From Nautilus pompilius (Eukaryota; Mollusca; Cephalopoda; Nautilida; Nautilidae), in the NCBI GenBank assembly GCA_018389105.1, contig JACATO010001094.1, positions 204,001 to 268,000 of the forward strand: DNA of 64,000 nucleotides, read 5' to 3'. Position numbers and translations under genes: made by a program. The notes under the pieces were generated by a model. The model had not been told where the DNA came from, did no database searches, and worked only from the letters and a program-made list of their open reading frames with translations. Position 1 is the stretch's first letter, and each line of letters opens with the position of its first letter. This document shows positions 1-64,000 of the stretch, piece after piece.

Positions 1-1425
1 TGAGCATGTAGACAAGTGTTTAGTTTTTCAATGTAACAAGGAATTCTAAGTGCAAGATCAATTAAATATGCACGAATGCTCCTTGATCTCCATAGTTATG
101 TCCTTAAGATTTTCTAGAAAATGATTGGTTTTAAAATTAAGGTGAATACTGGTAAACACATTTAAAGGCATAAGTATAAGATTCTTAAACATGAGACGAG
201 ACAACATTTGTCTCATGTTTGTGGCACAGTTGAATGTTATGCATCATGCAAATGGCTAAGTGGTATTTTATAACTCTGAAATGTGAAGTTTTTTGGTATA
301 CAGTAATTTAAATAACTTGATCTGAGAATTGTTTAAATTCTGTAAATGTCAATGAAAGGTAATAGTTCATCCATGATGATCCTTGTTTTTTCTTGATGCA
401 TTTGAATGGTTCTTCACCTTTGTTAAAATCTTAGAGCAAGTCTAGAAATGGGAAAATGAGTTTAAAATAAACCATTATAGAAAAATTTTAGTATCATACT
501 AAAGATGAATTTCAAAAAATTGATTGAATGTCAGTTCCTCTTAAATGATATCAAAAACAAATGATACTTGGCATTCCATTAACCTTAATATTGTGACTCA
601 ACCAGGTCTGCAGGCACTTTGGCCTTAGTATTTATACTTACATATAAAATTTAATCAGATTGAAAGCCTTTTGTGTAATTATTCATGTTTGGTAGCATTT
701 AAAAGTCCAGCTAACAAGTTTGACCCAATTCCATTGTTGCCTGAATAGATGTTTACTTTGTTTGCATGGAATACCAGCAGCATTCATTGGTTTGTTGCTC
801 TTCCTCAGAAGAATGTTACTGAGGAGGTGGTGGTGGGGGGAAGGGTAGATGCAAATTTCTAGTACTTTTAAGAACTCAAAACTGTAACAGTTTTTCTGAT
901 TATCTAAAATCAGATATTTTAGATTACAAAGCATTAGCAAAAAGCAATGTTTGTTTTCATAACTTGTCAGATTGCATTATAACAAAATGCTAATATTTAC
1001 CTTGAGAATTTTAAGCTTTCCTCCTCCCAATACTTCATTTACTAGGTCCAGGAGAGAGAGAGAGAAGGCAATGTGCTGTTAAATTAAACATTTTGATTCT
1101 AGTGCATATATGCACCAAAAATGCTAGTGAAATATTCACTGAAGAAAGATGCTAAACTCTGATTTAACTAACCCTTATGACAACAGGAATGCAACTGTTC
1201 ATCCTAGTCTTGAAGCTTTGGGATAGGAGATTTAGTCCTAGTTCTCATAGGAACATCTGAGATGTTGAAAATCTTAATGCGGTTGGGTGGTTTGGTTTTT
1301 TAAAGTCAGGCTAAAATATTATTACTAGTCACTAGCTAGATGACTGCTTCCAAATGCCAAAGAAACCGCGAATACGCGGGGGTCGACTGTATATTCACAT
1401 GGTTTTAAATCATTTCTTATTTCAG
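1..1425 (+). other. QKI: Intron of the QKI-like gene (5' part lies outside the window)
   Basis: This AT-rich, CpG-poor stretch ends at the acceptor TTATTTCAG before the first exon seen here. That exon starts with two bases completing a split codon, so at least one upstream coding exon (start codon and most of the QUA1 dimerisation region) must lie before base 1. I see no coding exon in it. A short GA repeat lies near 1050. A CpG-dense patch with a small hairpin lies at 1366-1379, about 50 bases before the acceptor. Confidence 0.7.
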
Positions 1426-1559
1426 AAATTAACAGGATACGATCAGCGTTGTTTCAACATAAGGGGACAAACAGGGATACATTATCTTTACCAGTATCAG
1501 ATGGCCAACCAGTTACATTATCACAAAAGTTGTATGTGCCAGTAAAGGAACACCCAGAG
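1426..1559 (+). CDS. QKI: QKI-like exon: end of QUA1 and start of KH region
   Basis: The exon lies between TTTCAG and GAG|GTAAAT. Two bases complete a split codon, then 44 codons are open: [10 protein letters not shown] (the end of QUA1, matching the EEIxRVR region of Quaking), a variable linker, and [12 protein letters not shown], which in the family directly precedes the KH core. The frame is fixed by the next exon, which starts in phase 0 with [12 protein letters not shown]. An ACTAAC motif lies at 1578-1583, 18 bases past the donor. Confidence 0.9.
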
Positions 1560-4500
1560 GTAAATATTACACCAGTAACTAACTTTTCATAGGAAAAACT
1601 AATTTAAGTCAATACATTTCTAAAACTATTTAGATTTGACTCTTTTAGTATATTAAAATTTTAATGTACTAAAAGCTAAAGATATTAAAGGGAAAGGACA
1701 GCTTAAGTTTGAAATCTCCTTGCAAGGAAAAATTGAGTATTTTAAATCACAGGCAGTCATCAAGGTGTTATTGAACTGGGTCATAATTATCACTTGAGTT
1801 CCAGCCACTATGGTGATTAACCAACTCATTTGGTTAACTGACAGTTGCTGATCGGGAGAAGCAGGTTCATTTGAATTTTCATTTGCTTTAAAAATGTAAA
1901 TGCTTCTTGCATGTACTGTTTAGATAGTCATACATGAAAAATAATGCATGCTGTGTAACAGATGTATTCAGTTATTTTACTTATCACTTGGGGTGAGCTA
2001 TACTGATTCTAGAACTTTGAAATTTTTTTTTTGCAAACATTTCTTTCCTTCCATAGCACTGTTTGAATCTAAACCAGTAACCAAAATTGTCTTGTATGTT
2101 TTAACAACAACAAGTATTCATTATTAAAATATAAAAATCTATTGTCGCAATGTAAATATTTTTTTTTAGAGATGCATTTATAAAGTAAAGCTGTAAAAAA
2201 TTTAATTTACATTTTGATAGTTGACTAAATAGTGTAACAAAATATCAAAACAAATGCTTAATTTGTGACATCAAACAAAATAAAATTTGAATTACCTCAG
2301 TACTTCATCAACATGTAATCTTGATCCTGAAAGATTATATATAGCTACTTATCTGGCTGTGGCTGGAGAGATTTGGTAACTACAGTTAATGGCAGAAATG
2401 TGTATGTATTAAATTTTCTTTTGCAGTTCAATTTTGTTGGACGAATATTAGGACCAAGGGGTATGACAGCTAAGGAATTGGAGCAATTTACTGGCTGTAA
2501 AATTATGGTTAGAGGAAAAGGCTCCATGAGGGATAAAGTAAAGGTGAGTGCTCTAAGTAAGGTATGAACTGACATGAATAATCATGTTGCATTTAATACT
2601 ACTTGGTAATTTAAAGGGCTGTAATTGATCTAAATTTTGGACTCTGCCTACCCAAAATGTTTGAGCTTTTACAAATATTTAAATTGTGGCCAGATTAGTA
2701 TTTAATGATTCCTAAATGTTGCTCTAAATTTGTGACATCACAAGTGTTTCAGTAAAAACTATCTGGAGTTCCATAGCGCATTATTTTAAGAGTTGGCCTT
2801 TTAATACCATCAGATTGGCTACAGTACTAAGTCCTTTTGAAAAATTGTGGGTAGGTCTTTAGGTTCATATATGTATAGCTAGATTGGTATTAGTGATGCC
2901 AGTTATTGATAGCCTACCGTTTTGTTAGAGGTGCACTTTTGATTAAATTTAGTGTAGAATTTATAATTTTAGACTGCTCATCTAGTGAAAAGTTGCTGTA
3001 TTTATTGATTGAATCTAACTTCCTGTTCTTTAGTTGTCATGCTTCTATGGATGTATGCTTCTAGATAGTCAGATGTTAATTTTCACCATTTTATCCTTTT
3101 GAGACATGTGACTTAAATTTGTTGCTGCTAATTGTCTAATCATTTATAAGCAGAACATATTCTGTATGGGTCTTCTACCACATAATAAACAACTCTTTTT
3201 GTAGATTATATCCCTTCATCTATCTAGTGTATATTTAGTTATGCCATTTGAGTTTCTTTGAACAGGGCTGCACCCTCCCCCCAAATTTCACCAAACAGAT
3301 AGTAACAATCCACAACATAGGGTTCTCATTTTTCTAAGTGCTTGCATTACAATCAACTCTTAGTGAAAATGCATGTCCTTTACATATGTGGATCAACCAA
3401 CACTACCTTTGAAAGGCTTAATTTTAAGATGTACATGATATTTTCCAAACAGGCATTCTGGATTTCCCTTTTGCTAGGGATGGGCTTTATAATCCTGATT
3501 TCATACTGATAACTTTCCTTTATTGTTAAATTCTTTGAAATGATTTAAAATTTAAGTACTACTTACAGTACATCTAATGCAGTAAACTAAATTTATTGCA
3601 GGAGGAAATGAACAAAGGTAAACCTAATTGGGAACACTTAAATGAAGAGTTACATGTGTTGATCACAGTAGAAGATGCACCAAATAGGGCTGAAATCAAA
3701 CTTCAGAAGGCAGTTGATGAAGTGAAGCGACTTCTGGTGCCAGCAGTAAGTACCTCAGTTGTACAGCTTCATTATTGACTAACTACTGTAATCAGCATGG
3801 CATGGCCCAGCTGAGCCTAGCTTTCTTTTACTAGTTCTGTTAACACTACACTAACAGGCAAGAACAGACTTAAGCTTATTAATTTACAAGCAGGATTAAG
3901 AATTTAATGTATGTAGACTTCTGAATGTTTTTTTTAAACTTATGAATCATGATTTAGTGGTTTAGCTTAAAATTTAATGTTCTCATTTTCTCGTTTGGTT
4001 TTACATGGCTGAAGTTAGGCCAAAAAGTTTAAATGCTTGGACATTTTAATATTTCATAACTAAAAATCCTCTTAGCAAAAAGAAATTGAAGAAATTAATT
4101 TTTTGAAGTAGCCTCAAGTTTTGTTCTGAGTCTGAATATAAAGAAATTGGACTCATATTTTGATATAAAAATTGATCAAACTGTTTAATGGCAATAAATT
4201 CTAAAACTTGCATTGCCATCCATATCACTGCTGTGTTGACATTCATTCAGATGTCTTTTTAAAAATGAAAATAATAAACAAAGCCACATGGTGAGGCTCA
4301 GTATCTTAATTGCTATTTCAAAAAAATATTTGAGCCAGACTTCCATTAGTTCTGGTTTAATTATTGGGTTTTGGAATTTTAATAGAAATCAGATTTCATG
4401 AGAAATAATAATAAAAAAAAATATGCAAATTGGTCAGTAGGGTAGAATACATGGTACTAGCAATATTTTGTAAATAAACTATAATAGTACATTTAATTCT

Positions 4501-7500
4501 CAATTCTTTTTGCCTGTTAGTAGTGGTAAGTGGTATTAATCCAAATCTAACCATGTGAATCAACCATGGTAGTGGTGTATGGTAAATTTCAGCTGCATCT
4601 ACTAGTCATTAAATGCTGGAAATAACTGATTTTTTTTTGAAAAGTTATCAACATTATTAATACAAAATTCTTTAAAACTATCAAGTTAGATAAAAAATCT
4701 TTTCCAGAGTTAGGCTTTTAGACTTATGATTCTACTTTTTAAAACAAGTAGAGTTTAATTTACTAATTTATTTAGTGTAATTTTCCTTTCATTCATCTGG
4801 TTTCCTTCCCTTTCAAAAACTTTTTTCAAGGTAGTTTTGTTAATTTAACTTTACTTTCTCTTCCAGCTTGTATATGTAATTGGTGTTTACTAAATATCAG
4901 TTGACTTTAAATACTGAACCTCAAAAAATAGAATATGCTAGTACAAAAATAAGTGTTTACAAGCCTGTAGTTCTTGTATGGCACGCACGTTTTTATTCTG
5001 GTTGTATAGGACCTGCATATTGATCTATCTTTAAAAGCAACAAAATCAGCTAAAGGAAGCCATGGTGCTGGTTGAAAAAATGATTGGATAAAGAGTGACA
5101 TTGGCAAAAAAGACTGATCATCACTGACTCCAATAAAAGATTGTACAGGTCCTGGTTATCTACCAAATCAAAATCCAACCACGGAATATTATTGCTCCAT
5201 TCTTCAACCAGGGCATCAGGCTGCCTCTATCAAACTGATTATACTGGGTAATGGCACAGCTAGCAAATTGTTTGTCTCTAGACTGTTGATGCCTAGGCAG
5301 AATCTACTTATCTGTGAAAGGAACATATCGACTTTTCATCTAGTCTTGATGTTGTCACCCATTGTTGTAGTGTTAGAATGCCACAGCAAGTGGTATGCAG
5401 CCAAGAATACTGCTGTCCTTGGGCAACCTGAACAAGTTTTCTATGAACTGGTGTAGAAATGACACTGCAGTGAATATACTAGTGGGAAGCAGTGACGGTC
5501 TGTCATCTCTCCAGGCCTTCAGAATTCAAGAACCATCTGGTTACGGTATTAAATTGGCCATTTTTGTCACCTAGGCATTCCTAAACTAATCTAAAGAATA
5601 GGTTGTGGAAGTGATTTGCATATGACTTTCCATGGTTCTTTGGAAGATTAAAAATGCACGTTGTACAAGTATACTTGGTTTTCTCAGTATACAGATTATT
5701 TTGAACCCTCAACCAGAATATGAACGTTTCAACATTCCATAAAACACTAGCTTGGAAATGCTTATTTTTTTTTTTTCTGTTGGTGTATTTTAATTTCCTG
5801 TCATAACAGATTTTTGAGGAATTCTGGATTAATTTTATACTAAGGAGATTTTGAAATGGCTTTGCTATAAAGACATCTGGCTGGATTTTACTCAAATGTT
5901 CCTAGTACAAGCATACATCAGATGCATCATAGGTTTAACAAACTTTTGTTCAAGTGAAAATTTGGATGTAAATCCCACCTTCCCCCTGTTTAAACATCCT
6001 TATTGCTCTAAACAAGTTGGTTATAAATCTAAATATGAAATGATTGAGTTATTTACATTTCAAGTTTACTGCATTGAGATGTCAATCATTACCTGGTATC
6101 CAAATCTTTCACAAAGAAACTAGTCTAGTCATTTAGAATTGATGTAATTAAATTTTATAAATACTGCAGCATATCAGAATCTTCCCTTTTTATTCAAACT
6201 TGTCATTTGTCCTTAGGAAATGTTCTTATTTATCCCAAACTGTTTTTATTACATGCTTCGAGGAAGGAACCTTTGACTTAACATGTAAGTAAATAGATTT
6301 GTAGTAATTGTGCAGTTAGTCATTGATTTGTCGTCTGGTTAGCTTTTTCTTCCAGAGTACAAAAACAGCTGTTTTGGTTAGCTTTCCTTTAAATTATTGC
6401 TATAAGAATTTTGCTCAGTATTTCAAGTTTGTTTTTGAAGATAAAAAATAGATGCACAAATCAAATGATTGATGCACTGAAATTCAGATCTTCCGTTAGT
6501 AGTACAGTCATGCTTCACTATAATATTTATTCAGATTTATGGAAGGATGCTATAGATGTGCACAATTTTGATTTCTTAATGTATGAAAAATTTCAAAATA
6601 GAATTCTGGTCCCTTCCATTCTCAGAGTAATGAATTTTCAGTTGAGTTACTGTGAACAAATTTTTTAAATGTTCCTTTTAGATCTTTTATTTTGGACTCA
6701 GTATTTTACTTTGAAATGGTATTTTGTATGAGTGTAAAATAACTTCAATTTTAAAATCTTCAAATCTAAAACTGTAATGGAAGGTCTTTATTAGAATATA
6801 GCTACAAACCTAGTGTACTTACAGGTAAATAATGGATTACCAGTGTTAATGTTTCACTGGTTTTTAATCATTGCGCTAAATTTCTGAACTGGCTGTTTAT
6901 AAGCAACAAGCTTTCGTCCATTAAATTAAATGACTACAAATCATTATTCAAGAATTTAGTTTTGTAGATATCTTTTTGTACAGAAGAAAATTGTCAACTT
7001 TTCTTATGTTGCTTTAGGATCTGAAGAAATTAGTGAAGTGTGACTGTAAATGATAAAGGGGTCTAATAGTAAAATTCTGATAATGAGCTAATGAGCTTAA
7101 AGCAAAACATGATTCTATACCCTAAAATATTGGATGGTTTTCTTTTTGTATACCATATTGGATTAAAAAAGTTATTGGAATTTTATTTTATAATTGTTTG
7201 ATTTCTTAAATCATGAAATAAACTGTGATATTTATAAATTGTTTCAGGTAAATTTTCCAGTATGTTAATCAGCTGCTGCTCAGTCCCTAAATACTAGATC
7301 AAGCAGCCATAATGTTAGGAAAAATCCTTTACAAGACTTAATCCAGAATGGTCATAGAAACCATCCTTTTTCATCTTAAATGTTTATGCTTCAGGTTTTG
7401 TCAACTGAATGTTTCTGCTTAAAGTTATTGGCTCATCTTTTCCTTTTGTTTCCTCCCTTTCCTGTACCTTTATTTTTTTAACAGCTAAAGAATCGAGAGA

Positions 7501-10500
7501 CTATACATTTTGCTACTTTAATTATGAGTGCACAGCATGAAAAAGCAAGTATGACCATGAAGTGTGGGTTGGGTAGTGTGCACACTCTACGTGACCAGCC
7601 CCAACTCTATCTTTTAACGTGTGAATTTCTACTTGAAGGGTTTCGATGACTTTGAAACTCCAGATGCATAATCCATTAGGCCTGTTTGAAATCTAAGCTT
7701 GATTTGGCAACTAAGATGGCATAAATCATCCAGCTTTAGAATTGTTTTACTGAAAAATATGCTGATTTTAAATAGGTTGCAATTACCTAATTCTCTGGCA
7801 GGGAACATGCAAACTAGGATGGCTGCAAAATTTCTTGGATTAGTTTAAAATCATGTGCAAGTGACAACTAGCCTGAATTGAGATGGGTATATTAGAGCCT
7901 AGAATGTCAGTTGGATTTTTGAAATGGTCAGCTTAGAAAAAAAAATAATCCTAAAAGATTGGATCATTTTGATGTAAGAAATGCTTGTGCAGTTTCTATG
8001 TGCTAATAAATTTTTCTTAAAAGAAATTGCTACATACTAACTTATTAAAAGAATTAAGATGAAATAGGTGCTAACATGTGAATGTTATGAGCCTTTTCAG
8101 AAGATTTAAAAAAAAAAGGCTTTATTTTTAATCTTGTTCCTTATTTCCATCTACTAATTGTCTTTCATTGCTAATCACCCCTGCAACCCATTTGTTCTCT
8201 TTCAGCCAGAGGGTGAGGATGAACTGAAGAAAATGCAATTGATGGAACTTGCTATCTTAAATGGAACTTACAGAGATTCCAAATCTGCTTCATGCATTCC
8301 GCGTAAGTTTGCCAACCTAGTGCATGCTGTCTGTAATACATTGTAATGAGTTCATTTTGTGTCTGTCATTTTTTCAGCCTGAAGGAGAAGATGACTTAAA
8401 GAAAAGACAACTTATGGAGTTAGCTATCATAAACGGCACATATCGTGACACATCTAAACCGTCTACTACCTCGACACCACAACCATCCACTTCTAATCGT
8501 AAGTTCTAGAAGTGATTGCAGTTGTGTGCAGTGGTATCAAGGCTTAGGTTTCTCCTGTAGTTGCCCGCCCATCCATCCAGCAAACTCTTGTAAAGTCTGC
8601 ATGTGTATTGCTGGGAACTGATCTATGTAATCCTGGTATGGCTTCTAGTTTCTCACCCTGTCTTAATCATTGACCATTTGCACTTTTTAATATTTAAAAA
8701 ATTGAGTTTTCTCAGTTCCTTGCATGAGGATTTTAATACTTAGTTGCACACTCTAAATTGTTCAGTCTAATTTGGTTTTTGTATTTTGCTTTTAACTTAA
8801 TGATAAACTGGAACTGCTTCATGCAGCATCCCCTAAAACAAGCACTGCAGGAAACTTACTATCTGGTGGCATCTAACTACCAGTATTTTTTGTTCAGGCT
8901 ACATCACAACATTGCTTGAAACATTGAGAAAAAGACTGCTAGATTGATTATACACATTACTAATGATAAAAATCAACTTTCATTTCTAATCTTTCAGGTG
9001 TATTCTTTAGTTGCCAAAGAAAGCCTGATAAAAGACAACCTTAAACAGTATCTGGTTCTCTGGTCTACCTAAAAAAACACTAAAACAAAAATATAACCTT
9101 AAAACTGATGATTGATATTTCTATCCTTTTTAAACCCCTAAGTAGACTCTTATACCAGTGATTGTTTTACATAATTTGAAGCCAAAATTGAAATGTGAAA
9201 GCAAACAATTTTGGACTTTGTATATCTACATGTCTCTGAACTTTAAATAGTGCATCATGTTAGTTGGTTCACAGCAGTGGTTTTCAGAAACTTTTAAGCA
9301 TTTATTTCTGGGCCGAGTTATTAAATCTTGTGTTAAAGATTATTGATTTCTTGTTTTGTATCATGGCTGTGGTAGATCTGTTTTTGTTTTTGGTGCTAGT
9401 TCTTTGTTTAAACTGGTAACAAGACCAAGCTTTAACACTTGCCTAAAGAAGGCTTTAAAGTTTGTAGGTAGATAGGATTTATGGTATAAGCCAACATTTC
9501 CCAGTGGGACATTTTTCTGGCTACAAGATTAGAGATTGTGCTTACCAAGTTGGTTGCATGACCACTACATTAATATTTGTGTAGTGTTTAAAATTGTTTG
9601 ATATTGTTAAACATAGCTTTCTACCATAATAATCTGCTTATGGGCTGTGTAATACTAAGAAAAGCATTGTCTTCAATTTGGAACTTTGGTATTTTCAAAT
9701 TTGACTAAGTGTTTGTAGTGAATTCATTCAGCTTGGTTTGGTTTTATTAGTGTGAATATAAATGGTGTTCTCCTTAACTATGGTTGAAACCATTAGATGT
9801 AGCAAATATTAGTTTTGCTACATGTCAAATGAATATTTTCCTTCATCTTGGGCAGTAAAGACTGAAATGATTGAGGCAACAGTAACATTGATTTCTGTAA
9901 ACTTAATGCCATACTTCTGGAATACTAGTTATGGTAACAAATTCTAACTTCAAAAGCATAGTTTTATTAGTAGCAGACTGTGGCTTTCACCTAGCGTGGA
10001 GTATGTTCATTGTAGTCCTTATCATACAGATCAGTCATCAGCAAGATTCTTCAGTTTTCTACCAGCTAACTAACCAGCAGTTCAGAGAATTTATTTTAGA
10101 TTGCTCATACTTCTTGGAATAAATCTTGAACAAGATTGAAATGCTGCATTATTTTCAATATCTAGAAGTGAATGCAAATATTTAAATTGATTTTTGGAAA
10201 TATACTTAGGCTTGACTTTATTGGCAGATTGTCAGAATTTCTGGCCTAAGTTGGAATTTTTTTTTTTATAAACTGAATTAAGACTACAAAAATCATGTAG
10301 ATTATGTACTTCCTAATCTGACCCAAAAGATGATTTAAGAATTGGATTTTCTGATTATACACATAATTATAAAAGATACTTAATGTACATATCTGAAACT
10401 TAGTTATAAAAAGTTAGTGGACATCTGCTAGTTCTTAGATTTTTTTTTGGATAGACAGAAAATACTTCTAGACATGTTTGCATTTTCAAATGAGAGAATT

Positions 10501-13500
10501 TACATTGCAACATTGGATATCTACTCTAAGCATCCAGCAGTTGTGCTTCTTGGTCTGTCACCAGGTTCTTAGTTATTTGATAAGCTGCATGTTGAGCATT
10601 CAGATATGAGTTGCTGGGATGTGAATAAAATTTTAGCTGGCTTTCCCTAAATGAGCTTTCGTTTGTTTCTAATTTTATTTTGACTATTTTAAAATGGTAG
10701 GAAGTCTTTTTAGTCTGTTCAAATAACAAATATCCACACTAGTTGTTTACTTAGTGAAGTATAATTAAGTTGCAGTCAAATCCCAAATGTTAGAAATCAT
10801 GCATTCAGATTATTAAATATTCCTTGCTAATTAAAAATTTGCTTACATTAGTAAATCCTCTGGTTGTCTTTAGTGCCCCATTGTTTAAAATTGAAATATT
10901 AGTTTAAGATATTTCATGTTTGATTTCTTCAAAAACTTGAGAAAAATATAAATAGTTTAAAGAAATAATGGTTTTTTAAACTAATTGAACCCAGACAAAA
11001 TTCAAACCCCTGACATCTTCAAATGGCTAGACTTCATGCTGATATTTCTACCTTTCATGTGAATTCCTTATTAATGCCATGGTCTAGAATATTTTGGATT
11101 TTTCAATGCAGCTGTATGAATTTCAGCAGTTCTGACAACATTAACTATTACAAGTATATTGAACTATAAAATATCTATTTGCAAATTTTAAGTTTGAAAT
11201 GATTAACATTTAGGATTCAAACCGTGTGCATGCTAACCAGTTTTATTTAGTGCAACATGGATAGTATGTTAATTTGGTAACATTGTATATTGACAGCAGT
11301 AATGCTGTCTTAAACCCTTTCAGTAGAATACTGGAAAAATCAGTCTTTCACCAGGCTTGTACGTGTTTTTTTTTTTTTTTTTTTTCGGTATGCAGCCTTT
11401 TCTACCTGTATGTCAACTACTAATGCAGCAGTTCTTGTCTTTACTAATCAGGTTTTCTTAAGCTTGCCAAACCATGCCAGGTGAGACTTTTAATACATGC
11501 AATCCTGAATATTCTCATTTTTTGCTATATTTTGTCTTACAAGATTGTTCATGCACCTATTAGTTTAGTGATTTTTACATTTGTCTTTCCAAAAATGAGT
11601 GTTCATATTTAAAGTAAATAAAATTGATTAAAATTTTCCTTTGCTTTAATATTTCAGCAACTTAACTTTAAGATATGAAGTTTTTTCCTTTTAAATAGAA
11701 AGGCCATGAAGTTTTATTTTTTGAAGCAGCATGTTAATTCAAGTTTTTTTGAAATTTGAAAAATGTAACTCCATTCCAAAACAGTAATTAAAAAATGTGC
11801 TGCTTTTTGAAACATTTAGTGGACTGTATTATAGAAATTCTGTCTGATGCCAAGTTTACATGTGATTGCTTTTCCGTGGCTTAACTTAAGTTGAGCACTC
11901 TGGTGTAGTGTGTTCCTGCTTTGTCTGTTTTTAATTCCCACGTGCAAATCTTATAGCGTCCTATCCTTAAGATGGGCAGGTAATAGTTCTTTTCCTTTGT
12001 TGGGAGAGGGACATGCCTTAGGTGTGGGCAAAAGGATTTCTGCTTTTGACTTGTGTGCCTTCTAGAAGTCCTTCACTCACCACGCAACAGCTATTTCTAG
12101 TTTAAAACTCTGAAGTATTCACCAACAATAATTTCATTGGGATTATTTTGCTTGCAAAATGTTTTTCACACTTGAGCTTGGTCTGATTTGGTTTTTAGCT
12201 ATTTTGTCCAAGAATGAACCTCCAACATTCTAAGCAAGAATGTCATATCTTCAAGGAAAAGATTCAATATTCAACTCCTAGATAGCTTGTGTGGTTCTGA
12301 ATTAGTCAGCTGTGAATGGTCCTAGTTTTGGTTTTGATCCTCTGCCCCTGGTTGTTTGTGTAAACTTATATCAGAAATATTTAACCTAGCTAACCACTGT
12401 TAAGAATACTTTGTGGTGGATGTCTTATCTTAATTCTCATGATAGTTTTAAAATAAATATTTTCCTGCTTGCCCATTATGCTAATCTAAATCTGCTTCAA
12501 AATTTCTAAATAGGTTAGCAAAAGAAAACTGAATCAAAATTGCTAAAACCAGATCAATGGTATATACTTCTGGATAGCTGATCATTAAGTTAAAGCCATT
12601 CATTCATATTGTACACTTTTTATATAAAGAACAAAAAACAAACTTGCTAGTTCCTAGTAAAAGCTTTTCCAGAATTGAAGATTTGAAGGGAATCCTTAAG
12701 TTATTACTGGAATGGCATCTTTCAGTTTGGTTAATTTATTGTAACACTAATATTGGTAATGTCTTGATAAAAGCAAGTGTTAGATGGAAATTTGAATTTG
12801 CTAACTGCTTGTTTTCAGGAAATTTCTTAGTTTTTTACCAATTTAAAGACAAAAACATGCCAGCTAGGAATTGCTTGGTTTTTCAATAATTTAATGTAAA
12901 TTGTGCTCTAGTAATTTCATTGCAATGTTGTTGTTTTTAAAATCTATCCAATAGTACGTAAAACTCGTAAGTTAGATGCTGCTGCTATATTGGATGCATC
13001 TCTAGATCTCATTGCCTGAAAATTCTTTATCAACATTTCAGCAAACTTTTATATTGTCATTTTCATGCAGTCCTTAAGAAATTAAACATTGAAAAAAGTT
13101 AACTTTGGCCAAGAAAATGATCTGAATAAGTATTGTGTACTGAAATGTTTGTAAATGTCACCTCGGCAGTTAAAATGTCCATTATTTCAGTATACAGCTT
13201 TTTATTTTTGTGGGGAATGCTTTAAGATACAGAAAAATGGGTGTCTAGCTCTTCCCTTCCCTGTAAGGGACCCTGGTTCTTCAAATAAAAGTTTGATGCA
13301 TTAATATTGTGTAGTTGTATAGCAAATTAAATTTCACTTAAGTTTCAGTAGAAACTATAATTGAATGTTTGCTATTGATAGAATTTGCTTTTGCATCTGA
13401 TTTGTTTGTTGCTTAATGTTAGCTGTGACTGCAATTAAACCCATTGGTAAACTATTTTTCCTTCCCTGAGCTCTAACTTTACTGTATCTGTATATAGGCT

Positions 13501-16500
13501 ATGTAATTTGTCAAACTGTATTTTACGTTGCATTTAAGTAAATACTTATTTTAGAATGGGTGTTTAAATGAACTGGTCCACTGATCTATAGTTCTGTGTA
13601 CTAGTATTTTGTAAGTTTTAAAAATACTTCTGGATCATTTTAATGATGTCTATGCACCTATTCTTTTCTCAATGGATTAAAAATAGTGAATCATTCACAT
13701 AGCAAGCTTTTTGAAATTGCAGTATTTAATTCTTGAAGGTGGTTTAAAAAGTACAATTCAAATTTTTCTGATCATTTACTAAAGTGTTCAGGCTTGGAAG
13801 ATCTTAGTTTATACTGGGTAATTGATAGTATTATTGCAGAACTCAAATTTTGAAAGTCATGTTTTGTTTTCATAAACCTTTTGAGGTGTAGATTTTGTTA
13901 ACATTGATTTGATGATATCCATAATTTGAGATTGTAATACACCAGCAGTACAGGATTTAACTAAAAACTTCTTGATTGCTGTTTAAAACTAATTGTAACT
14001 TTTCTGTTGGTTCCAGACACTCACAGACTCATAGCCCCGCAGTTAGCCATTCCACAGATTCGCTCAGCCACACCTGCTGGGGCTCCAATCATACTAGCCC
14101 CACGAGTGCCCACAATCTCAACGAGCACAGGAATACTGAATGGTGCTCCGCCACCACTGGTATCACCAACAGATCCCAGTTTCTTGTATAACCCGTATGA
14201 GTACCCGTATGCACTTAATCCAGCTGCTGCAACTATTTTGGAATATCCGACCTTAGATCAGTCTCCTGGTATGTTTGTGAGATAGTTAACTTTTTTTTTT
14301 TTTTTTTTGCCTTGAAATTATTGGGAGTTTGGTACAGTTATTGCTATTTACAAAAAATTTATAAAATATTTAAATTTAAAAAGTGGTAAACCTGTGTGAA
14401 AGTGAAACGTATTTATAAATGAGGAAAAGGTTTAAAATATGGATTTTAAATAAAAAAAAAAACCGAATGCATTCCAATGTTTGTAATACTCTGTAATGTT
14501 CCCCTACTCTTGACATAACTATTAGATATCTAGTGCTGGCTGTGATAACACCGGTATTCTCTAATAGAAATTGGGTAGCTAAAACTTGCATCCAGTCAAC
14601 AAAATAGTTGAGAACAAATTTTTGATAGTTAATGGCAAATCTTATTACTTGATTTCAATACCTGTAGTATTGTTGAAGGTTTTTAGATTTGTTTAGTACC
14701 CATTTGTGAAGCTTCCAAAATTTAATTTTAATTTGTTTTTCAAGTTTATTTTTAAGAATAAAAGCCAGAATTTGTTTACAATTCACTTTTTCCTTGAAAA
14801 TGTCAAATTGTTGATCTTTGAACTGTTTTTAAGTGAAACTTAGTTATTTTGTATTAGTAACTTGTTTTAATGTTTATTTAAATACAAATCTCCATGAAAT
14901 TTTATGTGTCAATTTCATTTATATCTGCACTTCCAATAGTGAAACTGAAACACTTCCATAAACAAGTTCATGTTATAGAAGTTTGTTTTAAAAAAATCTT
15001 TAGTATTCTCTAAACTTCAGTTAATTTTTTAAACTTAGTGGAAAATTTTTTTTTTTTTAGAAACAAATCCAGTAATGCAGTCTCCATGTAATATTCAAGT
15101 GATTTGTAGCAGTGTTGTTGGCTTTATAACTGAAGGCAGGGTTCTTAAGCTGCCAGAAGATCATAACGGTTATTTAGCATCTTGACTGGTAAAACTTTCT
15201 ATTCTGGGTTAAGACCCAAATTTGCAGTGATAAATATTCGGTAATTAGTTTTTCTTAGAGCTAATTTTCTAAGACATCAATCATGAGTTGTTTACCAGCA
15301 GAGATGCTTCTGGTAAGTGTTTGGGTTAAACTCAGTAAATAATGGGTAAGTCAGGGTTAGTTAAATGTTATGTAGATTTGTCTAACTGGAATCATTGGAG
15401 TACAATGTCTGCTAAACATTGCTGTCCAATTAGTGGGATGGGAATGTGGGGTTTCCCTACCCAAAGAAGAGTATCAGTCTGACACTTTGTTTGATGTTAC
15501 AAGAATTCTGGAATATTGTAGGTCCCATGCATAAAATCAGGAGAACCCTCGCGGGAGTTCGAGAACACCCATACACGCGGGTGGCTCTACCGTGAGAACA
15601 GGTTAGTCCCATTTGATGTTTGTTTGTTTAAAAAATTTTAAATAAAACTTTGTTTCAGCTACAAAAACGCATTGTTGTAAAAGTTATATATTAGTTTTAT
15701 CTCATACATATCATTTTCTTATTTGACTACATTATTATTGTTACTGTTATGAAGCAACTCTTGCCATTATATTAGTCTTCAAGAACATGTTTATAGAACC
15801 ATATGCTTGTTAGTCAGAATTCTTATAAAAACTATAAAAGCAATTTTGTAGTTTTCCATGTTTGGATACTGGTAAAAAAAATTCCATTTGATTAAGCTAC
15901 ATTAAGTAAAAAAAATTTGAAATACTTCAGACTGCACTAACAGTATCTGCCATTTATATTTTTTACAATTTTGTGCAGATTTGTCAAAGTCAGCAATTCA
16001 TAATAAATCTTTATGGCTATTAGCTTGGGGTTCCAAAGAATCTGAAATCTAAACTTTGGCCATGATAGGCACTTGGTTATCTGCTGGATGTTAAACATGT
16101 GGAGAGCAATAATTGTATTTAAGTTTGTCAACAATTGTTAATTAAACAGTTAAGGTTTAAAATATGTTCTTGGAGACTGTTAAGGAACTTTCTTATGGAC
16201 CATATAAACATGAAATCCTTCTTGGTGTGGTCATCACTAAATGTTCATTTTCTTCAAAAGAATAAAATGATTATTGACAGTGTAATGAACAATCAGGCTA
16301 GAGCTGTTGTAGGTATGTAGTTATACAAAATGTCCAGTTTTCATTTGTTTGCTTGTTGAAAACATGTGACTGGACATGTCTGGGTTTGCCTGTTTCATTG
16401 TAGTATGGCATTCCTAATATCAGCTGTGATATTAGAAAATGTATTTCAAATCTGTATTAGTGAGATTGACTTATTCAAGATATTAGCATGGCCTTTCAGG

Positions 16501-19477
16501 TTTTTGTCCATGCAGCCAATGCAATAGTTCTGTTTTCAGTGTTGTGAATGTTTTGGAAATTTTATGGTTCTTTTGTATATAAAATACAAACAAAAAAGCA
16601 CATTGCCTATTTCAGACAGTTTATTAGATCTGGGTGTGTGCGCGTGCATGTGCTCAAATTGTTAAATATTTTCAATTGTATATTTTGATATTGTGCTCAG
16701 ATAAATCAGTATTGAATGAAATAAAAGCTAAAACAGATCGTGCAATTGTTTATTTACACAGGAATAAAATATATATTGCTGTATGGGTCAATTTAAGTTT
16801 TCTTTTTAACTGTTCACTGCTACATCTTAAGGTTTGTGCAGTTGTCGGCAGTGAATCAGTTGTAGTGAATATTTAGTTGTCTTAAAAATTGTTTTCAGAT
16901 AATATCAGAAGCTAAAATGTTTAGGTTGGAACTAGCTTTTTGCCTTAAATTTCAGCATGCTTCAACTTTGACACCTAAGTGAAAACAAAGATAATAACAC
17001 TAGTTGTGGAACCTTCAACTAATTTAGTTGTGGATTTGTTACTTTTTGGTTCATGTGACTATTCATTGGATGGTTTTTTTCTATGGGTCTTTTGTATAAG
17101 CTATGATGACTTACTACACTAGATAATGTAGTGCTCTATTAAATTCTGAGCAGCTCCTGCAGAAAACTTTCTGGAAGAACCAGATGCAAAGCATTTGAAA
17201 ATATGAGATGACTAAGTTTTGATATTCTACAAAGAAGTCAAAAGTAGTGGAGCTCTACTTATAAAGTAGACTACTGCATTTAAATGTTTATTATTGGTCC
17301 ATGTCTACTAATAGATATTTACTGTAATTTGTGGGTGATCTGAGACTCTATGGATTCTGTATCCTTACATTGGAATTTTCTACTGACATCTTTCATAATT
17401 TTCAACAAGATTCTTAAAATTTTTAGTAAATTGGTGGGAATGTGACTTCACTTATTTTACTGTTTAATAATAAAACTAAGCACCTGCCTACTTAAGTTTT
17501 TAAACATAAAAATTAGAAAAGAATTCAACTTTTGAAGTTTTCAGATTTAGATATCAAGAATGTACATTCATGTAAGATTTGATAAATCTTAAAGAAATGT
17601 ATGCTCATTTCCATATTTTTGTACATTTTAGAAAGTAAACCTCTTAGAGAATTTTTTAAATATGGTAGAATAGGACTAAGAATATTTTTAGCTTTTTAAC
17701 CTGTGGTTAAATTCATTGTGAAATGTAAGCTTAGGTGAAAGATGCAGGAAAAAATCTTTATACAGCCCTGCAAGTGTAGATGACTGTCTTTTCAATATAT
17801 AGATCAAATCTGATCACCTATTTTTCTAAAGTGCTTGTCTGTCCAGTATTTCTTTTTCCAGCAGTGCAATTGGACGTTTATTTAGTCACCAGTTTTGACA
17901 GGCAGGCAACCCATCAAAAGGTAGATGCTGCAGTTCTCATGGTGGCATATGAGCCAATATGCATGTTAAATTTTCATTTGCAGACAAAAAAAACCACCAC
18001 CACCACCAAAAAGACTAACTGTACTTGACTACATTTATTAACTAATATTTGTTAATGTTGTTCTAATGAATTTGAGACTAAACACTAAAAAAAATATAAA
18101 AAATTGTTTTTTTTAAATATCTTATCAAATTAAAAATACTACTTAGCATCTCAAATCTAGTTTAGCAGCCTTTTCTGGGTTAGTTTACTGTAGTTATGGA
18201 AATTGTACATCGTCCATTTTTGTAGCATTTTATCCTTTTCAAGTTAGAGACCATGAATCACTTTTGTAGTTTACATTTAGCTAAATCGTTCACTATATTT
18301 TTTGACAGACTAAATCTTTGGGTGGTTTCTGAATTAGTCTAATCATGACAGTATTGAAGCATGTCTGTGGGTAAACCATTTAAAACTTTTAAATTACATG
18401 ACTTGCTAGAAAATGACACTGCATGGGCCTGCTATTATTTTGGGACCTTTCATTCTTGCCCAGAGTAACCAGAATAGTCCAGTTTCTTTTTTTAGGATTA
18501 TTTAAATTGTGAGTGCAGAATATTGGAATAAACAAGACTTCTGAAATTGTTGTATTGAAGCTTGGTAATACTGTTAAGCTAGTAGTTTTATTTTTTAAAT
18601 TTTATGTTAGAAAGGAATACGTTGTAATTCATTGTCAGCTTATCTGTTTGGCTTTTTTCTCTGAATTTCCTAATTTCCTGGCTCTGGATTGGTGAAGGTT
18701 TTTCAATATATTAATGCTTTGCTTTTAAATAAGTGTGGCTTTGTGGTTAGATGCAGTGGAGATACTGACTTAGAAAAAGTTCTTGCAAGTTAAATATTAA
18801 ATGATACTTGAGTTACTCTTAAAGGGGGGAATAAGTGTCTGAAATCTTTACTGCTCGAGTGCTTTGAGACCAACTAATTGAACAGAATTCTTTTCTTTTC
18901 TAAATAGTCTAATCTTTTTTTCTTACCTACAGCTTGTATTTCATATAAGCAATTTAGTAGGTTTAACATTGAACTATGATCATGCTACCAGTAGCTCTTA
19001 CTAATAGGGCATTACTAACCTTTTGAGATTAAAGATGTGCATTTGAAATTCATAACTACCCATTTGTGGAATTTAAAGCTGCATTGGGCAAAGTAAATTT
19101 TAACCAAACAGGCAATGTTTAATATCTGAGCATGTGGGCTTTAGTACAGCATGTCACATAATGCAATTTGCACATTTTAATTCTCAAAACTGAAGTAATG
19201 TCTGAATAATAATGTAAATTTCTCCATGCAGTTTTGTTATAGACTAACTAACATTGTCTTTTTTTTTCTTCTTTTTTTCACCTTTAACATCAGCTGGCCA
19301 CTAACCTCCTTCCTGGTTGCTCAGCCTATACCCTGTGCGTTTTTACAGAAGGGTTATCCAGCACTGCATCCAAGAGTGACTGTTATAGACTTGCATTCTT
19401 CAACATCCAATCTCAGTATTACAAGTTGGAAGCTGCCCACTCCGCAACTAACAAGTCCTAGTGATGGAACGAATTAA
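1426..19477 (+). CDS. QKI: Quaking/How-like STAR-family KH RNA-binding protein, multi-exon, 5' incomplete
   Basis: The spliced reading is a STAR protein related to vertebrate Quaking and insect Held-out-wings, which bind ACUAAY-type RNA and control splicing, export, stability and translation. In order it shows the end of QUA1, the linker [11 protein letters not shown], a KH domain with the RNA-binding loop GRILGPRG and variable loop [11 protein letters not shown], the helix LLVPA, QUA2 ([17 protein letters not shown]), a Pro/Ala-rich segment, [11 protein letters not shown], and alternative tails. Joining 1426-1559, 2427-2543, 3602-3745, then 8206-8302 or 8378-8498, then 14017-14268 and 15522-15591, to 19294-19477 keeps one frame (332 codons with the first QUA2 exon). 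Stopping at 15595 instead gives 272 codons. The family match is clear by eye. The N-terminus is outside the window, and tail usage is inferred from splice phase. Confidence 0.93.
1578..1583 (+). promoter_or_regulatory. Quaking-response-type motif ACTAAC near a donor site
   Basis: ACTAAC lies 18 bases downstream of the donor at 1560. ACUAAY is the known core bound by Quaking/GLD-1/How proteins. Its presence in the intron of a Quaking-like gene fits self-regulation. The motif is short, so a single copy is weak evidence. Confidence 0.4.
1584..2426 (+). other. QKI: Rest of the first intron seen in the window
   Basis: AT-rich intron between the QUA1/linker exon and the KH exon, ending in TTTTCTTTTGCAG. 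I see no exon or other feature in it. Confidence 0.7.
2427..2543 (+). CDS. QKI: QKI-like exon: KH domain, GxxG loop
   Basis: Exactly 39 codons between TTTTGCAG and AAG|GTGAGT, phase 0 at both ends. It encodes [12 protein letters not shown], the KH GPRG loop, then [14 protein letters not shown] and [11 protein letters not shown], the variable-loop sequence that is nearly invariant in Quaking proteins. Compared with vertebrate QKI as I know it, the changes are conservative. This exon is the strongest single identifier of the gene. Confidence 0.95.
2544..3601 (+). other. QKI: Intron within the KH domain coding region
   Basis: AT-rich intron from GTGAGT to ATTTATTGCAG. I see no additional exon or repeat worth naming. 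Confidence 0.7.
3602..3745 (+). CDS. QKI: QKI-like exon: second half of KH domain
   Basis: Exactly 48 codons between TTATTGCAG and GCA|GTAAGT, phase 0 at both ends. It begins [19 protein letters not shown], followed by a [13 protein letters not shown] segment and a helix ending RLLVPA, the canonical end of the Quaking KH domain before QUA2. An ACTAAC motif lies at 3778-3783, 32 bases past the donor. Confidence 0.95.
3746..8205 (+). other. QKI: Intron before the duplicated QUA2 exons
   Basis: About 4.5 kb of AT-rich sequence without an exon I can support. ACTAAC at 3778-3783 and a cluster of ACTAAC/CTAAC/ACTAAT at 8036-8158 lie near its two ends. The acceptor is CTCTTTCAG. Several 60-100 codon ORFs in it are not coding-like. 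Confidence 0.65.
8036..8158 (+). promoter_or_regulatory. Cluster of quaking-response-type motifs upstream of the QUA2 exon pair
   Basis: ACTAAC at 8036, CTAAC at 8071 and ACTAAT at 8153 lie within 170 bases upstream of the first QUA2 exon. A further CTAAT is next to the donor of the second QUA2 exon (TCTAATC|gtaag). Quaking sites are typically bipartite (ACUAAY plus a UAAY half site), and upstream placement usually represses an exon. The regulatory role here is inferred. Confidence 0.4.
8206..8302 (+). CDS. QKI: QKI-like alternative QUA2 exon A
   Basis: 97-nt exon between CTTTCAG and CCGC|GTAAGT, entering in phase 0 and leaving in phase 1. It encodes [18 protein letters not shown] then NGTYRD, which is the canonical QUA2 core, followed by a short Ser/Ala/Cys tail. 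The terminal C joins AC of the exon at 14017 to make His. It is paralogous to 8378-8498, which enters and leaves in the same phases. Confidence 0.93.
8378..8498 (+). CDS. QKI: QKI-like alternative QUA2 exon B
   Basis: 121-nt exon between TTTTTCAG and AATC|GTAAGT, phase 0 in and phase 1 out like exon A. It encodes [18 protein letters not shown] then NGTYRD and a Ser/Thr/Pro-rich tail. The QUA2 core differs from exon A at Met to Arg (KKMQL to KKRQL), Leu to Ile, and in the tail. The intron between A and B is only 75 nt. Including both would shift the frame, so the pair should be mutually exclusive. Confidence 0.92.
8499..14016 (+). other. QKI: Large intron after the QUA2 exon pair
   Basis: About 5.5 kb, AT-rich and CpG-poor. 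Its only notable content is the microexon candidate at 12955-12966 and a long T tract near 11370. It ends at TTGGTTCCAG. ORFs of 60-80 codons here do not look coding. Confidence 0.65.
12955..12966 (+). CDS. QKI: Candidate 12-nt microexon (or start of a short alternative terminal exon)
   Basis: CCAATAG precedes TACGTAAAACTC, followed by GTAAGTTAG, a strong donor. Twelve nucleotides keep the phase-1 frame and would insert LRKT before the His-Thr-His-Arg join at 14017. If the donor is not used, the same frame stays open for 20 codons ([20 protein letters not shown] then A and a stop at 13017-13019), giving a truncated tail. Both readings match the required phase. No transcript evidence is available and the acceptor is only fair. 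Confidence 0.4.
14017..14268 (+). CDS. QKI: QKI-like exon: Pro/Ala-rich region with YPYALNP motif
   Basis: 252-nt exon between TTCCAG and CCTG|GTATGT, phase 1 in and phase 1 out. It encodes [20 protein letters not shown], a run rich in Ala, Pro, Ile and Thr, [20 protein letters not shown] and [10 protein letters not shown]. This matches the Quaking region containing YTPYEYPYTLAP and SILEYP. The exon is shared by all C-terminal variants. Confidence 0.93.
15061..15185 (+). CDS. QKI: Candidate alternative terminal exon of the QKI-like gene
   Basis: A long T tract ending TTTTTTTTAG at 15060 is a strong acceptor. Entering in the required phase 1, the frame is open for 41 codons, beginning [20 protein letters not shown] and ending in YLAS before TGA at 15183-15185. 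An open frame of that length in exact phase within an AT-rich intron is unlikely but possible by chance. The tail has no match I recognise to QKI-6 or QKI-7. If used, it would give a third C-terminus lacking the basic nuclear tail. Confidence 0.4.
15522..15601 (+). CDS. QKI: QKI-5-like tail exon with two competing donor sites
   Basis: After ATATTGTAG the frame reads [24 protein letters not shown] and TGA at 15593-15595. IRR...VREHPYTRV aligns with the nuclear tail of vertebrate QKI-5 (VRRHDMRVHPYQRIV). There are two donors. ACC|GTGAGA at 15591/15592 removes the stop and leaves phase 2, which opens a 61-codon reading at 19294. CAG|GTTAGT at 15601/15602 keeps the TGA. Sequence here is GC- and CpG-rich against an AT-rich background, consistent with constraint. 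The acceptor is weak, fitting regulated use. Confidence 0.85.
15602..19293 (+). other. QKI: Last coding intron of the QKI-like gene
   Basis: About 3.7 kb, AT-rich, ending in a long pyrimidine tract and AACATCAG. Two overlapping ACTAAC motifs lie at 19243-19252 just before that tract. AATAAA at about 15640 could serve an early polyadenylation of the tail ending at 15595. I see no further coding exon. Confidence 0.6.
19243..19252 (+). promoter_or_regulatory. Two overlapping ACTAAC motifs before the last exon acceptor
   Basis: ACTAACTAAC places two quaking-type cores about 40 bases upstream of the acceptor at 19293, in the branch-point zone. Overlap of a branch-point-like sequence (CTAAC) with a Quaking core would let the protein compete with branch-point recognition. 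This is inference from motif and position. Confidence 0.45.
19294..19477 (+). CDS. QKI: Last coding exon: alternative long or very short C-terminus
   Basis: A strong pyrimidine tract ends in CATCAG at 19293. Joined to donor 15591 (phase 2) it reads [20 protein letters not shown] then [13 protein letters not shown] and a Ser/Thr-rich end, with stop TAA at 19475-19477. Joined directly to the exon ending at 14268 (phase 1) it reads Ala-Gly-His and stops at TAA 19302-19304, a stop lying inside an ACTAAC motif (19300-19305). The first would be a long tail and the second a short cytoplasmic-type tail such as QKI-6 has. Which is used needs RNA data. Confidence 0.7.
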
Positions 19478-19565
19478 CATCCTAAGGATTGTCTCCCCCT
19501 AAGAAGGGTTCATGTTGAAGACAACAGTTAAGTGCCTGTCGACCTGGACTAATCTACTAACTAAT
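19447..19565 (+). promoter_or_regulatory. Dense cluster of quaking-response-type motifs at the stop codon and early 3' UTR
   Basis: ACTAAC occurs at 19447 and 19556, with ACTAAT at 19548 and 19560; another ACTAAC lies at 19300. Clustered ACUAAY/UAAY in a 3' UTR is the normal arrangement of a Quaking/GLD-1 target, here in the gene's own mRNA. Function is inferred. Confidence 0.45.
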
Positions 19566-19788
19566 GGATGATCTGCCAAATATTAATGACAATGTAGACT
19601 TGTTAGATTCTTTAACCACTGACCTGTGGCTGGATTGTGGTGATAGCTTTTAATTTTATTCATTAGAATCTCAAATTTTCCTTTGTTTTGTTTAGATGAA
19701 ATCAGGATGTATAGTAAGTGTATATATTGTACTTGTTTCAAGTTGTCATAATATGAAGGTCATACAGGTGCAAAAGCATAAAATTTTA

Positions 19789-19852
19789 ACCAGACATGAT
19801 GCAGGGATGATACTAAAGTCTTAATTTTGTATGGCCCAACATCATGTCTGGT
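19789..19852 (+). ncRNA. Pre-miRNA-like hairpin in the 3' UTR (candidate structured element)
   Basis: ACCAGACATGATG (19789-19801) and CATCATGTCTGGT (19840-19852) are perfect 13-base reverse complements. The stem continues after a small internal loop with GGG/CCC (804-806 with 835-837) and ATAC/GTAT (810-813 with 829-832), leaving a 15-nt loop. The size and shape suit a microRNA precursor, but I recognise no known miRNA seed. It could instead be a conserved UTR structure. Confidence 0.4.
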
Positions 19853-20575
19853 GCCTTAATCTCATCCATATAAGCATGCTGGAGTGGACTTTGCAAACAC
19901 ACATTTAAACAAACACACAAACAAAATAACTACTATATCTATTATGTATGTATTAAGACAATACCCATGTTGAAGTAGGCAGGTAGATATTAGGTAATTT
20001 CGTTTTCTTTTTTCTTAAGCATAAACAAGTTAGTGTTGACTCTAAACAATCATGGTGTTGAAAATTGTTTTCCTTACCCCATACCAGTCTTCCAAACATA
20101 TTGTGGAAATTATATAACAACCTGTGCATATACTCGAGAATTGCTGTTTTTTGAGCAGACTTTTTGTGGCAGGGTGATATATGCAATGCAGTCAGCAGCA
20201 GCAACCTGTTGTACTTAGTGCCTTAACACTGCATGTACTAAATCCGGCCGAAAGTTTCTCAGATAGAGCTTTGCATATTTTAATATAAAAGTGTATTTTT
20301 GTCAAATGAAGAAAAATTGCAGATATTTTTCATACCCACCATAAGCAAAGCATAATATTAATAGCAAACTAACTTTTTTTTTTTTTTTTTTAATGTTGAT
20401 TTGAATCTCAGCTGACACTTTAACTTCATTACTAATACTATTTGGTTTTGTTTTTATTAGATGCTCTGACTAGTTTGTTGGAGCCAGCAGCTGGTTATAG
20501 CATATTAACCTGTTTCTTGGCTCAGCTGTTTATATAACAACTTGTGAAGTATTTTGTACTTTTCTTACAATGAAC

Positions 20576-20581
20576 AATAAA
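20576..20581 (+). terminator. QKI: Polyadenylation signal AATAAA
   Basis: AATAAA is followed by a GT-rich stretch (ACTGGTGTTGCTATC), as expected for a cleavage/polyadenylation site at the end of the QKI-like transcript. Several other AATAAA copies occur downstream, so this may be one of several ends. Confidence 0.5.
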
Positions 20582-20600
20582 CTGGTGTTGCTATCATTTG

Positions 20601-23600
20601 GATTTCATTCTTTCACTTACTAATCGTTTTCTTGTTCTCTAATCCTGCTTTAGCTTTCTCACAAAAAGAAACTGCTTTTACTCACCATCACTTCTATATT
20701 TTTGCTGCTGCAGCAAGTTTGTAATAATGAATACGTGAATTTTCTACGCAAAGGGGTTTTGCTGATGCGTTCCTTTCCCTATCATCACCTTATGCTTGCT
20801 GACATGACTAAAGCAAGATTCGACACCTCATATTTTTTAAAGTGATAATTGCTCAATATTGCTCAATTGTACATGAATTGTTTCATAAACAAGATTTTAT
20901 ATCCCTTGTTAACCATGACATTTGGCTGGTTTAAAATGGTGCTTTGAAAGTGCTCAAATTAATACATTTAAGTTTATTTTTTATTATAATTCAAAAGGGT
21001 ATCTCTTACTGTTTTTGTATAAAAAAGGGTACATTTTACAATCAGTTTTGTACGTATATGTATATATTTTTTCTCCCATTCTCCCTGAGTGACAGTCTTT
21101 AGTGGAGGGATGTTCATAATTTCTAATAATTTTACGTATTTGAAGTGGTTGGCAGAGTTGATATCAGAATGCTGCTCCAAGGATGTCTTGTAGCAGCTTC
21201 ATCTTGATTGAAGATCTAACCTGAAGAGAGACTCTAACATACTGTAGAAAGATTAGAACCTCAAATAAAAAATAACTCTTGGTCTTTTTTTTTAAGTTTG
21301 TCTGATGTTGACTTGCCTGTATGCATGGACTTCTTTTTTTTTTATAACTACCCCCACCCCAAAGTGTATTAGGTTAAATGTTGCAGGATGTTTTGATATC
21401 TTCTGAAGATGTTAACAAAATAAGATTGAATTTCAGGCTTTATTTTAGAAATTTTTCATCTTTTTTTTTTACTAGGAGCATTCAGATGAATTCTGGCTGA
21501 AATAACATCACTGTAATGGAAATATGGCTCTATTTCATTTGAATGTTCCTAGGGTTTTTTTTTAAATAGCTGAATATGACTTAAATGGGATGAATTAGCT
21601 GTTTTAATATTTTTTAATTGTGAATTTAACACATTTTGATTATAACATCTCCATTTAATAAGAGTGTTCCTGCTTGTTTGCAAGTTTTCAACTATAGAGA
21701 AGTCAGGTTTCAGGGCACAAACGTCTGGAAAATTGGTAATTCATGATTGTTTCTAGGGCTAACCAAACCCCTTCCAATTCAATGAAAAAATAATTAATCC
21801 TTTAAATTGTGAGTGTCATTTTAATGAACTACTATGCAGTTTTTAGTGATAGGACAAGTTCGTGCACATCATGTTAGTCTAATACCCAACTAAAATGGAT
21901 TACTTGAACTACACCATCTCAAGTATTGGGAATGACTTGTGGAAACATTTCATTTGATACAGAAATGAAGATTTAAAAGCAGTTTATAAAATTTTGTAAA
22001 TTTTGCTATTAAATATAAATTAATAAAACAATTCATGAGTTGAACTAAACTCATGCCAGTATGATTCCCTATACATTATTTTGATTTGTTTTGAGATGAG
22101 AGTACTTGGTTTTTTTAAGAAACAAACCAACAAAATTTAAACAGGTGCATTTTTCTTTTGTTCAAAGAATAAAATGATTTTGGTATGAACAGAAGGAACT
22201 TAACTTTTTACATTTTCAAAAATGTGCTTATGGGGGTTTAATTTCCTTGAAGTTTAAAATCTTGCATAATTTGATGCAATGGAGTACATAATTATTTTTC
22301 CTTGAAGTTTAAAATCTTGCATAATTTGATGCAATGGAGTACATAATTATTTTTCAACTAATTAGGACATTGAAATGGAGAAGGGAGGGTTTCCATTTGA
22401 ATGTCCCTCTTATTTTTTCTAATTTTACTTAAAATTTTTTTTATACTTACATTGCACTTCTGATAGACCCCTACAACTGGTATTTGCATACTATCAAGTA
22501 ATTTAAAGTTTGTCATGTTTTGGTCAGCAATCAAATTTCCCATGGTTGCTCATCTAAATTGAGTATTAAATATACAAGCTGGCCCACCCTGATCAGGTGC
22601 TTCTAATCCCTGCTAGCACTGGTTGTGGGGATTAAAATGGGCAAACCTATGTAGCTGGCTAGGGAAGAATAAGAAACTATGGTATGAAGCTTCCTTAAGT
22701 AAATCCAGTGTTAATGGTACGCTGTAAATGCGATAGATTCTCAATTTTTTATGAGCTGGTTTGGCAGCATTAATTTCTTTAATGTTTTGTAGTTTGTTTG
22801 CTAATTAAACTCGCCACTCAATCTTTGGTAGTTGCAGGACGATGAAATGGGAGGTGGTTGTATGAATAATGTAGGTGAATATGACAGTTCTAAACATTCT
22901 TCTATAATGCAGCCATAGGTCCATTCTGAAATGCTTGGTTAGTATTTCTAAAATGGAAGCTTCCCATACCTCATCCATACTGACTGCTAGTATTCATAAA
23001 TGGGTTTGGTACATGGCCTTTCTTTGCTAATAGCTATATTATTAGTCTGACCATTTTAAAAGTAAAAGCGCAGCATTATGAAGTGTTAAATATGTACATC
23101 GCACCTAATAACGTCCTTACGGAAAAATATTTTCTGGTGGTATATGGTTCAGTTAATCTTCTTTAGTAAAAGGAGGAAGGAATCTCTCTACTCTAAACAG
23201 TTTCCTGCTTATAATGATTCTAGATTAAGGTTTTTTTTTTTTTTTTTTTCATAACAAAATTCTTAGCCAAGTGCAGTAATATTTTAGACTAAACATTCAG
23301 GGAATTAACTGGTTTCATGCTTAAAAGTTATTCTAATTTATTTTCCTCATTTCCATCTATTATCATAGCTGCTGACTAGGGTCTCATGCTTGCTAAATAT
23401 TGAAGCCATTCTTGGAATCTGGGAAGACGCCTGGTGCCAATGAGTCTGGTGGTGTAGTCTTGTAGTAGCTGAGGAAAACCAAATCTACCAGCTGCAGAGA
23501 GAAGGACTCTGGCTATTCAACAACCACCTCCACTATGAGTAGAATGGAGGGGACTGGAAAGCTGTTATCATGCTATAGGGATAAAGACTAGTAGTGCAAA

Positions 23601-26420
23601 CTTAGTAAATATAGCTATGGCAACGAGTGTGTTTACACAAAATGGTTCAGACCTTGTGTAACAGTGAATAATTTATTTTTAGCAGATTATTTTATACTTC
23701 AGTGCACTTTTATTATTGGAATGTTAATCAGATGCAGAGTTTTCTGGTTGTGTGCTATGCCTTTAATGAAGTTGCTTGAGATTCATTTGAGCATAGAAAT
23801 GTGCTAAGTGAGATGGAGCAAAATGGCTCTTGAATTGATAGGTGCTGAAATGAATGGAGAAAATGGCATTTTTTTTTTTTCACCTGGTGACAATCCAGTA
23901 CTTTTAGCTATTTCAGCAGCATTCAAAACTAGGTACTCAAGTGTATAAATATACTCTAAACCATTTACTGACATTAATAATCATTGTACTTATTGTGGCA
24001 GAAAGTTCTAATTTTTTTTTAAAAGCTTTTACTGTATTTGATTTACTGTTGTGCTGAAGAGCAAGAGACATTAATTCTTTCAAGAAGCCATGTAAAGTGT
24101 TGATGTTAGGCCCCCCTCTCTATACATCTACGTTTTAATTTTTTTTTTTAGTTTAAGAATAAAGCATGAGGTTGCCTCGTGCCAAAAGAGGGGGAATAGT
24201 CTTGCCAACAGCTTGCATTGCTGTTAAAATAAGACTACTATTAACTGATATTGTCTGTCACTTTTTTTTTTCTTTCTTTTAAAAGATGTGTGTAAGGTCT
24301 ATCATCTTTTTCTATAGGTTTCAACAAGCTCTTATGCTTGTGGATGCCAGATTTGTTGAAAGTTTCTGGTGGTAACAGTTAAAGATGTACTGCCGAAATA
24401 GCGTCTGGTCACTTGCTCACTATAGAAGCAAAACTCTGCATGTTTATAATCACCGAGGTTAGAAAACAAATACCAAGTAACATCTCTAATTGAAAGCATT
24501 CTCTTCAAGCAAGTGCTGAAATCTTGGCAAATAGGCAGTTGTATTAAGCTGATTATGCAGCTGCCTAAAATTTGAAGATTACATTAGAAGAACAAACAAA
24601 AAAATAAGACCCCCCCCCCATGGCACTAATTTAGAATTTAAACCATTTTTTTTTCAAATTGATGTGCAGTATAAAAAAAAAAATTGGACGTTTTTAAAAG
24701 CTAAGGGATTTACACAATGCATTTCTGGAGTGCTTGTTTTGATGCATCCTCATACCTGTTGAGGATGGATGTAGGCAAAGTATAGGAAATGCAGTATAGA
24801 TTTTTGTATTCATTGTTTTAAAAAAAAAATTCTTATCAAAAACAAATTTTTACTGGATGTGTTGATTCTCTTGAATTAAGTAGACATTGTTTTGCATTTG
24901 TTTCTGGTCAAATGCCTGCTGCATATGCTCTACATGTTTAGTGGGGCTTGTGATAAAACCATGCCCTGCTGTTCTCCTGTGAAAGGCCAAGTGGAATTAG
25001 GTTTTGGGTATGTTGGATGCTTTCAGAAATAGAACATTCACTCGTTGATGTGACTTCTGTGCTAATATGGGAATAGCTTCAGACAGATGTCCAGTTGTCT
25101 ACATTTCAATTCCACATGATCTGTCTGCAACATCTTTTGTAACCAATTTCAAGACTCTGAGAACCACTGCCAATGGTGCTAGACAGAAGAATTGGTGACA
25201 ACTTTCTGTCAACATCATGCAGAATGAGATTAATTAATGTGGACGGACCCTGCTTCACCACCATTGTTTGGCAAGACGAGGTAGAGCTTTGAATCAAGAA
25301 AATCTGGGCCATCCAAGATAGAATGGAGTCATCTCTTCTGAATAATCCATGTTTAATGTGAGTTTTGCTTAGAACTGCATTCTTGAGGGGAGTATTTGGG
25401 CATTTATGGTGTGTTGCCACTGATTCCAAATTGGCAATGTTGAATTTTTAGGGTGCAGTGTGTTGTCAGTGTAATACTAAGTTGCTCCCCTTATTGGGGA
25501 ACCTGGATGGTTGATCCTCAGCACATTCCCGCAATAATATGGGCCATTCTGATGGAGCATTCATGTATTGGTTTAACCATTTAAATCTGATGGTTCTGAA
25601 TGCAGTACTAGCAACTGTACCCACGAAGAATGGAGTTGATAAAGGCACTGACAGCAATGGATGGCCATCTCAGTATCTAGTATCATGCCAGTCCATGCCT
25701 CAATTACAGATATGCTCTACTGCCCTTGGTAAACACCCATTAGTAACTGAATACCTCTTAATAATGTTAAAACAAAACTATTTTGGGGACATGAGATTTA
25801 GACAACAGGTGGATGTAATTTCTAATGCTTCTCATATTTTATCTTTGAGCAACTTTCTGGACTAGTAGTAGTGTAGCAACTCCAGGGAATGCTTTATTTC
25901 ATACCTTATGGCAGAGGGACCTTTTTTCTGCTTAAAAATGTTGCCTCTTGACTTTTCAGATCTGTATCCTTGTGGAAAACCTTGGCAACAATGGGGTAAA
26001 CGTTGCTATTGAGTTTTTTTAGTCTATGGTGCCGCTAAGAAAAGGGTGTTTGTGAGACAAAGGTTTAAAAAGAGCATTGTTAATATTTAGCTGAGATAAA
26101 ACAGTTGTACAATCATATTTTAGCAGGGCTAGTCCTTTTTAACATGCATTACCTCTTCTATAATAGGTTTTCATACTGACTTAGTCTAAACTTACTAGTC
26201 TCACGAACTAGTTTATTAAATATTTATGTATCAGTACTTTGGCAACTACTGTCTTGGGTGTTTCTAGTTTCTGAAATGAAAGGAGAGAAAGTGGCATACC
26301 TCTTACAATGTGGCATCGTGTACAACCATAAAAGCATGCAAGATTTGGGTAAAAACCATGTCCCTTCCTGCTTGAGTCGAACATGTTGGAAGAACAATAA
26401 GTACCAAAGGTACACGGTAA
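20601..26420 (+). other. AT-rich, CpG-poor stretch downstream of the QKI-like gene
   Basis: I cannot support a gene here. The composition is like the QKI-like introns and unlike the block after 26.4 kb, so it may be an extended 3' UTR or downstream transcribed DNA. It contains T tracts, a 55-bp tandem duplication at 22242, AATAAA copies, and an area at 25106-25865 open on both strands (107 and 63 codons minus, 108 codons plus) that I do not recognise. Confidence 0.4.
22242..22355 (+). repeat. 55-bp direct tandem duplication, two near-identical copies
   Basis: The segment beginning TTTCCTTGAAGTTTAAAATC recurs 55 bases later, and each copy ends at TACATAATTATTTTT. The copies are essentially identical by eye, so the duplication is recent or an assembly artefact. 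Confidence 0.85.
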
Positions 26421-29400
26421 GGAGAGTTACCAGAAAATTTGTTGCATTCGTGAAAAGCTCTTATCAGTTCATTAAGACTTCAGTGTGACCTGAACATAGC
26501 GAGGAGAAAAGACTTTTTGGTCAACTATTGAAGAGGGGGGGGTCGGTTTGTGGGCCGCCGAAAGTAGCATAACGGGGAAGTGAGTAGTAAGTTCTGTCAA
26601 ATACCCTAAACTTTAATAATTTAATTAAGGGAAATGGTTGGTGGGAGTGCATGAACACATTTCTTTTTCCGAAAGCCCCGCCAGTGGCTGGCTGGCTGAA
26701 CAATTTGGTTCTAACATGTCCCTTAAAGACCGTTTTTTCAAGGGGAGGGAAATCGTGTGTAATAATCGCCAAACCAGTTGTTAAAACAGGAAGGTACCTC
26801 AGAGAATACTTTTTAAAATTATCTATATGGCATTTCGCTCGTTCCTTTGGTCCCTACGTCTGGAGGCTGGTAGTTCGATAAATATTTGTCTTGGAGCCGG
26901 TGTGGTTGGGGGGGGGAGCTTCAATGGAATTGCAGCATTATATAACCAGATGTCCGGAACATTCTTGTTCTTGGTGTTCTAACAGAAATCGCCGTATGTT
27001 TAACCACTACTGAAACCTTAACAAAACAGTATCTATAGCGCGTTTTGAGTCTCAAGCGACTTGTCCGCCATTTTGGTGGGAGAGGATGGTTGCTGAAATA
27101 AAGATGTCGAGTTTGACGCGACGAGAACAAAGAAAAATATTGAAAAACGAAATTTTCTAAAACAGATGTCGTGTGCTGCATCCTCTTTGAAGTATAAGAT
27201 AAACCGATCTCTTGGGGAGAGCTTTTGGTAAGCGCTTGCATCCCTTTGATAAATGGACGGCGGAATTTGTGACGAATCTTGATCGCTCGACTACTAGTTT
27301 CTCTCCTTTCGAAGGGAGATAATCCATACCATTTGGAAAACTACCGACAGCCGGCATCTATATAGTGATGAGGGAGAGAAGTTAAATGAAGCTTGTCTCT
27401 ATTCCTTACAAAGAAAGCCGCCGGGGTGGGGAGGACTTTGATTGTGATGGAAGGTAGACGTATGCTTACAAAATGATAACGACACAGCAAGTACCGTTAG
27501 TAGTAACAGTTTCCAAAGATTAAATAAGGTAACAAATACCGACCATATTTAAGGGGGGGGGATACTAGAAACAACTTAAGCCAAAAGGTAAAAACAAAAA
27601 AGTTCGATGATATGTGGACTCGCAATTTTTTTTTTTTATTTGTGCTGTTACCATGGTAACCTTGTAGCTGCTCATTGAATATGCAAAATTCCGATGGTTG
27701 TCGTTTTCTTGACTTTATCAGAATTGTAAATTTTTTTCTTTTTCGAATGTCTAAGCTAAGACTTGTTCAGTTGTTGTGGGAGTCGTAGGGATTATTGCAG
27801 ATCTTTTTTTTTTTTTGTTTTTCCCATGCCGCTGCACTCCGCGAGGAGGCGCTTGGGAGTTTATCGGGGGTCAGAAAAACGATCAATGTTTTAAGACGCC
27901 ATGTTGCGGAGGTCAGCTCTGTTAAACACACTCACTCTCCGCCAGGAGAACAACAAACCCTAAATTATTAAAACGATCGTCACGGAAATAATTGAATCAA
28001 AAAAAAATCTTTTTTTTTTTATCTTAAAGAATGGAAATCGATGGTACAATTTTATAGTCCATTTTATGCAAATTATCGCTGTGGTTTTCGGATCTCCTGC
28101 GGCCGCCATTTGGTTGTTCGTCTCTAAATCGTCCAGAAGATTTGTGTGTACGAACGTGCAGTCCGATTTCTAACGGGACCGGGTGAAACTTGCAAGACCA
28201 CATGGCCCGCCGTCAGAACGGCTCATTGTGGTCTGTCATCGCTCTTCGGACGATAAATCCGTACTGGCTGCTTTTGTTTACCGTCGATCCCTTTCATTGG
28301 ACGCTTTTGTTTTCCGAAGAAATTCCTCACCATCTTTATTCCACGGAAAATCGCAATGACAGACTGGCCGTCAATCGCTTACGGTGAAATTGCATATTAT
28401 ATGCCGGAAAGATGCGGTTGTTTTAATGTGCAATACGGTTTACTCTCGATAGCGCACGGACTTATAAAGATTCATTGTCAACGTTGGTGGTACTGAGGCT
28501 TGTTTTTCTATGCATTAGCTGCCCCAAGGCTTAAGATGTACGCTCCTCCCCCAGAATCGTAGTTATTATCTGAATACACTATTTAAAAACGAAGCATTAC
28601 CATCATATGGTAATCGAGAATATAGTAGATCCTCAGTGGCTTTCGATCAGATAGCTTGTTTCACGTTAGAAACATCATTGGCGGCCCAGTTACGTTTCTC
28701 TACAACGTCATCCGGTGCTTATGAGTAGCTTCTAGATCAGGTATAAGGTGCATGTGTTTAGTGTGATTACCTCCGGTTTGGCCAAAGATTCAAGGGAACT
28801 TTCGTTTATCAAGAAATGTCCTAACAAAATATAAAGCGAAACTGTTGTTTTCATACCTTTTTTTTGCTTTAAAAAAAAAAAAAAAAGCATATCGGGGTTA
28901 GAACGAAACTTCTGAGGCGCACTGGCTTATAGAAGCTGATAACCAAAATAAAAACGATGCCGAACCACACATTGATGCACCTGCAGGTGAGCTGTGAGAT
29001 TGTCTGTTTAGTAAGGGAGAACTCACGTAAGACATTAAGAGATACTACGCTTGTCATTTTTATTTTTCTCAATATCGACTTATTTCTAAACCCATAACTA
29101 ACTTATACAGCACTGTATTAGTATTACACGCCCTTCCCTTCCCCTTTCGTTGAGTTAAATAAACTCTGCCATTCATGATCACTTCCGGGAGTTGCCATTT
29201 TTATTTTAAATGTGTAAATCTTCAGCTAGTAATAGTTTAAACTCAACCAAGTTTCTCTTGCTTTGGTTATATTGTTTAAAACCATGGCTATTACATTTGT
29301 AGTGTCTTATTCAGAAAAGAGAAAGATACGCTACAAGACAGAAATCGCAAACAAACTAACGAAATTTTACAATAAACCAGCATCTGAATGGAGTTTAGTG

Positions 29401-32400
29401 GGGGGGAACACCCGAAGAATTTATCCAATGATATCTGAAGAAGAGAAAGCATCATCCTGTTGGTTAAATGGAAATAAAGTTTACAGGGAAGAACGAACGA
29501 TAAGCTGTAGTTTTTATCGGTCAGGGTTAGTCATTGCCCTTCTAGCCCAGCCTGCCGAATACCAAATGGTTCAAGGCTCCGATCCCACCACGAGCCGTTC
29601 GTCTGGAAAATTATCCGGACTGGGTAATATTTTACAACCAAAGGACACTTCGTCTCTGTACTGGTAGGATACCTTCCCCATCGAGTCTCAGCCGCTTTGG
29701 CTGGGTGGGCGGACGTACGGAAAATTAAAGCTATATTTCACTTGGCACGTTTACGCAATGTTTCCCATCTTTCTCTTCCGGTCGCAGTCGTCGCTAAGTG
29801 AGCAGAAGCGACTCTCTTTGCTGCCGTCGTTGCTGTCTTGTGGAGAGTCAGTCTCCACGTTCGCTATCACTTCCGCCTTCGCTACGTTTTTCCTGTGACG
29901 TAACTTCCTCTACGGGTGACGTAGCAGTTGAGTTTACCAGCCCCACGGGAATTCTCTGTGTATGTGTCCGTTTTAACTCGCAGTTTTGTTCGGCAGCAGG
30001 TGCGTGAGTGAGTGAGAGCGTGTGTTGCTAAAGTAGCAATCTTTGCTCTTTTTTTAGACATTAATTATCTAAGACGTTACACTCCGGAGATAAATTCCCT
30101 TCCCACCGAGGTATTGTTATATAATTTACACAACCGTTTAACGTGTTGGGTGGCACTCTGGACGAAGAGGCCGTAAATCCCCTTCCTGCCCACATCGCGG
30201 AAATGCTAATTCTTCAAAAGACGGAAAAGCCAAAAAAAAAGACAAGCGTGAATCGTGATAGTTTATTTCGTCTTGGTGACGTCAGAAAAATGAGGGATGG
30301 CTTCCTTCCTGTTGCAAAATAATAAAAAAAAACAACAACAAAAGCTGGTTCTTTTCTCTCTCTCTCTCTCTATAAATTTTCAGACATTGAAACAACATTA
30401 TCCGAATTGTTCGACGTATTTATCGATTTCTCCGCAACGTTTTAAAAAGCATCTTTTGGGGGCTCGTCTATCCCCTCCCCCCCCACACACACACCATTAA
30501 TTACCCAGCCTCCTCAGCGGTCGGTTGATGAGACTTTGTCACCATGTATCAAGCCTCGTTCGCTGGCTCGTCAACCTGCTCCCCCCAAAACAATCTCTTC
30601 GTCTCTCTCAGTGGCGAGGACATTAAATATTCTTCACCAAGAATATCGCCATTACAATGGCCGGTTTACTTCATTTTTTTTTTTTTTTTTAATGCGCATT
30701 AAAGCCGTTGGTAGGTTTTAGTTCCGCGACTCGACGCTGATGGCGCTGCTAGTTTAACGATTTACGAACGGCTGTTATCACCGCTTCAGCAGCAGCTACG
30801 AATAACGTTGCTCCTGTCGTTGACGATATCCATCTTGGCTTCGGAGTTACTTCTCGTTCTTATCGAGGGCCGGTGTTGCTCAACAGCGATAACGGATCTT
30901 AGCGGCAGTTGCTATTATTATTATTATTATCGCTATCCTCATTAACGGCGGAGCCTCTCGTCTTCCATCGGGTCGACGACGACGACGACACTCTTCGGGG
31001 TCCTCGAGCAGACATGGGCTGGCGATAGATAAGATAACCTGTCCTGGTAACGGCAGCGACATTACGCCGCGAAGCGGAGGATGCAGTAACCGACTGGTTA
31101 TATAACTGCAATGACTTGAGTAACAAACTCGATGTCATTGGTTCGGATTCCATCAATCAAACACAAAGAAGAAAACTGAAACTGTTGGTCTCGTATATGC
31201 ACAGACCTAGAGAGAGATGTGGGGGGGGGGACTGGCTGGGAGGGGAATGGGACTTAATTTCCTGTGAAACGTCTCCGGGATCAATCGACTTAATAGCACC
31301 GGAGAAGAGGAGGTGGGTAGCTAGCCTAGCGCGTATTTTCGCCATATTCGCGTTAATGCTTAATACTTGATGGGTCCGGTCGATAGTTGGGGTCTAACCA
31401 GCGGCAGCAGGATCTTCTTTGATCAACAGGGCCTTCCGGGTACGGCCAACTTCACGTCAGACGACGTCATCCTGCCTGGGGGGAGGGGAGCGGCCCTTGG
31501 ATGTCCGAAACGGCGCGTTTTTTCCGCGAGAAACCAAAAACCTCACTTTCCGGTCCTGCTTGTCTCCCCTTGATGCGCTCTCTTCGAAGAGATACTGAAT
31601 AGTAAAGCTGTCGCGGTAGAGTCATTTCGATCCTTCGCCCGTGCCTGGTTCCGGTTGCCTCCATCTAATATTTCTTGTCACTACCTCGCGACCAGGCCGT
31701 TTCTCTCTTCAGGTGTGGCTGTTTTACAGGTGATTAAACACTTGCGTTATATTTATTGTAGCCCTGCATTCGGAGAAGCAAAAGTTCTAATCAGGTATAT
31801 GTTTGGAATGAAACTGAAAAAAAAAAAAACACTCATTTAATATCAGATCTGAGAACAACATCACCTGGGATGTACGATGCGCCACAAAAATACTGCTTTC
31901 TTCTCAAGAAGAAACGGGCGATAAAGATGGAGAACAAATGTGTTCACGTTATCCTTTATACGCGGGAAGCATATTGAAACAACAACAACAACAACAACGA
32001 TTGATTTAAACCGCCATTTTTGTAAAATTCTTTTTAATGAAAACTGACTGTCGGGAGATTTCTGGCGAGGAAACGCAGGTCTGCGGATAAATGGTGAGGC
32101 TGTTACCCCGATAACAAACAAGAGAATCGAGTTACAACAAACACCTGCTGAAAAAATCAATGGCAGTAATCCAAATGATTTTGGCTTTGATGAGCTAAAA
32201 GCAGATGACAGTTCAAAATGTCTTTCACGACATGAGTAATTAACCCTAACATCACCCCCTCCAAACCAACATTTTCATACAAATAATTTTTTTTTTAAAA
32301 CAGTGAAATATTTGCTAGATACGGGAGAATTTCGAGAACTACTTGTTAGAAACGAAACATCACTTTCATTTTAGACGAGGAGGGGTCGGCTGTAGGTCGA

Positions 32401-33778
32401 ATGATGTTTGTTGCTTTTTTTTTAGATTTTTAGATCGGGTCAACGCAAAATCATAGTTAACTGTACTCGACGAAGTTCCCTCTCATCTTTACATAAAGAG
32501 CTGAGAGATCTCAAGCTGCTGGCAATTCTTCAGAAGCATATGGATCCTTTATCTATGGATTCGCTAACAGATGCTCTGACCTCGCTCTGCCTTTCTCGGT
32601 CTCTCTTTCTCTATGTACTGACGTCATCTCTCTCTCTCTCTCCTCGTCTTTCTCATATAAATCGGACGACCCGAGACGCAGAACACCTCTGGGCTGCGAT
32701 CCGATCTCGGCCGCCGACCCGACCTGACCACTCCGATATAAGGACTTCCTCGTCAGTTCAGTACAAGTCAATAGAAATGGCACACAAATAAACGAAAAAT
32801 AGAACGGCAATAAAAAACTCAGGCTGTCGTAAGCGAAGGCATTACTCAGCGCGGGTGGGTGTCACACCTTCATCAATAACGACAAATCCGTCCGTCTCCC
32901 TAGCTCCTCGAGTGCACTAGCTAAATACACAGCCAGTCCAACAGAGATATTAACCTCTGCTTCTAGGCCGGGGCGGTATAAGGGAGGTAACAATCTGCGT
33001 GTAATGTGGATGGGTGGGGGTTAATAAAAGATACTGCCACTGGCGCTTGTGAAAAGTAGAAGTTTGTCTGCAAAACAAACGTTTTTTGGGTTTTTTTTTT
33101 AAAAAAAACCTTAGAATTTTGTTGTTTTAGTCTGCATTTGTTGTGGACGCTTCTTGTGCTGCAGCTCTGATACCCTGGGGTTCGGCTCTACACCTGCCCG
33201 CTACTGTTCGGCACAATCCTGCATCCGGCGGAAAATCGTTCAGAAGCGACAAGGAGGGAAAAAAAAAAGAAGAGAGAAGTCGACTTTTATTCCAGAACCA
33301 AAATGATATAATAATACTACTACTAACACCGTCAAAGACGATGCGGTATCTGATTTTCGCTGAGAATTAATGCAGACACAGTGGCGGGTTGGCTGGGGAG
33401 GGGTTAAATAAACGGGGCGTCTGTTTACATCTGACAGGTGTCCGTAGATCGATGGAGTCTGTGGCGCCTCCTGCTGCTGCTGCCAATGTTGGCCTGAATC
33501 ATTCCGATTGTCAGTCTCGGATGCCATTCTTGGTCGTAAGGGAACAGTGCTAAATGAATTGCACATCTCCGCGAAGTCGACGCAGAGATATCAGGACCGA
33601 GAACTCTGGCCGTCAGAGCGACGGGGCACCGTCTCTCTCAGTTTCAAGCTCCAGGAACTAACTGGTGGCAAGACAAAATAACTTTTTGTTGTTGCTGTTG
33701 TTGTTGTTAGGCTGGCGGAAAAAGGGGGCTTTTAGAATAAGCAAAAAAAACAAAAAACAAAAAAAAAACCAGGCCACG
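26421..33778. other. CpG-rich intergenic block, first part
   Basis: Base composition changes sharply near 26.4 kb: CpG becomes common, with runs of 7-10 G or C and A/T homopolymers. I find no gene. Open frames of 60-134 codons overlap on several strands and lack family features. Minor content includes TGACGTCA at 30277 and 32619 (the latter with the CT-rich flank of the 44.8 kb array), AAGGGAGATAA at 27312, and AAC/GAC triplet runs near 31980 and 30980. Confidence 0.5.
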
Positions 33779-33850
33779 GAGGAGGAGTCGAACTCGGGCT
33801 AGCGGTTCCGTAGCCCTCTTCCTCACCCGACACCGGCGGCTACCCCGACA
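33779..33850 (-). repeat. tRNA-like SINE head or tRNA pseudogene (candidate)
   Basis: Read on the minus strand, the sequence has GGGCTACGGAACCG, like the anticodon-arm region of tRNA-derived SINEs, then GAGTTCGACTCC, which resembles a Pol III B box (GGTTCGANTCC), then a long T tract that could terminate Pol III. The T-stem does not pair well, so it is not a functional tRNA. The neighbouring plus-strand segment 33868-33935 contains a perfect AGACGCC-GTT-GGCGTCT hairpin and resembles 29565-29700. Confidence 0.35.
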
Positions 33851-33935
33851 GATTGGTAGCCCACCCAGCTCCGATCCCTGCTACTTCGATCGAGCCAGAC
33901 GCCGTTGGCGTCTACGGAGAAATTATTCCGGTCCG

Positions 33936-34885
33936 AAGAAAAGAAAAACAAACAAACCAAAAATCGCTGTTGTAAGAAGTTTTTAAGTTTTTGAAACACC
34001 TAGCGCGATCTCCACCGAGACCGGAGGAAAGTCGCTGGCGTGAAATTAGAGTTGATGCTTGAGCGTGCACGTCCTTGGCTTTCTGTTCACGTGTTCGCAG
34101 AGCCCCACCCCCCGGCCCGACCGATATTCTCTTCTACAAACGAATGACGTGGAACCTTAAGGCAGTACAGAAACACGAGGTTTGGAAATCAGGACTTCAT
34201 TAAACGGGGGGAAAAAAACAATTTTTATACTTAAGACTGAACGAAAAGAACAAACAAACTGAGGCGGCGATCAAGGGAAGAGAGTGCAGAAATTCTACGA
34301 ATCTCGGATGTTTCGAACCTGTTCGACCAAGACCTTTGCTCCAGGACGATTTGTCCTCGTAAAGGCAGACCTTCGACCGCCGATTGGTCCCCTGTCGTCT
34401 GTTTTGCACAGTGCTTTACCCTCTCAAAACACTTGAAGCTCAGTCCTGGTCGCAAAGGACGTGACGGATTCTCTACAAATCATTAAACTCTTTGTACTGA
34501 AACGTATGCTAGCCATCCTTCCTGACCAAATTCCCTTTTCCTTTTTCTTCTGTTCTTCAAAAATTATTGTATGGTTTTCTTCCATTTACTACATTATTTC
34601 TGTTTATATAGCACGGTGTAACTTTTGTTTCTTTTAGAAGACTCTATTAGGGTTGAAAACGAACATAAGTGATGTTTGAAATATCATAGGGTTCGTTTTC
34701 TTCTCCCTCCTCCCATTGTGTCTTGAAATGATGCTTTTAAATACATGATCGACACTTTTGTTTTCTCGGGACGTCTCGATCACTATTTATTTAGGATTAT
34801 GCTTGGGGACAGATGATAAAAATATTTTTCTTAATTATTATCGTTATTTATACATACAGCATATTATAAAATGAGACGATGTATA
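33936..34885. other. CpG-rich intergenic sequence before the mariner element
   Basis: I see no gene or named repeat. The overlapping minus-strand ORFs at 34200-34455 have no recognisable features. Confidence 0.4.
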
Positions 34886-36098
34886 TGAGGTTGTTACAAA
34901 GGCTTTGCCGTTTTTTACCGCAACATTGAGTCTTCATCTCATTGCTGAACGTGAATTTTATTAATCAAGGTAAGTTCCATTCCAATAAATACACATCTGC
35001 CAACGAGTTACTAGCGCAGTTACACCATTTTGACAAAAATCTGGAATTTGTGGAGTCGATAAACTGTTGGAAGTCAGTTTCAGCTGCTGCTCGGATGGAG
35101 AAGGATTTCATACGGACCCCAACATGTTCAGTTTATGAAAAATCACTTTTGCAACACGAGGACGAGCATTGTCGTGGATCAGGATTGGGCCTCTTCGATT
35201 CACCAATGCCGGCCGGCTGTCGTTCGGAAAGTTTCTGATGAACAACGTTTAATTCACGACATTACCCTTCAGCTGTGATGGTTTCGCCAGGTTGCAATAA
35301 GTTATAGTGGATGACACCAGATGCAGTCCACCAGACAGTGACCATGACCTTTGGGTGGAGGCTGGGTTTTGGAATGTGGTTAGGCGCCTTGTCTCTGTTG
35401 AGCCGCCGTGCTGATCGTTTGCGATTGTCGTAAAGGATCCGTTTTCCACCACACGTAACGATTCGGTCAAGAAATGGGTCGTTTTTGTTTCTTGTGACAA
35501 GCGAAGAGCAGATCTCCAAACGACGATTTTGTTGTTGTTAATTCAGCTCAAGAACCACCCACTTGTCAAGCCTTTTCACCTTTCCGACTGCCTCAAGATG
35601 CGGAGTAAACAGTTGCAGTGCTTACGTCGAGCTGCTCTCCAACAATTTCTCGCTCTGTTTGTTTTTTTGGATCGGCTTCATCTGAGGCTCTCAGACGGTC
35701 GTCATCACAGCTGGAAGGTCGTCAGTTACGTTCCTCATCCCCGAGGCCCACATCTCCTGATCGACACCTTACAAACCATCTTTGTCCTGTTCGCTCATCT
35801 GCTGTATCCCCGCCCCGTGCCTGCTTAACGTCACGAGTCGCCTCGCCCACTTTGTGGCCCGGTTTGAACTCGTGAAGCGAAACGGCACGAAAACCTTTTC
35901 TATCCAAGCTTCACTCGGAACCCTGGAACAAATATCCATTTTATGATTGTTAAAAAGGTAGGTTTGGCATAATGTGTGCCAAAGGACAGGCTACAAAACG
36001 ACATATAGCTTATCTACATGCACCTTCACAAGCGGGCAAACAATGAACCCAAAATTAGCATAATATAAGAAACCGACAAAACTTTTGTAACGACCTGA
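34886..36098 (-). mobile_element. Decayed mariner-family DNA transposon with inverted repeats and TA duplication
   Basis: Left end TGAGGTTGTTACAAAGGC (from 34886) and right end, read on the minus strand, TCAGGTCGTTACAAAAGT (from 36098) form imperfect terminal inverted repeats of about 25 bases. Both are flanked by TA (34884-34885 and 36099-36100), the mariner target site. The 1213-bp length fits the family. The minus strand carries a broken transposase. It is a fossil copy. Confidence 0.85.
34940..35907 (-). pseudogene. Broken mariner transposase
   Basis: Three minus-strand frames carry successive pieces. Near 35722-35907 is an N-terminal HTH region with VSLHEFK and QRWFVRCRSGD. At 35249-35519 is the catalytic region with DPFLDRIVT, ILYDNRKRSA, MVTVWW and IHYNLLQPGETITAE. 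Near 34960-35100 is a C-terminal piece with TDFQQFIDS. Frame changes and substitutions, including loss of the usual GDEKW aspartate region (CGGKR), show it is inactive. Confidence 0.85.
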
Positions 36099-36100
36099 TA

Positions 36101-39100
36101 CATTCACTCAGTCAGTCTAGTGATACTGAGAGCTTTGTTGATTTCTGTTTTGTAGAATTATCTAGAAGGCCCTGGTCCGGGTGGAGCGAACTTCGCCAAT
36201 ATGTACCTTGAATAAAGGATGTAGGAGTCGAAAAAAGACCCAGACAGAAAATATCGTTTACTGTTACTAGAAATATAAGAAAAAAAGACGAAGCAATGCC
36301 ATCTGTGTGGCTGACAAAAGGGATAAATACCAATAAAGTCTGCTTTAAATCGATATCAAATTTCGGATAAATGACTTTAAAGAATTCTTTATTCCCGCCA
36401 AACCTTCGGATCATCAGCTTGTTTTTCGTGCCTGAGCCAAACATATTTTCTAAAAATTATAAGTTAACCCGGTTGTTTACCAATAAGTCTGTCTTCCCGA
36501 ATATGGTATTTTAAGGCATTATCATTTTCTGTCCTCTCCCAATAACTTTCTGTTTTTCACCCGTATCCCTTCGTTTGCGGAATGCAATTTGCGTAAAAGA
36601 GATTCTGTTGTCCTTGGGAGTTTATGGGTTAACGTGCCAAAGTTATCTATCATCAAAATTTCACACCAAAATGCCTAAAATTAAAAAACAAAACAAACAA
36701 CAAGTGAAAATATGTGAAAATCCTACAGCGTAGCATTTAAAACTCTGTTTACTTCCAATTTAAAGCAAAAAAAAGAGACTTGGGAGGGACAATGGTTATT
36801 TTCTAATGAATAAATCTGTTAGAGCGTTTTGGAAATATAGCAGTGAGCTTGTATTACCACGGCAACCGTAAGAATGTACAGATTGGCAAACCCGCGCAAC
36901 ACGGTCGATTACCGAGCATAATATCATTTGACTATTTCTTCCGGAGTTGATCCAACTGGCGGATTTGTCTTTTCTCCAGAATATCCCTTAACGGTGTCGG
37001 CTTTCAGCTGCTGTTAATCTTAGGGCCCAGAAAACCTGTTTTCCTAGTTGTTAGTTTGCAGTGTATCGAGGGAGAAGTTGGTGCTGTCGGGTGGATTGGT
37101 CGAACCCAAGTGCTGCTAGCAACCTGAGTGCGGCTTGATTTTTACCAAAACGCTAAAGAAGAGTTTGTGTTGGCGTTTTTTGTTGTTGTTGTTTATTTCC
37201 CGTCAATAAGCGAATAACCCGATTTGTGAACAAACGTAACCACACTACTTACCCATCTTACCGAAAGCTGAGTGTCGGGGTGGGGCTTCTACTTTGTCGC
37301 TGTTCTCTCTCAATCGTTGTTCGGCTCCGTGAGTGCGTCAGGGCGCTTGTATCTATCTATGTTTCCAGTATTTACAGTCTCCGTCGCGTTTGGTGATTAT
37401 CCCCTTCTACGGCTACGAAGGTTTTAAATCGTCCTTCAAAAAATAAACAAGTAAATAAATAACAGTCGTTTTCACCCGGAGAGTTAAAGGTTCTAGGGAA
37501 AACCGAGAGGTTTTTACGGTTGTATCAGATTTGCTATGGTGACGAGGGCGCGTCGACGAACAAGATTTTCGACTTCCGGTGATCACACGTGCTGTGGATT
37601 CGGGTCGCCGATTTGCTGTCACGTGACTATGCCCCCCCATTTCCGCAGGCAATGGGCGGGATGACGCTAGCCAAACTGTTCTCATTGGGTTAAAATAGAG
37701 AGAGACAAGCCTCCGAATGACTGAAGATCGATGCTCTTGAGGAATACGTAATTCTGCTATTTAATTTGCATTCGAACCAGAGGCGAGGCAGACACATTCG
37801 ATTTAAAACGTCATGTTTTTATCATAGAATTCATAGCGATGCCAGATCTTAGGATATCTGGCAGCAGTCGAATCGGAATTTTCGGAGTTGGATGCGAAAT
37901 TATTATGCACATCCCCCCCAGAAAGGATAACGACTTACAGCGCCACTACGGTTAGATCTTGCACACAGGTCGATCCGGAGTTATCGCCCGTGCACGAGAA
38001 GACAACGTGCAAGCCCGGCATCTACGAGATCGTTTTCGTCTGGTCATTCGTAGCTTCATCGGTGCGCGGGGGGGGAGGTACCACGGACCCCCCCCGAAGT
38101 CGGTGGTGCCAACTGGTGTTCTTTGATGGGTTCAGATTCTCGCTGCAACGTCAGTAAAGCCTTTGACATTTCTCCATTAAAGTCTAACTGAAATTGTATT
38201 ACTGGTGGTGGCATTGTTATCGAATGGCAGGTAATTCGCTATATCGTATGGTGCTTCATTTTTACTGAAAAGATATCACAGGCGGAGTACTTCAAGCCTC
38301 CGTTTTGGCACCCGATCTGATTTCTAATTTACGTAAATGAAATCTACATGAGTTTACTGAATAAATTAAAGTTTAACGACATGACAAATATGTAATAACA
38401 CATGACCAGACCAAGCTAATCTTTATCTAGACATAGATCAACTCAAGGAAGTTTTAAATGCGTTATACCGAGCCAATTAGAGTTACTTTTTTCCCGTTAA
38501 AGGAAAGTGCATTGAATCGTGGTACTCGATAAGATCTTAATGCTTATAATTTGAGAAGAAAAAAAGAAAGATTTACTAACATTTATGATGATAAAGGGGA
38601 TCCGGGAGTAATCATCCATACGCGGAGAGAGACCCACCCACAAAAAATCTTTTGTTGTTCTGATGAGCAATTAGCAAAAATTTTAATTTTCTGCTCTTTT
38701 TCGTGCAAAAGCGGAAGCGGAAATCATCACATCGAGATTTCTCTCACGGCTGAGCCCGTCCGTTATTTTTGCACTAACCTTCTAAAGTGATGCGCCCACT
38801 GCCCCCCCCCGGGGAGGGCGGGGGTGGGCTCTGATTTAACCGTCTCGACGGAGCACGTCGCGTTACTAGTGCGTGGGTCGCCTCTCGTGCTTTACGTCAC
38901 GACGCCATCTTGCTCAACCATGACGGATAACAACCGAACGCCGTGGAAAACAACCAAACCCAAGACGGAGCTTGTTTTGTGTGGGTCCTCGCGGGGTGGG
39001 GGAGGTGTTTATCTAGGAAGCCTTTAAGCCGAATTGGTGCAGCACTGCATAACGTAGCCGAAAATTTTAAAAGAAACAGTACGAATGGCTTCCGGAAGTT

Positions 39101-41620
39101 CAGGTTAAAGGCATTATTATTTTAAAAATCTATCTGCAAGCCATAGTTGAGCTTAGAACATTTTATTAAATCTCCAATTAAAGTCTAAGTAATGTTAAGT
39201 TCTGACGGTGTAACTTAGCATTTTTTACTTTGACCATAAACTTAGTTCAGGGATCTCTCTCTTTCTTTTCTTTTTTTTATTTTTAAAAAAAGGGTTATCT
39301 CCCCTTTTTTTAAAAAAAAAAGAGGTTATCTCCCTTTATTTGCACAAAATTGTCTGCTAAGTTTTACGTCGCGGGGAACTCGAAAGCGGAACCAGTCGGC
39401 CGAGGTGACGAAACTCTGGCAGGGGGAGCCACCAGCTCAAAAACGCTGCACGGCCAGAGAGGAGGTGCTTCAATCAGGGCATGAGATCGTTATCAGCAAC
39501 GCGCTAAAGACAGAAAAGAAAAAAAAAAAAAAAAAGGGCCCCTTGAAGAACAGCTTCTGGTACGAAGCTAAGCGGTTTAATTAGACCCCGCGCTAAAGAA
39601 TGTGCGCGCGAGCCGCTGTGGCGACGATGACGTAAGCTCTGGCTGAGTCGGGAAGAGAAGATGGTATCTATATCTGACGATGCGAGGAGGGGAGGGGATC
39701 GTCTTTCCTCGCCGTCCCCATAACTCGTTTCGGGCATCACAAAACGCTTTAAATTTTCCCCGAGGGAGATTAGACGACACGACTTCATTAGATAAGGGAA
39801 CGATATCGGAGCGGGGAAAATTCTAAGCCAAAAACAGATGCCGACGACAGCAGCCAGGTGATAGATCGTTACATTTATAAACCAATTTACGGGCAGCTGA
39901 AGGTGCGACTTGCATTCCGTTGTCTTTAAGTAGGCCCTTCGAAGCGAAAAGACTCATCCTGTCTCGAGACCAAATGATAACTATTCCAAATATTTTTAAT
40001 TGAAAAAAAAGGAAAAAAAAATTGACCAATCACTAACCGGCTTCTATCAGCGGTTTGGCACGCATGAATCAACACAGAGACACGCCTCCTGTACTTGGAA
40101 TCCTCGCCGCGCTTTGAATTTTATCTGCTTTTTGCAGATATTTCTTTCTTTCTTTCTTTTTTTTACATTTCAATAAAACGCGCTATAGGATCATGGCTGA
40201 ATAAAGGAAGTTCCCTTTTATGAGAAAAAGAAAGATGGACGGGTTCTCTGAAAATGACAGCAGTGGACCCGAAAAGGCGAGAGAAAAATGGCGCCAGCAA
40301 GCAAACCCCGGTGATCTCCCCGTGTGGATGAGGTTGGTAGATGCTGTCTGAATCAATCGTGCGTTTGGAGGAAAGGATTAATACTTTTAGGAAGTGTGCG
40401 CATGGCTCAAATATATACCAGTAGGCGAAGAACTTGTCACCGGGGCAGTAGACTCGTTGACATGTAGATAGATCAAAGACTAGCCACATCCTACGCATCC
40501 ATTCCCTGCCAAAACGTTTTTTAAAAAAATGTATCAGTCTATAGCAAAGGAGGCTTGCTGGGAATATGAAATCGAAATCTGAGATGTGCACTGCGGTGTT
40601 TGACTCTGAAACAAAGCCCAGTGAGAGTGCAGCCTTTCTGCAGTAGATAACTGCGTGCCAGGGGCCATAAGTTCAGAATGATCGTTTTATTCGCCCATGC
40701 AACGTGCAGCAGTGGTAGACATTATACTGTCGGATAAGCGGTTCTGTGGCAGTATAAACTCGATCTCTCCTGTCTGTGCAACTACGTGGAATAGCGTTAG
40801 GATTTAAATGCGTACAGCTGTTAAGGATACATCCACTTGTAGTATTTACAGAGAAGCAAAGGAGGCGTGCAGGTCAGCTGAGCGTTGATTATTCGGTTAT
40901 GGTAAACACCACAGTTTGTTTGGATGGAACGGGCGGAGATAACTGTTCATCGGAGTGGGAAATCCTCTCTCGAAGAGCCGGGCATGGTAACAGGAAGGAT
41001 GCTTGGAGAAGTTCTTTAAATCCGCTGACAGGACGCAGATAAGAGAAGCTAGAATACTATCAGCAGGAGGATGGAGAGCATTAAGGTGGAGAGGATTCTC
41101 GACTGATACACTTCAAGTATTCTGTTGACGAGCCCTGTTTACGCGCTATTTTTCGCTTTAGCGCGCGGTGCTGGTGGGGGGGGGAGGGAGAGACGAGCTC
41201 TGGTGGCCATTTTGAATGATGTGGCCCCGTGACGGGTAGATCAGAAGAAGCCACCGCTGATTATTCGAAGAACTGGATATTCCGCCAGACAACGCGTGGC
41301 CCCCAATTTAATACGGAGGAGAAGGAAGAGAACAATAGGAAACAAAAAAGAAAACAACAAAGAATGGAGTTCCACACCTGGGAAAGTGTAATCGTACGTA
41401 GTAGACATGAACCCGAGGCCAGTATTTCGCAAAGATGGCATAACCGGAAGACCTAGGGATAACAAGAAGGGGCCGTTAGTTTGATTCCCCATCCCCCCCC
41501 CCTGACGCCGCAACGCGATGAAAGATGAAGCCACATCAAACCATTAATACGAGATGGCTGCTTCGTTGACATCTCCAGGCGGGTAGGAAACTGAAAGGGA
41601 GTGATACGGCGGATGAAGGG
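36101..41620. other. CpG-rich intergenic block, second part
   Basis: I find no gene. The region holds homopolymers, two close copies of GTTATCTCCC at 39294 and 39325 between T/A tracts, and unrelated ORFs. The largest (40163-40591, minus, 142 codons) shows no family features and no codon bias I trust. Confidence 0.4.
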
Positions 41621-41887
41621 GGGGGGAGAGAGAGAGAGAGAGATGGAGATGGAGAGGGATGGAGAGAGAGGGATGGAGATGGAGAGAGAGAGAGGAAGAG
41701 AGGGAGAGATGGAGATGGAGAGAGAGAGAGATGGAGATGGAGAGGGATGGAGAGAGAGGGATGGAGATGGAGAGGGAGAGAGAGAGGGCGCGGGAGATGG
41801 AGAGGGATGGAGATGGAGAGAGAGAAAGAGAGAGAGAGAGGGCGCGGGAGATGGAGAGGGATGGAGATGGAGAGAGAGAGGGCGCGG
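41621..41887 (+). repeat. GA-rich minisatellite (GAGATGGAGATGGAGAGG type)
   Basis: Imperfect repeats of GAGAGA, GATGGA and GGATGG with three copies of GGGCGCGG. It creates long purine/pyrimidine-biased open frames on both strands that should not be taken as genes. Confidence 0.9.
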
Positions 41888-44265
41888 AGTTTCCAAAGTC
41901 TTTCCGGATAGATTCCCACCCACCCAAATATTGTCATTCGTGAATTACTCTCGTTTACAGAGTTGACTGCAGGTATCCCTCGCCCGCAGACTCCGCCTTC
42001 TCGGAGCGACGCCATTGTCTCGGTCGGTTCCCCGTCTTTATGGTAGCGGCGAACTCCCGTATCGCTTATTGATGTAATTAAAACTCGGGGATTTAAAAGG
42101 AAAAAAACAAAAACAATTTGTCTGCTAACGTACAGACATCGCGAAGAAAGAAAAAAAAGGGAGCAAATTCCATAACCCCACCCCTCCCCCCGTTTGTCTG
42201 TTTATTAGCCAGACGTGTGGATGATCTGTTACTTACATCAGAATCGGGAGAAATCTGATGCGAGGATATCCATCCAGTATATTTCGGCTTATAAGAATCC
42301 ATGTCCGGCATCTGGAAAAGCTTATCCTGCTACGAGCCATTGGGAGTAAATTTTAATTTAACCCTCCGCACGCCGCGTTAACTTTTTTTTATTTTTTTTT
42401 TAAAAATTATCTTACTTATTATACCTGCGCGGCGCCGAGTCTAGAAGCAGCGGTTAGCATCTCTATCGGGCTGCTGCTGTACGTTTAGTCAGAGCAGCCG
42501 TGGAGAAAACCGTGCCCGGGGTTGGAGAGATGCGGCGCGAGGACTGGTGATGGTGAAAGTTTTTAAAAAGATTAGATGCTTGTTCTATTGTCCGGCTGCT
42601 GCTGCTTGGATTCCACGGTAGCCGCATCACCCCGATACAGCCCCCCCCAGGTGTGTGTGTGTATATATCAGGGTCTCGCGTCGGCTTGTGTATTTGGGAT
42701 CATTCTCATCATGAGAAAACAATCCCTCGGGCTGCGCGCGCGATGACGTGTCATTCTCGGTGTAACCATCCACGGGGCTCCAACTAAGATACCTCCATCC
42801 ACGATTGCCTGCATCCTGCTAAGAAAGAGAGAGAGAGAGTACTCCTGCCTAATTTCTAATCAAAGCGACCGGGCTAAGGGTTAACAACACTCTCTGTCCC
42901 CACTCACACGTCCATCCTACGTGGCATTTACATGACATTAAATCTGGCAGACAGTAAAGGTAATAAATTCCAAGTAAAAGCGGGGCGTTCGGGTTCTTTA
43001 CGTCAGGTGGGTCATTAAAGATGAAGAATCACTTTTTCCTCCGGTGACAGGATGGAGGTGATTTATACCGACCGACCTGCAGGTTTACTGTACAGCTATC
43101 CACCCAGCCTCGGTCTCGCCGTACGCTTCCTCGGTTATGCTAATACGGGAGTTTCAGACCCAACAAGCACCGTCTTGTTTAGGGGTGACGAGGGATCGCG
43201 CGTGCTTACGTATCGAGCGCCGAAGGTTCGTCGCCAGCGCAGCTCTCCACTGTCAGGTGTGAGGAGCAACCGGGGTTCTATCGCAGCCACGAATTACAGA
43301 AGAGCATCTCGGAGTTTACGAAACTAAGGGCCTCGCTTTGTATTACGGTTTATAAAAACCGCCCTCCAGCGCCTATACACTTCCGGTGGGAGAGGGTAGG
43401 TGCGGTTGCCTCCCATCTCTCTCTCTCTCTCTCTCTCTCTCCATCAACACTCGCACTGACCGATTTTCTTTTTTTATAGCTCGCGTAGGAGGACGTGCAA
43501 GAAAAAAAAAACAACAACACCAACTGGATAGGTACGACAGATCTTATTTCACCTTCGCCCGTGGCCTACATCCGCCTCCAACTTCCCTCGGCCTCCCAGC
43601 GAGCGAAGAGCGAGTATTTCTCTGGCTCGTCCTATTAATAACCGCCGGGTGACAGTCCCCACGGGGGGCTAACCATTCGAACTCCGTTAAAGTAGACCGA
43701 TGGCTACTCACACCTGACTCGCCGACTTGATTTATAAGGGCCTTTTAAATGATGTATTCGCAACGTCAGATTTTAAATTCCACACCCCCCCAACTTTTCG
43801 ACCCCCCCCCAATATTGCCAGCATTGGGAAGACCAGCGATCGGTGCGTACTTCGATACGCATCACTATGCGACTTCAGCAGGATTAATCCGATTTGATCA
43901 AGCAAACGTATGGAATTCTAGGATAATGCAACACTTTTGACCCCCGACAGCACACTTGATCACGTCCCTCCCCCTTCTCTTTCATATGCAGTCTCGGTGT
44001 AAAAGGAAGAAGCATATTCGCTTACCCGAGATGGATGTACGCAAATAATTAAAAAAAGACTTTTGGCATTCTGATTGGCTTAGTCACCTAGTATGCACTC
44101 AGTGGGTCATGGTGTATTTTAAAAGTTAATTTTTTGTTCTTCGGAGTTACCCATGCCAGTGATATCAACGTCAGAAGCAGCAGAAATCGCCCCCCTTTTT
44201 TGTTGTTGTTGTTGTTGTGTGGAAGTACTCGTGATTAGCGGCATGTCGGGACCGGTGTTGTGCAG
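41888..44265. other. CpG-rich intergenic block between the GA minisatellite and the Tc1 fragment
   Basis: No gene is supported. It contains a (TC)n tract at about 43417-43441, a short GT/TA run near 42650, C homopolymers and several overlapping ORFs without family features. Confidence 0.4.
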
Positions 44266-44470
44266 CGCAGTTCGTATGGTGGCGGCAGCGTACTGGTGTG
44301 GGGAGCGATCGTGGCAGGCAGAAGGGTCTTCGCTGGTCATTGTTCAAGGTTGCTCCCCCCTCATTGGTCAGAGATACCCGGATGAGGCCGAGCCTGATAG
44401 CGGTGCCGCTCCGTCGATAGCTGACGTCAAGGGTTCTGTCCCAGAAGTACACCGGGCCACAAAAATCTAG
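44266..44470 (+). pseudogene. Decayed Tc1-like transposase fragment
   Basis: One frame from about 44266 reads GGGSVLVWGAIVAGR, the hallmark GGGSVMVWG block of Tc1-like transposases. After a frame change, SSLVIVQG and GQRYPDEAEP match the following LVxVxGxLxxxRYxDEVLxP region, and EVHRATKI may be the remnant of the DNAxxHRA motif. The frame is broken and no inverted repeats were found. Confidence 0.6.
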
Positions 44471-44783
44471 GGACACCACGGCAACGCCCCGCCCATACCC
44501 GTTCAACTATTGAGCAGCTGTTATGGAGCAATACCCCCGCCTTCCATAGAACCTACTTGTAAACAGCACGGCCTATTTTGGCTCAAGTGGAATTAAAAAT
44601 ACATAATGTCAAATTTCAATATTTCCAGATCCTGTGACCAGTATAGTTAAAAAAACAACAACAACACAACAACCAGGGAGCCATCGTATCGGAGCCGGTT
44701 TTCAAATACACCAAAAGACGCGAGATAACACCACGGAAAGAAAAACAAAACCGGTGACGAGTCTTCATCGTTAAAGAGGACGG

Positions 44784-45746
44784 CTCTCTCTATCTCTCTG
44801 TACCTGACGTCATCTCTCTCTCTGTACCTGACGTCACCTCTCTCTCTCTCTGTACCTGACGTCACCTCTCTCTCTCTCTGTACCTGACGTCACCTCTCTC
44901 TCTCTCTGTACCTGACGTCACCTCTCTCTCTCTCTGTACCTGACGTCACCTCTCTCTCTCTCTGTACCTGACGTCACCTCTCTCTCTCTCTGTACCTGAC
45001 GTCACCTCTCTCTCTCTGTACCTGACGTCATCTCTCTCTCTCTCTGTACCTGACGTCACCTCTCTCTCTCTCTGTACCTGACGTCATCTCTCTCTCTGTA
45101 CCTGACGTCATCTCTCTCTCTCTCTGTACCTGACGTCATCTCTCTCTCTCTCTCTCTCTGTACCTGACGTCATCTCTCTCTCTCTCTGTACCTGACGTCA
45201 CCTCTCTATCTCTCTGTACCTAACGTCATCTCTCTCTCTGTACCTGACGTCACCTCTCTCTCTCTGTACCTGACGTCACCTCTCTCTCTCTGTACCTGAC
45301 GTCATCTCTCTCTCTCTCTGTACCTGACGTCACCTCTCTCTCTCTCTGTACCTGACGTCACCTCTCTCTCTGTACCTGACGTCACCTCTCTCTCTGTACC
45401 TGACGTCATCTCTCTCTCTATACCTGACGTCACCTCTCTCTCTCTCTGTACCTGACGTCATCTCTCTCTGTACCTGACGTCACCTCTCTCTCTCTATTTA
45501 CCTGACGTCATCTCTCTCTCTGTACCTGACGTCACCTCTCTCTCACTCTCTCTTTCTCTACGTACTGACGTCATGTCCCTCCCTCTATCTACTGATGTCA
45601 TGTATCTCACTACTGACGTCATCTCTCTCTCTTTCTCTCTCTCTGTACCTGACGTCATCTCTCTCTCTGCACTGACGTCATCTCTCTCTGCACTGACGTC
45701 ATCTCTCTCTCTCTCTCTGTTCTGACGTCATCTCTCTCTCTCTCTA
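44784..45746 (+). repeat. Minisatellite of CRE sites: TGTACCTGACGTCA(C/T)C(TC)n
   Basis: Units of about 25-35 bp consist of CTGTACCTGACGTCA followed by a variable CT tract. I count 33 perfect TGACGTCA palindromes from 44805 to 45730, plus two one-base variants (TAACGTCA, TGATGTCA). TGACGTCA is the consensus cAMP-response element bound by CREB/ATF factors. Units near the 3' end diverge (TACGTACTGACGTCATG, TGCACTGACGTCA). A solitary related unit lies at about 32600-32643. No promoter or gene is evident beside it. Confidence 0.95.
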
Positions 45747-46339
45747 TCGATTAATCTTTACTCTCATTGTTTATCGATTGGTTTCAACCTTCGCTGAAGA
45801 ATAGGTTTTTTTTGTTGTTTATTTTTAAAAACTAAATTCGGTGAAAGGATGATGATGCTGCTGCTGCTGCTGCTGTGTTTTTTTTAAAATTATTTTAACG
45901 ATCAGGCCGACGAGAGGAGTATAAATAACACGTCAGTAAACGCGCTAATCAGATCCGGGCCAACAATCGGGGAAGGAGTGGGGAGCTGGGAATGAGTTTC
46001 CATTACCGTCGGAAGGGTTACTTTCTGCGAGAATTTGGAACGAATTGCTCGACTTTAGCAGCGGCCGGTCGGAGCGTGTTGGGTGGGGTGAGGAGGAGGA
46101 GGAGGAGGAAGAGAAACAGAAACAACAACAACAACAGCATCAGCAACGGCAACCTCCTCTCCTCTCCGGATACAGTATCAACAAGGAACGGCTTCAGGTT
46201 GCGGTTAAAAGGATCCCGAAATCTCGCACGGGAAGTGAGGGAAGGGGAGATTGTATAAGGGATTTTCCTCTTCACCTGTTCTTGGCGCATCCACTCCCTC
46301 GTGTTTCTTGTCGCTTTTCATTTTACACACATAATAATA

Positions 46340-46407
<68 letters not shown>

Positions 46408-47477
46408 GGACGCTGAAGGCCGGGCTGCTTTAAGGTATAATGCAACTATTTGCGTTTCGATTTCAATGCTTAACTGTTCTGTTCACAAATCAAACACATC
46501 CAAGGACAATTGATTAAAAGCGCAGAACGCTTAGAAAGTGAGAGTAGAAAACTTGATGACGTCATAACCAACTCTCACGATATCTCGCACGGTTGTGGCG
46601 GCACCCACCTCAATGCCGTTCACAGCCGTGACGCAATCACACGAAGCTCTTAGTGATCTCCTTGACAGGAGAGTTACAGCGTCAGCCACGCAGCCTCGGA
46701 AACGTACGCACAGTTTAAACTCGTTAAAATTAATAACGCAAACTTATTACGAAAACGATCTGGTCCAGAAGCATTAGCAGACATCGGCGTTCTTCTTGCA
46801 CGATAACCCTTCCCCACCCAAAACAAGACAAAAAAGCCTCATGAATAACTCATGTTCGAATGTAATCAGTCAGTTAAATCCGAGTGAAACTGAACCATCG
46901 AGAATTCTCGATGAAACAGGAAGTGACGTCAAGAGCATAAGTGGCATTTCCTTATCGAAGTGACGTAGGACGCTGAAAATATAAAAGAACAAGCAACTTT
47001 CTATTTCTGAAAAAAAAAAGGGTCTTAGTTTTTATATCGTGTTGTTCTTCACCTCACTTATCACTCACGTCACAATTTTGCCAACAGCCCATAATAAACA
47101 AGATCCTTATTTGCTCCCATATCAATCTGACAACAAACCTTTCTACTTTCTTTAAATTGTCAGAATTCGTAAGGACGCAAACCCCCTCCAAAGGGTTTCG
47201 ATTGCTTAACGTGTTTAAATTTTCTGAATTTTATTAAAGTCATGATGAGAATTTGTCTGGCCCTTGACAAACTTTAAGGTTCGGAAACTTACTTCAGTAC
47301 TGACGATATCTTTATTGTTCGTTGTACACATTTGTGTAACTTTTCCTATTAACCTATTTCTCGAGAAAAGGGCGCATTAACTACCGTGATACGCTGATTT
47401 CTTTAGGACATTTAACGCAAATGTGGAAAAGAACAATGGCAGTGCGTACGCCTATCAACAACCAATGCACACAGGGA
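45747..47477. other. CpG-rich intergenic sequence after the CRE array
   Basis: No gene is supported. It includes a CTG run near 45854, the (TAA)n tract at 46330, and single perfect TGACGTCA sites at 46557 and 46924. Confidence 0.4.
46330..46407 (+). repeat. (TAA)n microsatellite
   Basis: About 78 bases of nearly pure AAT/TAA repeat, with one interruption near its start. Confidence 0.95.
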
Positions 47478-47838
47478 TCAAACAATAGCGTCGTATGTCG
47501 CAGTTTTGGCTAACTCCTGAGATGTGCCGGTAGTTTCTCGCAGCAGCACCACAGTATCAGCGTCATCTATGCATTTCCTATATAAGACGGGTCGGAAAAC
47601 ATAGCCTTGCGATACCACTTCATTTGTGATATCATTTAGCAGACAAGCGGAACCTCTCTCTGCGGGGAATAATCACTTACACCTACCTTTCTCTCTATCT
47701 TATATTAACTACTGATGCAGAACCGTCTCAGAAATATGTCCAGACAAATAACATCGACGGCTTTTCTCTGTATGAAGATCTTTAACTTCATGTTTATTAA
47801 AGTCGAGAAAACCTGACTGTGCTTGATCAGACTGCGCC
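47478..47838 (-). pseudogene. Decayed non-LTR retrotransposon reverse transcriptase fragment
   Basis: On the minus strand, 47639 to 47478 reads LNDITNEVVSQGYVFRPVLY and then IDDADTVVLLRE, matching the INDI...FADDTVLL catalytic block of reverse transcriptases with damage at the ADD motif. Upstream, 47838 to 47720 reads QSGFLDFNKHEVKDLH, like the FLDFSKAFDxVxH block. The PQGS region between them is missing or unreadable, so it is an inactive remnant. Confidence 0.5.
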
Positions 47839-48294
47839 ATCAAAGATATGACCCCCCCCAAAATACAAAGGGTGTTTTTACTTTTTCTAAAAAGAACTTA
47901 ACCCCAGTGTAGAACTTCTTTGGTCTCACCTAATCCCCTGTGAGGCAAACAGCGTCTAAATAAAAACGCTAAGTGGTGGTACTATTCACTATAGATTAAG
48001 AATTATCACATAACCAGGATCCTAGAAAGGTCTAATGGAGTAGCTCAGAGTCTACGCAATGGATGGGAGCATTGAACGACTGTGTTTCATCTTTAATAAC
48101 TAAAGTAAAAAGAACAAAAGCGCGTTTTTACATGGTAGGCAAATACAGTATTTTGATTTCCCCCCCTTATGCCATTCATTAAAGGTGACCATCGTTCGGG
48201 CTATACAGATGTTGGTGTACTAGAAAGTACTTGGGAACCTTAAATAGGTTTAAAGATGATGTTAGGGGCAAACAATCTAATTTAAACTGTTTAG

Positions 48295-48439
48295 TAGACT
48301 AAGCGAACAGAGAGCAAATGATGTACAATGCTTGCAGGTGCTGCCAGTGTTTCAGCTCCAAGACTCCCTTAGAAACCAGGCAGTGCTACAGTGTGAGCTG
48401 CAGAGGATAAAGAAGAAATTAGAAGCTAAAAATACGTAA
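48295..48439 (+). CDS. Orphan terminal-exon-like ORF with polyadenylation signal
   Basis: After the candidate acceptor AACTGTTTAG, one frame is open to TAA at 48437-48439 and reads RLSEQRANDVQCLQVLPVFQ, LQDSLRNQAVLQCELQ and RIKKKLEAKNT. The heptad-like pattern suggests a coiled-coil C-terminus, and the residue usage looks protein-like. AATAAA follows at 48469. I do not recognise the family and find no upstream exons, so it may be the last exon of an unseen gene or a retroposed 3' end. Confidence 0.35.
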
Positions 48440-48474
48440 AACAAGAAAACAAATCGAATATCTCAAAAAATAAA

Positions 48475-51400
48475 CCGATAGGTGTGGTAAATCATGCTAC
48501 GAATAGTCAAATTTCAACAGTTCTTAAAGAATGTGCAATTCAGGCAAAAGGCCCAAATTATTTTAAGTGCATAAATGTTTTTGGACGAGATTCAAAGATT
48601 CACAAGGATGTTTAACGATATTTGTAATCTAGCTTTGACGACAGAACGTTGGTACACGATAGACATTATAAAATTCTCTTTTGGAAAGGAATGCAGAGAG
48701 GTAAATAAAAATTCTTCGACACCAGTGGGGCATCATAGGTCCCTAGTTTGTCATAACTATACGAGACATCGGAAACTTTTCCAGTTAGACACTGGAAAAT
48801 TTTCGGTAATTATGTGTAATACCGGATCAGAGAGCGGAAGCAGGCGTATTTCCGGTGAGGAGAGGATGGGAGTTGGGGGAGGGAACTTCGTGCGGTTTCT
48901 AAGAACTTTCTGGGATCTTAAGACCGCCGGAGAGCATACCATAGTCTAACCCCCCCTCTTACCCACACTAGCGCCGAAAACCACGAAAAAAAGGGAGAGA
49001 ACTTTCCGAGGGTCAGACAAACGGATTTTATCTTCCAGATCGTAGGTCCGCGCAGGTAGGGAGGGAGGGAGCTCTGTTCCGAACCAATCTCCTGGTGGCG
49101 GGCCGGGTATTTCCTCAGATCTCACACCGCGCCCAACTCTCGCGGGTGCAGGACGAGCCCCTCGCTCGCAAGCAGACACGACAGCCGATCTAAGCCGCCG
49201 TCACACGCCCGCACAACTGTACACCTCGGTCCGGAACCTCTCTACTCCTGAACAAAACTCGAGAGCCGAAACGTAAAGCGAAAGCTGGAGCCACGGGTCC
49301 GGGGAACGTAAACCGGTGGCTATTCCGCTGGTCAAGAAAACCCCTCCCGACTTAGATCAAGTACAGAAGCACGCAACTCCGACGAAGTTTGCGACACGAA
49401 GCAATGAAGTCTCATAGCCGTTAGCGTGAAAATGGGATGCGCGATGATCTAAAGATGATGCTTCGGGTGTGACATCGTCGTTATTATCTACCGGTACCTG
49501 TCGCGTCGTAGCTAAATGCGGAAGCGCGTCTAATGCGATCGTGAACAGTCAACACGGTTGATTGTCCCGCCTAAGGAGGAGTGGCAGGTGGGGGGTGGGA
49601 ATGAGAAGATTTGGAAAAGAACAAACAGAAACGAAATGCGTTGTCGGACAACAACATTAGCCCACTTCAGAAAGCAACAACAGAGAACGACTTCCTGGTC
49701 AGAAACCCTGCCCTCGTTAAATTAGAGGATTAACAATTCCTGACCTAGCCTCGCAGCAGGTATTTAAAAAATGTCTCAATTCGCTCGTAGCTGCAGATAT
49801 ATAATGTCAATGTTTTCGACGAAACGCCCGTCTCCAATTGTCAGCTGTCCATTATCCGGCTGGCCGCCATATTTGTTCAGAATATTATAACATGGAGCAA
49901 CATTAGAATGTTAGCTGCCCCTCAGATAATTTTATTCTAATTATATCAAAGCCTGAAATACAAAGTTTAAGCACGTCCATTACTACTTGGTTTAGTTTCG
50001 ATATTAAATTTTCTTATCTCAGTTTATCAAATGTAGGAAAGAATTAATGAAATACTGTACTTATACGTAAGAAATCGCCATCTTGAATTTTGACCCTCTT
50101 CGGACCCGAGAGTGGAAAAGTAGTGGGGTGCAGCCAATGAGGACTTCGCCCAAATATCCACCTCAGGTATCGCAGGTTTAGCTTAGTTATTAGATAAACA
50201 TGTTTAGCCACGGGATGTATTAAAAACTGTTTTCCAGGATTACATGTAGTTCTAAGGTATTTCGGCTGTCTGCAGTAACCAATACCAGAGGTCATAGTTA
50301 TGAATTGTATAAAATGTAATCAGGGCTTAACCGAGCAGTGGCGAGGCATTTCTTTTTTCAGGTTGCTAACAGATGTCATGTAATAGTCCATGTACTTTCA
50401 CAACCAGCTCTTCTAGGTCGCTTCTACCAAGTGGGAATTAGTTTCAGCCGAGCCCTGGCAGGGAAAATAGCTGACTGGAATTTCTCAAACCCCGACGGCA
50501 TCAAAAGGCGTTAAAAGGGAGGTGGGGCAGAGATATTTTCTGAAAGTAAGCGATATTTCACGCATTACTAAATTTCATGAATATCCGTTGTTCTCGAACT
50601 GTTTTAATTGTACGAAAACATGTTGCTTTAACTTATTTAACGTTTCTCAGCCTATCGTATTCTCCCCGCTCTCCCCCCCCACGCTTCTGGATGGATTCGA
50701 AGACGGAAGCCGAGGGAAGCCGCGAGTTATGCTTGATGAAGTAGGGGACGAGAGAGTAGTCGGTGCCGAACAGGACGTGGATGTGGCGATCACGTTCAAA
50801 AGTAATATACGGTAATAAATGCATAGAAACGCGTAAGTTATACCTTTTCAGTTATTGCGCTCTTCCACTCCACGCCACCGTTGCAGGGTTAACAAAAGAA
50901 ATAAACGCAGTACTTTTACTGTGCATGGGTGGAAAGAGGTAAATAGCAGTAACCACGCGCATCGATCTAAGAATCGTATCAGCAAGCATTTCTCTTCCGC
51001 GTCAAGGTTACCTTTACTAGTTCTCTAATGCTTTTATCAACCTCCCCCTTAAAGGGCCATCTTTGCGTTGCATTTACACGGGATCTACTAACTTCCGTAT
51101 TTAATGACAAATAAACATTAAGTAAAGTTGGTCTTTTCTGTTCTCTATAACTCCAGGGTCAAATTTCATGTCTACTGGGTCAAAGACCAAGGTTCAACCT
51201 TAGATGTTTAATCTAATTCACTCGTAAGGGCAGGCTTTACTTTTTCTAATTTTCCACACACCGATGCCCACAAGAGAGGTAACCGTGGTGAGAGAAAGCT
51301 GTTGGGAAAGAGTTAGTCGCTAGTTCTGCATCCACGTGACGGCAGGCACTTCCGATTTCGGCAGGAAAAGATTTTACTAGAGCCCCTTATTTTCAGCTGT

Positions 51401-53715
51401 GCAAAGAAATGAATAGAAGCGACTGGCGATTACCTCTTCATCCCCCCCCCCCCTGGGGCGGGAGTGAGGAGGAGGTGGTAATGTGCAGGGGATAGACTTG
51501 CGAGCAATGTAAATCTTGCGTGCAATAAATTCTCCTTTTACGTCTTACATCAAAATAAAAGCCAATTAAGTGGACTTTCATATACGGACCCTCAAAACCT
51601 CCGATTTCGCGCTGCTATCTGCCGGTCGAGGCGGAGTAGTCTCCCCCTCTCTCTTTTTCTCGCAAACAGCCATTTTGCCGGAAGTAGTTCATTCTTGTAA
51701 ACCGGTGCGTCACTTGTCGATGCGCTGCCGTAGCGATCAATCAAAAACGTTCGTTATATCCGGTCCCTTCATACGATTTCTTTGAAAAGCCAACAGATGT
51801 TAGATGGACGATTTCCAAATAACTGTCTGACGTTGACTGAACTTTCCCCTGTTACCTACGCAGCAGAGTTTTACCCCACTTCGCTTTTAAAAAAAATTTT
51901 TTTTTTTTTTTTTAAAAAGGGATCTTTTTCTTCGTATCCAATATTTTCTTATCTTTTTTCCTTTGTTTTGTCGAGCAAGAATTTCATCTTTTCCCGAAAG
52001 ACGACAGCAACCACCGAAACACGACACGCTGGCCACAGTGCAAAGGTCACTCTCCTCTATTCCGGTTTATCTAGTAAACCCCAGCTAAATAAAGCAAGAC
52101 TTTATACTTTCCATTGTCCAATTCAGCAGTCTTTTCAAGGTCACAAGCCAATTAATGGGTCACATGACAAAGTCTTATTCCAACTCCTTATTCAGTAACC
52201 AGTGACACGTGTTGCCTTTTACTATAAGAATTAAATATCAAGGGATCGTCTTCTACCGATAACATAAAGAGTGCTTTCTGTTAGAAGTTTCTGGGAAATA
52301 GTTCTAGCATTTAAGATAAATAAAGGGCGCGAATGTGTTATGTGTTGTTGTTTGTTTTTTTTTTTTAAAAGAAAATTATTATCTCGGATATAATAGGAGT
52401 TTAAAATGGTTTAATAATAATTAGATCGATATTGATTTTATATGGAGGTCACTTTTAAGATGTTGGGGTTCGGCACAGCAGATATCCTAACCGTTTCCAA
52501 CTTCAAAAAAAATTTATTGTATGCAGAAAAAATATAAGTATACAATTTATTTAGGTTAGTCTTTGTGGACCTCACGGGATTTCCAAAATAAACAAGAAAC
52601 CGAAAGTATGAAGTGCTTAAGGGGACAGATTCGGTTTCCTACGTTTGCCAATAGTGGAAGGAAGCGTCGTGCACCATCGGGGGAAAATAATACGGCTTTA
52701 CATCAGAAAGTCTGTTTTAGTAGCAGAAGTATATACCCACCAAGGAAGTGGACTTCCGGTGGCGTTGTTCTCGAAACAATTGTCCCAGTGTTGCAGGCCA
52801 GATTCTCCTTTTGAACTTTGCGTCTAAGGACAAAACAAAAACAAGCAAAAAAAAATAGAGAGTAGACGCGTTCGACGCGCCATCTGGTGACCGACGACTT
52901 TTGTGTTACAATCCGGTGATTGCCGAGCGATACCGAAGGCAGCGGGTAACGGAAAAAAGTGGCTTAAACGATAAAACATTGCTGGAAAAACAGAAATAAT
53001 CAGTCGGCATTTTACAAGAAGAACAATATTTAAAAAAAATAATTGTTTTGCATAAGGACGTTAAAGGGTTCCTTAATCTTTCCGAGTATCCCCTCCCCCC
53101 CTTTTTTTAAAATGACAGCCAAACAATCGTAAAAAAAGACAAATGTCAATTTTAAATTTCTGGTCCAGGGGAAGTAACTACAAACATTAATGATTAAAGG
53201 GAAGTAACATCTCCTTTAAAAACCCTCTTAAAAAAATTTACAAAATACAAAGGGTTGTAGCTGTTTTCAGTTGTATAATCCTCTCGCTCGTTGCCGAGTT
53301 TTAGTGACTTTGTCAGACGGCTTAAGCCGAGAGTCACAGAGTAACTTAATCATCGTATACGTTTAACACAGCCATATGTTAGCATATAGAAGGAAACAGC
53401 TATAGGTTAAATTATATTAACGATATCTCCATATCTTATTAATAGCTTGGTCATAATTTGTTTGTTTTTTTTAAAAACTCAGTCTTTTAATAAAATATTT
53501 ATCAGTTAAAGGAAAGTTATGATATAATGTATTCGCGGTTAAATTTGGAACACACTGAATTTCCACACGTTTAAATATATTTTACAAAATGTTTAGTTTT
53601 TACTTTAATATTTAATAAACTACAGTTATCTCCCTTGGAACATTTTTAATTTATCAAATCCCTAAGTCAGAATTAGTAAAGTTCGTCTGAAAGAAAAAGC
53701 TTGTTACATTTAAAC

Positions 53716-53716
<1 letters not shown>
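48475..53716. other. CpG-rich intergenic block, last part
   Basis: Apart from the codon-biased minus ORF at 50633-50824, I see no gene. It contains C and T homopolymers and GTTATCTCCCTT at 53625. Confidence 0.4.
50633..50824 (-). CDS. Codon-biased minus-strand ORF, unrecognised (exon or gene remnant)
   Basis: 63 codons starting MHLLPYITFERDRHIHVLFG and continuing TDYSLVPYFIKHNSRLP then SASVFESIQKR. The stretch from RDRHIH to SIQKR uses mostly C or G at third positions, unlike surrounding DNA, which suggests real coding origin. After SIQKR the frame runs into a G tract and looks non-coding. No acceptor AG lies just before it. I do not recognise the family. Confidence 0.3.
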   Translation of the reverse strand: MHLLPYITFERDRHIHVLFGTDYSLVPYFIKHNSRLPSASVFESIQKRGGGERGEYDRLRNVK

Positions 53717-53747
<31 letters not shown>

Positions 53748-53925
53748 CGTTTTTTCCCCTTTCCCTCGAGTCTTATGCGACGATCAAAGACAGTCACAGC
53801 TACGATAGACGAGAGATGATGCTCAAAACTGCTGGTAATCAGGAAATAGATGAAGATGCTTAACCAAACTCGAGTTCTGGTGCGTTTTGGTTGGAAATGG
53901 CAGCTGGTATTCATCATCATCATCA

Positions 53926-53982
<57 letters not shown>

Positions 53983-54129
53983 GATGTTTGGTTGGACAAA
54001 AAATATCCGATAGTCGGTCCAGCATCACGTCGTTTCTTCTTCTTCCTCTCTTCCAGTAAAAAGTCAGGTAATGAGAGTGGATGGATGGATGGGAGATTCT
54101 CATTGAAAGCCAACTTGGCGCCCCCTTAA

Positions 54130-54203
<74 letters not shown>

Positions 54204-54376
54204 GATGTTTGGTTGGACAAAAAATATCCGATAGTCGGTCCAGCATCACGTCGTTTCTTCTTCTTCCTCTCTTCCAGTAAAAAGTCAGGTAATGAGAGTG
54301 GATGGATGGATGGGAGATTCTCATTGAAAGCCAACTTGGCGCCCCCTTAATTTTATTATTATTATTATTATTATTA

Positions 54377-54410
<34 letters not shown>

Positions 54411-54625
54411 TGCTTTACATTTGTTTGCTCATAAGGTCGAGTCTCAGCTTTAAAAAGATGTATTGCTCAACCCTCCCCCAGGGGCCCTCGATCCTGGATA
54501 TATGGACTAGTTTTAGTTGACTCCTGAGGAAAACTACACCTTAAAGGTGGATTTTTTTTTCCAGCATAAAGGCAAAAACAGAATGTTTGCAGATCTGAGC
54601 GAGTTTAAAATAAAATTTATCATTA

Positions 54626-54687
<62 letters not shown>

Positions 54688-54916
54688 GAAGATACTTTTC
54701 AAAACTAGAAATCGAGAGACTCGCGTAGCGGAAAACGAAGAAATAGGCTGACGTAGCTTGTATAATATTGACAGTGTAATGCATATATGTATATATTTGA
54801 CAAAAATAATATGGTGATCAAAATGCACTCGTTTCTGCTATGGAGATTTGTTATAACTCCACCTTTTTTAGATAAGTGTTGAGGATCATTATTATTATTA
54901 TTATTATTATTATTTT
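53717..54916 (+). repeat. Cluster of (ATT)n/(AAT)n microsatellites
   Basis: Tracts lie near 53717-53745, 53922-53980, 54128-54200, 54351-54410, 54628-54688 and 54888-54916. They produce poly-Ile, poly-Leu or poly-Asn open frames that are not genes. Confidence 0.95.
53979..54356 (+). repeat. 221-bp-period duplication between ATT tracts
   Basis: The segment starting AATGGATGTTTGGTTGGAC at 53979 recurs at 54200 and is essentially identical through GGCGCCCCCTTAATTTT. Each copy is bounded by ATT tracts, suggesting unequal crossing over or slippage between them. Confidence 0.9.
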
Positions 54917-55026
54917 TTTTAAACGAGGAGGAGAAACCAGAAGATCCGGCCGGAAATGCAGTGACAGGGGACTATAACTGTCGGGACACCGCTGAGCCAT
55001 TTGCAAATTCTCACTCCATCCAGATC
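54917..55026 (+). promoter_or_regulatory. Probable TATA-less promoter and 5' UTR of the STI1-like gene
   Basis: Just upstream of the ATG is GGCCGGAAATG, an ETS-type site (CCGGAA) common in housekeeping promoters, and the start codon sits in ATCATGGCGGAT, resembling a YY1 site. No TATA box is evident at a suitable distance. The transcription start is not determined. Confidence 0.35.
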
Positions 55027-55042
55027 ATGGCGGATAATCCAG
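55027..55042 (+). CDS. STI1-like gene exon 1 (start codon)
   Basis: ATG GCG GAT AAT CCA G then GTATGT. The phase-1 G joins GA of exon 2 to give MADNPG followed by VLHLVD. The acceptor choice at 58267 (TGTGCAG) rather than 58260 (CATTAG) is decided by this phase; the other would hit a stop. Confidence 0.75.
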
Positions 55043-58000
55043 GTATGTTTACACCTACCGAAGTCCATCTCCCTCGTCGGCGGCTCCTTCTCCCGGCGAA
55101 CCTTCCCCAAAAGGAAAAGTCAGGCCCTCCGTCTGGCCGAGGGGGTTGGGGTTGGATCCGGTTCGGCCGAGACATTTCCCCTATCCCTCAGGTCGTCCAC
55201 CCTCGGTATCTGGTCTTACACCGATACCAGTAAAACCAACCCCGTCCCCTCCTCTTTCGCTGGTGGAACCCGAAACCAGCCGTCCACAAGCGAGGTGGAG
55301 CTTCGTAAAGAACGGAAAAGAGGAAGGAATTCCAGTAATGGAGTGGAGTTGGCCTCCACGAATATGCCCACAGACGGGTTGAATAGGTACTTCCGGAAAA
55401 TGGCAGCCCTGTATATATATAACACGTCCGGCCCCCCCACCCACTATAGCATAGAAATGTGTATATATATATATATAACACGTCCGGCCCCCCCACCCAC
55501 TATAGCATAGAAATGTGTATTATATATAATATAACACGTCCGGCCCCCCACCCACTATAGCATAGAAATGTGTGTATATATATATATAACACGTCCGGCC
55601 CCCCACCCACTATAACATAGAAATGTGTGTATATATATATATATAACACGTCCGGCCCCCCCACCCACTATAACATAGAAATGTGTATATATATATATAT
55701 AACACGTCCGGCCCCCCACCCACTATAACATAGAAATGTGTATATATATTATATATATATAACACGTCCGGCCCCCCCACCCACTATAACATAGAAATGT
55801 GTGTATATATATATATATAACACGTCCGGCCCCCCCACTATAACATAGAAATGTGTGTATATATATATATAACACGTCCGGCCCCCCCCACCCACTATAA
55901 CATAGAAATGTGTGTATATATATTATATATAACACGTCCGGCCCCCCACTATAACATAGAAATGTGTGTATATATATATATATAACACGTCCGGCCCCCC
56001 ACCCACTATAACATAGAAATGTGTGTATATATATATATATAACACGTCCGGCCCCCCCACCCACTATAACCTAGAAATGTGTGTGTATATATATATATAA
56101 CACGTCCGGCCCCCCCACCCACTATAACATAGAAATGTGTGTATAATATATATATAACACGTCCGGCCCCCCCCACCCACTATAACATAGAAATGTGTGT
56201 ATATATATATAACACGTCCGGCCCCCCACCCACTATAACATAGAAATGTGTATATATATATATATATAACACGTCCGGCCCCCCCACCCACTATAACATA
56301 GAAATGTGTATATATATATAATATAACACGTCCGGCCCCCCACCCACTATAACATAGAAATGTGTGTATATATATATATATATAACACGTCCGGCCCCCC
56401 ACCCACTATAACATAGAAATGTGTGTATATATATATATAACACGTCCGGCCCCCCACCCACTATAACATAGAAATGTGTGTGTATATATATATATAACAC
56501 GTCCGCCCCCCCACCCACTATAACATAGAAATGTGTGTATATATATATATAACACGTCCGGCCCCCCACCCACTATAACATAGAAATGTGTGTATATATA
56601 TATATAACACGTCCGGCCCCCCCACCCACTATAACATAGAAATGTGTGTGTATATATATATATATAACACGTCCGGCCCCCCCACCCACTATAACATAGA
56701 AATGTGTGTATATATATATATATAACACGTCCGGCCCCCCCACCCACTATAACATAGAAATGTGTGTATATATATATATATAACACGTCCGGCCCCCCCA
56801 CCCACTATAACATAGAAATGTGTATATATATATATATAACACGTCCGGCCCCCCACCCACTATAACATAGAAATGTGTGTATATATATATATATAACACG
56901 TCCGGCCCCCCACCCACTATAACATAGAAATGTGTGTGTATATATATATATATAACACGTCCGGCCCCCCACCCACTATAACATAGAAATGTGTGTGTAT
57001 ATATATATATATAACACGTCCGGCCCCCCACCCAACTATAGCATAGAAATTTAAAAACAGCTACTGCACGGAACAGTCGTTAGCCTGGCACTGCCGTGCA
57101 GACATCTTCGATGAATATGCTTTAAGAAAAGTGTTGAGTAAATACTTAGGGAGGGTGGCAGTGTAAGACTGAAGACTTCCCGCCCCTCTGCACACAACTG
57201 TACACATAGCTAACCCTAATTGGAAACCTGTCACTCCTTGAATTCAAAAATCATATCTTAAATTTCCGATGTTAATCAGTCCTTTAATTCGGAAGTTCCA
57301 TACTACCAGTTGGAAAGAAAGAAAGAAAAACTTTTTAAATCTCAGATTATTTCATTGTCTAAACTTAAAAGTTTAAAAACTGAATAATTTTGTACATAGG
57401 AAGTAATCTCTACATAGAACAAAACAATAAGAACTCCATCTTTGTTTTTTTATTTTTTGTTAATAATACTTTTCCAAAGAGAATGAATTAAATCACGTAA
57501 ATTACACATTTATGAAGAATGCCAAGAATGTTCTGGTATAGTGATGGAAATTGAATGTGATTATTAAAATAAAATGTCTTTGGATGTCTAGAAGTTCAGT
57601 CCTAGATTCTGATGCATTGACTTGTGAACAGCTTAAAATGTTCTGTCTTTTCACATTTTCAAAGGGTATTCCATGGTTTGAACTATCGCCACCAAAAATT
57701 GTCAGTTGTAAAAAATAATTTTGGATCTGGCAAAATATTTTTTAACTTCAGTTGCATAAATAAATCTGGAGGCAATACATGTGTGTTTTAGATGTTTCTT
57801 AGGTAGGTTTTATTACTTATATTTTGAACATGATGACTTGCAAAAAGGGGTATGAAAATGCCATCATGCTAATATACTACCCTCACTCTGCTGTGATCAA
57901 CAGTATCACTCATTGATTGCATCAGTTGACTTCATTATTTTAGATCATCTATGGACATGTGAATGTGATTATGTCTCACAACTTAAGACGTTTCCTTTTT

Positions 58001-61000
58001 TGTGCTGACTATGGCTAACTAAATGTAATATGGCTATTTCCCTAGCAATTTAGCCAAATTGCTAAAGGAGCTTTTTCTTTCGCTTAAGTCTTAGTTATTA
58101 CTGAAATGTATATTTGTAGTATTTTATCTGTTTATTATTTTGAGCTACATCCCATAGTTATTAATTAAAACTGCATTGAAAAATCAACCCTACTTTTGTC
58201 TGCACCACACTGATTGAAAATAAGCTAGGGCTTTTTTTTTCCCTTTGTTTCTTACATTAGTGTGCAGGAGTCTTGCATCTGGTTGATATGTCATGCAAGC
58301 AGTCGGAACAACAGCAGCTAGGACAGATCCTAGTACTTAGACAACAAACACTCTGCTGGACAGGCACCGAGCATGACTCAGACCCAGACCTATTTGGAAC
58401 TGAATCATGGCCGGTGAGCATGCTACACTAACCCAACTGGGTAACAAAATACTTTGTGACCTTATGGCTTGAAAGTAACATTAGCTTTAGTAGATATGTA
58501 ACATGAGATTGTTTCTTCAATTCAACTCTATCCTGCTGAATCTTTCTTTTATGGCTTTTTATTTACTTTGTCAGCAGTTCCTCCATTAGAGGATATGTCT
58601 GAACTTCTGCAACAGGTGGAAGCTTTGAAAGAAATAAGATGTTTTTCAGCTGGGCGAGTGCCTGTTGCCATCTCCTCTCAATTAAACAATGCATCCATGG
58701 CCATGAGACCAAACAACATCAGAGACACCTCATCACAGGTAGGCATGTACAACTAATATATTAATTTATTTCTTTGCATTCTCAAGCAATCTAAGAATAG
58801 GTATGGACAGTGAATAATTTTTAAAAAATGCTGAATATGAACAAAGCATAAAATAAATTTTAAATGATCCTTAAATTTTAAAAGTTGTAGATCCTAGATT
58901 AGACACTGGCAGTAATAGTTTGCAGAAAATGTTGGTTAGTCGCTGATTTCCTGTTAAAGAACACTAACATATGCTGTTACTATTTATGATCTGTTTTCAT
59001 TACTGAAATTACTAACAGGCATATACCAAAACACATTAAAATTATTTGTTAAATGATTTATATTGACGTTTTGGATACCATGTTTTAAACCTCTTAGAAG
59101 CGAGATTAGAAATAGCAATGATGCCAAAAATGCCATAGAACAAACATCATAGCAACTATTCTGCAATTGGTTTTATAAATGGTCTTTTTGACAGGAGAGC
59201 TACAATTGTTGAACTTTTGATTTTCATCTTATTAGGCTTTAGCTTTTATGTTTTTAAGATTTTATCTTTCTTACTGAGAATTTTAAACCATGACTGAGAA
59301 TGTATTCAGTCAAATCAAAAACGTTTTGAAGGCAATGCATTTGCCATAAAATAATATTTATGCTGTTCATGTGTGATGACTTGCTGAAAATTTTAAATTA
59401 AAAAAAATGTTTTCTGAGAACCAAAACTTACAAACAGATAAAAAATTATAACAGCAGCTAGCAAAAGAATCTGGTGACTGCTTCTGAACTGCAATTTAAA
59501 TAATTCTAGTTGAAATGAACAATTATGCTAAAAATTTCTAGTTTATTAATTATGTCTTTGATGGCTACTGTTTGTCTTCTTTATATTTTTGGTATCTGAA
59601 TTTTAAATAGATATTTTCTGTGTGTGTTTGAGTTGCAAATCATCGTAGTAAAGCCCTGATGGTACTTGGGTGGGGGTAACATTTGTTATATCACAGGTTT
59701 AGGTAATTTGCTAAAGGGAAGCATCAGTTATACTCTTAATTTTTTGAAGCCTCTTACCAGTATTGGGAAAATGTTTTCCAACCAACTAAAGGTGGTTGTG
59801 GGGTCCATATCAGCCTTTTCCCTGATGATTGACTTAAAATGAAGATCATAATGCTGTTTGAAGCACTCAATTCTTTCAGTAAAGCACTTGAAATCATTAA
59901 TTCCTGACAAGGTCACAAATTTGTTGACTTTAGCATGCAACATATCACCAAAGAATTTGGTGTTTTCACCTATTGTTGTTTGAAATCAGTAAAGTGAACT
60001 TTGGTTTAAATCCACAGGGTCTGGTGCACAGTGCCTGTTCTTCACAATTGTCTAATTCAGCTGGTTTACTTTTCTCCCTGTTGGCCTACAGCGCTGCAAC
60101 AGAACGCTAGTGAGGCCACATTCTTGACACACCCAAGGTGGTGGTTTGCTTTTTGGCACCAAATCTGCCACAATTTGCAGTTTTACAAGGAAAGACTAAT
60201 AAGAGAATGCCATCTTTGAACTACACAGCACATGATGAACAGTGTCTGCTCTGATTGATGAAAATGCCAAAAAAAAAAAACACAAATATATATATATATA
60301 TGTAAAGGATGTACCATTATAGTGATTGCTTTGCCAGGGGAGAATTCAGTGCAACAATGACAGTTTCAGCTATTAAGATTGTTCTAAGGGACCATTCATT
60401 GGTTTTGCTGTAATGAGTTGCAACTATATAAATATATTTTTTCAGCTTTGTTTATCATTTTAATGTTATTTTATGGATTTTATTTTGAAAAAATATACAT
60501 TTAAAAATATGCATAATGTTTTCTAAAGTCTAAGTGGATGATCAAGGAGATTGCTACATTTTATAGACAATTTATTAAAAAAGAAGATGCAATGCCAGTA
60601 ATGTTATTTTAGCTAAGAAAAATTATGGGAATTATTTAGAAAGGATCACCTTTAATATTCAAGAGATTTTTTTTTGTTTGCAAATGATAAAGATATATAG
60701 GATATAGTTGGTACTTTTAAGAATGAGAAGGTTGATATAATCCAGAAAACAACTCTGTTTTCTCTTTTGCGCACTTGTTTATTTTATCAACAGAGTTTGA
60801 TTTTTGGATTTAAAACTAACTTGTACTGGTTTATGTAAATGTAAGCATCAGATTTCAGTTATATTGATCTTTTGTGGGTTATGTCATCTTGTCATGTGGC
60901 ATTAAGATGTCTAAACTTGTTTTCAGGATGTGGAAGTATCTGGAGGCGGGGCCATGGGTGGAGCTACAGGGGGTCTTGATGTCAACAACATATCAACGAC

Positions 61001-63484
61001 AGCATCAGTGGCAGCAGGCTGTAACATTGCCCAGCCTCGAGACAACCGATCATTTGCAGGGATGAAGAAAGGCTTTCTGGACAACATGGCTACAAACTTA
61101 AGGGACAACGATAAAAGGACTAACGAAACAAGGAATCTTCGAGATGCAAACATGGTGGGCTGCAGCAAGAAGACATACAACAAAGACATGCCCTTCATTA
61201 AGGGAAAGCACACCGAGGGCAGGAGTGGTGGAGGTTTAACAGAAGATTTGGAAAACAGAGAAAAGCAAAATATATTTCACAGTACTGGTGAGTGATGACA
61301 GCAGGCTTTTCTGCTCCCCCCACCGTGTACACTTGGCATCTTACTGTTGGTGGTGATGCTAAAGCTTTTCATCGAATAAACAATTGATACCCTTTAGTTA
61401 ACACAACAATGTTACATTACTTCTGTTTAATATTTAAATATTCTATTCATAATCCATCTTTTTAAAATATTAGCTTATTTTAGGTTAGTTTTCAACAGCA
61501 CGCAGGTAGATCATGGTAAGGATCTATCAGTACAAATAAATTAGAGAAGATATAGATTTAGAATGAAAATACACGCACAATTTATTATATATATATATAT
61601 TGGTTTGTTTGACAGCCTTGAAGATTCTTTTATTCTCCTCGTCAGAGCTGATTTGTTTCTGTTTTTAGTACGACTGAAATGATAAATTGTATTTGATTCA
61701 GATCGAGTAACAGATGACTTGTTGAAGAAGATCCAGATGAACCCCACTCTTGCCAAACGCCTGTCTGATCCAAACTTTGTTCAGGCCATCACAGAGTTCC
61801 AAGCCAACCCGCAGGCTGCAATGGCCAAGTACCAGAACAACCTTGAACTGCAGAAATCCATGCAGGAGTTTTGTGCTATTTTAGGTAAGTTATTTTTTAA
61901 GAAAAACAACAACAACCCCCCCCCCGGGTTGGTGCCCACATTTGCCAGTGAGCATATACTTGTTAGCATATCTACGCACTGACGAAATGATGCTCAGATG
62001 TAGTGACCTTTCTGAAAGGAAATGTTTTTTAAAAGTGATGGAAAAGTCAACAGGGAAGAAAGCTCTTAGAAGCTTAATCAGAAAAATGATTGATAATACC
62101 CTTTGAAAATATACCTTTGTGATATCGTTAATCCAGCGCCTGAGGTGGTTTTGTTGGGTGGAGATCGACTAATATCTGGTTGGAAAACAAAAGGATATTT
62201 TGATGTAGAGCATTTAGAATTGCACAGGCACTGGCTCCTTGGTTTGAACTTGTGACCATAGCATAAAACAGCGATGCTAACATCTCAGCCAATTCCTGAA
62301 GTTTGCGTAAGACAATGGTTCTAGACCAGAGTTAAAGAATCTACCCATTAACTTCAAGCTGGAGATTCTGTTTTTGTGTGGTAAATGAATCCAAAAATGA
62401 ATTGCCGTCAGAAATTAAAGTATCACGTTTTTTTTTTTTTCTGCCTAATTAATAACTCTTTTTGTTGTTTCCTCTCTTTGCAGGTGATCACTTCCTGAAA
62501 ATGAATGCTAAACAGGAATCAGCACAGAAGCCCACCAACATAGGGACAGTTGTGAACAATATTGGTGCAGAGAGCGGTGCTCTGTCTGCCAAAAGTACAA
62601 CCAGAGCAGGACAGTCAGTGCAGGATGATGATAGAAAAGTTAGAGAGCTTCTGTCTGACCCAGAAATAAGAGATGCCCTGATGGACAAGAAAATACAAGA
62701 GCTAATTCAGTTGTTAAAAAGAAATCCCGAGCGAGCGCAAAGGTAAATATTCAGCAGTTTTTTGTTTCCAATGATTTGACTGGAAAGTAGGCATCACAAG
62801 CTGCCAAACGTCGTCACTTTCATCTGGTTTCTAACAAGGTGACTGATTTTTCTTTGACACAGTGTAATGTATTTTTAGATGGATGAGTAGACAATCAATG
62901 GACAGGAAATCTTAAAGCATAAGTAATCCTCCTCGTCTGAAAAACTGGGATCATTTAGGGTTCTCAGAAAATAGCATCCACCACTTTGCTCCTTGCTAAT
63001 AGATGCCAAGTATTTGTGACTGAAGAGCTGAAAGAAAATTTGGTAGCCTAATCACTTTCTATGGATAAGAACAAGTATGACCTGCTAGAACCATGCAACA
63101 TTGCATTCAGAGATGCAGAATGAACAAGAATGAGTTAATTTAGTTCTTATGATGTTAAGACTCACAAGTAACACACACAACAGTCACTGAATCAATCGCT
63201 TCTTGATAATATTGAGATACTCTATGTACAAGTTCAATTGTTTGTAATGTAGACCAGTTTGGAAGTTTTCCTAATTAAGGTAGCACTGTTCTTTTCTCTC
63301 ATGTGGATTGGTCAAGGAAGAGGGATTGGGTACAAATACAAACTAAACAACTTTTATCTGTTTTTAAAAAAATACCATCTTTCTATCATTGTCTCTCTCC
63401 AGTTTGCTCCAGCAGGGTGACTCAGAAATGCGAAAGAAAGTTCGGAAACTGGTTGATGCAGGACTTCTGTCATTCCAGACGTGA
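55027..63484 (+). CDS. Uncharacterised STI1-domain protein, seven exons
   Basis: Exons 55027-55042, 58268-58413, about 58575-58738, 60927-61287, 61702-61884, 62484-62742 and 63403-63484 give a protein of about 400 residues. It starts MADNPGVLHLVDMSCKQ, has a conserved-looking block with LVLRQQTLCWTG and an acidic linker, PPLEDMSELL, a Gly/Asn-rich and charged middle, an STI1-like helical domain (LLKKIQMNPTLAKRLSDPNF and on), then LLSDPEIRDALMDKKIQ and a final EMRKKVRKLVDAGLL. DP-containing helical domains of this sort occur in Hop/Sti1, Hip and ubiquilin, where they bind hydrophobic clients. I cannot name the family. The join between exons 2 and 3 does not keep frame as GT-AG; all other joins do. 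Confidence 0.82.
55411..57050 (+). repeat. 29-copy minisatellite, unit about 57 bp, in intron 1 of the STI1-like gene
   Basis: Each unit is (TA)n ATAACACGTCCGG, C6-8, ACCCACTATAACATAGAAATG and TGTG. The TA and C tracts vary in length while the rest is nearly invariant; outer units have TATAGCATAG. I count 29 copies of CACGTCCG. Two inner units lack CCCAC. The array starts about 370 bp after the exon 1 donor. Long open frames through it are repeat artefacts. Confidence 0.95.
57051..58267 (+). other. Rest of intron 1 of the STI1-like gene
   Basis: After the minisatellite the sequence becomes AT-rich and CpG-poor, like the QKI-like gene body. I see no further exon. Confidence 0.6.
58268..58413 (+). 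CDS. STI1-like gene exon 2
   Basis: Only one frame is open: VLHLVDMSCKQSEQQQLGQI, LVLRQQTLCWTGTEHDSD and PDLFGTESWP. The donor CCG|GTGAGC gives phase 0. An ACTAAC motif lies at 58427, 13 bases past the donor. The next exon needs phase 1, so either this donor or the next acceptor is not the one used. Confidence 0.8.
58575..58738 (+). CDS. STI1-like gene exon 3
   Basis: Acceptors are TTGTCAG (58574) and the overlapping CAGCAG (58577). The frame reads VPPLEDMSELLQQVEALKEI then a Ser/Asn-rich segment ending DTSSQ, with donor CAG|GTAGGC in phase 0 matching exon 4. Both acceptors require phase 1 upstream. The start is therefore uncertain; the body and end are firm. Confidence 0.75.
58739..60926 (+). 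other. Intron 3 of the STI1-like gene
   Basis: About 2.2 kb, AT-rich, with a short (TA)n at 60288. No exon or repeat family recognised. It ends CTTGTTTTCAG. Confidence 0.65.
60927..61287 (+). CDS. STI1-like gene exon 4, low-complexity and charged middle region
   Basis: Phase 0 in, phase 1 out (ACTG|GTGAGT). It encodes DVEVSGGGAMGGATGGLDVN, then a region rich in Asn, Arg, Asp and Lys including MKKGFLDNMATNLRDND and KDMPFIKGKHTEGR, ending EKQNIFHST. It is probably disordered with short conserved motifs. No catalytic motif is visible. Confidence 0.85.
61288..61701 (+). other. Intron 4 of the STI1-like gene
   Basis: AT-rich intron from GTGAGT to TTTGATTCAG, with a short (TA)n near 61585. No other feature seen. 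Confidence 0.65.
61702..61884 (+). CDS. STI1-like gene exon 5, STI1 domain
   Basis: Phase 1 to phase 1, 61 codons. RVTDDLLKKIQMNPTLAKRL, SDPNFVQAITEFQANPQAAM and AKYQNNLELQKSMQEFCAIL form the helical pattern of STI1 (heat-shock chaperonin-binding) domains: repeated NP/DP turns and short amphipathic helices. Confidence 0.9.
61885..62483 (+). other. Intron 5 of the STI1-like gene
   Basis: Intron from GTAAGT to CTCTCTTTGCAG. It contains a C homopolymer at about 61917-61926. No other feature seen. Confidence 0.65.
62484..62742 (+). CDS. STI1-like gene exon 6
   Basis: Phase 1 in, phase 2 out (CAAAG|GTAAAT). It finishes the STI1 domain with GDHFLKMNAKQE, then a Ser/Thr/Ala linker, then DRKVRELLSDPEIRDALMDK and KIQELIQLLKRNPERAQ, resembling the DP2-type C-terminal helices of Sti1-like proteins. 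Confidence 0.9.
62743..63402 (+). other. Intron 6 of the STI1-like gene
   Basis: AT-rich intron ending in TCTCTCTCCAG. No exon or repeat recognised. Confidence 0.65.
63403..63484 (+). CDS. STI1-like gene exon 7 and stop
   Basis: The single T completes AGT (Ser), followed by LLQQGDSEMRKKVRKLVDAG, LLSFQT and TGA at 63482-63484. The stop ends a coherent C-terminal helix and fits the phase of exon 6. Confidence 0.9.
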
Positions 63485-64000
63485 ATATATAATGCAGTGT
63501 GATGTATATATATAGTGTTTGTGTGGTATACATATATATATATATATATATATTTATATAAATAGTAGAAAGTTTTTGTACATATCACATAAGGGACCTG
63601 TCACGTACTGTAGTTCATCAAACATGAGTTGTGTCCCTTGAGTACCCCCCTTTATTGTTTTTTTTTTTTTTTTCTTTCTTGTCTGGACCTCAAACTTTTG
63701 TACTTAAGCAGAAACCTTCCCACACATCCACTGTGATATCGAACGGAAGAGACAGATGCAAATTTTTGGCTGTTAGTGTAGCAAAAAAAAAAAAAACAAA
63801 AAAAATCTCACAAATTAGAAAACATCTGCTCTCCGTTATATACAAACAGCGCCGTCGGGTCGGCGAAAATTTTTTTTTTTTCTTTTTTTTTAAATCTCCA
63901 AACCAAAGTTTTCTTTCAGGGTATTTAAAAAAAAAACAACAACAACAAGTGTATCAGAAAATCGTTCACTTAAGTGGAATCTCGCGTACGAGGAAAGTGA
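63485..64000 (+). other. 3' UTR of the STI1-like gene, continuing past the window
   Basis: It contains (TA)n at about 63533-63553 and A and T homopolymers. I see no clear AATAAA followed by a GT-rich element, so the transcript end is probably beyond base 64000. Confidence 0.5.

Follow-up and report, generated by a model that had tools for sequence, protein, structure and literature searches.

Tandem QUA2 exons in a molluscan Quaking gene as probable one-of-two alternatives

For many mRNAs, Quaking proteins govern splicing, stability and localisation, and the available accounts of the mammalian isoforms describe them as having one common RNA-binding region. The Quaking gene of the mollusc Nautilus pompilius raises the question of whether part of that region can itself be exchanged by splicing: two adjacent exons, here termed A and B, encode nearly the same QUA2 segment. 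The stretch of DNA analysed (the window) comprises 64,000 nucleotides, C1049:204001-268000, and the genome searched amounts to 727.6 Mb. A and B very probably represent an old tandem duplication of a QUA2 exon in the only Quaking gene detected in this mollusc, with one of the two present in each mature mRNA and B presumably used as well as A.

The gene extends from C1049:187645, outside the window, where the QUA1 exon lies, to window position 15595 (Table 1). Its introns measure, in order, 17651, 867, 1058, 4460, 75, 5518 and 1253 nt. Membership in the Quaking family is evident from the domain order: exon 1 is located and QUA1 scores over the cut-off of STAR_dimer (PF16544) in both predicted isoforms, as does a single KH domain followed by QUA2 (PF22675). 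A genome-wide STAR_dimer search gives one match over cut-off, and no second intact Quaking gene appears among the nine matches of a genome-wide KH-QUA2 search. The statement that this is the only detected Quaking gene combines both searches, as STAR_dimer can miss split or divergent QUA1 exons; this is evidenced by a gene on contig C2 that did not pass and that we take, by resemblance, to be KHDRBS-like. Besides that gene, the other KH/QUA2 matches include an SF1-like exon on contig C2010 whose QUA2 reads LRRQQLRELALLNGTLREND. Closer to the locus, tblastn with both isoforms against 288 kb of the contig, including one gap of 5000 N, recovers the known exons and otherwise only matches with E of 2 or more, and a genome search with exon B yields two matches at E<=0.001, namely exons A and B themselves (three candidates scored). 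A side observation from the same genome is that molluscan haemocyanin units occur as two runs of seven, on contigs C557 and C1362 (at least 14 matches); gastropod haemocyanin has been described as having eight units. Such units are a mark of molluscs, and a run of seven rather than eight suggests a cephalopod.

Table 1. Features of the Quaking gene. Positions are those of the window except where a contig is named.
Feature	Position	Strand	Remark
Exon 1 (QUA1)	C1049:187645-187774, outside window		Start counted from chosen ATG
Exon 2: linker following QUA1, and first part of KH region	1426..1559	+	
Exon 3: 10-residue loop	2427..2543	+	
Exon 4: end of KH; 3' end in phase 0	3602..3745	+	
Bipartite Quaking response element TACTAAT-N13-CTAAT	8152..8175	+	Before exon A
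Exon A: QUA2 with Met/Leu (vertebrate-QKI-like), short tail SKSASCIP	8206..8302	+	Also in fossil mRNA
A-B intron, 75 nt	8303..8377	+	TAAT branch candidates 33 and 43 nt from 5' splice site; TTCAT at 51, TCAT at 65
Exon B: QUA2 with Arg/Ile (HOW-like Arg, GLD-1-like Ile), Ser/Thr-rich tail, one Thr-Pro	8378..8498	+	
Second bipartite Quaking response element AACTAATTGTAAC	13987..13999	+	Starts 30 nt before exon 6
Exon 6: Pro/Tyr-rich region, common to both isoforms	14017..14268	+	
Exon 6 read-through end: MFVR-stop, then 3' UTR to AATAAA	14269..14457	+	In fossil mRNA
Exon 7: 27-residue C-terminal tail	15522..15595	+	Acceptor inferred from frame and REHPY tail

Exon A (97 nt) encodes a 24-residue QUA2 core and SKSASCIP, and exon B (121 nt) encodes a 24-residue QUA2 core and a 16-residue tail. 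The intron between them is of the GT-AG type, AG precedes and GT follows both exons, and both 5' splice sites read C|GTAAGT. The four upstream exons measure 130, 134, 117 and 144 nt, so that exon 4 ends in phase 0. The initial annotation had placed the pair at these same coordinates with these QUA2 sequences and this 75-nt gap, had assigned both exons phase 0 at the start and phase 1 at the end, and had each join the exon at 14017 in frame; every one of these details is borne out exactly, and exon 6 accepts either partner.

When the gene is spliced in silico, A alone gives an open Quaking protein of 315 aa and B alone one of 323 aa, lengths that depend on the ATG chosen, the frame of exon 1 being open further upstream with another ATG. 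Inclusion of both exons ends the protein at 208 aa, with the stop at the second codon past the join and 116 nt before the next junction; the earlier claim that joint use breaks the frame is thus correct. Skipping of both leaves 180 aa, with a stop in exon 6, 234 nt before the 6/7 junction. Taken together, these products show that a whole protein results only from single use of A or B. The stops generated by double inclusion and by double skipping sit where nonsense-mediated decay would be expected. Adjacent homologous exons with the same phases, each of which keeps the frame alone while both or neither disrupts the product, place the arrangement probably in a known class, the mutually exclusive tandem duplicated exons.

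Over the 24-codon core, A and B differ at 22 of 72 nt, 16 of them third codon positions, and at 3 of 24 amino acids, leaving 21 identical. The Nei-Gojobori method returns a saturated pS and a pN of 0.11. To gauge chance, 22 random changes were introduced into 400,000 simulated copies, 200,000 derived from each exon; at least 21 of the 24 residues survived in none of them, and the best copy kept 17. Outside the exons, DNA-level homology around A and B does not exceed a best blastn match of 8 nt. The saturated silent sites, the three replacements in 24 residues and the simulation together indicate that both exons have been held to the QUA2 sequence since their split. The three differences, in QKI numbering taken from an alignment to 4jvh and from the available text of PMC5626755, are Glu/Asp at 188, Met/Arg at 192 and Leu/Ile at 200.

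These comparisons bear on the idea that exon B is a decaying or seldom-used copy. Such a fate would accord with the one fossil mRNA described below, which contains A only. B nevertheless has intact splice sites, its frame is open in register, and it keeps 21 of 24 core residues despite the saturated silent sites, and decay or disuse is very unlikely indeed.

Direct evidence that one of the two exons has been used comes from a decayed, intronless copy of a Quaking mRNA, which a search for related KH exons located on the minus strand of G000:C2039 (roughly 197,368 to 196,580). This retrocopy is truncated at its 5' end and has several internal deletions. It begins with part of exon 2, after which exons 3, 4, A and 6 are directly joined, without the introns of 867, 1058 and 4460 nt and without everything between A and exon 6. 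Alignment to spliced cDNAs gives 574 identical positions with the A form, 548 with the B form and 543 with the form that includes both; when that double form is offered, 0 of the 121 nt of B align. Forced onto the B cDNA, the retrocopy aligns with 94 of the 121 nt of B, 48 of them identical, compared with 70 identical of 97 for A. Exon 6 fares slightly better in the B alignment (130 versus 125 identical), yet the total is still lower. The QUA2 segment alone has a local score of 63 with A and 18 with B, against maxima of 22 and 25 in 300 shuffles, and the 32 sites that discriminate between the exons match A at 22, B at 4 and neither at 6.

The retrocopy is thus direct evidence that splicing once joined A to exons 4 and 6 and left B out, and it bears on A only. 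Its sequence continues beyond the splice site of exon 6 and ends near the AATAAA, so its source was a short transcript that ended in exon 6 with MFVR-stop. Retrocopy and parent are identical at 564 of 754 sites, a distance of 0.31 substitutions per site. Because the retrocopy sides with A, the split between A and B is older than the copy, which can serve as a time marker: A and B had already diverged when it was made. A DNA search with the joined exons 4-B-6 finds only the gene itself (three matches), a search so insensitive that the known retrocopy is also missed.

That each mRNA takes up just one of the two QUA2 exons is therefore well supported by the frame, by the constraint on both copies and, for A, by the fossil transcript. 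A separate question is how double inclusion might be prevented. RNA structure has been considered as a device for exclusivity and rejected: the fold of 8100-8520 is no better than that of shuffled sequences (z -0.24; 35 of 100 as good). Rfam models find nothing in the window at gathering scores.

A second proposal is physical, namely that with an intron of just 75 nt the spliceosome could not join A to B, the branch point of B being too near the 5' splice site of A. The two TAAT candidates, at 33 and 43 nt, fall below the threshold of about 50 nt used for OGDH in the available text of PMC7969005, and the 38 introns whose lengths were estimated in two further gene families of this genome go down to 80 nt. 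In the myosin family (profile gaps from -12 to 12), 18 neighbouring pairs from 74 matches gave a smallest intron of 165 nt, and in the chaperonin family (profile gaps from -20 to 12), 20 pairs from 48 matches gave a smallest of 80 nt; these lengths are estimates, with two introns inspected base by base. On the other side, further branch candidates are predicted at 51 and 65 nt, and two chaperonin introns, with readings of 80 and 94 nt, are apparently spliced. Other frame-keeping GT-AG readings of the latter are shorter (68 and 58 nt among them); the 80- and 94-nt readings are preferred because they keep the domain profile continuous. An intron of 75 nt is short for those surveyed yet not clearly beyond the normal range, and steric exclusion is possible, with a likelihood somewhat short of even. 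As the sole cause of exclusivity it is not established, given the 80- and 94-nt chaperonin introns.

The same short introns bear on a reading in which exclusivity is not strict. An mRNA with both exons could escape decay and yield a 208-aa protein limited to the STAR region, acting as a competitor of the full forms. This product would retain QUA1, KH and the QUA2 of A, and the 80-nt intron that is apparently spliced elsewhere in the genome suggests that the A-B intron might be removed too. A stop 116 nt before the next junction is, in contrast, a typical context for decay, and the single ancestral transcript has A alone, making a competitor of this kind decidedly improbable.

If one exon is chosen per mRNA, the branch region of exon A is a candidate site for the decision. 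A bipartite Quaking site occurs in the last 60 nt of two of the seven introns, before A and before exon 6, and is absent from the other five, including the one before B. The background frequency of such sites is 62 of 4506 overlapping windows, and over window positions 1-16000 no enrichment is seen (7 on the plus strand, 6 on the minus strand). Two introns of seven are suggestive only, as branch sites naturally resemble ACUAAY. An element of the QKI type, ACUAAY-N1-20-UAAY in the branch region, is present before A and absent before B. Its two parts, TACTAAT and CTAAT, both resemble branch sites, with the branch-type adenosines at 31 and 48 nt from the 3' end of the intron; the second is a half-site (CUAAU) rather than a full ACUAAY.

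Studies of mammalian QKI suggest how such an element could act. QKI is described as keeping SF1 away from exons with a pair of ACUAAC branch sites and thereby repressing them, and in a reporter, conversion of either element to a half-site raised inclusion of the exon (PMC13004596). Because of that reporter result, the half-site at A would count somewhat against strong repression. Mouse QKI is also reported to regulate its own splicing (PMC5548867).

From these observations we infer an autoregulated choice between A and B, which is a concrete proposal rather than a result. Exon B would also enter mRNAs, probably in different tissues or stages, with the decision taken at the branch region of exon A, where the two branch-site-like motifs would form a bipartite Quaking response element. 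High levels of Quaking protein would block SF1 there, so that A would be skipped and B favoured, producing a self-regulating switch. Between the proteins made with A and with B, the main contrast would lie in affinity, in signalling input or in partners, and less in which RNA motif is recognised.

The consequence first proposed for the swap was different: it was suggested that exon B, with Arg in place of Met and a different Ser/Thr/Pro tail, could confer a second RNA-binding specificity. The sequences agree with both described differences. QUA2 indeed contacts RNA, and two residues tested as contacts in QKI, K190 and Q193, flank the changed residue 192; the K190A/Q193A double mutant is reported to lose about 2-fold in binding in vitro and 5-fold in PAR-CLIP signal (PMC5626755). 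The consensus sites of GLD-1 (Caenorhabditis elegans), STAR-2 and Qk-1 overlap and the GLD-1 hexamer is similar, and GLD-1 and Qk-1 differ in their preference at position 5 of the hexamer, a difference whose cause the available text of that study leaves open (PMC2905418). With Lys/Ile in GLD-1 and Met/Leu in Qk-1, this preference could be read in favour of a change in the bound RNAs.

Several observations argue the other way. In the alignment to 4jvh, A and B share both K190 and Q193. By helix geometry, a rotation of about 200 degrees should separate residue 192 from 190, and one of about 100 degrees should separate it from 193. Even loss of both contacts costs only about 2-fold in vitro, and GLD-1, with a basic Lys at the same site, binds a similar hexamer. 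The overlap of the GLD-1, STAR-2 and Qk-1 consensus sites suggests that an altered RNA motif is not the likeliest outcome of the swap, and two specificities seem improbable. What stands of the original interpretation is the pair of interchangeable QUA2 exons, the truncation on joint use or joint skipping, and now a fossil mRNA with A and without B; the part concerning specificity is weak. Regulated exon choice, perhaps under the control of the Quaking protein itself, is the favoured explanation over two RNA specificities.

A change in signalling rather than in RNA choice is a further possibility. The Arg of exon B is the third basic residue of a patch and completes a motif that has been proposed for MAPK docking in Drosophila HOW. 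According to the available text of PMC3315481, this motif is a putative D-domain, and HOW is phosphorylated by MAPK/ERK, with Thr-Pro at 59 and 64. The Quaking gene has NTPEYL near its N terminus and, in B only, TSTPQP; Ser and Thr make up 10 of 16 residues in the tail of B and 3 of 8 in that of A. The B form could thus have a stronger docking motif as well as a Thr-Pro and be the kinase-responsive isoform. The docking motif was, however, proposed from sequence, and Met in place of Arg may dock too, as the D-domain is also described as conserved in QKI, which has Met (PMC3315481). A swap that tunes signalling is therefore conceivable though unlikely.

The distribution of the variable residues in other species hints at the history of the pair. 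At positions 192 and 200, GLD-1 has Lys/Ile, human SF1 Met/Leu and yeast BBP Gly/Leu, and HOW has Ile at 200. The reported residue of HOW at 192 is Arg (PMC3315481), and mouse QKI is reported to have Met/Leu (PMC4873024). Because these two positions match QKI in one exon and HOW or GLD-1 in the other, A resembles the vertebrate form and B the ecdysozoan one. Searches with exon 4 plus QUA2 agree with this: against QKI (4jvh), phmmer gives E 1.9e-36 with A and 2.4e-35 with B, and against GLD-1 the B query is marginally better (1.3e-27 versus 2.7e-27 with A). A bolder scenario would put the duplication in early bilaterians or early protostomes, with vertebrates retaining type A (Met/Leu), ecdysozoans type B (Ile with Arg or Lys) and the mollusc both, and with the Quaking protein switching between them at the branch site of A; as a whole, this combination is quite improbable.

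No report of duplicated QUA2 exons is among the matches listed for the CC-licensed PMC literature, as judged by titles and the openings of abstracts. The main text of a study of human tandem exon events (PMC9741552) does not name QKI or quaking, a weak indication, as U2AF1 is absent from it too. Public gene predictions for molluscs may already show both isoforms. A splice-swapped helix that contacts RNA would be a natural experiment on the role of QUA2 and on a splicing regulator that sets its own form.

Individual features of the locus have counterparts in several known systems. Vertebrate QKI belongs to the same family, with the same domain order, matches A at Met and Leu, and regulates its own splicing (PMC5548867), but its isoforms are described in the available text as 3'-end variants with a common KH-QUA1-QUA2 region, a description that includes no swappable QUA2. 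In vertebrate OGDH, exons 4a and 4b exclude each other, the intron between them is short, its branch points lie less than 50 nt from the 5' splice site, and Ogdh is reported to be sensitive to QKI depletion (PMC7969005); OGDH is a metabolic enzyme, and its branch points have been mapped, whereas those of the Quaking gene are predicted. Like exon A, exon 11 of RAI14 has two branch-site-like elements upstream that form a Quaking response element (PMC13004596), but it is a cassette exon in a target gene, whereas here the element lies in the Quaking gene itself and its second part is a half-site.

For Drosophila HOW the resemblance is to exon B and to the shared C terminus. The tail of HOW contains REHPY, as does that encoded by Quaking exon 7, and we know of no alternative QUA2 for HOW. 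The QUA2 of B matches the 10-residue HOW stretch quoted in PMC3315481.

The closest known analogue is vertebrate U2AF1, a 3'-splice-site factor. Its exons 3 (3a) and Ab (3b) are described as a tandem duplicated pair, used in mutual exclusion, that codes for part of the region recognising RNA (PMC5224494, PMC6821156). As in the Quaking gene, few residues differ between the alternatives (7 aa), and double inclusion leads to decay (PMC6821156). U2AF1 differs in protein family and in exon, it is a vertebrate case, and both of its isoforms have been seen in RNA, compared with A alone, in a fossil mRNA, in the mollusc. The parallel suggests that proteins that read branch sites and 3' splice sites may have gained swappable RNA-contact exons more than once.

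Reading through from exon 6 of the Quaking gene yields a short isoform that exists besides the exon 7 form (see table). Elsewhere in the same genome assembly, on the minus strand of contig C2039 (approximately 196,580-197,368), lies an intronless retrocopy, now decayed, whose source was a short Quaking mRNA. This retrocopy is a fossil transcript, and it contains exon A together with the exon 6 read-through 3' end.

Features of the window
Feature	Position	Details
Exon 6 read-through end	14269-14457	MFVR-stop and AATAAA; also in the C2039 fossil mRNA
55-bp repeat	22242-22355	2.1 copies, perfect
28-bp tandem array	44784-45741	~28 copies; CRE-like TGACGTCA within unit consensus
221-bp repeat	53928-54410	2.2 copies, 98%
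58-bp minisatellite	55412-57050	28.8 copies, 93% matches

Base composition varies along the window, with a G+C content of 0.32-0.33 across 1-24 kb, where the Quaking gene lies, climbing beyond 24 kb to 0.39 and then to 0.43-0.49 across 28-52 kb. Haemocyanin units occur in one run of at least seven on each of two other contigs (C557:780470-791999 and C1362:511129-522124), apparently representing two genes, and they identify the genome as that of a mollusc. A further QUA2 exon, at C2010:437479-437583, is SF1-like, and Gln occupies the site that is Met in exon A and Arg in exon B of Quaking.
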